Below are positions 1-51,706 of a stretch of DNA of 51,706 bases, one piece after another. The position numbers and the translations under genes were made by a program. Under the pieces are notes generated by a model, which searched no databases, was not told where the DNA came from, and saw only the letters and a program-made list of their open reading frames with translations. Origin of the DNA: Acidobacteria bacterium RIFCSPLOWO2_12_FULL_65_11 (GTDB lineage Bacteria > Acidobacteriota > Vicinamibacteria > Vicinamibacterales > CAVVIG01). The stretch lies in contig MELA01000032.1 in NCBI GenBank assembly GCA_001767495.1, positions 24,606 through 76,311 of the forward strand, read 5' to 3'. Within the stretch, counting starts at the first letter, position 1; every line of letters begins with the position of its first letter.

Positions 1-973
1 GGGGCAGAGGCTCGAAGCCGAGCGAGGCGTAGAAACGCTCGCCGATCCTCACCATGTCGGTCGCGCTCGTCTTGCGCCGCTTGAGGATGTCGGTGAGCGA
101 ATACCCGGCGTCGGCGCGGGCCGGGGCGACGAGCGGGTAGATGTTGGACCAGTCCTGCGCCCAGATGTTGCCCAGCAGATAGGCCGGCATCGGTCCGCCG
201 GCGGGCACCGCGTCGCCGTACTTCTCGCGCAGCTTCATGCGAACGTAGGCGTGAAGCTTCTGATGGAGCGGCCGAAGCTGATCCCACAGCCGATCGAGCT
301 CCTTGGTGAATGCCTCGGGCGGCATGTCGTACTTCATCCGCCACATGGCCCCGGTGTCGGCGAACCCGAGCTCTTTCGCACCCTTATTCGACAGCTCGAC
401 GAACCGCGCGTAGTCTTTGCGCATCGGCGGCGAGATCGTGTGCCACCCTTCCCAGACCTGGCGCAGCCGCTTGTCGTCGCGCGAGGTCGCCATGATCTCG
501 GTAATCTGATCGATGTTGAGGCAGACGTCCGGCTTCGCCGGGTCGGCGCACCACTTGCCCTTGCCGTACGTCCCGTTCATCCTGGCGGCGATCGTCGTCA
601 ACTCCTCGGCTTCCTTGGGGTCGGAGGGCGTCGCCATCACGAGCGACGTCTTCAGCACGTTGAGCTGCCGGCGATCTTCGGCGGGGAGGTCCAGCCGGTC
701 GAATTGCGTCGCCTCTTTGGCGAAGCGGGCGATCGCATCGATGAGCTGCTGGTTGATGCGGGCGTTGAGGGCCTCGGTGTCCGCCGTGATGAAGTTCTGT
801 TGAACCCAGCCGGCCTGGTTCCCCTGGATGCCGAGCCTCAGAATCGTCTGATTCGCGTTGTCGAGAAACACCTTGGCGTCGGCGGCGGTCGGCGGCGGCG
901 GCGCGGCGGGGGCGCAGCCGGCCGTGGCGAGGGTGAGGAGGATGGCGGCGAGGGTCGGTGAGTATCGAGCCAT
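1..973 (-). CDS. M2 family (angiotensin-converting-enzyme-like) metallopeptidase, 3' end outside window
   Basis: The first ~324 residues of a zinc dipeptidyl carboxypeptidase of the peptidyl-dipeptidase A family, which acts in the periplasm or cell envelope. The ATG at 973 follows a GAGG ribosome site six bases upstream and opens a hydrophobic signal with a lipobox-like TAGC ending at Cys20, suggesting a lipoprotein. The stretch around NQAGWVQQNFITADTEALNA and later KGKWCADP and DDKRLRQVWEGWHTISPPMR resembles the N-terminal lid of M2 peptidases. The HExxH zinc motif would lie beyond the window edge, so catalytic competence cannot be judged. It starts 23 bases after the stop of the S46 peptidase on the same strand, so the two probably form a peptide-scavenging operon. 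Family assignment rests on sequence recognition. Confidence 0.85.
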   Translation of the reverse strand, partial: MARYSPTLAAILLTLATAGCAPAAPPPPTAADAKVFLDNANQTILRLGIQGNQAGWVQQNFITADTEALNARINQQLIDAIARFAKEATQFDRLDLPAEDRRQLNVLKTSLVMATPSDPKEAEELTTIAARMNGTYGKGKWCADPAKPDVCLNIDQITEIMATSRDDKRLRQVWEGWHTISPPMRKDYARFVELSNKGAKELGFADTGAMWRMKYDMPPEAFTKELDRLWDQLRPLHQKLHAYVRMKLREKYGDAVPAGGPMPAYLLGNIWAQDWSNIYPLVAPARADAGYSLTDILKRRKTSATDMVRIGERFYASLGFEPLP

Positions 974-996
974 AACGGACCTCATCTTAATTCCAC

Positions 997-3447
997 CTAC
1001 CGTGATCCGATCACCTCGGCCACCAGATCGGTCGCGCCGTAGACCTTTGTCAGTGCTTCGACGATCGCGGCGCTGTGGACCGCAATCGCGCGGCTGCCCT
1101 CGGCTTCATCTATATAGAGGTAGCGGTTGGGCAGCTTCTGCTGGTTGCTGTCGAAGTTGAGGCCCACCAGTTCTCCGTTGCGGTTGACGATCGGGCTGCC
1201 CGAGTTGCCGCCGATGGTGTCCACGGTATAAACGAAATTGAGCGCCGTGGACAGGTTCAGCGTGTTTCGGGCGTCCCGCCACCGCGCGGGCAGCCGATAC
1301 GGCGGCTTTTCACCAAAGCTTTCCGCGCGATCGTAGAGCCCATAGAACGTCGTCTTCCACGGCACGAGCGTGGTGTCTTCCTCGTAGCCCAGCACGCGGC
1401 CCAACCCGAGCCGCAGCGTGAAGGTGGCATCGGGATACACCGTGTTGCCGTAGACGGCGAATCGCGCGGCGGCGATCTGCTGTCCGGCGCTCGCCTCGAC
1501 GCTCCGGAGGCGTTCGTCCTGCCAGGCGCGCAGTTCGCGAAGGACAGGATCGACGCGACGGGCGAGCGCGACGAGCGGATCGGTGGACTGGCGAATGGCG
1601 TTCGGGCCGCCCTCGAGGAGCATCCGGCGCGCCGCCGGGTCGGCCAGCTTCGTGCCGACGATTGCGGCCCGCGCGACGTCGGCAGCCGAGCGGTTCTCGA
1701 GTGCGACCTTCACGAACGGATCGCCGGCCCCGAGCGTGCGGCGTGCCTCTTCCAGCCAGCCAGCGAGCACGGCTTGCTCGAGGTCGGGATACACCGGCGT
1801 GCCGTAGACGGCGAATCGCGCGGCGGCGATCTGCTGTCCGGCGCTCGCCTCGACGCTCCGGAGGCGTTCGTCCTGCCAGGCGCGCAGTTCGCGAAGGACA
1901 GGATCGACGCGACGGGCGAGCGCGACGAGCGGATCGGTGGACTGGCGAATGGCGTTCGGGCCGCCCTCGAGGAGCATCCGGCGCGCCGCCGGGTCGGCCA
2001 GCTTCGTGCCGACGATTGCGGCCCGCGCGACGTCGGCAGCCGAGCGGTTCTCGAGTGCGACCTTCACGAACGGATCGCCGGCCCCGAGCGTGCGGCGTGC
2101 CTCTTCCAGCCAGCCAGCGAGCACGGCTTGCTCGAGGTCGGGATACACCGGCGCGCTCGACAGCAGCGTCGAGCGCATCGTCTCGAGTCGCGAGTCGCGG
2201 AACTCTTCGAGCCGCACGCCGTTCGGCTTGTCAATCTCGTCCGCGTACCGCACGAGCGTGGTCGCATAGCCGCCGAGCCGCGACACTCCCAGCGTCGAGA
2301 ACGCCAGGCGCGGCGCCCGCTGCGCCAGCTCACCGTACACCGCGTCGAGGCGCCCCCAGGCCTCGCCGTACGTCCGCTGCCACGCGGCGTTCCGGGCGAC
2401 GGCCGATCGAAACATCCGCTCCTCCTCTTCCTTCTGGCCAAGGACGCGCGGATTCTCGAGGCCCTGCTGCTGGCCTACGAGCCGCTTCAACGAGTTCTCG
2501 AGCGAACGGATCGTTGCGCCCGCTCGACGTGCCGCTTCCGGGCCAGCCTTCGAATACGAGGCGAGGGTGTCCCGGCGCGATTCCCAGACTGTCCGCTGCA
2601 ACGGATTCCCGATGTCACGCTGATACCGGATCTGAGTCAGCGTCTGTAGGCGATCGGTCGATCCGGGATTGCCGGACAGGATGACCAACTCGCCGTCAGA
2701 CGGACCAGCGGTAGACCAGCGGAGGTAGTGTTCGGTTCGCGCCGGCTGCCCGTTCTCATAGAGACGCAGAAACGCGAAGTCGACGTCGTGCCGCGGGTAG
2801 GTGAAGTTGTCGTAGTCGCCGCCGAAGTACGCGATTTGTTCTTCGGGCGCAAAGACGAGGCGCACATCCGTGTACCGTTTGTACCTGTACAACCAGTACT
2901 CGCCGCCGTTGTACAACGCGACCACGTCGGAGCGGAGGCCGGTGGCGTCGAGCGACTCTTTCTCGACGGCCGCCATCACGCTGCGCCGCGCCGCGGCGAC
3001 ATCCGCATCGCTCGCGCCGGCCCGTGCAGCGGCCTGCACGCGAGCCGTGACGTTGTCGTACGACACGAGGACGAGGGCCTCGATGTCGGCCAGCCGCGGT
3101 TCGGCGCTGCGTGCCCGCGCGTAGAAGCCGTCGCGCACCAGGTCGCGCTCGGCGGTCGACAACTTCTGAAGCTGGCCAGCCGCGATGTGCTGATTGGTCA
3201 GCACGAGGCCGTCCCGGGAGACGATTGACGCGCTGCCGCCACCGGCCCCTTCAACCAGTTTGACGGATGACAGCCGCAGGTGATCGAGCCAGGCATTGGT
3301 GGGCTCGAATCCGTAGCGTGCCTTCCAGAAGGCGCGCGGGGGATTGTCGAACGTCCACATGCCCTCGTCTGCGCGCGAGCTGTGGACCGACAACACCGCC
3401 AGCGCGACTATTAGCACCCCCGTCCAACGACGCGCACGACCTGACAT
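997..3447 (-). CDS. S46 family dipeptidyl-peptidase (DPP7/DPP11-like) with internal exact duplication
   Basis: A secreted serine dipeptidyl-peptidase of 816 residues. A signal peptide (residues 1-26, cleavage after SSRA) precedes the catalytic domain. The chymotrypsin-like triad is visible: His87 in LVLTNQH, the Asp in the [16 protein letters not shown] block, and the Ser in GGNSGSP near the C-terminus. After GLNFD, where DPP7 and DPP11 differ in the residue that sets substrate preference, this protein has Ser, so its specificity is unclear. The helical middle contains two identical 118-residue blocks in tandem. Without one copy the protein would be 698 residues, close to the family's usual ~700. 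A GGAGG ribosome site stands ten bases before the ATG. The M2 peptidase gene follows directly. The duplication may be real or an assembly error. Confidence 0.9.
1447..2154. repeat. Exact 354-bp tandem duplication inside the S46 peptidase gene
   Basis: The units 1447-1800 and 1801-2154 read identically base for base and keep the frame (118 codons). Both outer ends carry the 13-bp string TCGGGATACACCG, which in the protein is the VYPD that begins each unit and also the native sequence after the second unit. That is what microhomology-mediated duplication, or collapse and expansion in assembly, would leave. The lack of any substitution means the event is very recent or artificial. Confidence 0.95.
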
Positions 3448-3554
3448 GGCTATCCGCCCTCCGCGGTCATCATACGCCGGTATCCCGTCCGAATCATGAA
3501 CGTTGAAGGAGCCTTACGCCTAGATTAGACAACCGGAATCGATGCATCATGTCT

Positions 3555-3642
3555 GTGACGTTCTGTTCTAGATACGCCGAGCGCTACGGCGCGAAGGCGT
3601 GGGCGAGCGGGGGTGGGGCCCCGCGAGGAATAAGAAAAGGAG
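3555..3642 (+). repeat. Structured leader repeat, copy 1 (before metallo-hydrolase)
   Basis: First of three related elements (others at 12199 and 12647), all starting GTGACGTTCTGTTC. It can fold into two hairpins. Hairpin 1 pairs ACGCC (3574-3578) with GGCGT (3596-3600), then a GA/GAA internal loop, then GCGC (3581-3584) with GCGC (3589-3592) around a TACG tetraloop. Hairpin 2 pairs GCGGGG (3607-3612) with CCCCGC (3619-3624) around the loop GTGGGG. The element ends in AAAAGGAG, a strong ribosome site six bases before the ATG at 3649. The rest of the 201-bp gap (3448-3554) holds the upstream region of the S46 gene, with no further structure I can support. Confidence 0.75.
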
Positions 3643-3648
3643 CGCGCG

Positions 3649-4389
3649 ATGTTACGTGTTCATATCGGTTGTGCGGCCGCGGGCCTGCTGCTGACGGTGG
3701 CGGTCGCGTCGGCTCAGACGCGAGACGTGATCCCGGCGACGGGCGGCAATATCACCATCATCCCTGTCTACCACGGCAGCCTGCAGGTCGTGCACGCCAA
3801 TCACGTGATCGACGTCGACCCGGCCGCGCCGGCGAATTTCACCGGCCTCCAGGCGCCCGCCATCATCCTCGTCACCGATATTCATGACGATCACCTCGAC
3901 GCGGGGCTCGTCGGACGGCTGCGCACGCCGATGACCGCGATCGTCGCGCCGTCGGCCGCCGCCGGCCAGTTGCAGGGCTCGACCGTCATGGCCAACGGCG
4001 AGACCAGGTCGGTCATGGGGCTCACCATCGAGGCTGTACCCATGTACAACCTCGTGCGCGGGCCATCGGCCGGCCAGTTGTTTCACACCAAAGGCCGCGG
4101 CAACGGCTACATCGTCACAGTCGGCGGCAAGCGCCTGTATTTTGCCGGCGACACGGAGTGCGTCCCCGAGATGAAGGCGCTCACGAACATCGACGTCGCG
4201 TTCATCCCGATGATCCTGCCGTACACGATGCCGCCCTCCGAGGCCGCCGAGTGTGTCAAGGCGTTCAAGCCGAAGATCGTGTACCCGTATCACTACATGG
4301 GCGCGGACATGAGCGAATTCACGACCGCGCTTCAGGGCACGGGCATCGAGGTGCGGTTGCGCGAGTGGTACACGACGACGGCGAAGTGA
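3649..4389 (+). CDS. Secreted MBL-fold metallo-hydrolase (UlaG-like)
   Basis: A 246-residue metallo-beta-lactamase-fold hydrolase with a signal peptide (cleavage near ASA-QT, residue 22), so it probably acts in the periplasm. Metal-binding signatures include TDIHDDHLD (the HxxxDH-type motif in UlaG-like form), FAGDTE after the YIVTVGGKRLY strand, and the terminal YPYHY histidine. These match the UlaG/RomA-like subgroup of the MBL superfamily, whose members act on lactones or phosphodiesters; the substrate here cannot be read from sequence. The ATG sits six bases after AAAAGGAG, the tail of the structured leader repeat, so translation probably depends on that leader. It converges with the MFS/spermidine synthase gene across a short palindromic gap and appears to be a single-gene unit. 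Confidence 0.85.
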   Translation: MLRVHIGCAAAGLLLTVAVASAQTRDVIPATGGNITIIPVYHGSLQVVHANHVIDVDPAAPANFTGLQAPAIILVTDIHDDHLDAGLVGRLRTPMTAIVAPSAAAGQLQGSTVMANGETRSVMGLTIEAVPMYNLVRGPSAGQLFHTKGRGNGYIVTVGGKRLYFAGDTECVPEMKALTNIDVAFIPMILPYTMPPSEAAECVKAFKPKIVYPYHYMGADMSEFTTALQGTGIEVRLREWYTTTAK

Positions 4390-4400
4390 TCGTGCGAACG

Positions 4401-4456
4401 TCAGCCTGAAGGCGGACGCTATATCTTCCGTCGTAGCGTCGGGCTTTAGCCGGACG
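4401..4456. repeat. Palindromic intergenic repeat (GTCCG...CGGAC family)
   Basis: The convergent gap between the metallo-hydrolase and the MFS fusion holds two short palindromic parts, CCTGAAGGCGGACGCTA and TAGCGTCGGGCTTTAGC followed by CGGACG. Together they make a longer hairpin through AGCG/CGCT arms. The same core recurs at 14464, 25374, 43810, 44331 and 48358. Its place between converging genes would let it act as a two-way transcription stop, but there is no clear T-run. Confidence 0.55.
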
Positions 4457-7400
4457 TTACGGTTTGATGAGGGGCTGCGGCTGGTTCACGAGGAACTCGT
4501 CCAAGTCGCGGGCGGCCGCGGCCGCTCGCGGGCTGCTCGTCGCCTGATAGCAGTCGAGGCGGAGCCGCAGAAAGCTTTCCGTCCACGGCACATCCGGCCC
4601 GAGCGCGCTGACGGCCGCTCCACACAGCCCTCGAAAATCCACTTGTCGCGTCAGCTCTGCCAGGGCGACCAGGCGCCTGTCCTCGATTGCGTGCACGGCG
4701 AAGGGCTGGCCGAGCGCGTCGAACATCCGGCGCGCGAGCGTCCGATCGCGGCTCACCAGAATCTGTGCGATCTGGACGGCTCGCTCCATGTATCGCTGCA
4801 TCGACCATGGGTCGGTACGGAATCTCACGAGCGCCGCTTCGACGGCGGCAGCGGCCTCGGGCAGCCTGAGCTGCTGGAGGCGGAGCGTCGCCAGTAGCGC
4901 GTCGGTCTCGCCGGGCCGGTAGGCGCGCAACCGATTGATGAAGGGCAGCGCGAGGTCCGAGGCGGTGGCGGCCGCGATGTCGGCCAGCATCGCCATCTCG
5001 GTGGGATCGCGCGCCGGGTCTTGCTGCTGCTCCCAGTAGGCGCGCGCTCGTTCCAGATCGTTGTTGCGGTAGTACTCCACCACTGCAGCCTGGCGCGCCT
5101 GCTCGTTGTCCGGTCCCTGGTACCGAACATCGGCGAACGAGCCCTGAGACGCGTTGTAGCTCGTCCAGGCGGTGTCGACTTCGGGCCACCGTATGCCGTT
5201 GTCCTCGGTCAGGGTGGGACGTCCGGCGCCCGTGGCGCGGGCCGCATTCCTGACCTCGGCGACCATGGCCGAGGTGATGCCGACCGTGCGGGCCAGTCCA
5301 AACTCAACGATGTTCCGATCGTCGGTGTTGATCTGGACCCCAGGCATGGCGGCGACCGCACGCGCCAGCGATTCATTCGCCAGGTAGTGTGCGAGCAGCC
5401 CGTGGATGTCCGTCGTGCGCCACGCCTGGTTGAGCGCCGACTTGAACGGCTCTTCGGCGATGCGCTTCGCCAGGTCGGCCGCGCGGTACGTGCGTGGTCG
5501 CTTGGAGGCCACGAGGATGAGATCGCCGGGGCTGGTGTACCACGTCTCGATGTGGGGAAACACCGTGCCGAGCGTCGCGTACACCGTGCGAAGCGTTTCC
5601 GCGTCGATTTCGTACCCCTGGACCCACTGGACAAACACGCCGGTGTCGGTCAGTCGATCGTTGGCCGCGCGGTAGTACTCAAGGGTGAACAGGCTCGCCA
5701 CGCCGGCGCGGTACGGGTTGGACGGCTCCGACGCGATGATGTCGTAGCGGTCGCGTGAGGTCAGCAGCGTCTCGCGGGCGTCGCCGATGGTGATCTGCAC
5801 CTTCTCGTTGCCGAGGACGTTTTGATTGACCGGCGCACACGCGCGCGCCACTTCGAGAATCAGCGGTTCCAGCTCGACGACATCGACGCGGTCGATGGTC
5901 GGCACGACGCCCAGCCACCCAGCGGTGCTGCCCGTGCCCAGGCCGATGACGAGCGCCCGTCGCGCCTCCGGACTCGCGAGGGCACCGATGAGACCGCTCA
6001 TCACCTGCGTGCCAGCGTCGCTGCGCGCGCTGCCGTCGGTCTTGCCGTTGACGACAAACGCGTAGCCGGCGTCGTTCTGGGCCAGCGCCACGCCGCTCTC
6101 GGTGCCGTCGCCTTCCCACACGATGGAATGCCGCTCGGCCATGCCCCACTCGCGGAAGCGATTCGGCGTCGCGAGTACCCGGGCCGGGCCTGCTCGCCGT
6201 GCCCCGATGCCGCTGTGCCGCCAGGTCGCCGTCGGGCCGGTCGCCAGGAGGAATGCGATTGTTGCGCCGGCCACCGCCAGTTCGCCGACAAGCCGGAACA
6301 TTGGACGCCGTCCCCCGACGTCCTTGTCGATCACGACGGCTGCGGATCCGAGGAGGACCAGCAGCGCGGGCACCAGCTGCCAGGCGCCGGTCGCAGACAG
6401 CCAGGGCAGCAACCCGAAACCGCCGGCAAGTGAGCCGACAATGGCGCCACACGTGTTGGCCGCGTAGGCCAGCCCGATCTGCCTGCCCACGTCGTCTCTC
6501 GCGCGACCGAAGAGCGCGATGAGGAGCGGGAATTGATAGCCGGCCACGATCGCCGGTGGCAGCACGACGACGAGGGTGACGACCGACCAGCCCGCGATCT
6601 GCGAAGCAAATCCCGCGCTCGCCAGCGGAAGGAGCGTGACCGCGAGAACGGCGACGCGGTCGCCGAGCGCAAAGGTCGCGGCGATGGCGGTCGCTTCGAT
6701 GAGACAAGTCCACACGAATCCCGACAGCGACGCCGGCCTGTCGGCGGTGCGGAGGGCGTACAACAATCCGCCGAGCCCGATGCCGGCGAGCGCGACGGCG
6801 AGGACCAGCCCGAAAGTGAACACCGAGCCGCCGAGCAGCGGCGCCAGCAGGCGATACCAGACGAGTTCCATCAGGAAGAAGGCGAAGCCGACGGCGCCGG
6901 ATGCGATCAACAGGAACCAGAGAGGTGCAGAGGTGCCAGGTGTTGAGGTGCTGGGTGCTGGAGTGCTGGGTGTCGGCGTGGCCTTTTTCTTCTTCCCACC
7001 GTTGTGCCTGACTGCCGGCGCGATGGGCTCGGTGCCGGCGCCAGGCAGCGGACTGAAGAGGGATCGGTCGACCGCCCATGCCGTGACGGCGATAACGAGG
7101 TTGACGCCGGCGGCGAGCCAGAGCGTCGATCGCGTTCCGAAGGTGACAAGCAGCCAGAAGGTAGCGGCGAGGCAGCCAACGACCGCGCCGAGCGTGTTGA
7201 GCGCGTAGAGCGCGGCGACGTCCCGGCGGCCAACGTCGGTGTCGCGGGTCGCGGCCCGCGCGGCGGCGGGCAGCGTTCCACCCATCGCGAGCGTTGGCAC
7301 GCCGAGGACGATAGCACTCAGCACCACGCGCCCGGTCGTGGCCACCAGTGTGCCGAGCTGCGATGATCCGCCGCTCGCGATGTAGAGAAAGCGGACAAGG

Positions 7401-7675
7401 TCGAGCAGAAACGGCGTCGCGGCGGCCGACAGCGCCACGATCAGCTCGATCTGCGCGTAGAACAGCAGTGGCCGCGGATGCCGGTCGGCCCGCGGACCGA
7501 GCAGCAGGCCGCCGGCTCCGAGGCCGCCGATGAAGATGGCGAGCACGGCGGCGCTGGCGGAGGTCGACGAGCCGAAGATGAGCCGGAAGTCGCGTAGCCA
7601 GCCGATCTGGTAGACGAGCGCGCAGAAGCCGGAACCGAAGAGGAGCGCCGCGACGAGCCAGGTACGCGGACGCAC
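4457..7675 (-). CDS. Fused MFS-like transporter / spermidine-synthase-like methyltransferase-fold protein
   Basis: A 1072-residue membrane protein. The N-terminal ~480 residues form roughly a dozen membrane segments beginning VYQIGWLRDFRLIFGSS, typical of the fused MFS/spermidine synthase family. Next comes a Rossmann-type domain with ALVIGLGTGSTAGWLG and DVVELEP (nucleotide/substrate loop) and a YDIIASEPSNPYRAG strand. The C-terminal ~280 residues look helical, perhaps TPR-like. The ASEPSNP motif is usual for the fused family but differs from the active site of true spermidine synthases, so polyamine synthesis should not be assumed. Residues ~228-251 are a Lys/Pro/Thr/Ser low-complexity stretch in a loop between membrane segments. 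The GTG start overlaps the previous gene's TAG by one base (TAGTG), so translation is coupled. Confidence 0.8.
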   Translation of the reverse strand: MRPRTWLVAALLFGSGFCALVYQIGWLRDFRLIFGSSTSASAAVLAIFIGGLGAGGLLLGPRADRHPRPLLFYAQIELIVALSAAATPFLLDLVRFLYIASGGSSQLGTLVATTGRVVLSAIVLGVPTLAMGGTLPAAARAATRDTDVGRRDVAALYALNTLGAVVGCLAATFWLLVTFGTRSTLWLAAGVNLVIAVTAWAVDRSLFSPLPGAGTEPIAPAVRHNGGKKKKATPTPSTPAPSTSTPGTSAPLWFLLIASGAVGFAFFLMELVWYRLLAPLLGGSVFTFGLVLAVALAGIGLGGLLYALRTADRPASLSGFVWTCLIEATAIAATFALGDRVAVLAVTLLPLASAGFASQIAGWSVVTLVVVLPPAIVAGYQFPLLIALFGRARDDVGRQIGLAYAANTCGAIVGSLAGGFGLLPWLSATGAWQLVPALLVLLGSAAVVIDKDVGGRRPMFRLVGELAVAGATIAFLLATGPTATWRHSGIGARRAGPARVLATPNRFREWGMAERHSIVWEGDGTESGVALAQNDAGYAFVVNGKTDGSARSDAGTQVMSGLIGALASPEARRALVIGLGTGSTAGWLGVVPTIDRVDVVELEPLILEVARACAPVNQNVLGNEKVQITIGDARETLLTSRDRYDIIASEPSNPYRAGVASLFTLEYYRAANDRLTDTGVFVQWVQGYEIDAETLRTVYATLGTVFPHIETWYTSPGDLILVASKRPRTYRAADLAKRIAEEPFKSALNQAWRTTDIHGLLAHYLANESLARAVAAMPGVQINTDDRNIVEFGLARTVGITSAMVAEVRNAARATGAGRPTLTEDNGIRWPEVDTAWTSYNASQGSFADVRYQGPDNEQARQAAVVEYYRNNDLERARAYWEQQQDPARDPTEMAMLADIAAATASDLALPFINRLRAYRPGETDALLATLRLQQLRLPEAAAAVEAALVRFRTDPWSMQRYMERAVQIAQILVSRDRTLARRMFDALGQPFAVHAIEDRRLVALAELTRQVDFRGLCGAAVSALGPDVPWTESFLRLRLDCYQATSSPRAAAAARDLDEFLVNQPQPLIKP

Positions 7676-8049
7676 TACACCAGCCGCTGCTGCTCGATTG
7701 GGTGGGTGTGCAGGGCCCGGTACGCGGGCCGTTCGACTCTGAGCGTGTCGATCAGGAGCTGCACGAACTCGGGATCGCGGCCGATGTCGGGGAAGATGGT
7801 GGCGAGGCGCATCTGGAGGTATCCAAGGGTCGGGCGGTCGGTCTCGGGTCCCTGCACGCGCTCGACCAGCTCGTCGAGCAGATCGAAGAGCGCTTTTTCC
7901 TTCGTTTCCGTCGCGCCGTACTGCTCGATCAGGCGCGCGAGCGGCCTCGTCGTGGACATCAGACGCAGCAGCAGATCTTGGACGGCGCTGAGCTCCTGAA
8001 CTTCGGTTTCGAGCTTGGCCAACCGGGCGGTCACATCGACTTGGGCCAT
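7675..8049 (-). CDS. Small helical protein of unknown function coupled to the MFS/spermidine synthase gene
   Basis: I do not recognise a named family. The 124-residue protein is mostly helical, starts with a likely coiled coil (residues 5-35, KLETEVQELSAVQDLLLRL) and has no signal peptide or membrane segment. I chose the ATG at 8049 because AAGGAG lies a few bases before it and because an upstream in-frame ATG at 8073 would overlap the preceding gene. Its stop shares a base with the GTG of the fusion gene downstream, so a partnership with that membrane protein is plausible. No catalytic motif is visible. Confidence 0.6.
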   Translation of the reverse strand: MAQVDVTARLAKLETEVQELSAVQDLLLRLMSTTRPLARLIEQYGATETKEKALFDLLDELVERVQGPETDRPTLGYLQMRLATIFPDIGRDPEFVQLLIDTLRVERPAYRALHTHPIEQQRLV

Positions 8050-8059
8050 CGACGCTCCT

Positions 8060-8275
8060 TCATGGCGTGACATTCCACGGCCGCTCCCACGGCCGAAGAG
8101 GTCGCTGACGTTCGATCAGGGGATGCATGGCTCGCTGCAATTGGACGACTGCTGCGACCTTCGCCGGCAGCGGGAGCGCGGTTCGCATGGCGCGCAAGGC
8201 TTGCTTGGAGAGATACAAGCGATCGAGCAGCTCGCGATCCGGTCGAGCGGGCGTCGGGTCGGTGCGAATCTCCAT
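8060..8275 (-). CDS. 71-residue helical protein paired with the nucleotidyltransferase
   Basis: A small basic protein containing LYLSKQALRAMRTALPLPAK. This fits a pattern I recall (SK..LR..L..LP...K) for short proteins encoded next to stand-alone nucleotidyltransferase-fold genes. It starts five bases after the nucleotidyltransferase stop and ends ten bases before the next gene, so it sits inside one operon. It is too short to be a HEPN toxin. The pairing suggests a two-component module whose function is unknown; a toxin-antitoxin role is only a guess. Confidence 0.55.
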   Translation of the reverse strand: MEIRTDPTPARPDRELLDRLYLSKQALRAMRTALPLPAKVAAVVQLQRAMHPLIERQRPLRPWERPWNVTP

Positions 8276-8280
8276 GGCGT

Positions 8281-8772
8281 TTACCAGCTCAGTTTGTATC
8301 GATCGAGCAATTCGCGCAAGACCGCCTGATCCGTCACGCTCGACTCCATGAGCGCCGCGGCCCGCTCACGGCGTTTCGCCGTTCGCGCCTCAGGTTCGAG
8401 CCAGAGAGCGACAAGGTATTCGGGGCGAATCACGCGCACTTCGATGCCTTCGTACTCCAGCGTCTGTGCCGTCCGAATCGCCTCGTCGCACAGTTCGTTG
8501 TGGGACGGAAAAAACTGCACGGGCACGCCGTCAACGATCACGTGCTCGGCGAGGGTCTGATAGCCAGACCGCGCCGCCCATTGGTACAGGGGTGTGAGGT
8601 TGACGATTGGACCTTCCTGAGAGGGGAGAACGATGAACACGTCGAGGTCGTAGGTCAGAACTGGTTCCGTCCAGAAGACGACGCCGATGGCGCCGCCAAT
8701 CGCGTACTCGCGAATGACGTCGGCCTGCTTGAGATCGTTCAACGCGCGAAGGGCGGTGGCGAACGACGCCAT
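8281..8772 (-). CDS. Stand-alone nucleotidyltransferase-fold protein (AbiEii/DUF6036-like)
   Basis: A 163-residue soluble protein with the minimal nucleotidyltransferase signature: YAIGGAIGV (the glycine loop) followed by TYDLDVFIVLP, where the DxD pair would bind metal. A second half with VPVQFFP and RVIRPEYLVALWL matches the AbiEii-like and DUF6036-like groups. Such proteins occur in abortive-infection and toxin-antitoxin loci, but also as unassigned housekeeping genes. It is the first gene of a four-gene operon. On its strand a TATAAT (8814-8819) lies ~42 bases before the ATG with no good -35 partner. The linked 71-residue gene follows after five bases. Confidence 0.7.
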   Translation of the reverse strand: MASFATALRALNDLKQADVIREYAIGGAIGVVFWTEPVLTYDLDVFIVLPSQEGPIVNLTPLYQWAARSGYQTLAEHVIVDGVPVQFFPSHNELCDEAIRTAQTLEYEGIEVRVIRPEYLVALWLEPEARTAKRRERAAALMESSVTDQAVLRELLDRYKLSW

Positions 8773-8998
8773 TACTTCTGCACGGCCGCGAGCCAGTTGG
8801 TCATCGGCCCCCGATTATAAGGCGGATGTCATTGCAGCCGGCCCCGTTCATCGTCCGCAAGCAACGTGACTGACGCGGAGCCCATCATCGACTGGTCGGA
8901 ACCTTCGGCGAGCAGCCTTCGTTGATTCTCGCTGAATCGCGGAATTCTCCCTGTCTTGGCGCGTCGACATCACGCTTTGTGCCAGCGTCGGCGGCGCC

Positions 8999-9004
8999 TA
9001 TAAT
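8999..9004 (+). promoter_or_regulatory. -10 element (TATAAT) giving a near-leaderless kinase mRNA
   Basis: A perfect TATAAT ends seven bases before the ATG at 9012, so transcription would begin at or one base before the start codon. No Shine-Dalgarno sequence lies between them. The -35 region is weak (TTTGTG with 17-base spacing). This arrangement also fixes 9012 as the start of the kinase. Confidence 0.6.
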
Positions 9005-9011
9005 TCCCCAC

Positions 9012-11792
9012 ATGTCTCTAGGGATTGGGACACGCATTGGCCCGTACGAGATCCTCGGGCTCATTGGCGCGGGCGGCATGGGCGAAGTGTATCGAGCACG
9101 CGATCCGCGGCTCGGACGCGATGTCGCGATCAAAGTCCTACCCGCCGGCTTCGCGACCGACCCCGAGCGTCTGCAGCGGTTCGAGCAAGAGGCGCGCGCG
9201 GCCGCGGCGCTGAACCATCCGAACATCCTTGCGGTCTACGACATCGGCCAACACGCTTCGACAGGCTCAGGGCAGGCTTTCCCATACATCGTCTCGGAGC
9301 TGTTGGATGGCGAGACGCTGCGCGAACGCCTGAGGGATGGAGCCTTGCCGCCGCGCAAAGCTGTGGACTACGCGGTGCAGGTCGCGCGTGGGCTGGCTGC
9401 AGCGCACGAGAAGGCCATCGTCCATCGCGACCTCAAGCCGGAGAACATCTTCGTCACGCGTGATGAGCGGGTAAAGATTCTCGACTTTGGTCTCGCCAAA
9501 CTGACGCAGGCGGAGCCTGCGGTCGGCGGTCCAAGTGCGCTGTCGACAAGACTGCCGAACACCTTGCCGGGCACCGTACTCGGCACGCTCGGCTACATGG
9601 CGCCCGAGCAAGTGCGCGGGCTGACGACCGACTACCGTGCTGATCTCTTCGCGTTCGGGGCGATTCTCTACGAGATGCTCGCTGGGATGCGGGCCTTCCA
9701 GCGCGAGACTGCCGCCGACGTGATGATCGCGATCGTGAAAGAGGAGCCGCCGGACATGTCGGCCGGCGATCGCACCGTCCCGCCGGTACTCGATCGCATC
9801 GTGCGGCGGTGTCTGGAGAAGAACGCGGCCGCGCGATTCAAGTCGGCCGACGATCTCGCCTTCGCGCTCGAAGGACTGTCGGCGCACTCGGCACCGAGCG
9901 TGTCGCTGCCGGTAGTCGAACGACGAAAGACCGTCGTCGGAGATGCCCGCGTCGCGTGGTCGGCTGCTGCGGTGTGCCTCATCACGGCACTCGCGCTCGG
10001 GGCCTTCGCCTTTGTGCGCCGCGCGCCCGCCGCATCACCGCCGCCCGTCACGCGGTTCCAGATGAGCCTGCAGCCAGCCGAGTCATTGCTTGGAGGACAG
10101 GGAACCAATGCACTGGGGCGCCCGACGCGCGTGGCGATGGCCTTGTCGCCGGACGGCCGGAGCCTGGTCTTCGGTGCCGTACGCGCCGGCGTCCAGCAAT
10201 TGTACCTTCGGCAGCTCGATCAGCTGCAGGCAATGCCGCTTGCCGGCAGCGAGGGCGCGAGTAGTCCGTTTTTCTCGCCCGACGGGCAATGGATTGGTTT
10301 TTGGGTCGGCGGCGAATTGAAGAGGATGCCGTCCCGTGGTGGCCCGCCCGTGACGATCTGCAAGGTGCGTGCGATCTCCGGCGCGACGTGGGCCGATGGT
10401 GACGTCATTTTCTTCGGCAGCATACAAGGACTTGGCGAAGGCGAGATTTTACGAGTCGCTGCTACCGGCGGTCAGCCAGAGCGCATCGCGGCGCCCGACG
10501 TTTCAAAGGGCGAGTTCAGCTATCGCCTCCCTCACGCGCTACCGGGTGGAAAAGCGCTGCTGTTTACGGTGACGCGCGGCCCGCTGCAGTGGGACGACGC
10601 GCAGATCGTCGTGCGGTCGCTTGAAACCGGTGAGCAGAAGGTCGTGACGGAGGGCGCCGACGCCCGTTATCTGCCGACTGGTCATCTCGTCTTCGTCCGT
10701 CTCGGGGCGCTTCTGGCCGCGCCGTTTGATGTGAACCAGCTCGCGCTCACGGGTGGCGCCGTTGGCTTGCTCGAAGGCGTCATGCAGAGCGCGAATGGGC
10801 CGAGTACTGGGTTCGATAATGGTGCGGCTCAGATCACTGTGTCGTCATCGGGAACGCTGGCGTACGCGCAGGGCGGCCCTTTTTCGGAGGATCTCCGGTC
10901 GCTGGTGTGGGTGGATCGTGAGGGCGCCGCCACGCCCATTGCCGTACCGCTGAAAGGATATTGGGCGCCAAGAATCTCGCCCGACGGGGGCCGGCTCGCT
11001 TTTTACACGCGCAGTCCTGATCGACGTGTCTGGATCCACGATTTTCGAAACGGCACGACGACTGCGTTAACCGATCCCGGTAACGTCGCCTTCGCGGTCT
11101 GGACGCCGGACGGAGCCCGCGTGGCGTTCTCAGATGCTGCGAGTCGAAGTTTGTTCTCAAGAGCTGCGGATGGCAGCATGGCATCCGTGCGCCTTACGAC
11201 CGGGCAGTACTCTCAGTACCCGGCTTCGTGGTCGCCCGATGGAAAGACACTCGTATTCGTGGAAACCAACCCCGCCTCTGGCAACGACATCTGGCTACTC
11301 GAATTGGGCAGTGGCAAGGGGACACCACGCACCTGGCTCAACTCACGTTTCAGCGAGACGCGTCCCGATTGGTCGCCTGATGGTCGCTGGATCGCGTACG
11401 ACTCGGACGAATCTGGCCGCAGCGAAGTCTATGTCCAGCCTTTCCCCGGCCCGGGCCCGCGCTATTCGGTGTCGCGTGATGGCGGCCACAGTCCGGCGTG
11501 GTCACGTGACGGGCGTGAACTCTTTTACGTCCAAAACGCCGACGACGGACTGGCTGAGATCATGGCTGTGCCCGTGACGACGACTTCCAGTGTCACCACA
11601 GGAACTCCGCGAAGGCTCTTTGAGGGACGGTTTCAGTTTACGAGCTTTTCAAGGGGTTACGACGTGGCGGCGGACGGCGGCCGTTTCGTGTTGGTCCAGC
11701 CAGAGGAGAGGGCACCTCTCCCAGCCACGGAGATCGTCGTGGTCGAAAACTGGTTCGAAGAGCTGAAGCAGAAGGTACCAGCCACCCGCTGA
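9012..11792 (+). CDS. Transmembrane Ser/Thr protein kinase with C-terminal WD40/TolB-like propeller
   Basis: A 926-residue PknB-type kinase. The kinase domain shows the glycine loop IGAGGMGEVY (18-27), Lys41, HRDLKPEN (138-145), DFG (158-160) and GTLGYMAPEQ. A single membrane segment (about 315-335) leads to an outer domain of repeated blades (LSPDGRSLVFG, FSPDGQWIGFW, ISPDGGRLAFY, WSPDGRWIAYD), as in PD40/TolB propellers, so it likely senses an envelope signal. Residues 81-89 (HASTGSGQA) look like a small insert between kinase strands, encoded by a TTCGACAGGCTCAGGGCAGG string. I start at 9012 because MSLGIGTRIGPYE is the family's usual start and a TATAAT lies just upstream; in-frame codons from 8922 would overlap that promoter. 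The urease operon begins 60 bases after the stop. Confidence 0.9.
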   Translation: MSLGIGTRIGPYEILGLIGAGGMGEVYRARDPRLGRDVAIKVLPAGFATDPERLQRFEQEARAAAALNHPNILAVYDIGQHASTGSGQAFPYIVSELLDGETLRERLRDGALPPRKAVDYAVQVARGLAAAHEKAIVHRDLKPENIFVTRDERVKILDFGLAKLTQAEPAVGGPSALSTRLPNTLPGTVLGTLGYMAPEQVRGLTTDYRADLFAFGAILYEMLAGMRAFQRETAADVMIAIVKEEPPDMSAGDRTVPPVLDRIVRRCLEKNAAARFKSADDLAFALEGLSAHSAPSVSLPVVERRKTVVGDARVAWSAAAVCLITALALGAFAFVRRAPAASPPPVTRFQMSLQPAESLLGGQGTNALGRPTRVAMALSPDGRSLVFGAVRAGVQQLYLRQLDQLQAMPLAGSEGASSPFFSPDGQWIGFWVGGELKRMPSRGGPPVTICKVRAISGATWADGDVIFFGSIQGLGEGEILRVAATGGQPERIAAPDVSKGEFSYRLPHALPGGKALLFTVTRGPLQWDDAQIVVRSLETGEQKVVTEGADARYLPTGHLVFVRLGALLAAPFDVNQLALTGGAVGLLEGVMQSANGPSTGFDNGAAQITVSSSGTLAYAQGGPFSEDLRSLVWVDREGAATPIAVPLKGYWAPRISPDGGRLAFYTRSPDRRVWIHDFRNGTTTALTDPGNVAFAVWTPDGARVAFSDAASRSLFSRAADGSMASVRLTTGQYSQYPASWSPDGKTLVFVETNPASGNDIWLLELGSGKGTPRTWLNSRFSETRPDWSPDGRWIAYDSDESGRSEVYVQPFPGPGPRYSVSRDGGHSPAWSRDGRELFYVQNADDGLAEIMAVPVTTTSSVTTGTPRRLFEGRFQFTSFSRGYDVAADGGRFVLVQPEERAPLPATEIVVVENWFEELKQKVPATR

Positions 11793-11838
11793 CCCGACCC
11801 GACAATATTGAAGGCGGGATCCGCGCGCGGCGATCGGC

Positions 11839-11844
11839 TATGAT
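11839..11844 (+). promoter_or_regulatory. Possible -10 element (TATGAT) for the urease operon
   Basis: TATGAT ends eight bases before the GTG of ureA, and there is no ribosome site in between. The geometry copies that of the kinase gene, so ureA may also be translated from a leaderless mRNA. No convincing -35 is present, and read-through from the kinase gene is also possible. Confidence 0.4.
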
Positions 11845-11852
11845 TCTGCGCC

Positions 11853-12155
11853 GTGCACCTGACGCCGCGCGAAGTCGACAAGCTGCTCATCTTTTCGGCC
11901 GGCGAGCTCGCCAGGAAGCGCCGGGCTCGCGGGCTGAAGCTCAATCATCCGGAAGCGGTTGCGCTCATCACGTCGGACATCCTCGAACTGATTCGCGACG
12001 GCAAGTCGGTGGCCGAGATCATGAGCATCGGTCCAACCATCCTGCCGGCGAGCGCCGTGATGGAAGGCGTGGCCGAGATGATCGGCGAGATTCAGGTCGA
12101 AGGCACATTTCCCGACGGGACAAAGCTGGTGACCATCCACCATCCCGTCCGGTAG
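11853..12155 (+). CDS. ureA: Urease gamma subunit
   Basis: A 100-residue urease small subunit, full family length, beginning [20 protein letters not shown] and containing [16 protein letters not shown] and the [20 protein letters not shown] block typical of UreA. With UreB and UreC it forms the (abc)3 cytoplasmic enzyme that splits urea into ammonia and carbamate. The GTG start lacks a ribosome site but sits just after TATGAT. The gap to ureB is 129 bases, unusually long for this operon, because a structured leader repeat lies there. First gene of ureABCEFGD. Confidence 0.95.
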
Positions 12156-12198
12156 TCGGTGACCTGGCTGCGAGCGGCAGCCCGGGGTGGGCCCCGCG

Positions 12199-12279
12199 GT
12201 GACGTTCTGTTCCAGATACGCCGAGCGCCACGGCGCGAAGGCGTCATCGAGTGGGGGTGGGGCCCCACGAGCATAGGAA
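12199..12279 (+). repeat. Structured leader repeat, copy 2 (ureA-ureB gap)
   Basis: Second copy, beginning GTGACGTTCTGTTC. Hairpin 1 again pairs ACGCC with GGCGT and GCGC with GCGC, here with the loop CACG. Hairpin 2 pairs GTGGGG (12251-12256) with CCCCAC (12263-12268) around GTGGGG. Compared with copy 1, one C-G pair has become T-A, so both sides changed together. The tail ATAGGAATAGTA supplies AGGA before the ureB ATG. Just before it, 12156-12198 holds TCGGTGAC and CCCGGGGTGGGCCCC, which look like a decayed partial copy. Confidence 0.75.
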
Positions 12280-12284
12280 TAGTA

Positions 12285-12650
12285 ATGATGATCCCAGGCG
12301 AGTATTTCCTTGAAACCGAGCCGATTGAGATTAACGTGGGTCGGCCCACGCGCCGTATCGAGGTGGCCAATCGCGGCGATCGGCCCGTCCAGGTTGGATC
12401 GCATTGTCATTTCTTTGAGGTCAATCGCTATCTGGCCTTCGATCGTGCGGCGGCGTACGGGATGCGGCTCAACATCGCGGCAGGGACGGCCGTGCGTTTC
12501 GAGCCCGGCGACACGCGCGAGGTCGAGCTCGTCGCGATCGGCGGCACGCGCGAGGTGTTCGGCCTCAACCGGCTGGTCGACGGCCGCCTCGACGACCCGA
12601 CCGTCCGAGAAGCCGCACAGCGGAAGATCAACGCGTTTACAAGTCGGTGA
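12285..12650 (+). CDS. ureB: Urease beta subunit
   Basis: A 121-residue urease second small subunit, slightly longer than the common ~100-106. It starts [10 protein letters not shown] and contains the hallmark [17 protein letters not shown] and the [16 protein letters not shown] block. I start at 12285 because the family begins with IPGE and because AGGA lies six bases upstream. In-frame codons from 12159 only translate the repeat element and are not family sequence. The stop TGA lies inside the third copy of the structured repeat, which overlaps the gene end by four bases. Its translation is therefore probably tied to the leader structure upstream. Confidence 0.95.
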
Positions 12651-12731
12651 CGTTCTGTTCTAGATACACGCGAGCGCCACGGCGCGAGCGTGTCAGCGCC
12701 GGGGGTGGGGCCCCGGCGCAGTAAGAAAAGG
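12647..12731 (+). repeat. Structured leader repeat, copy 3 (ureB-ureC gap)
   Basis: Third copy; its first bases contain the ureB stop codon. Hairpin 1 uses ACACGC (12666-12671) with GCGTGT (12688-12693), a different but fully paired stem from copies 1 and 2, around the same GA/GA internal loop and GCGC-CACG-GCGC tip. Hairpin 2 is longer: GCGCCGGGG (12696-12704) with CCCCGGCGC (12711-12719), again around GTGGGG. The tail TAAGAAAAGG follows. A further palindrome GTGGGGCCCCAC (12731-12742) stands before ureC, which has no clear ribosome site. Confidence 0.75.
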
Positions 12732-12755
12732 TGGGGCCCCACGCGCCATTGAACA

Positions 12756-14462
12756 ATGCAAATCTCCAGACGCATCTACGCTGACCACTACGGCCCAACG
12801 ACCGGCGATCGGATTCGCTTGGCCGACACCGATCTCGTCATTCGCATCGAGCACGACGCGACGGTCTACGGAGACGAAGCGAAGTTCGGCGGCGGCAAGG
12901 TGATTCGCGACGGCATGGGCCAGTCAACCTCCGCCAGCCGCGCCACCGGGTCTCCCGACCTCGTCATCACGAACGTCGTCATCGTGGATGCGACCGGCAT
13001 CCGCAAAGCCGACGTCGGGATTCGCGACGGCCGCATCAGCGGGATCGGCAAGGCAGGCAATCCAGGCGTCATGGACGGCGTGACGCCAGACCTCGTCATC
13101 AGCGCGTCGACCGAAATCATCGCCGGAGAAGGTCACATCCTCACGGCCGGTGCCATCGACTCGCACGTGCATTTCATCTCGCCGAATCAGATCCCTGACG
13201 CGTTCCATTCCGGCATCACAACGCTTATTGGCGGCGGCACTGGTCCGGCGACCGGCACCAAGGCCACGACGTGCACGCCGGGCGCCTGGCACATTCGGCG
13301 GATGTACGAAGCGGCAGCGGCGTTCCCGCTCAACTTCGGTTTTCTCGGGAAGGGCAATGCGTCCGGCCCCGACGCTTTGCGCGAGCAGATTCGCGGCGGC
13401 GCCATCGGCTTGAAGCTCCACGAGGATTGGGGATCGACGCCTGCGGCAATCGATCAGTGTCTGAACGTGGCGGACGAGTTCGACGTACAGGTGGCGATTC
13501 ACACCGACACCCTCAACGAGACCGGGTGTGTCGAGGACTCGATCCGCGCGATCGGCGGCCGTACGATCCACACGTACCACACGGAAGGCGCGGGCGGCGG
13601 CCATGCGCCCGATATCATCCGGCTCTGCGGCGAGCCCAACGTCCTGCCCTCGTCCACCAACCCGACGATGCCGTTTACGAGGAATACGCTGGACGAGCAC
13701 CTGGACATGTTGATGGTGTGTCACCACCTGTCGCCGAACGTGCCGGAGGACGTGGCGTTTGCCGACTCGCGCATCCGTCCCGAGACGATTGCCGCCGAGG
13801 ACGTGCTGCACGACATGGGCGCCTTCAGCATGATGTCGTCGGACTCTCAGGCGATGGGGCGCATCGGCGAGGTGATTTGTCGGACGTGGCAGACGGCAGA
13901 CAAGATGAAAAAGCAGCGAGGGCCGCTCGCCGGCGAGGCGCCGGGAGCAGACAACCTGCGCGTCCGCCGTTACATCGCCAAGTACACGATCAACCCGGCG
14001 ATCGCGCACGGCATCGCGAGCCATGTGGGATCGGTCGAGGTGGGGAAGCTCGCAGATCTCGTGTTGTGGAAGCCGGCGTTTTTTGGCTGCAAGCCCGAGA
14101 TCGTCATCAAAGGCGGATTCATTGCCGGCGCGATGATGGGAGACGGCAACGCCTCGATTCCGACGCCGCAGCCCGTGGTGGCGAGGCCGATGTTCGGCGC
14201 CTTTGGCGCGGCGCTCACGACGTGCAGCGTCCATTTCGTCAGTCAGGCGGGCATCGACGCCGGCGCGCTGTCGGGCCTCGATCGGCCGTTAGTTGCGGTT
14301 CGGGGCTGTCGGTCGCTCGGCAAACGCGACCTGGTGCTCAACGACGCGTTGCCCAGAATCGACGTCGATCCCGAGACCTACGACGTACGGGCCGACGGCG
14401 ATCGACTGGTCAGCGAACCAGCGGATGTGTTGCCGTTGGCGCAACGATATTTCCTGTTTTGA
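12756..14462 (+). CDS. ureC: Urease alpha subunit (catalytic, nickel)
   Basis: A 568-residue catalytic subunit of full length. All active-site residues are present, three positions on from the Klebsiella numbering: His137 and His139 (IDSHVHF), the carbamylated Lys220 (GLKLHEDWG), His222, His249 (AIHTD), His275 (TYHTEG), the flap Cys322-His323 (MVCHHL) and Asp363 (SSDSQ). The enzyme should be active once UreD, UreF, UreG and UreE insert two nickel ions. The start matches the family N-terminus ([22 protein letters not shown], beginning at 12756). It lies 105 bases after ureB because of the third repeat copy. UreE follows after a palindromic 75-base gap. Confidence 0.97.
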
Positions 14463-14463
14463 G

Positions 14464-14525
14464 TGCCGAGTCCGAAAGGACCCGGCCTACGTACGACGCG
14501 AGTAGGGCGGGTCCTTTTGGACCCG
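14464..14525. repeat. Palindromic repeat between ureC and ureE
   Basis: Two short palindromes, GTCCGAAAGGAC and GGGTCCTTTTGGACCC, with CCTACGTACGACG between them. They belong to the same loose family as the other GTCCG...CGGAC elements of the window. The second can form a hairpin close before the ureE start and may lower or time its translation. Confidence 0.5.
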
Positions 14526-14537
14526 CCGGGTGATCTG

Positions 14538-14990
14538 ATGATTCTCATCGAGCGCACGTATCGGGAGACGGAGCTCCCCGAGTCGGCTCGCGCGTACGCG
14601 CGGGACACGATCACCCTCGGCTGGGAGGAGCGCCTCCACGCGCACGGGCGGCGCACGTCTGACGCCGGTGTCGAATTCGGCGTGTCGCTGCCTCGAGGAA
14701 CGGCATTGCACGGTGGAGATTGTCTCGTGCTCGAAGAGGCGAGAGTGATTGTGGGAGTGGTGGAACGGACGGAGGCCGTCTTCGTGATCGAGCCGCGATC
14801 GGCACAGCAATGGGCCCTCTATGCCTATCACATCGGCAACCGGCATCAGCCGGTGATGATCACCGACAAGACGATCGTCTGTCCCGAGGCGCCGGGCGTC
14901 GAGCAGCTTCTGCATCAGCAGCGCATCCCCTACACGCGATCGATGCTGGCGTTTACGCCGGCGACCGCCGTGGCGGCTCATCATCACTAG
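14538..14990 (+). CDS. ureE: Urease accessory protein UreE (nickel chaperone)
   Basis: A 150-residue metallochaperone that delivers nickel to the UreDFG complex. The N-terminal peptide-binding half contains TITLGWEERLHAHGRRTSDAG and GVSLPRGTALHGGDCL. The metal-binding half contains ALYAYHIGNRHQPVMI, with the conserved His for the dimer nickel site, and the protein ends in three histidines. Its His tail is short compared with the long ones of Klebsiella, suggesting delivery rather than storage. The ATG at 14538 is used; in-frame codons from 14463 run through palindromic repeat sequence. UreF follows after seven bases. Confidence 0.93.
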   Translation: MILIERTYRETELPESARAYARDTITLGWEERLHAHGRRTSDAGVEFGVSLPRGTALHGGDCLVLEEARVIVGVVERTEAVFVIEPRSAQQWALYAYHIGNRHQPVMITDKTIVCPEAPGVEQLLHQQRIPYTRSMLAFTPATAVAAHHH

Positions 14991-14997
14991 CCATCCC

Positions 14998-15681
14998 ATG
15001 CGCGCGAGCCGTATGTCGCTTCTGCACCTGTGCGACAGCCTGTTTCCGCTCGGCGGCTTTGCGCACTCGGACGGTCTCGAGTCGGCGACCTCATCAGGCG
15101 CGGTGAGCAGCGCGAGTGATCTCGGTCACTGGCTCGACGTCTGCCTCGACGAAGCGATCGGGCGGCTGGATGGTCCGGCCGTGCTCCACGCGTGGACGGC
15201 CTTTCACGATCGGGATTGGGAGGCACTGGCGAGGCTGGATCAGGAGGTCGTCGCGCTCCGGCCCTCGTCCTCCGCGCGCCGCGCCAGCCGGGCGATGGGC
15301 TCTCGACTGCTCGTCACATGGCAGGCGCTCTATCCGGACCCACGGTTGGCCCACGCGCTGAGGCTGACGCACGAAGGGCGGCTCGGTCCAGCGCTGCCCG
15401 TGGCTTTCGCGGGCGCATGCGTCGCGGCCGGCATCGATCGTCGCGACGCCGTCGACGCGTTCGCGTACACCAGGCTGGCGGCGACCATCTCGTCGGCGAT
15501 GCGGCTGATGCCCATCGGGCAGAGCGAGGCGCACCGCTTGTTAACCGAGACGCTCGCGCGCGTCCCTGCGACCGTGGACGCGATGATTGAGAAGGGGTGG
15601 GCGCCCGAGTCGTTCGCGCCGGCGATGGACATCGCGACGATGACGCAGCAGTATCTGCACTCGAGACTGTTTCGATCGTAG
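14998..15681 (+). CDS. ureF: Urease accessory protein UreF
   Basis: A 227-residue all-helical accessory protein that joins UreD and UreG and gates GTP-driven nickel transfer. It shows the family opening LLHLCDSLFPLGGFAHSDGLES and the C-terminal MRLMPIGQSEAHRLL block. The ATG at 14998 or an in-frame ATG at 15013 could serve; neither has a strong ribosome site, and coupling to ureE seven bases away is likely. A 327-bp gap with a large inverted repeat separates it from ureG, which may affect co-expression. Confidence 0.93.
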   Translation: MRASRMSLLHLCDSLFPLGGFAHSDGLESATSSGAVSSASDLGHWLDVCLDEAIGRLDGPAVLHAWTAFHDRDWEALARLDQEVVALRPSSSARRASRAMGSRLLVTWQALYPDPRLAHALRLTHEGRLGPALPVAFAGACVAAGIDRRDAVDAFAYTRLAATISSAMRLMPIGQSEAHRLLTETLARVPATVDAMIEKGWAPESFAPAMDIATMTQQYLHSRLFRS

Positions 15682-15960
15682 ACCACCAAGGGCACAAAGG
15701 ATACGAAGGAACACAGAGGTCATGAAACCACAGGGTCACAGAGGCACGGAGCTAAGACACAAGTCTGTTGCGCTCGATGCGGTGCCGCGAAGCGGCGAAT
15801 CAGGGATACAAATCGACGGATGAACGAGCGACATCGTGTCTAGATTGTCGTTCATCCGTCGATTTGTATCCCTGAAAGCCGACCTGCGTAGCAGGCCGGC
15901 CGCATCGAGCGCCTCCGTGGCCCGGCGACTCTGTGGTTGTTTCATTTTCGTGGTCAGCGT
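15682..15960. repeat. Large nested inverted repeat (MITE-like) splitting the urease operon
   Basis: The 327-bp ureF-ureG gap (15682-16008) is filled by this element. Its core is a perfect 28-bp inverted repeat (15800-15827 and 15848-15875) around a 20-base loop. Outside it lie GCGCTCGATGCGG (15770-15782) and its exact complement (15900-15912), CACGGAG with CTCCGTG, and ATGAAACCACAG (15722-15733) with a near-complement at 15931-15945. The left end also carries repeats of the CACAGAGG/CACAAAGG kind. No open frame or transposase is inside. The last ~50 bases before ureG contain its ribosome site GAGAGGAG. Confidence 0.85.
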
Positions 15961-16008
15961 CAGCTTGCTGAAGGGGCGGGGCATCGTGATGAGTTGTGAG
16001 AGGAGTGC

Positions 16009-16623
16009 ATGACGCGGAAGCCTTTACGCATTGGCATCGGTGGACCGGTCGGGTCGGGGAAGACCGCGCTCGTCGATTCGCTCTGCAAGAGCATGCGTGA
16101 ACGGTATCGGCTGGGGGTCGTCACCAACGACATCTTCACGCGCGAGGACATGGAATTCCTGGTGCGGAGCCAGGCGCTCTCCTCCGATCGCATCATTGGT
16201 GTTCAAACCGGCGGCTGCCCGCATACGGCCATTCGCGAAGACGCGTCGATGAATTTCGATGCGATCGACGAGCTCACGGGCCGCCATCCCGATCTCGATA
16301 TCGTCTTTCTCGAGAGCGGGGGCGACAATCTCGCGGCCAGCTTCAGCCCCGAGCTGGTCGATGCTTCCATTTATGTCATCGATGTCTCGGGCGGCGACAA
16401 GATCCCGCGCAAGGGTGGACCAGGCGTGACGAGATCCGATTTGCTGGTCATCAACAAGATCGACCTCGCGCCGCACGTCGGCGCCGACCTCGAGGTCATG
16501 GCGCGCGATTCAAAGCTGATGCGGGGCAACCGGCCGTTCGTCTTCACGAATCTGAAGAGCCGCGCAGGGCTCGAGGACGTCGTCGCGTGGATCCGGCGAG
16601 AGCTCCTGTACGAGAATGCGTGA
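16009..16623 (+). CDS. ureG: Urease accessory GTPase UreG
   Basis: A 204-residue SIMIBI-class GTPase that powers nickel insertion into urease. The P-loop GPVGSGKT is at residues 12-19. The Cys-Pro-His metal site lies in [14 protein letters not shown], with ESGGDN as the switch region and [13 protein letters not shown] as the guanine-specificity motif. Full family length and no His-rich N-terminus. A GAGAGGAG ribosome site lies just before the ATG. Its stop overlaps the ureD start by eight bases, so the two are translated together. Confidence 0.96.
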
Positions 16624-17455
16624 TCGTCGCGTCGCTGCCGTCGTTGGTCGCCACGCGCGTCTCGACCTCGTCGTCGGCTGCCGAGGCGGCCGGACGGTGC
16701 TGACCCACGCCTACGCCGAACCGCCATTTCACATCGGCCGCGTGTTTGAGATCGGGGGCGCGGCGTACGTGATCGTGGTGTGCGCAGGCCCCGGCGTGTT
16801 CGCCGGCGATTGCCTGCACCAGCGCGTGACGGTCGAAGGCGGCGCCCGTGTGCTGCTCGCGTCGCAGTCCGCGCTGCAGGTCCACCGGACGGACAGTCTT
16901 GACGCGGCGCAGGTGCATCACGAGTACCACGTAGAGGAAGGCGGCGAGCTGCACTGCCACTGGGACCCGGTCATCCCGTTCGCCGGCGCGCGTCTGGTCG
17001 AGCGGTTCGACCTCCAAGTGGCGCGTGGCGGCCGGCTGTACTGGAGCGACACGCTGATGTCAGGGCGCGCGAGCCGCGGAGAAGCGTGGCAGTGTGCGGC
17101 GATCGATCACGAGCTGCGACTGACCATCGACGGTGCCCTGAAATATCTTGAACGGTACCGACTCGCACCCACAGAACGGAAGCTGCGGGAGCCGTGGATG
17201 GCAGGCGAGGCTCACTACGTGGGTACGACGCTCGTGCATCACCCGAGGGCGACCTCGGAGACCGCGGCCGAGCTTCAGGGGCGGCTCGAGGAGATCGAGG
17301 GTGTCAGGGTGGGGATCGATCTTGTCGATCGGGCCCTGCTCGTGGGGCGCCTGCTGGCCACGACCGGCGTCAGCTGCGCGCGCGCCAGAACCGTCTGTCG
17401 CGAGGTCATCCTCGATGCCGTGTTCGGACGCCCGGAGCTTGTCGCGCGTCGATGA
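16616..17455 (+). CDS. ureD: Urease accessory protein UreD (UreH)
   Basis: A 279-residue scaffold protein that binds apo-urease and receives nickel from UreG through UreF. Family features include the beta-rich body with [24 protein letters not shown] and SQSALQVHR, plus [20 protein letters not shown] and a [15 protein letters not shown] segment. UreD is often first in urease operons; here it is last, after ureG, with overlapping frames. No nickel transporter gene follows, so nickel uptake must be encoded elsewhere. Confidence 0.92.
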
Positions 17456-17541
17456 GGCCAGCCCCCCTTCGTTTGCACACTGACGCAACGGTTCCCTCGC
17501 TGCGTGAGACGAACATAACGGTATATAAATCTCTTCAGACC

Positions 17542-17553
17542 GACAAGAATGTC
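17542..17553. promoter_or_regulatory. GACA-N4-TGTC palindrome, site 1
   Basis: Perfect 12-bp inverted repeat with centre AGAA, in an A+T-rich patch (GTATATAAATCTC) of the 375-bp gap between ureD and the sigma-54 activator gene. The same motif recurs at 17771, 27201 and 27701, with one mismatch at 27231. Apart from these sites and a weak sigma-54-like match at 17615, the gap 17456-17830 holds nothing I can support; its small frames are not gene-like. Confidence 0.55.
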
Positions 17554-17614
17554 CATAGATCGTCGTGGGTGTCGCGCAACTCCACGCCCAGTGGCTGTCC
17601 AGCGAAACCGGATT

Positions 17615-17630
17615 GTGCACGACGCTTGCA
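17615..17630 (+). promoter_or_regulatory. Weak sigma-54-like promoter before the activator gene
   Basis: GTGCACGACGCTTGCA matches the -12 part (TTGCA) and CAC of the -24 part of TGGCAC-N5-TTGCA, but has GT where the conserved TG is expected, so the key -24/-25 GG is only half present. It lies ~200 bases before the gene. Confidence 0.25.
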
Positions 17631-17770
17631 GAGCGTATCGACCAGGTGCTCTACGAGTCCCGGCGAGCAGTCGGCACGACGTGGGCGTTTCCTCAGGTTT
17701 CCTGAGGCGCGGGCTGGATTTTCGGGCGCAGGGGGCCGGCACGGCGGCGTCTAGGCTCTCTCTGATGCTC

Positions 17771-17782
17771 GACATAAATGTC
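17771..17782. promoter_or_regulatory. GACA-N4-TGTC palindrome, site 2 (near activator start)
   Basis: Perfect palindrome with centre TAAA, 48 bases before the activator ATG and followed by an A+T-rich stretch (GATATTGATTTACTGATAAC) that could hold the promoter. The position would suit self-regulation, either repression or activation. Confidence 0.6.
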
Positions 17783-17830
17783 TGATATTGATTTACTGAT
17801 AACATTGTTGTAGGTTGTTATGGTCACCCG

Positions 17831-19402
17831 ATGACTAGTGCCCTTCCCAAACTCCGCCGCGTCGCCCCGGCCGACACGCAAGCCCCGGAAATCCGCCGGC
17901 TGTCGTCGCTGCTGGAGGTCAGCCAGGCCCTGTCCGGCACGCTCAATCTGAAGTCGGCGCTGCACCGCGTGCTCGAGATTCTGGCACGCCACCACGGCGC
18001 CGTCCGGGGCATCGTCACGCTGCTGCAGGAGGGCGGCGAGCTGCGGGTCGAGGCCTCTGACGGCCTCGAGAAGCCAGGCGCCCCGGTGCGGTATCGACTG
18101 GGCGAGGGTGTCACCGGCAAGGTCGTCGAGACTGGCCGTCCGGTCGTCGTGCCGCGTGTCAGCAGCGAGCCGATGCTGCTCAACCGCGCGTCGAAGCGGC
18201 CCGAGCTGCCCGAACAGGAGCTGAGCTTCGTCTGCGTCCCGATTGTGCTCAATCGCAAGGCCATCGGCGCGCTGGCGGTCGACTACCGGTTCAAGCCCGA
18301 CCGCGACTACGACCGGACGGTGAAGTTCCTCGGGGTCGTGACCTCGATGCTGGCGCAGGCCCTCAAGATTCAGCGGCTGATCGAAGAGGACCGCCGCCGG
18401 CTCGAGGACGAGAACACGCACCTGCGGCAGGAGCTCCGCGAACGGTACGACTTCTCGAACATCATCGGCACGAGCGGTCCGGTGCGGCAGATGTACGAAC
18501 AGGTCGCGCAGGTCGCGGGCACCAATACGACCGTGCTAATTCGCGGGGAGTCGGGCACGGGCAAGGAGCTCATTGCGCACGCCATCCACTACAACTCGCT
18601 GCGCGCCAAGAAGCCGTTCATCAAAGTGAGCTGCGCGGCGCTCCCCGACAGCCTCATCGAATCGGAGCTGTTTGGGTACGAGAAAGGGGCCTTCACCGGC
18701 GCCGATGCCAGAAAGAAAGGACGGTTCGAGCTCGCCGAGGGAGGGACGCTGTTTCTCGACGAGATCGGCGAGGTCAACATGGGCACGCAGGTCAAGCTGC
18801 TGCGCGTGCTCCAGGAACGAGAGCTCGAACGGCTCGGAGGGACCGAGACGATCAAGGTCAACGTTCGTCTGCTCGCGGCGACCAACAAGGACCTGGAGAA
18901 GGCGCTTGCTGCCGGGACGTTTCGCGAAGACCTGTACTACCGGCTGAACGTCTTCACGATCTTCGTGCCGCCGCTTCGCGACCGCAAGTCCGACCTGTTG
19001 CTGCTGGCCGATCATTTCCTCGAGAAGCTGTCGTCGGAGCATCACAAGGTGATCAAGCGAATCTCGACGCCCGCCATCGACATGCTGATGAGCTACCACT
19101 GGCCGGGCAACGTTCGCGAACTGGAGAACGTGCTCGAGCGTGCGGTCCTCGTATGCGACGGCCAGGTCATCCACGCACACCATCTGCCGCCGTCGCTCCA
19201 GACGGCCGAATCGTCAGGTACGGTGTCGCGCGTGGCACTTGCCGATGCCGTGGCGGCGTACGAGAAGGATCTGATTCAGGACGCGCTCAAGACGACGCGG
19301 GGGAACCGCGCGAAGGCGTCGCGGCTGCTCGATACCACCGAGCGCGTGCTCAACTACAAAGTGCGGAAGCTCGGCGTCGACTATCAACGCTTCAGAGTCT
19401 AG
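17831..19402 (+). CDS. Sigma-54-dependent transcriptional activator (NifA-like, GAF-AAA-Fis)
   Basis: A 523-residue bacterial enhancer-binding protein. Residues ~25-180 form a GAF sensor domain. The central AAA+ domain (about 205-440) has Walker A GESGTGKE (239-246), the sigma-54-contacting GAFTGA loop (286-291), Walker B TLFLDE (306-311) and the downstream [15 protein letters not shown] Fis-type helix-turn-helix closes the protein ([26 protein letters not shown] region). The layout matches NifA and FhlA, and the GAF domain could bind 2-oxoglutarate or a PII protein. It converges on glnB and shares its CTAG stop, next to glnD. With sigma-54-like sites near amt and the porin it is the obvious candidate for nitrogen control. 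No nif genes are present. Confidence 0.9.
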
Positions 19403-19731
19403 CCGGCCTCGACTTCGCCCGTGCGGATCTTATAGCTCTGGGTGACGGGGAAGACGAACACGCGGCCGTCGCCGATCTCGCCCGTTCGGGCCGCCTGCAT
19501 GATCGCCTTCACGACCTCATCGACGACCGCGTCAGCCACGACGATCTCGATTTCCATTTTCGGCAGCAGGCTCACGTTGTACTCCTTGCCGCGGTAGATG
19601 GCCGTGTGCCCCTTCTGTTTGCCGTGGCCTCGCACTTCGGTGACCGTCATGCCCGACACGTCGAGCTTGGCGAGCGCCTCCTTCACGTCGTCCACCTTGT
19701 TGGGTCGGACGATGGACTTAACGAGCTTCAT
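19399..19731 (-). CDS. glnB: PII nitrogen regulatory protein, copy 1
   Basis: A 110-residue PII protein that senses ATP/ADP and 2-oxoglutarate and is uridylylated by GlnD. The T-loop [17 protein letters not shown] carries the uridylylation site Tyr51. The B-loop [11 protein letters not shown] and the signature [16 protein letters not shown] are intact. The ATG overlaps the last 14 bases of glnD, so PII and its modifying enzyme are translated together. Its TAG stop is read from the same CTAG as the stop of the convergent activator gene. About three quarters identical by eye to the second PII at 27338; which one is GlnB and which GlnK in function cannot be told from sequence. Confidence 0.93.
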
Positions 19732-22243
19732 CGGTGCCCTCCAGCATGCGTTGCAGGTCGGCCGCCAGCGCCTGCTGTGCCGCGTCCGACAGCTTGGCGC
19801 CCGCCTGGGTGATGTGGAACACGTCGATCGCTTTTTCGCCCTCGGTCGAGATCAGCACGAGATCGACGTCGCAGCCGTGCCGCGAGATCACCCGGCTGAT
19901 GCGGTGGAGCAGCCCGATGGCGTTGTCGGCAATGATATCCAGGATGGTGAACCGGCGCGACGACTGATTGTCGCAGTGAATGACCGGCGCGAACCGCGAG
20001 ACGCGGCGACCGAGGATGCCGCGCTCGAGCGCACGGAGGCGGGTGGCGACGTCTGACCGCCCGGAGACGACGTCGGCGAGGGTCTCGAGCACACGATCCC
20101 GACCGTCTGGATTGAGCGCCAGGAACCGCTCCTGGTCGGTGAACTGGAAGATGTCGAGCACGAGCCCGTTGGGATTGGTGAGCGCGTGACCCCGCAGGAT
20201 GTCCATGCCGAACGACGAGAGCACGCCGCAGATATTGGAGAACAGGAACGGCTTGTCGAGCGTCACCACGGTCAGCTCCCACGCGTCCCCTTTCGGCTCG
20301 AGCGTGGCGTGCACCTGGGCGGGCTGGATGGCGCGCGCGAGCTTCACATGGCGATAGATCGCGTCGTGTGAAAACAACTGCAAGTACCGGCGCGGCAGTC
20401 CCTCGAGAAACCGGGTAATGTCAGCCGCCGACAGGTCGCGGGGGCGTCCGGCCAGCAGTTCCGAGAGGCCGGACTGGTTGCCTTCGATGAGCTCGTCTCC
20501 GTACTGCAGGGTGAGATGGTTGTACGTGTCGACGTACAAGCGCCACAGCAGTTCCTCGCGCCAGGGCGTGAGTGTCTCGGGACTGACGGCCCCGACATCG
20601 ACGAGCGTCATCAGGCAGAGCATCTTGAGCCGCTCTTCGACGCCCACCAGATCCGCGAACTGCTTGACGACTTCCGGGTCCTCGGTATCCCGCCGAAACG
20701 CCACCAGTGACATCTGCAGATGGTGCTGGATGAGAAACTGCACGGTGTCGCGGGCCTCGGCCGGCAGGTGAAGGCGCGCGAACATCTGCTGCGCCATCCG
20801 CACGCTTTCGACGCGGTGATCCTCGTCTCTCCACTTGCCGACGTCGTGAAACAACAGCGACAGCACGAGCAGTTCCGGCGCGGCCAGGTCCGCGAGCAGC
20901 GAACCGAACCGTTCGCGGTCCGACGTCGAGGGTCCGGTGAGCCGCTCCAGGTTCCGGATCGTCAACAGCGTGTGCTCGTCGACGGTGTACTTGTGGTAGA
21001 AGTCGCGGACGACGCGGCACGAGATGGCCTGGAATTCTGGAAACATGCGGCCGAGCAGCCCGCAGTCGTGCATCTCGGTCAGACGCGCGTAGAGACCGGG
21101 CCGTGGTTTGAGGAAGTTCAGCACGGCGGCTCGGCTTGCCGGAGAGGGGCAGAACTCCTCAGGCTGGTAGAGGTGCGCGTGCTGCTGGATGAGCGCCGCC
21201 GCTTCATCGGCGACCGATGCGCCGGTCTCGATCGCCGCCTGGAACAGGTCGATCCAGGCGTGCGGCTCGTTGGCCGCGCGCCGGATGTCGACGAAACGGA
21301 CGCCGTCGCGGGACCGCACGAGGTTGACGCCGACGGGCACCGGCGCGGTGCGGCGCATCCATTCGAGCGATCGGCTCACGGCGCGTGCGTGCCGGAAATA
21401 GTCGCTCATCAGCCGCTCGACGCGCTGCTGGGGCTGCGCGCCGCCGTACCCCAGCATCTGGGCTGCCTTTTCCTGCAGCTCGTGGCTCAACACGTTCTGA
21501 TTGCGCTTCGATTCCAGGTGGATGATCGATCGAATCCGAAAGAGAAAGTCCTCGGCTTCGTTGAGCCGCGCAGGCTCGGCGGGACCGATATCGAGCAGGG
21601 CCGGATCGGTCAGCCGCGCGATCACCCGAAGGGCCATCAAATCGCGCAGGGCGCCCGGCGCGTCCTTGATGTCGGGCTCGAGTTGGTAGAGCGTGTCGTT
21701 GAACTGCGCATGACGCTGGGTGATGAGTTGTTGGAGCGCCCCCAGGGTAAACGCGTGCGTCTCTGGCCGATGGAACAGGGCCGTGAAGCGATCGAAAACC
21801 GACGCGTCTCCGACGACGAGCCTGGCGTCGACGAGCGCCAGGAGAAACTCCGGATTGTCGGTCTCGAGGTGCGCGAAGTCGTTCAGTTCGCGGATCTGCT
21901 GCCCCAGGACCAACCCAAGATCCCATAGTGGCGTGAGCAACCCGCGGACGAGTCGCTCTTCATCGGCACCGATCGGCCCGTCAAACAGCACCAGCAGGTC
22001 GACGTCGGAGTGCAAACACAGGTGGCGTCGTCCGTAGCCTCCCAGGGCGACGATCGCCACGGGGATCGAGCTTGGCGGCGCGGCCGCGAACACCTGCAAC
22101 AGCAGCGCGTCCAGCCGATCGGAAAAGCGCTCGGCCGCGGCCCTGCCCGCACGGCCGGCCCGCGTCTGGTCGACGAGCTCGCGGCGGGCCGCTTGGAGCA
22201 GCGCCAGTGGAGGAGCGGCCGGTCGGCTCTCGGTCGTCTTCAT
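19718..22243 (-). CDS. glnD: PII uridylyltransferase / uridylyl-removing enzyme
   Basis: An 841-residue bifunctional nitrogen sensor. Domains in order: nucleotidyltransferase with GGYGRRHLCLHSDVD (Gly68-Gly69, Asp80, Asp82), helical linker, HD phosphohydrolase with LLFHDVGKW near residue 466, and two ACT domains (about 655-720 and 760-835) that bind glutamine. All catalytic residues for attaching and removing UMP are present. The ATG at 22243 overlaps the TGA of the antiporter gene (ATGA), giving coupled translation. In-frame codons extend upstream to 23158 but only read the antiporter gene out of frame. Together with the overlapping glnB this is a complete sensor pair. Confidence 0.95.
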   Translation of the reverse strand: MKTTESRPAAPPLALLQAARRELVDQTRAGRAGRAAAERFSDRLDALLLQVFAAAPPSSIPVAIVALGGYGRRHLCLHSDVDLLVLFDGPIGADEERLVRGLLTPLWDLGLVLGQQIRELNDFAHLETDNPEFLLALVDARLVVGDASVFDRFTALFHRPETHAFTLGALQQLITQRHAQFNDTLYQLEPDIKDAPGALRDLMALRVIARLTDPALLDIGPAEPARLNEAEDFLFRIRSIIHLESKRNQNVLSHELQEKAAQMLGYGGAQPQQRVERLMSDYFRHARAVSRSLEWMRRTAPVPVGVNLVRSRDGVRFVDIRRAANEPHAWIDLFQAAIETGASVADEAAALIQQHAHLYQPEEFCPSPASRAAVLNFLKPRPGLYARLTEMHDCGLLGRMFPEFQAISCRVVRDFYHKYTVDEHTLLTIRNLERLTGPSTSDRERFGSLLADLAAPELLVLSLLFHDVGKWRDEDHRVESVRMAQQMFARLHLPAEARDTVQFLIQHHLQMSLVAFRRDTEDPEVVKQFADLVGVEERLKMLCLMTLVDVGAVSPETLTPWREELLWRLYVDTYNHLTLQYGDELIEGNQSGLSELLAGRPRDLSAADITRFLEGLPRRYLQLFSHDAIYRHVKLARAIQPAQVHATLEPKGDAWELTVVTLDKPFLFSNICGVLSSFGMDILRGHALTNPNGLVLDIFQFTDQERFLALNPDGRDRVLETLADVVSGRSDVATRLRALERGILGRRVSRFAPVIHCDNQSSRRFTILDIIADNAIGLLHRISRVISRHGCDVDLVLISTEGEKAIDVFHITQAGAKLSDAAQQALAADLQRMLEGTDEAR

Positions 22244-23484
22244 CGGACCGCACCATGATAATCGTTCGAGAATCTCGCAAAGCTCCACTTGAGGGCCGGT
22301 GGCGTAATCACGGTCGTGACGATGACCATCACGACAATGGCGGAGAAGACGCTTTGGCTGACGACTCTCTCGCCGGCGACCACGAGGGTCAAGCCGATGT
22401 TGGCAAAAATCAACCCCACTTCGCCGCGAGGAATCATCCCGATCCCGACCGACAGCCGATCGAATCCCCCGCCCACCACGCCCAGCGAGCACAGCTGCTT
22501 GCCGGCGATCGCCGCAAGCGTCAAAGCCGCTGCCAAGCCCAGCACGCCTGGTTCGGCAAAGACGCGCAGGTCGGTTCGAATGCCCATCAGGACAAAGAAG
22601 ACCGGCGCCAGGAACGAGACGATGGGTTCCATCAGATGGTCGAGCGTGTGCTCGCCGCGGCCTACGAAATCCCGGTAGTGCAGATCTTCGAGCACCAGGC
22701 CGGCCGCAAACGCCCCGACGATGGGCGCCAATCCGACCGCATCCGAAGCCCAAGCCATCGTGAAGCAGAGTGCCAGCCCCAACGCCAGCAGCACGCCGCC
22801 GGCCCGGAGCCTCGATGCCAGCGAGAACAGGCGGGGCGAGAGATAGACGCCCAAGACGAGCGAGCCGACAAGAAACAGACTCGCTTTGAGGACGACCCCA
22901 CCAATTGCAGCAAAGGACAACGCGGCTCCCTGATCGGCTGCCGCGATGACGCCCGTGACCACGGCCAGGATGAGGAGGCCCAGGACATCGTCGATGACGG
23001 CGGCGCCCAGGATCACGTGCGCTTCGCCGCTGTGCGACTGCCCGAGGTCTTTGAGGACGCGCGCCGTGATGCCGACGCTTGTCGCCGTCAGCGTGGCGCC
23101 GAGAAAGATGTGAGCGTACACGCTCTCGCCGGGCAGAAGCCACGCCCCAACGCCCCAACCAAGCACGAAGGGACCCGCTACGCCGAGCGTCCCGACGAGG
23201 AACGATGAGAGGCCCACCTTGAGCATCTGACCGACTGTGGATTCCACGCCGACCTGGAAGAGCAGGAGAATGACGCCCAACTCCGCGAGGAGTTCGATGC
23301 CCTCGTCACTCCTAAGGTGTTCCAGGCCGGTGAATCCGACGAGGGTGAGGTTTCCGATGATGACGCCGGCGAGGAGTTCGCCGAGCACCGACGGTTGTCC
23401 GAATCGAACGGCGACATGTCCGGCGAGCTTGGCCACGATCAGGATGATCGCGAGCGAGAGGACGAGGGGCGCAATCGGATGCAT
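22240..23484 (-). CDS. CPA2-type cation:proton antiporter
   Basis: A 414-residue membrane protein with about 12-13 segments of the monovalent cation:proton antiporter-2 family (KefB/NapA-like). Motifs include GQPSVLGELLAGVIIGN, ELGVILLLFQVGVE, and GAAVIDDVLGLLILAVV with the paired Asp residues that carry protons, plus GMIPRGEVGLIFANIG. There is no TrkA-N nucleotide-binding domain. It stands 18 bases after the IT-type permease and overlaps glnD by ATGA. A K+ or Na+ antiporter within a glnD operon suggests coupling of ion balance to nitrogen status, an inference from location only. Confidence 0.88.
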   Translation of the reverse strand: MHPIAPLVLSLAIILIVAKLAGHVAVRFGQPSVLGELLAGVIIGNLTLVGFTGLEHLRSDEGIELLAELGVILLLFQVGVESTVGQMLKVGLSSFLVGTLGVAGPFVLGWGVGAWLLPGESVYAHIFLGATLTATSVGITARVLKDLGQSHSGEAHVILGAAVIDDVLGLLILAVVTGVIAAADQGAALSFAAIGGVVLKASLFLVGSLVLGVYLSPRLFSLASRLRAGGVLLALGLALCFTMAWASDAVGLAPIVGAFAAGLVLEDLHYRDFVGRGEHTLDHLMEPIVSFLAPVFFVLMGIRTDLRVFAEPGVLGLAAALTLAAIAGKQLCSLGVVGGGFDRLSVGIGMIPRGEVGLIFANIGLTLVVAGERVVSQSVFSAIVVMVIVTTVITPPALKWSFARFSNDYHGAVR

Positions 23485-23502
23485 CCGGTGGCCCGATCAT
23501 AC

Positions 23503-25341
23503 TCAAAACCACTCGAGCAGGGCGCCTTCAGCGTAGATTAGAACCGCCATCAACACCAGAATCTGAATGATGACGGGGGTCATCTCTTTGATCCACTGCA
23601 TCGGGGTGTAGCCGGCGTCGAGGTCGCGTTGGATGAAGGCGTACGCGACGACCGACTGGGCGCACCCGATGTGCGTCCAGCAGCCGCCAAGCGCATAGCC
23701 CGCGATCTGCGCCATGGCGAAAAACTGCAGGATCTTGATGTCGAGACCCTCCAGTCCGCGCGATGCGAAATCGGCCACGACATTATTGTCGAGAATCGCC
23801 GACAGAAACGTGGAGCCGAGGAACTGGATGAAGCCGACGTGGGCGTGGCCCATCGTCTCGATCCCATGGCGGATGAGGCCCTGCATGGCGTCGAAGAAGC
23901 CGGCGTTGGTCAGGAGCGTAATCGACAGGAAGAGAGGAAACAGAAAGTAGTACTCGGCGTACTCGATCGCCGCCTCACGCAACGCGAGGCGGCGCATCCT
24001 CGGGATACGCCCGATGGCGGGTAGGGCCGCGAAAAAGCCGGCAAACGAGGCCAGAAACAACGGCACGTTGTGGTCGATCCCGTGAACGATGAGCATCGTG
24101 ATGAACGGCACGAGTGCAAAGGCGCCAACCTTTTGGGCCCGCCGACGCGTACGTGCCATCGAGGCCAGCACGTCGTCGACAGCCAGTTCGGCCTGCAAGG
24201 CCGCCTCGTACTGCCCGGCCACGTCGAGCACGTAGTGCCGATCGAGGCCGTCTGCCAGATCCTCGCTGACGAAGTGTCCGAGGAGCTGCCGGCGCGTGGA
24301 CTCCGGCACGTCTTCCAGGATGAGCGCACTGCCAAGGGCCCCGCCGTTGCGCAGCCGCCCGATCACCCCTTCAGCCCGGCCCATGAGCACAGGCGCGTGG
24401 TCCTCGACCAGCTCGACCGCGGTGACCACGTCGCCGTGCCGCGCCGCCTGAAGAAACCTCACGTCGGCCACGTTGGCGTCGAGCACGTCCATGGTGTCGA
24501 GATTGACGCGCTGGCCGCCCAGCTTCCCGCGAAGCTGCCAGGCGATGACGAGATAACTGGCGATGGCGGCGGGCGCGCAATACCGGAGAAAGAAGGCGTT
24601 GCCGAGGTGCGGGTAGAGGTTGGCCTTCATGATCAGGTTCGGCGGCTCGCCGTACGCCAGCCAGATGCCGCAGATGGTCGTCACCGCCGTGCAGACCATG
24701 ACCGCGTAACGGACGGCGGCCGGCGGCGCGGCGGCCAGCATCAGGATGATGACGAGCGTGCGGATGGTCAGGCCGATCATCGACACGCCGTCGAGGATGC
24801 CGGAGGCGAACGCCACGACCGCCGTCACCGCAATCACGGTCGGAAGGATCGAGCCCTGATTACGCCGCAGCAGGAAGAACGTGATGCCCTCGAGCAGCCG
24901 AGTCTGCGCAATGACCGAGACGAAGAAGGTCAGGCCGAGGATGAACAGCATCGTGTCGGCATGAATCAAATCGTCGAGTCCGCGAAACGACAGCAGGTGC
25001 TGTCCGATCCAGAACGACCAGCCTCGATCGGCAATCTCGGTGTGCCACTGCGATCCGGGCAACCCGCAGAACGTGGCGACGATGACGAGGAGCATCCCGT
25101 AGGTCAGCGCGTTCTTGTGGATTTGGTACCGGAACGACCCGAATGCGAAGAGTCCGAGGATGGTCGCCAAAACCTCCACGGCGAGCAGCCAGACGGAGGT
25201 CGGTGCAAAGCGGCCCCACAAGAGGATTGCGCCGGCAACCACGGCGCACGCGGTCAGGAACCGGCCGCCAGGCAACATCACGACTGCCGTGTGAGTGGGG
25301 GGTGAGGTGCTGGCGGTGAGGCCGTCCGAATGGTCTTTCAC
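23503..25341 (-). CDS. Ion-transporter-superfamily permease (SLC13/ArsB/NhaD-like) with a central soluble domain
   Basis: A 612-residue membrane protein. Two membrane bundles carry the paired helical-hairpin motifs of the IT superfamily: ASGILDGVSMIG and AYGEPPNLIMKAN in the first half, SAILDNNVVADFAS and GGCWTHIGCAQSVVAYAF in the second. Family members move sodium with dicarboxylates, arsenite or protons; the substrate here is unknown. Between them (about residues 275-410) lies a hydrophilic, mostly helical region (MDVLDANVADVRFLQAARHG onward) with no domain I can name, likely cytoplasmic. The GTG start has no strong ribosome site. It heads the run permease-antiporter-glnD-glnB, and a sigma-54-like site lies upstream. 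Confidence 0.8.
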   Translation of the reverse strand: MKDHSDGLTASTSPPTHTAVVMLPGGRFLTACAVVAGAILLWGRFAPTSVWLLAVEVLATILGLFAFGSFRYQIHKNALTYGMLLVIVATFCGLPGSQWHTEIADRGWSFWIGQHLLSFRGLDDLIHADTMLFILGLTFFVSVIAQTRLLEGITFFLLRRNQGSILPTVIAVTAVVAFASGILDGVSMIGLTIRTLVIILMLAAAPPAAVRYAVMVCTAVTTICGIWLAYGEPPNLIMKANLYPHLGNAFFLRYCAPAAIASYLVIAWQLRGKLGGQRVNLDTMDVLDANVADVRFLQAARHGDVVTAVELVEDHAPVLMGRAEGVIGRLRNGGALGSALILEDVPESTRRQLLGHFVSEDLADGLDRHYVLDVAGQYEAALQAELAVDDVLASMARTRRRAQKVGAFALVPFITMLIVHGIDHNVPLFLASFAGFFAALPAIGRIPRMRRLALREAAIEYAEYYFLFPLFLSITLLTNAGFFDAMQGLIRHGIETMGHAHVGFIQFLGSTFLSAILDNNVVADFASRGLEGLDIKILQFFAMAQIAGYALGGCWTHIGCAQSVVAYAFIQRDLDAGYTPMQWIKEMTPVIIQILVLMAVLIYAEGALLEWF

Positions 25342-25373
25342 GCTGGAACCGATGTCATAACCCGTGCGTGGGG

Positions 25374-25393
25374 TCCGCCTTCAGGAGGACCAA
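25374..25393. repeat. Short palindromic repeat between amt and the permease
   Basis: GGTCCGCCTTCAGGAGGACC, a member of the GTCCG...CGGAC family with an imperfect arm, sits in the 146-bp gap downstream of amt and upstream of the permease. Confidence 0.45.
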
Positions 25394-25397
25394 ATCC

Positions 25398-25413
25398 CGC
25401 AAAGCCGGATCCC
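25398..25413 (-). promoter_or_regulatory. Possible sigma-54 promoter for permease-antiporter-glnD-glnB
   Basis: On the minus strand GGGATCCGGCTTTGCG keeps the GG-N10-GC spacing and the TTGC of the -12 element, but only GG and one C of the -24 element. Transcription would begin ~45 bases before the permease start. One clear mismatch at each end makes this a weak call, helped by the neighbouring sigma-54 genes. Confidence 0.3.
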
Positions 25414-25428
25414 GCAGCTCACGACCGG

Positions 25429-25464
25429 GCCCGACGTCAGGCACTCGATGCGCCTGCGTCGGGC
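25429..25464 (-). terminator. Hairpin downstream of amt
   Basis: GCCCGACGTCAGGC and GCCTGCGTCGGGC pair with a single bulge just after the amt stop. No T-run follows on the amt strand, so termination would not be of the classic intrinsic type. Confidence 0.35.
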
Positions 25465-25487
25465 TCGTGAAGTCTCGTTCGCTTGAG

Positions 25488-26915
25488 TTAGACGACTTTC
25501 GCCGCCATGGCGGCGTGGAAGTCCGGATAGGCGACGTTGCCGTGTTCGCCCATGTCGAGCCCCTCGATTTCCTCCTGGGCCGACACTCGCAGGCCCGCGA
25601 CCGCCTTGATGATCAGCCAGACGACCGCCGTAAGCGCGAGGACGAACGCGCCAACGGCCACGACTCCGATGACCTGCGGCATGAGCTGCGCAGTGCCCCC
25701 ACCCATGAACAGGCCCGGTTTGACGACGGCGGCAGCCGGACTCACGGTCGGGTCCGCGAAGAGCCCGACCGCCAGCGTTCCAAACACTCCGTTCACTAAA
25801 TGCACCGACGTGGCGCCCACCGGATCGTCAAGGCGAATCTTGTCAAAGAACATCACCGCGGCGACGACCAGGACGCCCGCGATGAGGCCGATGAGGAACG
25901 CGCTCTCAATGCTGACGAAGGCGCACGGTGCGGTAATGGCCACCAGGCCAGCCAACCCGCCGTTGAGAGTCATGCCCAGGTCGGGCTTCCCGGCGATCGC
26001 CCACATCGCCAGCAGGGCGCTAATCGAGGCCGTCGCTGCCGCGATATTCGTCGTCACGGCAATGTGGCCGATCGACGCCCAGTCGGCGGCCATCGTGGAT
26101 CCCGGATTGAACCCGAACCAGCCGAACCACAACACAAAGACGCCCAGCGTCGCGGACGTCATACTGTGACCCGGAATGGCGTTGACTCTGCCGCCCTCAT
26201 ACCGGCCAAGTCGGGGTCCGAGCAGCCACGCACCTGTCAGGGCGGCCCAGCCCCCGACGGAGTGGACGACCGTGGAGCCGGCAAAGTCGAGCATGCCCAT
26301 CTTGGCCAGCCAGCCACCGCCCCAGATCCAGTGGCCGACGATGGGATAGACCAGACCGACCATCACGAACGAGAACAGAAAGAAGGCGCTGAACTTGATC
26401 CGTTCCGCCACGGCGCCCGACACAATGGTGGCCGCCGTGCCGGCGAACACGAGCTGGAAGAAGAACTTCGTCCACAGTGGCGTGCCCGTCCAGTTGAGGG
26501 CGCTGTACACGCCGGTGTAGTCGGCTCCAGTCAGCGGACTGCTATCGGCGCCGCCCACGAACCAGATGCCCGAGGTCCCGATGAACCCGTTACCGTCCCC
26601 GAACATCAGCCCGAAGCCAGTGAGCAGGAAGGCGACCGACGAGACGGCAAAGACGATGTAGTTCTTTGCCAAGATGTTGACGACATTCTTGGCCCGGCAC
26701 ATTCCCGACTCCACCATGGCGAAGCCCAGGTTCATGAAAAAGACCAGGAACGCCGTGAGCAGCGTCCACATGGTGTCCATGGCCACCTTGGTGCCGTCGA
26801 TCGCGGGAGCCGCGGCCGCCGGCGTCTGAGCCGAGAGCGGAGCCGCAAGGCTCGGCACGAACAGCAGCCCGACGAGCAGTAAGCTTGCGTTGACGAGATT
26901 CCTTTGCCGACTCAT
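25488..26915 (-). CDS. amtB: Ammonium transporter (Amt/MEP/Rh)
   Basis: A 475-residue ammonium channel with a cleavable signal peptide (cleavage near LSAQ, residue 30) and eleven membrane segments. The twin pore histidines lie in FAGSTVVHSVGGW and GATSVHLVNGVFG, and the gate-region FFFQLVFAGTAATIVSGA is typical. The ATG follows a GAGAGGAC ribosome site. A well-matched sigma-54 promoter lies 77 bases upstream. It is divergent from the second glnB, across a 422-bp gap, rather than forming the usual glnK-amtB pair. PII proteins normally block this channel when nitrogen is ample. Confidence 0.95.
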   Translation of the reverse strand: MSRQRNLVNASLLLVGLLFVPSLAAPLSAQTPAAAAPAIDGTKVAMDTMWTLLTAFLVFFMNLGFAMVESGMCRAKNVVNILAKNYIVFAVSSVAFLLTGFGLMFGDGNGFIGTSGIWFVGGADSSPLTGADYTGVYSALNWTGTPLWTKFFFQLVFAGTAATIVSGAVAERIKFSAFFLFSFVMVGLVYPIVGHWIWGGGWLAKMGMLDFAGSTVVHSVGGWAALTGAWLLGPRLGRYEGGRVNAIPGHSMTSATLGVFVLWFGWFGFNPGSTMAADWASIGHIAVTTNIAAATASISALLAMWAIAGKPDLGMTLNGGLAGLVAITAPCAFVSIESAFLIGLIAGVLVVAAVMFFDKIRLDDPVGATSVHLVNGVFGTLAVGLFADPTVSPAAAVVKPGLFMGGGTAQLMPQVIGVVAVGAFVLALTAVVWLIIKAVAGLRVSAQEEIEGLDMGEHGNVAYPDFHAAMAAKVV

Positions 26916-26991
26916 GTCGTCCTCTCTTCAAGATCAGAAGTGGTTGAGCGTCGTGAAGCCGGCGTTCGCGCCAGCGGACGGCTCACACGAG

Positions 26992-27007
26992 TGCAAGGCG
27001 AGCGCCA
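26992..27007 (-). promoter_or_regulatory. Sigma-54 promoter of amtB
   Basis: On the minus strand TGGCGCTCGCCTTGCA matches TGGCAC-N5-TTGCA at all but one fixed position and keeps GG-N10-GC. Transcription would begin near 26981, leaving a ~66-base leader with a good ribosome site. Palindromic GACA/TGTC sites lie 110-235 bases upstream, where enhancers usually sit. Confidence 0.7.
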
Positions 27008-27102
27008 ACGGCCTCTGGCGCAACAGGGTCGTGAAAACGGCCGGTTTGTTGGGAATCACACCGTGGAGCGATGAGAGCGCCGAGCATATGAGGATTCACA
27101 AA

Positions 27103-27136
27103 TGTCTATGAATGACGACATATATACATTTATGTC
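27103..27136. promoter_or_regulatory. TGTC/GACA cluster in the amtB-glnB gap
   Basis: TGTC at 27103 (half-site starting AATGTC), GACA at 27117 and TGTC at 27133 lie in an A+T-rich stretch (TATATACATTTATG). The spacing GACA-N12-TGTC is eight bases longer than in the perfect sites, so the two half-sites fall on a similar face of the helix only roughly. It lies ~110 bases from the amtB sigma-54 site. The rest of the 422-bp gap 26916-27337 holds the promoter, the two sites below and the glnB ribosome site. Confidence 0.4.
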
Positions 27137-27200
27137 TTAATCATCCTGCGCGGGGGTTAAGAGCGTGGCCGCGGAAGTCGGGGAGTGACGCTTCATTATG

Positions 27201-27212
27201 GACAGTATTGTC
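27201..27212. promoter_or_regulatory. GACA-N4-TGTC palindrome, site 3
   Basis: Perfect copy with centre GTAT, between amtB and the second glnB. It could serve either gene: ~195 bases from the amtB sigma-54 site and 126 bases before the glnB ATG. Confidence 0.6.
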
Positions 27213-27230
27213 AGACTGGTATTTCTAGCA

Positions 27231-27242
27231 GACAAATATGTG
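27231..27242. promoter_or_regulatory. GACA-N4-TGTC-like site (one mismatch)
   Basis: GACAAATATGTG differs from the palindrome at the last base only. It is spaced 30 bases (about three helix turns) from the perfect site at 27201, so two dimers could bind on the same face. Confidence 0.45.
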
Positions 27243-27337
27243 CGAGACATCGTCTTGGTCAGGCGCACGCGCGCCTCGTGTGGTACAAGACCAAGCATCT
27301 GAGCAACTTATGCGGGATCGCACGACTGGAGGATGCG

Positions 27338-27667
27338 ATGCAGTTGATTAAGGCCATCGTCCGCCCTGACAAGGTGGACGTCGTGAAGGACGCGCTCGTC
27401 AAGTTGAGTGTGTCGGGGATGACCGTGACCGAGGTCCGCGGACACGGGAAACAGAAAGGCCACACAGCCGTCTACCGCGGCCAGGAGTACAACGTGAGCC
27501 TGCTGCCGAAGATGGAGATCGAAATGGTCGTCTCCGACGAGATCGTCGACGAAGCAGTCAGGGCAATCATTCAGGCCGCGCGCACGGGCGAAATTGGCGA
27601 CGGTCGCGTGTTCGTGCTCCCTGTGGGCCAGAGCTACCGGATCCGCACTGGCGAGTACGAGCAATAG
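27338..27667 (+). CDS. PII nitrogen regulatory protein, copy 2 (GlnK-like by context)
   Basis: A 109-residue PII protein starting MQLIKAIVRPDKVDVVKDAL. It keeps the T-loop Tyr51 ([13 protein letters not shown]), the B-loop [11 protein letters not shown] and the RGHGKQKGH motif. I start at the ATG at 27338, which has GGAGG a few bases upstream and gives the family's exact length; in-frame codons from 27185 cross the palindromic sites. Placement opposite amtB suggests the GlnK role of gating the ammonium channel, as in other bacteria, but the sequence itself does not separate GlnK from GlnB. No convincing sigma-54 site lies before it. Confidence 0.93.
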   Translation: MQLIKAIVRPDKVDVVKDALVKLSVSGMTVTEVRGHGKQKGHTAVYRGQEYNVSLLPKMEIEMVVSDEIVDEAVRAIIQAARTGEIGDGRVFVLPVGQSYRIRTGEYEQ

Positions 27668-27700
27668 CCCCAGTTCGGCACGCCAGGTAGGAACGGCATG

Positions 27701-27712
27701 GACAAATCTGTC
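27701..27712. promoter_or_regulatory. GACA-N4-TGTC palindrome, site 4 (porin upstream region)
   Basis: Perfect copy with centre AATC, followed at once by another GACA (27714) and a third (27734), in the 224-bp gap between glnB and the porin. It is 116 bases before the porin's sigma-54-like site, a usual enhancer distance. Confidence 0.6.
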
Positions 27713-27827
27713 TGACATTTCATATAAGTCGACATTATCGTAATATCTAGCGACCTTGACTAGCAGCCGGCCGCGTGATTTCAGCCAGTAAAGCGGCCTG
27801 GTCACGCGGCGACGCATGGGTCGGGCC

Positions 27828-27843
27828 TGGAGCCGGTCTTGCA
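27828..27843 (+). promoter_or_regulatory. Sigma-54-like promoter of the porin
   Basis: TGGAGCCGGTCTTGCA has a perfect TTGCA and the TGG and C of the -24 element, with correct GG-N10-GC spacing. Transcription would begin near 27855, ~37 bases before the porin start codon. Confidence 0.6.
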
Positions 27844-27891
27844 AGGCCGCGGGCCGAGCGCGTGTCCCATTCATCATCAACGGAGGTTCGT

Positions 27892-29163
27892 GTGATTAAG
27901 ATCGGCTTCAATCGACGTGGTGACCGAGTCAGTCTGGTCGTTGCAGGCGTTCTGCTCGCCGTGTTCTTTGCGGCACCGGCGGTCGCTCAGGAGAGCCGGC
28001 CGCTCAACAACATTGGAGCGCTCAAGCTGACCGCGCCGGTTCTTTGGGCGGCAGCGGGCACGCCGGCACCTGCGCCGGGTGGCGCGGCGCAGGCGCCGGT
28101 CGCCGAAGTCGCGTCGTTCTTCAGAGGCGTCGAGTTCACCGGCTTCGTGGACTTCTACTATCTCTACAACTTCAACACGCCGACCGCGAACAACACGCTG
28201 TTCCGCGCGTTCGACACGGCACACAACGCGTTTACGTTGCAGTTGGCAGAGTTGGCGCTCGAGAAGAAGCCGGTGTCGGACAGTCGCGCGGGGTATCGCC
28301 TCGACTTCCAGTACGGCCCGACGGCGACAGCCGTCAATCAGACGGCCGATCCGCTCAGTGGGGGCAATTTCCGCAATATTGAACAGGCGTACCTGAGCTA
28401 TCTCGCGCCGATTGGCTCTGGCCTGCAGTTAGACTTCGGCAAGTGGGTGACACAGCACGGTGCTGAAGTGATTGAAACGAGAGACAACTGGAACTACTCG
28501 CGGTCGTTGCTCTTCACGTGGCCCATCCCATTCCACCACACGGGCGTGCGCGCTCTGTACACCATCAACGATAAGGTCTCGGTGGCAGGGTCGCTCAGTA
28601 ACGGGTGGAATAACACGACCGACAACAACACGGGAAAGACGGTTGGCGCCGGCATCACGATCAAGCCGGTCTCGGACGTCACCGTGGTCGGGAATTACAT
28701 GGGCGGCCCGGAGCAGGCGGGTAACAACAGCAACTGGCGGAACCTGATCGATGCAACGCTCACCTTCCCCCTGACGTCGCAGGTCACGATCATGGGTAAT
28801 TACGATTACGCCCGTGAATCGTGTGCCACGGCGGGCTCGGCTCCTTGCACCGGCACAGCAACCAGGGTGACGGCACAGGGCGTGGCGGCATATCTCAAGT
28901 ATCAAGCGAACGATATGTTCGCGCTGGTGCCACGGTTTGAGTACTTCAGTGACAGCGACGGGGCCACGACAGGAACGGCGCAGAAACTGAAGGAAGGGAC
29001 TCTTACGATTGAGATGAAGCACATGAGCGGCGTGAGGTTCCTGATCGAGTATCGCCGCGACTGGTCCAACATCAACACCTGGGTTCAGGATGCGACCAAT
29101 ACCCCAGTCGACCACCAGGACACACTAACCTTCGGTCTGGTCTATGCGTTCGGGATGAACTAA
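27892..29163 (+). CDS. Outer-membrane beta-barrel porin (OmpL-like, BBP2 family)
   Basis: A 423-residue outer-membrane protein with a signal peptide (cleavage after APAVAQ) and many alternating beta strands, such as FTGFVDFYYLYNFN, RAGYRLDFQYGPTA and TFGLVYAFGMN at the C-terminus. The pattern SGLQLDFGKWVTQHGAEVIETRDNWNYSRSLL (partial, 28430-28520) resembles beta-barrel porin-2 proteins. I use the GTG at 27892 because GGAGG lies eight bases before it and the signal peptide then starts correctly; codons from 27775 would overlap the sigma-54-like site. The position beside amtB and glnB suggests it lets ammonium, urea or other small nitrogen compounds through the outer membrane, which is inference. 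Confidence 0.85.
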   Translation: MIKIGFNRRGDRVSLVVAGVLLAVFFAAPAVAQESRPLNNIGALKLTAPVLWAAAGTPAPAPGGAAQAPVAEVASFFRGVEFTGFVDFYYLYNFNTPTANNTLFRAFDTAHNAFTLQLAELALEKKPVSDSRAGYRLDFQYGPTATAVNQTADPLSGGNFRNIEQAYLSYLAPIGSGLQLDFGKWVTQHGAEVIETRDNWNYSRSLLFTWPIPFHHTGVRALYTINDKVSVAGSLSNGWNNTTDNNTGKTVGAGITIKPVSDVTVVGNYMGGPEQAGNNSNWRNLIDATLTFPLTSQVTIMGNYDYARESCATAGSAPCTGTATRVTAQGVAAYLKYQANDMFALVPRFEYFSDSDGATTGTAQKLKEGTLTIEMKHMSGVRFLIEYRRDWSNINTWVQDATNTPVDHQDTLTFGLVYAFGMN

Positions 29164-29195
29164 GGGGGGAATAACGATTAAACGTAGGGCGCGCG

Positions 29196-29226
29196 GACCG
29201 CAGAGAGTGCTGCACTCTCTGCGGTC
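29196..29226. terminator. Two-way terminator hairpin
   Basis: A perfect 15-bp stem (GACCGCAGAGAGTGC and its complement) with a one-base centre stands between the convergent porin and outer-membrane protein genes. On the plus strand TCAGCGTGTTTT follows, a weak T-run. Confidence 0.7.
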
Positions 29227-29258
29227 TCAGCGTGTTTTGCGTAAGCCGAAAACAGAAC

Positions 29259-29957
29259 TTAGAAATAGACAGCCATCGTGAAGACGCCCGACGAGGCGAT
29301 GCCGAGCAACTGTATGCTTCCGGTTTTTGTCGTCGTCGTCGTCGTACCGATCGTCACTTCCTGATCTTTCTGCGAAGTATTGGTGAATCCGAGCCTGTAC
29401 TCAGCCGAGAAGCTCACATCCTTGGTCACGAAGAACTCGAACCCCATCAGGCCGAAGACTCCTATATTGCTGCCACCCTGATAGCCCACGCCGCCGATGT
29501 TCTCGCCAGCGCCATTGTTCTTGATGGTGGTCTGAGCGCCAGGAGGGTTGCCAACGAGCGCGTTCTTGGATTCCGTGCTGGTCGTCGAGAACGCGACGCC
29601 CCCTCCGTAGTAGGGGCTCAACCTGGCAGTGCGCAGGTGACGCTCCAAGGCGACCGAGGCTCCAATCGTTGTGGCGTCCTGGCTGCCGTTCACGCCGGTG
29701 TTCGGAGCCACCGGATTGGTCAGAATATCCCTGTTCGCCTTTGCAAGCTGTAAGGAACCGCGAATCGCCGTCATTTCCGACAGGAAGTACTTGAGCCCCG
29801 CGCCTCCCTGAAAGTTGTTTGCGCGAATAAAGTTCAACCCGTCGAATTCGAACAACAGGGCCTTCGTTCCAGCAGCCACGGTCGGCGTGACTTCCTGTCC
29901 ATAGCAGACGGAGCTCGTCAGAACAAATACTGCTGCAGCGGCCACGATCTTACGCAT
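29259..29957 (-). CDS. Small outer-membrane beta-barrel protein
   Basis: A 232-residue protein with a signal peptide (MRKIVAAAAVFVLTSSVCYG, cleavage near residue 20) and amphipathic strands typical of eight-stranded barrels, ending in VYF, the aromatic C-terminus recognised by the BAM machinery. The ATG at 29957 has GGAG seven bases upstream; in-frame codons from 30083 lack family sequence. A loop with TTTTTTKTG, plus STTSTESKN, looks like variable surface loops. No function can be assigned. A housekeeping promoter is visible upstream. Confidence 0.8.
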   Translation of the reverse strand: MRKIVAAAAVFVLTSSVCYGQEVTPTVAAGTKALLFEFDGLNFIRANNFQGGAGLKYFLSEMTAIRGSLQLAKANRDILTNPVAPNTGVNGSQDATTIGASVALERHLRTARLSPYYGGGVAFSTTSTESKNALVGNPPGAQTTIKNNGAGENIGGVGYQGGSNIGVFGLMGFEFFVTKDVSFSAEYRLGFTNTSQKDQEVTIGTTTTTTKTGSIQLLGIASSGVFTMAVYF

Positions 29958-30055
29958 CGTTGATCTCCATGTTGTAGGGGGGGAAGGTTTTCCATCGCTT
30001 GCCTGCTGGCGACGATGGTTACTTTGACGTCGTCCAACACGTATCGTCCAACAAA

Positions 30056-30083
30056 TTTGTATCGACAAGGGCAGCATTGTCAA
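30056..30083 (-). promoter_or_regulatory. Housekeeping-type promoter of the outer-membrane protein
   Basis: On the minus strand a perfect TTGACA (30078-30083) and TACAAA (30056-30061) are 16 bases apart. A long leader of ~90 bases would follow. Overlapping GACA and TGTC half-sites are spaced ten bases apart here, unlike the N4 sites of the nitrogen block. Confidence 0.5.
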
Positions 30084-30141
30084 GTATCCGGCAACTTGTC
30101 AGCACGCGAGCATCGACGTGAGGCCTCGGGGCCGGTCTCGC

Positions 30142-31023
30142 TCAGTGCGTCAGCGCGTACAGCACGACGTTGACGCCGACAGCGTAGCCGTCAGGCGAGA
30201 AGCGCTCGAAGTACTCCCGGTTCTCCCCTTCACGCTCCCACGTGTCGGAGATGTCCGTGTTGTGCGTCATCACGACCATCAGGCGTCCCTTGTGGTCCTG
30301 GATGCCGCGGAAGTCCACGCGCTGGCTGTCGTAGCCGCGCTCGGACACGTCGCCGCTGCTGCGGTACCAGAATTGGATTGAGGACACTTGTGGGACCGAC
30401 TTCACGTTGTACAACGTGTGCAGGATTGGATGGTCCGGCGGAATGTCGAAGACAGGGTATTCACCCGGAGGCAGCACGCGGGCGATGGTGTCCTGCCAGC
30501 GCTCCCACGCGAGCGAGCCCCAGAAATCGTCGACCCACAGCAATCCGCCTTTGAGGAGATAGGTTCGCAGGCTCTCGATCTCGTCCTGGTCGAGCGCTGC
30601 CGTGCCGACGTCCTCCATGAAGAGCATCGGGCAATGGAAGAGCAGCGGATCGGTGAGGCGCACGACGACGTTGTCCGGTTGCCGGTTTGAGGCCAGCTTG
30701 ACGCTCACGAATGTCAGTTCGGCGAGGCGCACCGAGAAATTATTGTCGGCGGCTGGGAAGTCGGTGTTCCAGCCAGACCCGCCGGGCTCGCGATAATCGC
30801 TCGTGAAAAACCCCCGGCAGTAATTCCAGGAGCCATCGAAGCTTTGCGGCGTCGCCCACTTGGGAGCCCCGCGGAAGCCGCCGCCTCCACCCAGAATGAT
30901 CTGCTGAGCGTACGCAGCGGTGGCCGTCACGGTCAGCGCGACGATGCAGGCAGTCGCCAGTCGGCGAGAGGTTCCGGTGGCACGTGGCACTGGAGCGGCG
31001 ATCATACCACTTGATTCCCGCAT
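30142..31023 (-). CDS. DUF4159 domain secreted protein
   Basis: A 293-residue protein with a signal peptide (cleavage near YAQQ). The body matches DUF4159: WNYCRGFFTSDYREPGG, LAELTFVSVKL, LLFHCPMLFMEDVG, TYLLKGGLLWVDDFWG and VMTHNTDISDTWERE. Such proteins have a ThuA/glutamine-amidotransferase-like fold and often sit with MoxR/DUF58 genes; biochemical function is unknown. I use the ATG at 31023 because it overlaps the stop of an upstream methyltransferase remnant (TGATG), an inherited coupling; an ATG at 31005 is the alternative. Confidence 0.8.
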   Translation of the reverse strand: MRESSGMIAAPVPRATGTSRRLATACIVALTVTATAAYAQQIILGGGGGFRGAPKWATPQSFDGSWNYCRGFFTSDYREPGGSGWNTDFPAADNNFSVRLAELTFVSVKLASNRQPDNVVVRLTDPLLFHCPMLFMEDVGTAALDQDEIESLRTYLLKGGLLWVDDFWGSLAWERWQDTIARVLPPGEYPVFDIPPDHPILHTLYNVKSVPQVSSIQFWYRSSGDVSERGYDSQRVDFRGIQDHKGRLMVVMTHNTDISDTWEREGENREYFERFSPDGYAVGVNVVLYALTH

Positions 31024-31170
31024 CAATAAACGCCAGGAAATATCCGCCGCACGCCTCGCATGTAATCGCGGTAGCGATTCCCATATGCCTGAAGAAACAC
31101 TTCTTCCTCCGCCCGCGCGCGGAGATCACCACCAAGCGCCAATAGTACTGCCGCCGCGGCGGAGCCACAC
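31023..31170 (-). pseudogene. C-terminal remnant of an isoprenylcysteine methyltransferase-like (ICMT) gene
   Basis: In the frame ending at TGA 31025-31023 the minus strand reads GSAAAAVLLALGGDLRARAE and on through EEEVFLQAYGNRYRDYMRGV to RRIFPGVY and stop. The EExFL..YG..Y..Y...V.R..P pattern is the usual C-terminus of ICMT/phospholipid-methyltransferase-family membrane proteins. Nothing upstream in this frame continues it, because it runs into the P-type ATPase remnant in another frame. Only ~48 codons survive and no start is present. Confidence 0.55.
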
Positions 31171-31371
31171 CACAGGACTTGCGAACTGCTGCGCAAATAG
31201 GGTCAGGGGGGAGCGTGGGCGCTCGCGGCGAATCTCGTTGGGTCCAGACGTGCCGAGGCGTCGCGCCGCCTCTGGACTCGACAATCCCAATAGAGGCACA
31301 CAAGATGCGGCGGCGCTTTCCTGGCTCGCGGGCGCAACCGATGGTGGCGCGCTCACCGCCAGCAGGATCAT
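31126..31371 (-). pseudogene. N-terminal remnant of a P-type cation ATPase, coupled to the RND pump gene
   Basis: A residual frame of 81 codons. After its start it reads LGLSSPEAARRLGTSGPNEI and SPLTLFAQQFASPVVWL, the cation-ATPase N-terminal domain and start of the first membrane helix, then turns into unrelated GGSTIGAWW and stops. The ATG at 31371 overlaps the TGA of the RND pump gene (ATGA), so an intact ATPase gene once followed the pump in the operon. The body of the ATPase (P-domain DKTGT, ATP site) is missing. The break lies near 31165-31180, where the ICMT remnant takes over. Confidence 0.7.
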
Positions 31372-34300
31372 GCGAGACCTCGTGATGACGCGGTGGTGTC
31401 CAACGAACTTGGAACGGCGACGAGTGCGGCCCGGACCTGGTGCCTTCGCCACATGGCATAGGCCGCCGGGAGCACGAGCAGTGTCAGGATCAGGCAGGAC
31501 CAGAGCCCGCCCACGACGGGAGCGGCCGTTCGGGCCGACACATCCGCGCCGACGCCGGATTCCCACAAGAGCGGCATCAGCCCGAGCACCGTGGTGGCGA
31601 CGGTCATCACGAGGGGGCGCACGCGCGCGGCGGCCCCTTCGACGACCGCCGCGTCCACATCGTCCGGCGTCCGGATCCGACCTTCACTCATGTAGCGCGC
31701 AAACGCCTCGTCCAGGTACACGACCATGACGATTCCTGTTTCGGCCGCGACGCCAGCCACGGCGATAATGCCGACCCATACCGCGGTCGACAGGTTGTAG
31801 TCCATGAAGGCGAGGAGCCAGACGCTGCCGGCAACAGCGAATGGGAGGCTGCACAGCACGAGGAACGTTTGAGACCAACCGCGCATGGACAGGTACAAGA
31901 GCCCGATGACCAAGAGCAGTGTGAGAGGCAGCACGTACCGCAGCCGCTCCTCCATTTCAGCCAGAAACTCGTACTGGCCGGTCCACTGCAGGCGATAGCC
32001 GGGGGGAAGCGTCAACTGGGAGCCCACCAGCGCCTTTGCGTCGTTGACCCATCCGCCGAGGTCACGCACCGAGGTATCGATGTCGACGAACACGTAGCCG
32101 ACGAGGACGCCGTTCTCGTCCTTGATCATGGGCGGCCCCGTGGTCACGCGAACGTCCGCCAGCTCGCCGAGCGGCACCGCCGCAGCCGGCTGGCGCCACC
32201 GCTCGAGAAAATCGGGCGCGATCGGGCCACCGTCCATCGGCACACTCGCAGCCCCGGCGGCCACGGGGGCCGCGCCACTCATGCCCTGACGCGCGGCCCC
32301 GCCACCGGACATGCCGCCCATGCCAGGCGAAGCGCCCGCACTGGCGCCCGCACTGGCTGAGCTCATGGCCGCCGTCGTGGGACTCGCACCCGCACCGGTG
32401 TTGCCGCCGCCAAATTCGGCCACCGATGTGGCGGATTGCACGGGGACGAGAATCGAGCGAATCGCCTCTGGATCGGACCGTAGATCGGACGCAAATCTGA
32501 CGTTGATCGTGAACCGCGCACGGCCAGCCACGGTCGTCGATACCGTCATGCCGCCGATGGCTGCTTCGACGACGTTCTGCACGTCTCGTACGGTGAGGCC
32601 GTAGCGTGCGATTGCCTCGCGGTTTGGCACGATGTCGACGTATTCGCGTCCGGTTTGTCGCTCGGCAAAGGTGCTCCGTGTGCCGGCGACCTGCCGGAGC
32701 AATCCCTCGAGCGCCACGCTCACGCGCTCGATTTCGTTCAGATCGTCCCCGAACACCTTCACGCCGACCGGCGTGCGCACCCCGGTCGTGAGCATGTCAA
32801 TGCGGGTCCGAATCGGTGGCGCGACGGCCATCTGGTATCCCGGCATGCGCAGCGCCTGCGCCAGGTCACCTGAGAGCTCGCTGAGCGTCCGGGCTCGCTC
32901 CTCCGGCCAGACCCGCCGCAAGCCCGCCTTCGTCCACTCAGGCGCCCACGCGCTGTACCACCGGTCGGTCGGTCGCGTCGGCCACTCGTCGTTCGGCTTC
33001 AGCGTCACGACCGACTCGATCATGTCGAGCTGCGCCGGGTCGGTGGCCGTTTCGGCGCGTCCTGCCTTGCCGTGCACCGAGACGACTTCGGGGAAGCTCA
33101 TGATGATGCGGTCCTGCGCACCGAGCGCCCGGCGCGCCTCTTCGATCGAGATCCCGGGTAAGGTCGTCGGCATCACCAGCAGGGAGCCTTCGTCGAGCGG
33201 TGGCATGAACTCGGAGCCGAGGCGCTCGAAGACGGGGATCGTGGCCAACATGAGCACAGTCGCCGCCACGACCACGGGCGCGCGGAATCGGACCACCACC
33301 CGGGCAATCGGCCGGTACGCGGAGGTGAGCGCGCGACTCACGGGGTTGGTGAGCTCTGTGCGGAAGCGGCCCCTCAAGAGCAGCACCATCAGGGGCGGCG
33401 CGAGGGTGATTGACAGGATCGACGCCGCGAACATCGCGAACGTTTTTGTGTAGGCCAGGGGTTTGAACAGGCGACCGGCCTGACCCGTCAGCGTGAAGAT
33501 CGGCAGGAAGCTGATGGTAATCAGCAACAGCGAGAAGAAAATAGGCCGTCCGACTTCTTTGCACGCGTCGACGACGATCCGTTTTCGGTCGGATCCCGGA
33601 GGCGCAGCAGCGAGCCGGACGTGCGCGTTCTCGGTCAGCACGATCGCGGCGTCGGCCAGCTCGCCGATCGCGATGGCGATGCCGCCGAGCGACATGATGT
33701 TGGAGGTCAGACCGAGATACCGAATCCCGATGAACGAGAGCAGCACCGAGAGCGGCAGCACAATGATGACCACGAGTGCGGACCGCACGTGGAACAGAAA
33801 GATAATGCAGATGAGGCCAACGATGACGCCTTCCTGGATGAGCGTGTTGGTCAGCGTCGCGATCGAGCCACGGATGAGGCCGGACCGGTCGTACGTCGGT
33901 ACGAGGCGTACGCCCTCCGGAAGCCGGAGCGTCGCGATTTGCGCCTCGACCGCTTCGATGACGCGGAGCGCGTTCGAGCCGATGCGCATGACCACAATCC
34001 CGCCGACGGCCTCGCCCGTGCCGTTCCAATCCGCCGCGCCCCTGCGGATTTCCGGGCCGTAGCGCACCACCGCGACGTCCCGGACGCGAACAGGAGTTCC
34101 ACCCGGACCCACCGTGACGACGCTCTGTTCGAGGTCGGCGAGCCCCTTGACGTATCCACGCCCGCGCAGGATGTACTCACGGCCGGCCAGCTCGAGGACG
34201 CGCGCCCCTACTTCCGCGTTCGCGTCACTAACCGCCCGGGTCAGGTCGCCGAGCGTGAGACCGTAGGCCACCAGCCGATTCGGGTCGATGACAATCTGGT

Positions 34301-34859
34301 ACTGCCGCTCGAACCCACCGAGTGACGCCACTTCGGCCACGCCGGCCACGGCCTGCAAGGCCGGACGGACCGTGAAGTCCTGAAGCGCACGCAGTTCCGC
34401 CAGATCCATCCGCCCGGTGCTGTCGTGCAGGACGTACTGGTAGACCCATCCGACACCGCTCGCGTCGGGGCCGAGCGTGGGCGAGACGTCCGGAGGCAGC
34501 AGCGACTGCACCCGCCCGAGCTGCTCGAGCACACGGGTCCGCGCCCAGTAGATGTCGGTGCCGTCGCTGAAGATGGCGTAGATGAAGCTCATGCCGAACA
34601 TCGAGTAGCCGCGGACCGTCACCACGCCAGGCGTGCTTTGCAGAGCTCGGACGAGCGGGTAAGTGATTTGGTCTTCGACCAGATCCGGGCTGCGCCCCAT
34701 CCACTCGGTGTAGAGAATGACCTGCGGGTCGGAGAGGTCGGGCACGGCGTCGAGCGGCGTCTTGCGCGCCGAATCGACAGCCCAGAGTGCCAGCACGAGC
34801 ACCGCGCCAAAGACGACAACGCGATGTCGAACCGACAGCTCGATGATGCGTTCGACCAT
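31368..34859 (-). CDS. cusA: Heavy-metal RND efflux pump (CusA/CzcA family)
   Basis: An 1163-residue inner-membrane proton-driven pump, longer than the usual ~1040. Family blocks are clear: DLSDPQVILYTEWMGRSPDL, GGIAIAIGELADAAIVLTEN (proton-relay Asp), MPTTLPGISIEEARRALG, KAGRAETATDPAQLDM, and RTRIDMLTTGVRTPVGVKV, the cleft motif of monovalent-metal exporters. These favour Cu(I)/Ag(I) over the divalent CzcA type, an inference. Residues ~813-875 are a Gly/Ala/Ser/Met-rich insert absent from standard CusA, placed just before PLGELADVRV in the periplasmic porter domain. It starts two bases after cusB. The start of a lost ATPase gene overlaps its stop. Confidence 0.9.
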   Translation of the reverse strand: MVERIIELSVRHRVVVFGAVLVLALWAVDSARKTPLDAVPDLSDPQVILYTEWMGRSPDLVEDQITYPLVRALQSTPGVVTVRGYSMFGMSFIYAIFSDGTDIYWARTRVLEQLGRVQSLLPPDVSPTLGPDASGVGWVYQYVLHDSTGRMDLAELRALQDFTVRPALQAVAGVAEVASLGGFERQYQIVIDPNRLVAYGLTLGDLTRAVSDANAEVGARVLELAGREYILRGRGYVKGLADLEQSVVTVGPGGTPVRVRDVAVVRYGPEIRRGAADWNGTGEAVGGIVVMRIGSNALRVIEAVEAQIATLRLPEGVRLVPTYDRSGLIRGSIATLTNTLIQEGVIVGLICIIFLFHVRSALVVIIVLPLSVLLSFIGIRYLGLTSNIMSLGGIAIAIGELADAAIVLTENAHVRLAAAPPGSDRKRIVVDACKEVGRPIFFSLLLITISFLPIFTLTGQAGRLFKPLAYTKTFAMFAASILSITLAPPLMVLLLRGRFRTELTNPVSRALTSAYRPIARVVVRFRAPVVVAATVLMLATIPVFERLGSEFMPPLDEGSLLVMPTTLPGISIEEARRALGAQDRIIMSFPEVVSVHGKAGRAETATDPAQLDMIESVVTLKPNDEWPTRPTDRWYSAWAPEWTKAGLRRVWPEERARTLSELSGDLAQALRMPGYQMAVAPPIRTRIDMLTTGVRTPVGVKVFGDDLNEIERVSVALEGLLRQVAGTRSTFAERQTGREYVDIVPNREAIARYGLTVRDVQNVVEAAIGGMTVSTTVAGRARFTINVRFASDLRSDPEAIRSILVPVQSATSVAEFGGGNTGAGASPTTAAMSSASAGASAGASPGMGGMSGGGAARQGMSGAAPVAAGAASVPMDGGPIAPDFLERWRQPAAAVPLGELADVRVTTGPPMIKDENGVLVGYVFVDIDTSVRDLGGWVNDAKALVGSQLTLPPGYRLQWTGQYEFLAEMEERLRYVLPLTLLLVIGLLYLSMRGWSQTFLVLCSLPFAVAGSVWLLAFMDYNLSTAVWVGIIAVAGVAAETGIVMVVYLDEAFARYMSEGRIRTPDDVDAAVVEGAAARVRPLVMTVATTVLGLMPLLWESGVGADVSARTAAPVVGGLWSCLILTLLVLPAAYAMWRRHQVRAALVAVPSSLDTTASSRGLA

Positions 34860-34861
34860 GG

Positions 34862-36115
34862 CTACTTCCCGTGTCCGGCGTGCGGCGTTTCGGGTGTGGC
34901 GGCGGGAGGTTGGTCGCCTTGAGCCGGCGCGCTGTGGCTGTGACTATCCGCCCCACCGGTCGCGCGCAGGCGGCTCTCCGAATCGAGGAGGAAGACGCCT
35001 GAAGCGACGACCTGCTCGCCTTCCGTCAGTCCAGAGCGAATCTCCACGCGCTCGGCCAGCCGGGCGCCGAGTGTGACCGGCCGCGGCTCGAGCCGACCGC
35101 CCGTCGCCACGAACACGTGCTGCCCAAGCCCTGTGTCCACGACGGCGTCGCGGGGGACCGTGAGCGTCCGGCTGGTGGCGATTTCGAATGCGGCCGTGCC
35201 ATAGAGGCCCGGTCTGAGCGCGCCGTCCGGGTTCGCGACGGACAACCGCGCACGAAGCGTCCGCGTCCGCTCGGTGATGGTGGGGTACAGGAAGTCCACG
35301 CGTGCCCTGAACGGGGCTGCACCAGCGGCGGGGAAGTCGAGCATCGCGACGCTGCCGACACGCACGGCGGGGATATCCGCCTCGGACACCTCCGCGAATA
35401 CCCACACACGCGAGAGGTCCGCTATGGTGAGGAGCTCGGTCGACGGGTCGACGGCTGTGCCGACCGACACGCCTCGGTGGACGACCACGCCGCTGCGCGA
35501 CGCCACGATCGTGACCAGTCGCATCGGTTCACCCGTACGCTCGATGGTGGCAATGTCTTCTTCGGTCATCCCGAGCACGCCCAGTCTGGTGCGGCCGCCC
35601 GCAACCACCACGCTGGCGAGGCCGGACGCCGCCTGCCGCCGTGCGGCGAGATATTCCGTCTGCGACGACAGCAGCTCTTGCGAGAAGATTCGGGCGAGCG
35701 GTTGCCCGGCCTGCACGACCTCGCCGGTCGTGTTCACGTCGAGCTCGTCGACCCAGCCGGCGACGCGCGTATGCGCGTGGGAAATTGCCGACTCGTCAGG
35801 CACCACGGTGGCAACGGCCCGGATAGTACGCTTGAGCGACTCACGACGGACGGCCTCCAGTCTGACGCCAAGCTGCTCGAGTGTCTGGGCGTCCACGTCG
35901 ATCGGGACGCGGTCGTACGCTCCGGTGGAAACCGGCGCCGTACTGGCTTCGAGGCCATCGGTCGTGACGACGCCCGCCTCGGTCTGGCCAGGCACCGAGA
36001 ACGGCCAGCCGTTCCTCGAGTGCTGCAATAGCAGCGCGCCAGTCATGACACCCGCGGTCACCGTCGCGGCGATAAGTGGCGCGCGCAGGCGTTCAAATGT
36101 GGATGCGATGGTCAT
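34862..36115 (-). CDS. cusB: RND periplasmic adaptor (CusB-like)
   Basis: A 417-residue membrane-fusion protein bridging the inner-membrane pump and the outer-membrane channel. A single N-terminal membrane anchor (about residues 12-30) is followed by the barrel-sandwich lipoyl part (RVAGWVDELDVNTTGEVVQAGQPL), a helical hairpin (LLSSQTEYLAARRQAAS), a beta-barrel region and a C-terminal tail rich in histidine (DSHSHSAPAQ and HAGHGK) that may hold metal. The ATG overlaps the stop of the outer-membrane channel gene by four bases (ATGA). Confidence 0.9.
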   Translation of the reverse strand: MTIASTFERLRAPLIAATVTAGVMTGALLLQHSRNGWPFSVPGQTEAGVVTTDGLEASTAPVSTGAYDRVPIDVDAQTLEQLGVRLEAVRRESLKRTIRAVATVVPDESAISHAHTRVAGWVDELDVNTTGEVVQAGQPLARIFSQELLSSQTEYLAARRQAASGLASVVVAGGRTRLGVLGMTEEDIATIERTGEPMRLVTIVASRSGVVVHRGVSVGTAVDPSTELLTIADLSRVWVFAEVSEADIPAVRVGSVAMLDFPAAGAAPFRARVDFLYPTITERTRTLRARLSVANPDGALRPGLYGTAAFEIATSRTLTVPRDAVVDTGLGQHVFVATGGRLEPRPVTLGARLAERVEIRSGLTEGEQVVASGVFLLDSESRLRATGGADSHSHSAPAQGDQPPAATPETPHAGHGK

Positions 36116-37383
36116 GGCGCAACTCCTTCGTACGAACCCATGGCGCGGCCCAGGCGTACCGACGCGAGGCCGACCTGGATTTCCGCGACAACGAGATCCA
36201 CCTGGATGGCCCAGAGCGCTTGCAGGGCCTCAATCACGCTGACAAGCGGCAGCTGCCCCGCCGCGTAGCCCGCAACTGCGGGGTCGATGGCGGCCCGTGC
36301 GCGCGGCACAACATCGTCTCGGATGGCGAGCTGCCGGTCGCGGGCCCCCTGGAGCTCGTTGAGGGCGGATGCGGCATCGCCCTCGATCATGCGCGTCATC
36401 GCCTGGAGGTCTGCGTCGGCCATCGCGCGCATCGCCTCGGCTTCCGCGACGCCCGCGCGCAGGCGGCCGCGCCAGAGTGGGAGGCTGACACCGACCATGA
36501 ACATCAGACCGCGGCCGTCCGCCATGGTGTAGGACGGCCCGGTGCGAACGGTCGCCATCGGCCGGTACATATCGCGCATCACCTGTACGTCGGCAGCGGC
36601 CCGCGCGATATCGGCACGTCCGGCGGTGAGCTCGGGTCGCGAGGTGAGCGTTGCGCTGACTGCAGGCCACGACGGGAGCGGTCGATCGAGGTTGACCGCT
36701 GCAAGAGGGGGGACGGGCGTATCGGTCTCGAGCCCCAGGCTCGCGTTGAGCATCGCCTCGGCGGCACGCCCTTGTCCGCCGAGGGCTGCCAGGGTCGCTG
36801 ACAGACGCGCGACCTCCACTTCGGCGCGCAGCACATCGGACTGGGGAGCGTTCCCGCCCGCATACCGGGCGTTGGCGGCCGTCACGACATCGCGGGCGAA
36901 CGTGAGCTGCTCGTTGAGGAGATCAATGGTGCGGCGGCGCTCGTGCAGCATGAGAAAGGCGCTGGCGGCTTCGAGACTGACATCAAGCGCGGTACGTGTG
37001 GTCTCGGCACGCAAGCGATCGACGTCGGCGAGTGCCGATGCGCGACGATGGCCGCGGAGTCCTGAGAGCGGAATGCGCTGTTCGATCGTGACGCTCACGT
37101 CGGCGCCGTTCAGCATGAACGGGAGATGATCAATGGCGGGCGAAATCATCGGATCCTCGAGTGCACCGACGATGGTCGGACGCGCCTCTCCGGCGCGCGT
37201 CCGCGCACGCGCCGCCTCGACCTCCGCCCGGCGCTCGCTCGCCAAGCGGATCGCGTCCGCGAGTCGAAGCGGCGACGGGAGAGCGGGCGTCGTTTGAGCC
37301 GCGGCATCGGCCGGCCGAGCCATTGCCGCAACGACCAGTAGAAGAGCCATCCGAAGACCTCTGCAACGTCTCATGGGGATCAC
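36112..37383 (-). CDS. Outer-membrane efflux protein (TolC/CusC-like)
   Basis: A 423-residue TolC-family channel protein with a signal peptide (cleavage near ADAAAQ) and two long helical repeats, each holding the family's coiled-coil pattern (LASERRAEVEAARARTRAGE; ADIARAAADVQVMRDMYRP). The ADP(M) strand segment EDPMISPAIDHLPF suits CusC-like channels. The GTG at 37383 is used because GGAGG lies eight bases before it; an ATG at 37374 is also possible. First of the three pump genes, 173 bases after a small secreted-protein gene. That gap shows nothing I can support. Confidence 0.85.
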   Translation of the reverse strand: MIPMRRCRGLRMALLLVVAAMARPADAAAQTTPALPSPLRLADAIRLASERRAEVEAARARTRAGEARPTIVGALEDPMISPAIDHLPFMLNGADVSVTIEQRIPLSGLRGHRRASALADVDRLRAETTRTALDVSLEAASAFLMLHERRRTIDLLNEQLTFARDVVTAANARYAGGNAPQSDVLRAEVEVARLSATLAALGGQGRAAEAMLNASLGLETDTPVPPLAAVNLDRPLPSWPAVSATLTSRPELTAGRADIARAAADVQVMRDMYRPMATVRTGPSYTMADGRGLMFMVGVSLPLWRGRLRAGVAEAEAMRAMADADLQAMTRMIEGDAASALNELQGARDRQLAIRDDVVPRARAAIDPAVAGYAAGQLPLVSVIEALQALWAIQVDLVVAEIQVGLASVRLGRAMGSYEGVAP

Positions 37384-37556
37384 CGCACCTGCCTCCAGTC
37401 ATGTTCCGGGCCAGCGTCGTGGCCGGCTCGAGCGCACGCTTGTTTACCGCGCGCTGCCGGCCAAGTCCTTGCGCTCGGTGGCAGCCGCGGTCGCCTCCAC
37501 GGACCTATCTCTTTCTGGTGACCTGAATCACAACGAACAATGCTTCTTGTGTCCCG

Positions 37557-37892
37557 CTACTTCGCCGCCAGGCGAAGCTCGGCAGCCAGCATCTTGCCTT
37601 CGGCGTCATGATTCACCACCACGACGATTCGCTCGCCGTTGGCAATCTTGGCATCCGTGTATGGGACGGCCTTGTCCCCGCGCTTCACCTTTGTGTCTTT
37701 GCCGACGCTGAACCATACGGGTTCTTCTTTCTTAGTCTTCTCGTCGATCGTCTTGACCTGCAGCCTGGTTGGCTGCACGGCAAGGACCGTTCCCCGATAG
37801 AGCACTTCATGTGCATGAACCACGGCCACCATCGTGGACGCGAGAATGACGGTCGCTCCCAACAAAGCATTCAACGCCTGACGTGTCACCAT
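37557..37892 (-). CDS. Small secreted protein in metal-efflux operon, possible OB-fold
   Basis: A 111-residue exported protein of no family I can name. The signal peptide ends near VVHA, then a compact beta-rich domain follows (VLYRGTVLAVQPTRLQVKTI, then WFSVGKDTKVKRGDKAV). Its size, export and place beside an RND pump recall the periplasmic metal chaperone CusF, but the Trp and Met copper ligands of CusF are not in the expected positions. The ATG at 37892 has GGAGG seven bases upstream; in-frame codons from 37952 would overlap the cytochrome gene. Confidence 0.7.
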   Translation of the reverse strand: MVTRQALNALLGATVILASTMVAVVHAHEVLYRGTVLAVQPTRLQVKTIDEKTKKEEPVWFSVGKDTKVKRGDKAVPYTDAKIANGERIVVVVNHDAEGKMLAAELRLAAK

Positions 37893-37923
37893 TGGAGTCC
37901 TCCCTTTATCTGCCGCTTTCGAC

Positions 37924-38505
37924 CTACCGGCCGCCCTTGAGAAAGTCCTCAATCTGGCGCTCTCGCTCGACCTGGGCCGGGCTCTTCGGATTGAGTGTCT
38001 CCATCTCCGCGATCTCCTCAGACGTCAGCCGCGGCAGATGCCGAATGACGAGCACCAACTCCCACGATTCTCGTTCGCCATCAGGCGTGCCCGTGGACCA
38101 CGCCGGCATGCCGGTGAACGGTACGCCCTGCTCGATGGCGTAGAACAGCGCGCCGTCGCTTTGGCGCTGTGTCGTCTCTGCGCGCATGTCCGGCGCCGGC
38201 GGAAAGAGGCTCCGTCCCTCCGCCACCAGTCCGCGGCCGTCGTTACCATGGCACGTCGCGCAATGCTCGGCCCAGTGCGCCAGGCCGGCGCGCAGCGTGT
38301 CCGGCGACGCACCGAGTGGATTGGTCAACGTTCTGTACCGGCTCGGCAGCGTCCACCACCGCATCGCGCGCGCCAGCGACGCCTCACCTGGCCACGGCGA
38401 ACGCCTCGCGCTCAATCCGATGCCACGAGTCGCCACGCCAATCGCGACGACCCCCAGCACGACGAGCCCCAGCACGACGAGCCCAATGATCCAGCGAGTT
38501 CGCAT
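37924..38505 (-). CDS. Membrane-anchored cytochrome c
   Basis: A 193-residue mono-haem cytochrome c. An uncleaved N-terminal membrane helix (residues 6-28) anchors it. The haem motif CATCH (Cys82, Cys85, His86) and a distal ligand Met133 in FTGMPAW are present, in a class-I fold with the ALFYAIEQGVPFTGMPAW helix. It likely carries electrons in the periplasm next to the metal-efflux system, possibly to a metal oxidase or the respiratory chain. The start lies in the tail of a decayed FixH-like fragment and has no strong ribosome site. It ends 31 bases before the small secreted-protein gene. Confidence 0.88.
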   Translation of the reverse strand: MRTRWIIGLVVLGLVVLGVVAIGVATRGIGLSARRSPWPGEASLARAMRWWTLPSRYRTLTNPLGASPDTLRAGLAHWAEHCATCHGNDGRGLVAEGRSLFPPAPDMRAETTQRQSDGALFYAIEQGVPFTGMPAWSTGTPDGERESWELVLVIRHLPRLTSEEIAEMETLNPKSPAQVERERQIEDFLKGGR

Positions 38506-38522
38506 CGCGATTTAATCGGCCG

Positions 38523-38705
38523 GCTTCTCAGCGCGCCCTTATTCCTCCATATTTCCGGCATCGTCATCGATGGCATAGCGGGCATGTGCCACTGCAAGAA
38601 CTCCGACGCGGTCGGCTTGCCCGCACGGTCCTTCACCGTGACCTCAGACTGGTTCTTGGCGGCGCCCCCGCGGATGCGGAAGCGACACCACACGCGTCGG
38701 GTCAA
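38523..38705 (-). pseudogene. FixH/YtkA-like domain remnant
   Basis: From the TTG at 38705 the minus strand reads SEVTVKDRAGKPTASEF then QWHMPAMPSMTMPEIWRNKG. EVTVKD.AGKP and the MPAMPSM.MPE run are what I recall as the core of FixH/YtkA-like proteins found in copper-efflux operons. The part before it lacks a signal peptide, the linker between the two motifs is several residues shorter than usual, and the C-terminal half is replaced by the cytochrome's upstream sequence. I read it as a decayed gene, not a working one. Confidence 0.5.
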
Positions 38706-38722
38706 TCAAACGGAATCGTGGT

Positions 38723-39151
38723 TCAGATTCGCAGCGGGACGAGCAGGGCGGAGTGAAGAGGTGGAGGCGCCGGAGGCGGGATCAGTACTTCAAGCGCGAT
38801 CGCGTGAACATCGACGCGGCCGGCGCTCACGGCATCGGCAGCGGCCAGAACCAAAGATGAAGAGCTACGGTCGCGCAGAATGGACGGCAGCACTCCCTCC
38901 GAGTGCGAGCACGCGGAGTCACCAACGACAGTCAGACGATCGGCCGGTACTGCCGACGCATGCTGATGGCTCGTCGAGATGCCGGTGGTGTGCTGGAGCG
39001 CCGCTGAAGACCGGTGAGCCGCGTGCTGTGCCCCTGCGGACGCGCCAGCCATATCGTGGAGCAACGCCCTTGCGTCCACGCAGCTGAGCTCGCACAGCGT
39101 TGACCCTACCGGGCCAAGGGCGAGAACGAGCGCGAGAGCCACTAATCGCAT
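38723..39151 (-). CDS. Secreted His-rich protein of unknown function
   Basis: A 142-residue exported protein with a signal peptide ending near VGSTLC. The mature part begins CELSCVDARALLHDM and has histidine-rich stretches (HAAHRSSAALQHTTG, STSHQHASAV) and a later CSHSEG, so metal binding is plausible. It has a proline-rich C-terminus and no named domain. It stands at the head of the metal-efflux genes on the same strand. An in-frame ATG at 39184 would also work; neither start has a clear ribosome site. Confidence 0.6.
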   Translation of the reverse strand: MRLVALALVLALGPVGSTLCELSCVDARALLHDMAGASAGAQHAAHRSSAALQHTTGISTSHQHASAVPADRLTVVGDSACSHSEGVLPSILRDRSSSSLVLAAADAVSAGRVDVHAIALEVLIPPPAPPPLHSALLVPLRI

Positions 39152-39200
39152 CGCGAACCAGCATACACCCTGGCTGTTGCCCATGTCACGAGGGCGTGGA

Positions 39201-41456
39201 TCAGGGCCATCTCAGGGCCTCGTGGATTCTTGCCGTCAGCGCGTCGATCGAAAACGGCTTCTGGATGAAATCCGCGCTGGCGGTCTGAACACCGCGCCGG
39301 AGGATCGCATCGTCGGAGTATCCCGACATGAAAATGACTCGGGTGTCGCGGTGGACGGCCCGCAACTGGTCGGCCAGTTCGCGTCCATTCATGCCTGGCA
39401 TGACAACGTCGGTGAGCAGCAGATGGATGGGTGAGGTGCGCGCTCGCGCGATCTCCATGGCGCGCGCGCTGTCGGCGGCCTCGAGCACCTCGTAGCCGGC
39501 CTTCCGCAATCCATTGGCGACGAGCGTGCGCACCACGTGGTCGTCCTCGACGAGGAGCACCGTCTCCGACCCGCGCGCGGCGGGCGTTGGCGCCGGCTTG
39601 GGCCCGGCCTCGGTCACGCCCTCACCCGTGGTCTGAGGGAAGTAGACATGGAAGGTCGTGCCGCGACCGACCTCAGTGTCGATGTCGATCGCGCCACCGG
39701 CCTGCTCGACGATGCCGTAGACCATCGCGAGGCCGAGGCCGGTTCCCTGACCCTCCTTCTTGGTGGTGAAGAACGGCTCGAAGATGTGGGCGACGGTCTC
39801 CGGACTCATGCCGCACCCGGTGTCGACGACTGACAAGCGCACGTAAGCGCCTGACCGGAGCGGCAGGTGCTGGCCCTCGGCGGGGTCATCGAGGCTGACG
39901 TTACTGATCTCGATGCGGATCGTGCCGCCTTGTGGCATCGCGTCGCGCGCGTTGACGGCGAGGTTGAGCAGCACCTGTTCGATCTGACCCGCGTCGGCGC
40001 GAACCGGTCCGATGTCCCCGGCGATCGTGGTCGTGAGCTCGATGTCCTCGCCGATGAGGCGCCGGAGCATCTGCTCGGTGTCCCTGACGATTCGGTCGAG
40101 GGCCAGGACGCGCGGCGTCACAATCTGGCGGCGGCTGAAGGCGAGCAGCTGTCGCGTCAGATTGGCGGCTCGGTCGGCCGCCTTGAGGATCTCCTCGGCA
40201 TCGGCTCGGCGCCGGTCGTTCGGCTCGATCTCCTCGAGGAGCAGTTCGCCATAGCCCCGAATGACCGTCAGGATGTTGTTGAAGTCGTGCGCGACGCCAC
40301 CGGCAAGGCGGCCGATCGCCTCCATCTTCTGCGCCTGGCGCAACGCCTCGTCTCGCTGCTCGACCTGCTCGCGCGAGTGGCGCAAGCTCACGATCATGTC
40401 GTTGAAGGCCTGCGCCATCGTCGCCGCTTCGACGCCGCCGCGCACGGGCACCTGCCGCGCGAGGTTTCCACCGGCGATGTCTCCCGCGGCGTCGGCGAGG
40501 TCCTGGAGAGGCCGGCTCATGCGCCTGCTGAAGATCAGCCCGGCGCCGATCGACAGCATGAAGACGATCGCTCCAGCGGCAACGATCCGGCGCTGGATCT
40601 GATCCAGGAACTGCTCGGTCGGCTGCCAGTCCTGCAGGAGGATGAGGCGCCCGACTGCCAGATCCGGAGCGCCGAGCGAAAGCGGAAACGATCCGATCAC
40701 GTAGTCGGTCGTGCTCACGTGCCGCACGTCGCTCAAGACGCCGTCGCGGGCCAGCCCGCTGTCAGTCGCGACGAGTCCAGCAAGCGCGGCGCGGTCGGCC
40801 TGTGGAAGGCTGCTCGCCGAGAGCTGACGGCCTGCGACGAGGCTCACGTCCGAGCGCGTCACCTCGGCGAGTCGCGTGGCGATGCCGTCGTCAAGCGCGT
40901 AGCCGACGGTTAACGCTCCCAGGATCTCGTTGGCAAATCGAGCCGGCGCCGACACGACGAGGAACAATCTGCCGTCGAGATCGACGATACCGCGGGCCGG
41001 GCGACCAGCGGTCGCGTCTGCGATCGTTGTGAGGCCGGCGGCTACACCTCCAGCGGGCCAGCCCGCTTGTGCAGTCCAGCTCCCGTCGCGATTCGTGACA
41101 ATGCAGAAATCGGCCTTGAGCTGTCCTCGATATTCGTCCGTCAGCGCCTCGAGCGTCGCCACGTCGCTGGCAAGGCGGCTGTCGGTCATGACGGCGCGAA
41201 ACACCGGCAGGGCTGTCACGAGCGACGCCTGCGCTTCGGCAAACTGCGCGCGATCGTCGGTCAGACGATAGAACGCCGAGCGAGCCGCGTCGAGGTCGTC
41301 TCTGGCGCGCTCGAGCGAACGTGCGGTGACAGCGCGCGTCGTGGCGATGAGCACGAGCGCGAGCGAGGTGGCGACGAGCACGGCGACGCCGGCGAGCACC
41401 CGGGCTTCGAGCCTGCGGTACCAGGAGAGCTTCTGATTGACGGCAGTTGGCGGCAC
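39201..41456 (-). CDS. Hybrid sensor histidine kinase with C-terminal receiver
   Basis: A 751-residue membrane sensor. Two membrane segments (about 20-42 and 295-317) frame a ~250-residue periplasmic sensing domain of Cache-like look. HAMP linker follows, then the dimerisation/phospho-acceptor helix with GGVAHDFNNIL, the ATPase domain with NLAVNARDAM (N box), DTGCGM (G1) and GQGTGLGLAM (G2), and a receiver with VLLVEDD and phospho-acceptor Asp in LLLTDVVMPG. No DNA-binding output domain is fused or adjacent, so the signal must go to a partner elsewhere. The GTG start lies eleven bases after the outer-membrane protein gene, which makes it the third gene of a copper-themed operon. Confidence 0.9.
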   Translation of the reverse strand: MPPTAVNQKLSWYRRLEARVLAGVAVLVATSLALVLIATTRAVTARSLERARDDLDAARSAFYRLTDDRAQFAEAQASLVTALPVFRAVMTDSRLASDVATLEALTDEYRGQLKADFCIVTNRDGSWTAQAGWPAGGVAAGLTTIADATAGRPARGIVDLDGRLFLVVSAPARFANEILGALTVGYALDDGIATRLAEVTRSDVSLVAGRQLSASSLPQADRAALAGLVATDSGLARDGVLSDVRHVSTTDYVIGSFPLSLGAPDLAVGRLILLQDWQPTEQFLDQIQRRIVAAGAIVFMLSIGAGLIFSRRMSRPLQDLADAAGDIAGGNLARQVPVRGGVEAATMAQAFNDMIVSLRHSREQVEQRDEALRQAQKMEAIGRLAGGVAHDFNNILTVIRGYGELLLEEIEPNDRRRADAEEILKAADRAANLTRQLLAFSRRQIVTPRVLALDRIVRDTEQMLRRLIGEDIELTTTIAGDIGPVRADAGQIEQVLLNLAVNARDAMPQGGTIRIEISNVSLDDPAEGQHLPLRSGAYVRLSVVDTGCGMSPETVAHIFEPFFTTKKEGQGTGLGLAMVYGIVEQAGGAIDIDTEVGRGTTFHVYFPQTTGEGVTEAGPKPAPTPAARGSETVLLVEDDHVVRTLVANGLRKAGYEVLEAADSARAMEIARARTSPIHLLLTDVVMPGMNGRELADQLRAVHRDTRVIFMSGYSDDAILRRGVQTASADFIQKPFSIDALTARIHEALRWP

Positions 41457-41467
41457 GGGAGTAACGA

Positions 41468-42490
41468 TCAGTGGCGGCGAAGGTCCCGCCGGATGGAGTA
41501 GGTCACGCCCACATCGAGGGCCGTGTCGCCGTAGTTCGGGAGCCCTGATTGATGCAGCACGTTCACTTGAGCCGACAATCCTTCAATGATTCGAATGCGG
41601 GCGCCGAGCGTCTGCCGTGTGGCGTGAAGGTCACGGGAGGGTCTGGCCGGCACGTCGTAGTCCGTGCGTTCGACGCGCGCGACCGCCGTGACGGGGCCCA
41701 TGCGAACGCGGTGAACGATGACGTCCACGTACCAGCCGGTGGTGGTCGTGCCGTCAAAAGGTTTTCCCGTCAGCCATTCACCGCGGAGCGCGATACCCTC
41801 GTACATCCACCGGAGATCGATACCGGTAAAGACGGCTCTGCCGCTCGAAAACCGCGGATCCTGATACGGCATCGTCCAGATACGGCTCACGCCGACGATG
41901 AACGGTCCGTGGAAGCCCTGAAGGCGGACCACGCTGTCCACGTCGGATCGGCGCACCGCGGTGCCGACCTCGTCTGGCGCTCCGACGCTCGCTTCGAGGG
42001 TCAGCTTCGGCACGCCGACGACCACGTCGGCGCCGTGCTCGAGGAAGTTGTTCGACAGCGCGTAGTAGCCGTCGTACCGAATGAGAGGCGCTCGAAGGAA
42101 TCCGACGTAGCCTTGCTCGCTGCCGCTCGAGATGCCAAATGGCGTTCGGTATCGCCCGGCTCGAATGCTCAGGAGGCCGTTGCGCGGACGGAACATGCGC
42201 TCGGCGTAGGCTTCGATGACCTGCACGCGGCCGGCGTAAGGATACGCCGCGCCGAATGCATCCGAATCCCCGTCCTCGTCCGAGCTCTTGGCCAGCGCGG
42301 CTTCGGCGAAAAAGCGGACGCCCGAGACGGCGTCCCCAAACGCGCGAAGCTGAGCCCCCGCCACCGAGACCTCTTCGGTCGAGGTCGAGTGGCCGGCGTG
42401 GGCGGTCGCTTCGGCGGTGACGGACTGCGCGTACGCGACACTCGCGTGAATGACGCACGCGAGGGACGCCGCCGCCACGATGGTTTTCAC
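41468..42490 (-). CDS. Outer-membrane beta-barrel protein next to cupredoxin
   Basis: A 340-residue exported barrel-like protein. The signal peptide (VKTIVAAASLACVIHASVAYAQ region) is followed by alternating strands such as GVRFFAEAALAKSSDEDG, GLLSIRAGRYRTPFGISSGS, FLEHGADVVVGVPKLTLEAS and a terminal LDVGVTYSIRRDLRRH. Its GRYRTPFG segment is common in porin-like proteins. The GTG start overlaps the stop of the cupredoxin gene (GTGA). In-frame codons continue upstream to 43072 but only shadow the cupredoxin gene. Substrate unknown. Confidence 0.8.
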   Translation of the reverse strand: MKTIVAAASLACVIHASVAYAQSVTAEATAHAGHSTSTEEVSVAGAQLRAFGDAVSGVRFFAEAALAKSSDEDGDSDAFGAAYPYAGRVQVIEAYAERMFRPRNGLLSIRAGRYRTPFGISSGSEQGYVGFLRAPLIRYDGYYALSNNFLEHGADVVVGVPKLTLEASVGAPDEVGTAVRRSDVDSVVRLQGFHGPFIVGVSRIWTMPYQDPRFSSGRAVFTGIDLRWMYEGIALRGEWLTGKPFDGTTTTGWYVDVIVHRVRMGPVTAVARVERTDYDVPARPSRDLHATRQTLGARIRIIEGLSAQVNVLHQSGLPNYGDTALDVGVTYSIRRDLRRH

Positions 42491-43077
42491 GGCCAGGAGA
42501 CCGTCAGCGGTTGACCGGGGGTTGACGTCCACGTACCCGTCAGTTCGGTCGCCCCGGCGCGCCAGGCGTGATAGGTGTAGCTGCCCGGCGGAACGGACGC
42601 AATCGTAAACGCGCCGTCGGCATCGGATAGGGCGAAGTATGGCGAATCGACGGCCAGAACGTACGCCGCCATGTTCGGGTGGATGTTGCAGAAGATCCGG
42701 CTCAGGCCCGGCTGGTCGAAGATGACCTGCTTGAGCGCGCCCACCGGATACATCCCGAGATCGAAACGCTTGCCGTCGCGAAATGAAAACACGTTGTGGA
42801 ACACGCGGTCGTTGTTCGGAAAGTCGACCGTCGTGCCGACGCGAACCGCGAGCACGTGCGGACTGAAGTTCAGGTTCCGTTGATCGAGGACTATTCTGCG
42901 GGCCGCCGCGGCCGGAGCGTTCGGCGCGTCGAGCCACACAACCGCATCTGGGGCAAGCCCGGCGCCGGCGCGTGCCGTTCCGTGCAGGTCCGCGCTCTGA
43001 GGCCCCGCCGCACCCACCGACAGCGCCGTTGCCAGAAGATACCGCACCGTCGCGCGCACACCGGCGGACCAATGCAC
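42487..43077 (-). CDS. Secreted cupredoxin (type-1 copper) with carboxypeptidase-regulatory-like tail
   Basis: A 196-residue exported blue-copper-like protein. The cupredoxin fold (about 35-145) has the four classic ligands: His94 (FPNNDRVFHNVFS) and Cys130-x2-His133-x2-Met136 (FCNIHPNM). A short beta domain follows (SDADGAFTIASVPPGSYTYH), like the regulatory domain of carboxypeptidases and MauL-like proteins. It is likely a periplasmic electron carrier or copper sensor partner. The gene starts with GTG and leads the operon cupredoxin-barrel-hybrid kinase. The 74-bp gap upstream shows no clear promoter. Confidence 0.87.
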   Translation of the reverse strand: MHWSAGVRATVRYLLATALSVGAAGPQSADLHGTARAGAGLAPDAVVWLDAPNAPAAAARRIVLDQRNLNFSPHVLAVRVGTTVDFPNNDRVFHNVFSFRDGKRFDLGMYPVGALKQVIFDQPGLSRIFCNIHPNMAAYVLAVDSPYFALSDADGAFTIASVPPGSYTYHAWRAGATELTGTWTSTPGQPLTVSWP

Positions 43078-43151
43078 ATTGGAGTTATCGGCAGCTTAGC
43101 AACTCTTGACAGGGGTTGAGCTGATACGCTTTTTGCAACGTTGTACGAATA

Positions 43152-43799
43152 TTAAGTACGAACACTGAGCAGGACCTGGTCCATTACGCCTTGTGCGTAC
43201 GCAATCTCGTCGTCGTTGACCAGGTGTCCCATGACGGGATAAATGCGCTCGGTCACCACGGCGCCCATCCGCGTGAAGACGGCCGCGCTCTCATCCACGC
43301 GGTCCTTTGGGACGTGAGCGTCCACGTCGCTCGATCCCATGAAGATAGGCGTCCCGCCAAACGACCCAGCGTGGTTCCATGTGGTGCCTGGAGGTCCGAT
43401 GAGCCCGCCGGTGAAGATGATCACGCCGCCGTAGCGGTCGGCGTGCCGCACCGCAAACTCAGACGTGAGGCACGCGCCCTGCGAGAAGCCGAGGAGCACG
43501 ATGCGATCGGTGCGGACTCCGCGCGCGACCACATCCTTGACCAGCCGATCGAGAACATCAAGTCCGGACGAGAGGCCGGGCTCGTTCTTCGCCGTCTCCG
43601 CCATGAAGCTGTACGGGTACCACGTGTTGTTTGCCGCGGCTGGAGCGAGGTACGTGAAGGCCGGACGATTGAGACGGGGGACCAGGTCGAGGATGTTGCG
43701 GGGTGCGGCGCCCCGGCCGTGAACCATGATCATCACGGCTTGGCTCTCGCCCAGAGCCACGCCCGCCGTAACGATCGGTTGTCCGCCGTGAGGCTCCAT
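43152..43799 (-). CDS. Alpha/beta-hydrolase, phospholipase/carboxylesterase family
   Basis: A 215-residue cytoplasmic esterase. The nucleophile lies in LLGFSQGACLT, the oxyanion segment in MVHGRGA, an acid in GSSDVDAHVP and the catalytic His in VMGHLVNDDE. These match the YpfH/carboxylesterase-2 group that cleaves short esters. The ATG at 43799 is used; two codons upstream only a TTG would serve. It follows the cupin gene on the same strand after a palindromic repeat. Confidence 0.85.
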   Translation of the reverse strand: MEPHGGQPIVTAGVALGESQAVMIMVHGRGAAPRNILDLVPRLNRPAFTYLAPAAANNTWYPYSFMAETAKNEPGLSSGLDVLDRLVKDVVARGVRTDRIVLLGFSQGACLTSEFAVRHADRYGGVIIFTGGLIGPPGTTWNHAGSFGGTPIFMGSSDVDAHVPKDRVDESAAVFTRMGAVVTERIYPVMGHLVNDDEIAYAQGVMDQVLLSVRT

Positions 43800-43809
43800 A
43801 GGCAATTCC

Positions 43810-43834
43810 GGTCCGGCTGAAGCCGGACACTACG
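43810..43834. repeat. Palindromic GTCCGGCT-GA-AGCCGGAC repeat
   Basis: The cleanest copy of the window's GTCCG...CGGAC family: an eight-base stem, a two-base loop and the trailer ACTACG. It lies between the cupin and esterase genes and overlaps the end of the cupin gene. Confidence 0.75.
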
Positions 43835-44318
43835 GGCGTCTCGTGGGATCGTTCTGCGGATCGAAGTAGGTCGTGCCGGACGGTCCTACGCCCGTGATCT
43901 GCACGACGACTTCTTCTCTGGTCATGGCGAAGTGGTCGATGCCGGGCGGCTCGGTGTAAAAGCTGCCGGGCGGCAGCGCTTTCATGCCCGCTTCGTTGAA
44001 CTCGCGGCCGTAGCCGAAGTACCAGGTGCCCGACACGACGAGCGCCACGCGATCGTCAGGGTGCGAGTGCGCCTGGATTCTCGTGTTGGGCGCGATGCGA
44101 AGCCGGATGGTGTAGAGGCCGGGCTTGCTCGGATCGCCTTTGACGACGAGCGTCTGGACGGCGGCCGCTCCCGACGTGCCCACGCCCCCTGTCCCTGCTA
44201 TCGGCCACCTGAATTCATTTGGGGCGAGGCGCTGCTCGCCGCTTTGGGCCCAGACCGCGGCACCGATACCGACGGCGAGGATCGCGACCAGGACAGCCTT
44301 TTGATTCTCTGCAGTCAT
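43830..44318 (-). CDS. Exported cupin-domain protein
   Basis: A 162-residue single-domain cupin behind an N-terminal signal or anchor (AVLVAILAVGIGAAVWAQ). The metal-site motifs are IQAHSHPDDRVALVVSGTWY (His-x-His and a distal residue of motif 1) and PPGSFYTEPPGIDHFAM (motif 2, His). Such proteins bind a metal and may be regulators, isomerases or oxygenases; no substrate can be named. The ATG at 44318 has AGGAG eight bases upstream, directly beside a palindromic repeat. In-frame codons from 44351 run into that repeat. Confidence 0.8.
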   Translation of the reverse strand: MTAENQKAVLVAILAVGIGAAVWAQSGEQRLAPNEFRWPIAGTGGVGTSGAAAVQTLVVKGDPSKPGLYTIRLRIAPNTRIQAHSHPDDRVALVVSGTWYFGYGREFNEAGMKALPPGSFYTEPPGIDHFAMTREEVVVQITGVGPSGTTYFDPQNDPTRRP

Positions 44319-44330
44319 GGCAAATCTCCT

Positions 44331-44433
44331 GGTCCGCCTAAAGGCGGACACTACGTACGTCCCGCCTCAAGTACGTCCCGTCGCCCGACCGCGTGCACCC
44401 GACCGCATACGTAGTGTCCGGCTCAGCCGGACC
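44331..44433. repeat. Pair of opposed palindromic repeats between sdhB and the cupin gene
   Basis: GGTCCGCCTAAAGGCGGAC with ACTACGTACG (44331-44360) and the opposite-facing CGTAGTGTCCGGCTCAGCCG plus GACC (44410-44433) frame a ~50-base spacer with CGTCCC repeats. The whole makes a ~100-bp inverted-repeat unit, like a miniature mobile element or a paired REP structure. Confidence 0.7.
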
Positions 44434-44439
44434 CCTGGC

Positions 44440-45180
44440 TCACGGCTGAAACATGCGAAACAGCTTGCGCACCGGATCGTAGAACTGGTCGACGACGCGC
44501 TCCTTGAGCGGAATGATGGCGTTATCGGTGATGGTGATGCTCTCCGGGCAGACCTTCGTGCAGCACTTGGTGATGTTGCAGTATCCGATCCCATGGGCCT
44601 TCTTCAGATCGGAGACCCGGTCTTCCGTGTCGATCGGGTTCATCTCGAGCGCCGCCGCATAGACCATGTGACGCGGACCGGCAAACTCGTCGAAGAGCTG
44701 ATGATCCCTGAGAACGTGACAGACGTCCTGACAGAGGAAGCATTCGATGCACTTCCGGAATTCCTGCACGCGCTCGATGTCCACCTGCTGCATGCGCCAG
44801 GTGCCGTCGGGCGCGTCCGGCGTGCGCGGCTTGAAGCGCGTGATGGTCTTCTTCGCGCGGAAGTTCCACGAGACGTCCGTCACCAGGTCCTTGATGGACG
44901 GGAAGGTGCGCATCGGCTCGATCGTCACGGGCTTGGTGATGTCGATCTGGTTCAGGCGCGTCATGCACATCAGACGCGGGTGGCCGTTGACCTCTGCCGA
45001 GCACGATCCGCATTTGCCCGCCTTGCAATTCCACCGCACGGCGAGGTCGTTGGCCTGTTCGGCCTGAATCTGGTGGACCGCGTCGAGCACGACCATCCCG
45101 TCCGACACCTTCGTCGTGTAGTCCTTGAGGGCGCCGCCCTTCGCGTCTCCACGCCAGATCTGAAACGTTGCCATCGTCAT
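44440..45180 (-). CDS. sdhB: Succinate dehydrogenase iron-sulfur subunit
   Basis: A 246-residue electron-transfer subunit. Cys52, Cys57, Cys60 and Cys72 (NCKAGKCGSCSAEVNGHPRL..C) hold the 2Fe-2S cluster. CIECFLCQDVCH and CNITKCCTKVCP hold the 4Fe-4S and 3Fe-4S clusters. It passes electrons from SdhA to the membrane anchor. The ATG overlaps the sdhA stop (ATGA). The order sdhC-sdhA-sdhB and the sequence style recall the Sdh1-type enzymes of actinobacteria and other soil bacteria. Confidence 0.95.
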   Translation of the reverse strand: MTMATFQIWRGDAKGGALKDYTTKVSDGMVVLDAVHQIQAEQANDLAVRWNCKAGKCGSCSAEVNGHPRLMCMTRLNQIDITKPVTIEPMRTFPSIKDLVTDVSWNFRAKKTITRFKPRTPDAPDGTWRMQQVDIERVQEFRKCIECFLCQDVCHVLRDHQLFDEFAGPRHMVYAAALEMNPIDTEDRVSDLKKAHGIGYCNITKCCTKVCPESITITDNAIIPLKERVVDQFYDPVRKLFRMFQP

Positions 45181-46991
45181 TTGTTGGCCTCGATGATGTC
45201 TTTCAGCTCCTGCGGCATCTCAGATATGGGCGCCTGCACAAGCTCCATCTCGCCATCGCGCCCCTTGCGCACGACGAGGTTGAACGTGCCAGCCTTCGCG
45301 TCCTTGTTGGGATAGTCCTCACGGAAATGGCCGCCGCGGCTCTCGCGCCGCTCGAGCGCCGAACGGGCGACGGCCTCGGAAATCGCCAGCAGGTTGAAGA
45401 GGTCGAGTGACGAGTGCCAGCCCGGGTTGTATTCCCGGTGACCGCCGACGCCGACTTTGACGGCGCGCGCTTTCAGTTCGCGCAAGCCGTCGAGTGCCTT
45501 CTGCATCTCCGCCTCGGTGCGGACGATGCCGACCAATTCCTGCATCATGTCCTGCAGGGCGTACTGGACCTGGTACGGGCCTTCGGCGGCTGCGCCACGC
45601 TCGAACGGCTCGAGTGCCCACTTCGCGATGTCATCCACCTGCCTGCCATCCACGGTGCCCTGGCGGTTCGCCTTCGCGTACGTGGCGGCAAACTCGCCGG
45701 CGCGTTTGCCGAAGACGATCAAATCGGACAACGAATTCCCGCCAAGTCGGTTGGCGCCGTGCAGACCCGCCGCGACTTCTCCTGCCGCGAAAAGACCCGA
45801 TACGGTGGACATCTGCGAATCGCCGTCCACGCGAACGCCGCCCATGACGTAGTGCGTCGTCGGGCCGATTTCCATCGGCTCCTTGGTGATGTCGAGGTCG
45901 GCCAGCTGCTTGAACTGGTGGTACATGCTCGGCAGCTTTTTCTTGATGTGTTCGGCCGCGTTCGGCAGCTTCTCTTTGATCCAGGCTATGTCGAGGTACA
46001 CGCCGCCGTGCGGACTGCCACGGCCGGCCTTGACCTCGCGCATGATGCAGCGCGCGACGTGGTCACGCGTCAGCAGTTCGGGCGGACGCCGCGCCGCCTT
46101 GTCGCCCGTGACGTACCGCCATCCCTCCTCGGCGTTGTCGGCCGTCTGCGACTTGTAGTTGTCCGGGATGTCGTCGAACATGAAGCGGCGGCCTTCGCTG
46201 TTCTTGAGGATGCCGCCCTCGCCGCGCACGCCTTCGGTGACGAGAATGCCGCGGACGCTCGGCGGCCAGACCATGCCGGTTGGATGGAACTGGATAAACT
46301 CCATGTCCTGCAGATCCGCGCCGGCCTCGTAGGCCAGCGCGTGGCCGTCGGCCGTGTACTCCCAGCTGTTGCTCGTGATCTTGTAGGCGCGTCCGATGCC
46401 GCCCGTCGCGAGCACAATGGCCTTGGCCTTGAACAGCTTGAAGCGCCCGCGCTCGCGCTCGTACCCAAAGGCGCCGACCACGCGGTCGCCGTCTTTGAGC
46501 AGCCTGACGACCGTACACTCCATGTGGACGTCGATGCCCTGGTGGATACCGTGATCCTGCAGCGTCCGGATCATTTCCAGGCCCGTGCGGTAGCCGACGT
46601 GCGCGAGGCGCGGGTAGCGGTGGCCGCCGAAGTTGCGCTGGAGAATGCGCCCGTCGGGTGTGCGATCGAACATCGCGCCCCACCCCTCGAGCTCGTGCGC
46701 GCGCGCCGGCGCTTCCTGAGCGTGGAGCTGCGCCATGCGCCAGTTGTTCAGGTACTGGCCGCCGCGCATCGTGTCGGCGAAGTGGACTTTCCAGTTGTCG
46801 CGGTCGTCCACGTTGGCCAGCGCCGCCGCCAGGCCGCCTTCGGCCATCACGGTGTGCGCCTTGCCGAGGAGCGACTTGCAGACCAGGCCGACCGAAACGC
46901 CGCCCGCCGAGGCTTCGATCGCCGCGCGGAGTCCGGCGCCGCCCGCGCCGATGACGAGGACGTCGTGTTCGTGTGTTTGATAGTCGGCCAT
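45177..46991 (-). CDS. sdhA: Succinate dehydrogenase flavoprotein subunit
   Basis: A 604-residue flavoprotein that oxidises succinate to fumarate. It shows the FAD-binding GAGGAG (15-20), the covalent FAD His46 (GKAHTVMAEGG), the active-site HPTGM segment, RGEGGIL and the second FAD motif ANRLGGNSLSDLIVFG. The ATG at 46991 shares its A with the sdhC stop (TGATG). In-frame codons reach to 47195 but only shadow sdhC. Full length, no anomalies. Confidence 0.96.
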   Translation of the reverse strand: MADYQTHEHDVLVIGAGGAGLRAAIEASAGGVSVGLVCKSLLGKAHTVMAEGGLAAALANVDDRDNWKVHFADTMRGGQYLNNWRMAQLHAQEAPARAHELEGWGAMFDRTPDGRILQRNFGGHRYPRLAHVGYRTGLEMIRTLQDHGIHQGIDVHMECTVVRLLKDGDRVVGAFGYERERGRFKLFKAKAIVLATGGIGRAYKITSNSWEYTADGHALAYEAGADLQDMEFIQFHPTGMVWPPSVRGILVTEGVRGEGGILKNSEGRRFMFDDIPDNYKSQTADNAEEGWRYVTGDKAARRPPELLTRDHVARCIMREVKAGRGSPHGGVYLDIAWIKEKLPNAAEHIKKKLPSMYHQFKQLADLDITKEPMEIGPTTHYVMGGVRVDGDSQMSTVSGLFAAGEVAAGLHGANRLGGNSLSDLIVFGKRAGEFAATYAKANRQGTVDGRQVDDIAKWALEPFERGAAAEGPYQVQYALQDMMQELVGIVRTEAEMQKALDGLRELKARAVKVGVGGHREYNPGWHSSLDLFNLLAISEAVARSALERRESRGGHFREDYPNKDAKAGTFNLVVRKGRDGEMELVQAPISEMPQELKDIIEANK

Positions 46992-47794
46992 CAGAGGAAC
47001 CTGAAGTCCGACCAGATGCCCATCGCGCACATCCGGACGTACAGATCGCTGAATCCGACCGACACGAGACTGCACCACGCCCAGAGCATGTGCCGACGAT
47101 TGAGACAGCTCACGCAATCGTAGGTCTTGGTACCGAGCGGCGCGCGCGACAGAAGATCCCGGCAACCCCCGACGAAGTGGCGCATCGAGTGGCAACCGAA
47201 CGTATAAGAGCTAATCAGCACAACGTTCACGACAAGAATGAGCGAGCCGACACCGATGCCGAACGACACGGTGCCCGTCGCCGGGTCCGTGAACCACAGG
47301 CCTTTCCACGCGTCGTAGGCGAGGATGCCAAGCACGAGCATGACGAGCATGAGCACGTAGCGATGCAGGTTCTGGAGGATGAGCGGGAAGGAGTGCTCGC
47401 CCCAGTAGCTCTTGCGCGGCTCACCGACTGCGCACGACACCGGGTCCATCCAGAACGCTTTGTAGTACGCCCCGCGGTAGTAGTAGCACGTGAAGCGGAA
47501 CAGTCCCGGGATCGGGAGGATGAGCAGGGCGGGGGAGAAGGGAAGCCAGTCCGGCCAGGCTGCCGGCTTGGGCCCGAACCAGGCGTGCGGGGAGTCCCCG
47601 AAGATTTCAGGCGAATAAAAGGGCGAGAGATACGGGCCAAACGTGTAATTGGCATTCTGAAACGCCGCCCAGGTTGAATAGATGATAAATGCGGAAAAAC
47701 CACAGAAGACGGCGAGTGGCGTCAACCACCAGGCGTCGGACCGCCGCGTCTCCCCGAATCGCCGTAGGACCAAAGGCTGTGCTGCGTCTGCCAC
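46991..47794 (-). CDS. sdhC: Succinate dehydrogenase membrane anchor (single five-helix subunit)
   Basis: A 267-residue membrane protein with five predicted helices and the segment FGPYLSPFYSPEIFG, which I associate with Sdh1-type anchors. Histidines in LQNLHRYVLML and YTFGCHSMRHFVGG are candidate haem b ligands. No separate sdhD is present. The GTG at 47794 is chosen because GGAAGG lies six bases upstream; longer in-frame readings up to 48049 are antisense to the neighbouring gene. First gene of sdhCAB, divergent from the small protein gene at 47913. Confidence 0.85.
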   Translation of the reverse strand: MADAAQPLVLRRFGETRRSDAWWLTPLAVFCGFSAFIIYSTWAAFQNANYTFGPYLSPFYSPEIFGDSPHAWFGPKPAAWPDWLPFSPALLILPIPGLFRFTCYYYRGAYYKAFWMDPVSCAVGEPRKSYWGEHSFPLILQNLHRYVLMLVMLVLGILAYDAWKGLWFTDPATGTVSFGIGVGSLILVVNVVLISSYTFGCHSMRHFVGGCRDLLSRAPLGTKTYDCVSCLNRRHMLWAWCSLVSVGFSDLYVRMCAMGIWSDFRFL

Positions 47795-47912
47795 CGAGAC
47801 CCTTCCTTTCTCTTCCACTGAGGCCGCAGGATTGTATACCGAACAGACGAGCGGCCGAAATCCTGAGGGTGAATTAAGGTTGGCGCCCAATCTCGTCGAT
47901 AATACAGGCAGC

Positions 47913-48341
47913 ATGGCACCAGCGCTCCGTCTGCGGATCGTGCTCTTCGAAGAGCTGCCGGGTACCTGGGTGGCTCGCGCGCTCGAGCACGACATCGCGA
48001 CCGAGGGCCGGCGCATGGACATGGCACTCCGCAACACGCTCGGGATCATCGCCGCGCACGTGGACTTCGATCGACGACACGGCCGACTGCCTTTGTCGGC
48101 CTTTCCCCCGGCCCCGCAGCGGTACTGGAACGCCTTCGCGCGCGGAACGCCTCTTCACTTCGTGCCCTCGGAATCTCCTTTGGATAGCCGGATTGACCAC
48201 GCGCAGATCCTGGTCGCCGTCGCCCACGAGCGGCCGAGCATCGCTCTATTGCGAGAGCAACAACTGAGGCGTTTCCCGGACCGGTCGGGCGTCAGCGAAG
48301 TCGCCACGGTTTTACCCGCGGGCCGGCCACATCACCGATAG
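47913..48341 (+). CDS. Conserved small protein of unknown function
   Basis: A 142-residue soluble protein starting MAPALRLRIVLFEELPGTWV. The segment ARALEHDIATEGRRMDMALR and the later FPPAPQRYWNAFARG look like a conserved family I have seen next to unrelated genes in Acidobacteria, with no known function. I cannot name a domain. The ATG has no ribosome site, and GATAAT ends nine bases before it, so a leaderless mRNA is possible. Divergent from sdhCAB. Confidence 0.6.
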   Translation: MAPALRLRIVLFEELPGTWVARALEHDIATEGRRMDMALRNTLGIIAAHVDFDRRHGRLPLSAFPPAPQRYWNAFARGTPLHFVPSESPLDSRIDHAQILVAVAHERPSIALLREQQLRRFPDRSGVSEVATVLPAGRPHHR

Positions 48342-48357
48342 GCTGACCATCAGCTGT

Positions 48358-48414
48358 AATGTCCGCCTTCAGGTAATCTCATCGCCTGTAGTAGTGTCCG
48401 CGTTCAGGCGGACC
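48358..48414. repeat. Palindromic GTCCG...CGGAC repeats, degenerate pair
   Basis: TAATGTCCGCCTTCAGG and, 15 bases on, GTAGTGTCCGCGTTCAGGCG plus GACCC. The second can form a hairpin with mismatches. It directly follows the unknown small-protein gene and could act as its terminator. Confidence 0.5.
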
Positions 48415-48523
48415 CACAAGAAGTTCCTCACCAGTCAGACAATTGTCTAGCGGATGCAAGTTCACGCCTACGCGGCCCCAGGGGATCTAGAATTGCAGGT
48501 GCACTGGCGCGCGCAGTCGCGTG

Positions 48524-48591
48524 CGACAAGGGGCCGTACCCCTTTTTTCACATGAAGACAACGCGAGAAGAAGGGGTACGGCCCCTTGTCG
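48524..48591. repeat. Perfect 21-bp inverted repeat before the GAF/GGDEF gene
   Basis: Left arm 48524-48544 (CGACAAGGGGCCGTACCCCT then T) is exactly complementary to 48571-48591, with a 26-base loop between. The right arm ends nine bases before the ATG at 48601. It could be a terminator for the region upstream, a translation block, or a small mobile palindrome. Confidence 0.8.
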
Positions 48592-48600
48592 AGTTCTCGA

Positions 48601-50316
48601 ATGCCAAACGGCCGCACGTCATCGAGCAACGACACCGCCGTGCCGGCTCGCGATCTAGCTGGCATGGTCCACAGCCGTGCGTGGAACCCCCTGCTCGAGA
48701 TTCTCCAGCGCCTTGACATCGTCATCGAACTCGTCGATGAGAACCTGACGCCGTTTCTCCCCACGCTCGGTGGCCGGACCGCCTCGGAGATGCGCCGGAT
48801 CCTGGTGCGTCTCGGCAACGAATCACTCCGGGCCGCCATCGGGCGGTCCATGCAGTATCACAAGCCGGAGCTCGTGACGCTCGGCGGCGTGAACATCATG
48901 TGCGTGCCGATTGCCGGGGCGCGCAAGGGTGCGGTCGCGACGACGCTGCTCGTGGCCGCCGAGCGGCCGGAGCACCTGGTCGGATTCGGGCATGAGAGCG
49001 AGCTCGAGCGCATCGGCCTGTGGCTGTCGAGCGCCATCGAGGCGCATCTGAGCCATTCATCCTCCGACAGCGCCTCCGATCTCCAGGAGCTCTCGTCGTT
49101 GCTCAGACTCCTCAACGAGGTGGGCGCGCGCGGATCGGAGCAGGAGATCATCCAGGCCTTCGTCGAGGCCCTCGCCGTGTGGCAGGACGTCGAATCCTGG
49201 GCCTACCGTGGCGATCTCGCGGGCCGGTTTTCTCTCGCGGTCTCGCTCTCGGGATCGGATGTCACGCGTGTGCCGGCCACGTTTGACGGCGACGAGATTC
49301 CCGACCATTCGAGTGTCGTGCGGCTGTCACCGGTCGAACAGCGCCGGTTGGGATTTCACGCCGGCGGCGACCTCGTCGTCTCCTCGATTCGCCGGCAGGC
49401 GACGACGCATTGGCTGATCGTGTCGGCGGGAGAGATCGACGCCCGGCGCGAAGCCCGGTTCGCGCTCTACTGCGACGTCCTGGGGCAGTCGCTGAGCGAA
49501 GTCACCGCCGTCGGGTCGTCGCGGCTCACCTGGGCGATGCTGCAGCACTTGCTCAACGCAGAGCACTCGGTGCACGCGGCGGCCCAGGGCGCCATCGCCG
49601 AATTGTCCGCGCTCGTAGAGGCCGCCGCAGCCTTCGTCGTGTCGCGGTCCGATAACGTCCGCGTGCTCACGGCCGGCGACGTGGCAGACGTGCTGACCGT
49701 GCCGGCGCCCGTACTGCGGCCCGACCTGCTGATCCAGTCGATCGACCTGCCGCCACCGTATACGGCGGCCGTCGGGATTCGCCGCCCCTCCGACCGCCCC
49801 TTCACGCAGCGGGAGGAAAAGCTGCTCGAAGCGGTCGGTGCGACGCTCGGCGCGTGGCTGGTGGCCGTCCTGCCGCAGCTCGCCACCGTCGGCGAACGCC
49901 GCAGCGGCTTTCGTTCCTTCGATCAGATTGTCGAGCAGCAGACGGGCGAACCGGTCGCGCGCGAGGACATCTCGCTCATCGTTGTTCGACTCGGCGAAGG
50001 GGTGCCGCCGCCCGATGTCGCTCGAACGTGTGTCGGTGCGATTCGCAGCTGCCTGCGACCCACGGACATGGCGGGTCGGCTGACGTCTGGCGAGGTTGGC
50101 GTCTTGCTCCCCGACACACCACTCGATGGCGCCCAGGTGGTCGTTGGACGGATACGAGAGGTGCTGACGTCGGGCGCGATTCCCGGTGCGGCGTCGAACA
50201 TGACCATGGGGATCGCCTGCCGCACCGCGGGATCCTCCTCCACCCAGTCGTTGCTCGCGCAAGCCCGCGCGCAGGCAGGTACGGTTGTTGCCACGGTCGT
50301 GACGAAGAGCGCCTAA
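48601..50316 (+). CDS. GAF-type sensory protein with degenerate GGDEF domain
   Basis: A 571-residue cytoplasmic signalling protein. The N-terminal ~400 residues look like two or three GAF-like folds (MCVPIAGARKGAVATTLLVA; IVSAGEIDARREARFALYCD; FTQREEKLLEAVGATLGAWL). The C-terminal ~150 residues have a GGDEF-like layout, but where the active site should read RYGGDEF it has RLTSGEVG, so it cannot make c-di-GMP in the usual way. It may bind nucleotide or regulate the neighbouring enzyme. The ATG at 48601 follows a strong inverted repeat and has no ribosome site; an ATG at 48664 is an alternative. Confidence 0.7.
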   Translation: MPNGRTSSSNDTAVPARDLAGMVHSRAWNPLLEILQRLDIVIELVDENLTPFLPTLGGRTASEMRRILVRLGNESLRAAIGRSMQYHKPELVTLGGVNIMCVPIAGARKGAVATTLLVAAERPEHLVGFGHESELERIGLWLSSAIEAHLSHSSSDSASDLQELSSLLRLLNEVGARGSEQEIIQAFVEALAVWQDVESWAYRGDLAGRFSLAVSLSGSDVTRVPATFDGDEIPDHSSVVRLSPVEQRRLGFHAGGDLVVSSIRRQATTHWLIVSAGEIDARREARFALYCDVLGQSLSEVTAVGSSRLTWAMLQHLLNAEHSVHAAAQGAIAELSALVEAAAAFVVSRSDNVRVLTAGDVADVLTVPAPVLRPDLLIQSIDLPPPYTAAVGIRRPSDRPFTQREEKLLEAVGATLGAWLVAVLPQLATVGERRSGFRSFDQIVEQQTGEPVAREDISLIVVRLGEGVPPPDVARTCVGAIRSCLRPTDMAGRLTSGEVGVLLPDTPLDGAQVVVGRIREVLTSGAIPGAASNMTMGIACRTAGSSSTQSLLAQARAQAGTVVATVVTKSA

Positions 50317-50437
50317 TCCTGCACGTGCGATCGAAGCGTGTGCCCATGTCTGTCGCGTGGCAGACTTTAGGCTGCTTCGTGCGCCCGAGATCTGGGAGAG
50401 GAACCCCGAATAAGAAAGGTCAAGAAAGGTCCAGAGG

Positions 50438-51706
50438 GTGTTGACCGTCGGACGCATTGCTGAGGATGACGCGCGGCGCCTCCTGGAAGTACATCTGGGT
50501 ACCGGCGGCGGGCCGATCGGCGCGACGCTGAATACCCTCGCAGGACGCATCGCGATCGTTCTCTCGGCGAAGGTCGCGTTTCTGGTCAAGCGCGATCGCG
50601 CATGGTCGCCGCTCGCCGCCTCCCCGACGGCTCCCCCGCTCCCGCCGGCCGGACAGCCCGATCCCACGTTTGGCACGCTCGTCGAGGCGCCGCCCGCCAT
50701 GAGCGCGGTGCGCTGGAGTCGTGGCGACGAGGAGTGGACGCTCGTCAGGTGCGGGGCATCCCGGTACCTGATGGCCATTGAGGGCGACTGGACGCACGCC
50801 GCCCCAGTGTTGCTGACGCTCGCCGGCAACATCGGTTTGACGCTGCGCGCCCGCGCCGGTGGCGAGCGCGGCCGGATGCTGGTCGCGACTCAGCGCCTGG
50901 CCCGGCTGCTGTCGCGGGTCAGCGGTCGAGAAGACGTGTCGAACGTCGTTGTCGGTCAGATGGCGCAGGCCGTGTCGGCACGGATGGCGGCGCTGGCGAT
51001 GCTCGACCCCTCGGATCGGCGGCTGACGATTGTGGCGACCTACGGGTACCCGCTCACGCTCGTCGAGCACCTGCGCATCGAGCCTGGAACGGGCGTGCTC
51101 GGCTCGGTGTTCCAGTCCGGCCAGGCCCTCTACGTGCGAGACGTGCTCACGTCGCCGCAGCCGCGCTCGAGGCGCCCGCGGTACCGGACCGGTTCGTTCG
51201 TGGCAGTGCCGCTCTGCGCGGGCCGGGAAGTGCTCGCCGTGGTGTGCGTGACCGATCGCCGGGACGACGAGCCGTTCACGCACGAAGACGTCGCCACGCT
51301 GCGCGCCCTGGCGGCGCCCGCCGCGCTGGCGCTCGGCCGCGAGCTGGCCCTCCTTCAGGCCGAGGCCTATGCGCAGGCGGCGGCCATCGATCCGTTGAGC
51401 GGCGCGTTCAACCGCCGGTATTTCCAGGTGCGTCTCGAAGAAGAGCTGCAGCGTTCGCTGCGTCACGAGATGCCCCTGGCGCTCCTGATTGTCGACATCG
51501 ACGACTTCAAGGGGATCAACGATTCGTTCGGTCATCTGTCCGGGGACGTCGTGATCAAGGACACCGCCGAGATCTTGCGGCGATCGGTACGGGTATTCGA
51601 TATCTGCGCCAGGTACGGCGGTGACGAGTTTGCCATCGTCATGCCCGGGAGCGCCTCGGAGGGCGCGACCAAGATCGCCGAACGGATTCGCGAGCGCATC
51701 GAGGCC
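50438..51706 (+). CDS. GAF-GGDEF diguanylate cyclase, 3' end outside window
   Basis: At least 423 residues of a signalling protein. A weakly conserved N-terminal region is followed by a GAF domain (about 150-310, with TGVLGSVFQSGQALYVRDVL) and a GGDEF domain. The catalytic RYGGDEF is intact, as is the inhibitory site RVFD five residues before it, so it should make c-di-GMP with product feedback. The GTG at 50438 follows AAGAAAGG; a TTG comes next. Its 121-bp upstream gap holds GAATAAGAAAGG, slightly like the tail of the structured leader. It and the previous gene may act as a pair. The reading frame continues past the window end. Confidence 0.85.
   Translation, partial: MLTVGRIAEDDARRLLEVHLGTGGGPIGATLNTLAGRIAIVLSAKVAFLVKRDRAWSPLAASPTAPPLPPAGQPDPTFGTLVEAPPAMSAVRWSRGDEEWTLVRCGASRYLMAIEGDWTHAAPVLLTLAGNIGLTLRARAGGERGRMLVATQRLARLLSRVSGREDVSNVVVGQMAQAVSARMAALAMLDPSDRRLTIVATYGYPLTLVEHLRIEPGTGVLGSVFQSGQALYVRDVLTSPQPRSRRPRYRTGSFVAVPLCAGREVLAVVCVTDRRDDEPFTHEDVATLRALAAPAALALGRELALLQAEAYAQAAAIDPLSGAFNRRYFQVRLEEELQRSLRHEMPLALLIVDIDDFKGINDSFGHLSGDVVIKDTAEILRRSVRVFDICARYGGDEFAIVMPGSASEGATKIAERIRERIEA

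Follow-up and report, generated by a model that had tools for sequence, protein, structure and literature searches.

In the window, as we call the whole 51,706-nt stretch of DNA analysed, which comes from an uncultured acidobacterium, the gene for an S46 family peptidase, a secreted enzyme that trims peptides, contains two identical 354-bp units joined head to tail and in frame, and we consider it likely that they reflect a real, recent intragenic tandem duplication generated by replication slippage (template switching) in an otherwise ordinary S46 dipeptidyl-peptidase gene. The event is an ordinary type of mutation in a known enzyme family. A real duplication is favoured by the homology at its joint, by the stem-loop bordering it and by the finding that scaffold gaps sampled from the same genome have no duplicated flanks.

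An S46 peptidase gene with an exact in-frame tandem repeat

The gene (997–3447, minus strand) is an ORF of 816 codons plus a stop, with an N-terminal hydrophobic segment, and its product matches the PF10459 profile over the whole domain, scoring 686 bits (E 9.8e-206; cut-off 22 bits), although the doubling splits this match in two. Among solved sequences, DAP BII and DPP7 come closest, and the predicted fold, that of DPP7/DAP BII, gives hits to 31 PDB chains with E ≤ 0.001, with S46 enzymes at every rank from 1 to 31. Moreover, the predicted model has the S46 architecture of a chymotrypsin double barrel with an inserted helical domain, and the assignment to S46 in the preliminary description is upheld by both profile and fold. 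Alignment with DAP BII and DPP7 assigns His87, Asp223 and Ser749 as the catalytic residues and Asn214, Asp766 and Asn318 as those that bind the substrate N-terminus; all six are invariant across 36 aligned sequences, and Phe215 is the counterpart of SmDPP7 Trp214. At 816 residues, the protein departs from the usual S46 length of ~700 residues (698 with one unit), but its membership of the family stands, since length is a family habit and not a defining feature. Asp766 is followed by Ser; this position corresponds to DPP11 673 and is given as Gly in DPP7s and as Arg or Ser in DPP11s in passages of one structural account (PMC8041751). Because of this Ser, and of a score far below the cut-off of the DPP7 equivalog model NCBIfam NF053519 (182 bits against 1200), the sequence suggests that the specificity of the enzyme is probably not DPP7-like.

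Comparison of the whole window with itself revealed an exact match at lag 354 over 1446–1799 (354 of 354 bases), and the two units adjoin head to tail as 1446–1799 and 1800–2153. On the coding (minus) strand, 1800–2153 is the first unit (the N-terminal copy, residues ~432–549) and 1446–1799 the second (the C-terminal copy, residues ~550–667). Another match at the same lag, at 1430–1442 (13/13), is set off from the long one by three mismatches at 1443–1445, where TGT stands against GCG at 1797–1799 and 2151–2153. Tandem Repeats Finder called 1430–2153 with a period of 354 and 2.0 copies, and our scan found, by its criterion, no other exact tandem repeat in the window at lags of 20–3999. The reading frame is kept through both units to give the 816-aa ORF, and removing one of them leaves 698 codons and one stop, a normal size for the family. 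The preliminary description had recognised the two identical 354-bp units, the retained frame, the 698-residue single-unit length and the 13-bp microhomology, and in all of these it was right, but the units that it placed at 1447–2154 should be shifted one base to the left because their last bases differ (T1800, C2154). Its view that the event was very recent fits the zero differences in 354 bp, from which the rule of three (3/354) puts divergence between the copies at less than about 0.85%, provided that they are not being homogenised by gene conversion; the dating is weakened to the extent that such conversion between tandem copies could preserve identity.

The same description had placed the doubling in the helical domain, and alignment to solved relatives agrees, locating the doubled segment within the alpha-helical cap. 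In Stenotrophomonas DPP7 this cap comprises residues 275–571, and passages of the structural account describe it as a domain reported in the literature only from S46 enzymes (PMC8041751). The doubled segment aligns with about residues 443–566 of Stenotrophomonas DPP7, that is, the last ~40% of the cap, and it stops at the boundary with the second part of the catalytic domain. In a single-unit relative, this region is predicted as five helices, the last of them 46 residues long. The catalytic triad and the residues binding the substrate N-terminus all lie outside the doubled segment, and none is duplicated. When the 816-residue protein was modelled with AlphaFold (mean pLDDT 83), the first part of copy one and the last part of copy two together formed a native-like cap, and residues ~481–600 were left at low confidence; because this stretch has zero alignment cover, the picture that the model gives of the extra copy simply reflects the alignment. 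In the product, the C-terminal ~40% of the cap would gain 118 residues, with one native copy, or a hybrid of both, packing in place and ~118 residues being extruded. The enzyme is probably left unaffected or impaired rather than given a new trait, and the tandem array is most likely prone to be lost again.

Elsewhere in the window, a dispersed repeat with core GGGGGTGGGGCCC and arm CGAGCGCYACGGCGCGA lies at 3578–3640, 12222–12280 and 12671–12730 (+). The core has 19 copies in 547 kb of the genome and none in 732 kb of loci from relatives, and the repeat could be a REP-like intergenic element. An inverted pair of 326 nt, 80% complementary and 7.6 kb apart, occupies 19408–19733 and 27336–27661. 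The Rfam 5' ureB sRNA family matches 12903–13200 on the minus strand (70 bits; cut-off 40), just past an ORF at 11853–12155 that we take to resemble the urease gamma subunit; this match is perhaps merely conserved urease coding sequence read antisense.

The joint and its proposed origin by slippage

The 13-bp direct repeat TCGGGATACACCG occurs at 1430, 1784 and 2138, and its spacing of 354 equals the unit length. The lag-354 comparison identifies as parental copies those at 2138–2150, the upstream site in coding order, and at 1430–1442, at the border between the helical and catalytic domains; similar YPD motifs are encoded at both. When the three sites were compared, the new joint mapped to 1784–1800, which has the 13-bp repeat and GCG of the 2138–2153 side followed by T1800 of the 1446 side, the crossover being positioned three mismatched bases past the repeat. 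When joins were made at random in the same window, homology of at least 13 bp within 4 bp of the join was obtained in only 2 of 400,000, and arbitrary concatenation was rejected by this test. In the single-unit gene, the 13-bp repeat ranks among the top two direct repeats by length. Both sites could be located in 73 of the 80 relatives; in these, in-register identity between the sites ran to 11 bp at most, against 13 bp here, and to 2–5 bp in 59 of the 73.

A stem search identified, post hoc, a perfect stem-loop with 9-bp arms at 2153–2176, whose outer base coincides with the final base of the unit; only 0.06% of window positions lie within 1 bp of the 5' outer base of such a stem. In the 42 bases before the motif, stems did not exceed 6 bp in any of the 73 relatives, and 62 of these had none of at least 5 bp. 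Among the genes compared, the sole one combining both features is the doubled one. A search for inverted repeats joining the two parental sites found none of at least 8 bp. Slippage is favoured over random joining because the 13-bp homology and the 9-bp stem both exceed the values in relatives.

We propose that a polymerase extending toward rising window coordinates stalled at the base of the 2153–2176 stem-loop, and that the end of the new strand, TCGGGATACACCGGCG, re-annealed 354 bases back via the 13-bp repeat at 1430–1442. Synthesis would then have restarted at 1446, with the GCG of the far site staying in place of TGT and the unit being copied again. The composite joint itself, apart from any mechanism, is directly visible in the sequence. 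Had the slip taken place wholly within the 13-bp repeat, the joint would carry TGT and not GCG, which counts against slippage; with GCG there, three terminal mismatches must therefore have been tolerated and extended, or repaired.

Distribution among relatives and alternative readings

The doubling was absent from all 80 relative loci fetched from the species collection, a few of which are interrupted by contig ends, and the longest match among them was 2,121 bp. The nearest of them are 66.6–70.7% identical; one close S46 relative (locus L022, 1223–3777) is split into two overlapping frames (287 + 659 aa) by a frameshift or sequencing error. In a sample of the order, an S46 match was found in 39 of 149 genomes, with 66 places listed, among which the window gene is the only one to cover one stretch of the profile twice (1–552 and 430–696). 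In a sample of the phylum, for which two candidates per genome were scored, 236 of 396 genomes had a match, and no place among the matches listed was longer than about 2.14 kb. The absence in the 80 loci and among the other order-sample places listed led us to reject the doubling as a widespread family trait. The same genome carries a second S46 gene, single-unit and ~51% identical, and the genus is represented by one genome, the window's own. The neighbouring gene, considered for context only, encodes an M2 (ACE-like) peptidase (2–985, minus strand; PF01401) and is truncated by an 11-N scaffold gap (C32:24595–24605) directly before window base 1. A conserved S46–M2 gene pair was also rejected: of 114 loci, the sole one with an ORF matching the M2 fragment was this genome's own. 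Searches of the literature on S46 enzymes in Acidobacteria and on intragenic tandem or reversible duplications found no account of this case among the papers listed, nor did those on false assembly duplications, template switching and hairpin-linked duplication.

That the duplication exists only in the assembly, as the product of a chimeric (template-switched) library molecule or of a loop or end-join error of the assembler, seems to us unlikely, though it deserves weight. The assembly is a scaffolded draft in 153 contigs, 98% complete, with N gaps of variable length (18 N runs of 6–108 bases in a 547-kb sample, some of which may be operator masking and not gaps), but the flanks were duplicated at none of the 18, and the idea that this assembly habitually leaves contig overlaps unmerged was rejected on that count. 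Among the 94 of 306 contig ends compared, one pair has exactly 55 bases in common, the overlap expected from a de Bruijn assembler run at k = 55, and another has 48. The former, a single pair, hints at an assembler with short k, for which a real joint would need read pairs to be resolved; moreover, a perfect 354-bp repeat is difficult for short reads, which counts against a real duplication. A jump by a graph assembler, nonetheless, requires an exact match of more than 13 bp, and the joint here switches after three mismatches, whereas a mismatch-tolerant gap closer may accept an end overlap of 13 of 16 bases. A hairpin with short homology is also able to provoke template switching in vitro during library preparation and to leave the same mark, but such molecules should be rare among reads, and rare chimeric reads seldom prevail in an assembly. 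Falsely strung strain variants would need identity over all 354 bp, and end-to-end joining of contigs from two strains was set aside, the copies being identical over that length. Across 547,381 bases of the genome, the other exact tandem copies found had periods of 36–42 bp, apart from a 144-bp unit belonging to a natural repeat array, the sole further case with a period above 100 bp. Were the doubling an artefact after all, it would show that exact tandem repeats in scaffolded drafts require read support.

The array with the exact 144-bp tandem copy is a long series of DNIVWGT motifs in a subtilisin-like protein encoded on contig C50 (locus L107, 6663–8159, minus strand). At its end, C50 shares 55 bp with the start of C85 and 48 bp with that of C52, and similar genes may therefore lie on these two contigs.

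It is very unlikely that the doubling is maintained as a functional variant, in which the 118 extra residues enlarge the cap and alter substrate access, a change that the preliminary description had raised, or the copy number flips reversibly as an on/off switch. The retained frame and the intact catalytic residues would suit such a variant, as would the readiness with which exact tandem repeats recombine, but the doubling is shared by none of the 80 loci nor by the other order-sample places listed, the identical copies carry no readable sign of selection, and the extra stretch in the model (~481–600) is of low confidence and lacks alignment cover. In favour of a switch, reversible repeat copy number is found in bacteria, for example in promoter tandem repeats of M. 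tuberculosis, as described in part of one report (PMC12817950). We give a still lower probability to a reversible switch in which cells have one or two units, the two-unit cap changes or blocks a secreted dipeptidyl-peptidase, and the stem-loop and 13-bp repeat make the gain recurrent. Least probable of all is an origin by unequal homologous exchange or end joining between sister chromosomes instead of polymerase slippage: the composite joint, with its three bases beyond the homology, could be a repaired heteroduplex, but 13 bp is far under the usual requirement for RecA exchange, and the stem-loop at the endpoint is left unexplained.

Comparison with known peptidases and duplications

The window protein shares with Stenotrophomonas DPP7, Pseudoxanthomonas DAP BII and Porphyromonas DPP11 the fold, the catalytic His, Asp and Ser, the residues that bind the substrate N-terminus and the inserted alpha-helical cap, and differs from all three in the 118 extra residues contributed by the doubled cap segment. 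At the position equivalent to DPP11 673, its Ser compares with Gly in DPP7s and with Arg or Ser in DPP11s.

For the duplication by replication slippage that we favour, the closest parallel is provided by experimentally confirmed spontaneous duplications in Salmonella, for which passages of one study report joint homologies of 11, 13, 14 and 16 bp and an inferred homology cut-off of at least 11 bp for true duplications (PMC3411829). The joint in the window likewise has a direct repeat within this range of 11–16 bp. Unlike the Salmonella cases in those passages, the crossover here lies 3 bp outside the repeat with a stem-loop at the endpoint, and the unit is small, in frame and within one gene (PMC3411829). 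By analogy, we read the resemblance as a match in kind, not as proof. If real, the duplication would be a clean natural example of a stem-loop by a short direct repeat creating an in-frame duplication whose copies are still undiverged, and would offer a ready test of how the helical cap tolerates a doubled segment. In tandem sequence duplications of T4 lysozyme, a segment is reportedly repeated in frame and only one copy fits the native place; the window segment, for which the same may hold, is much longer and occurs in a natural sequence.
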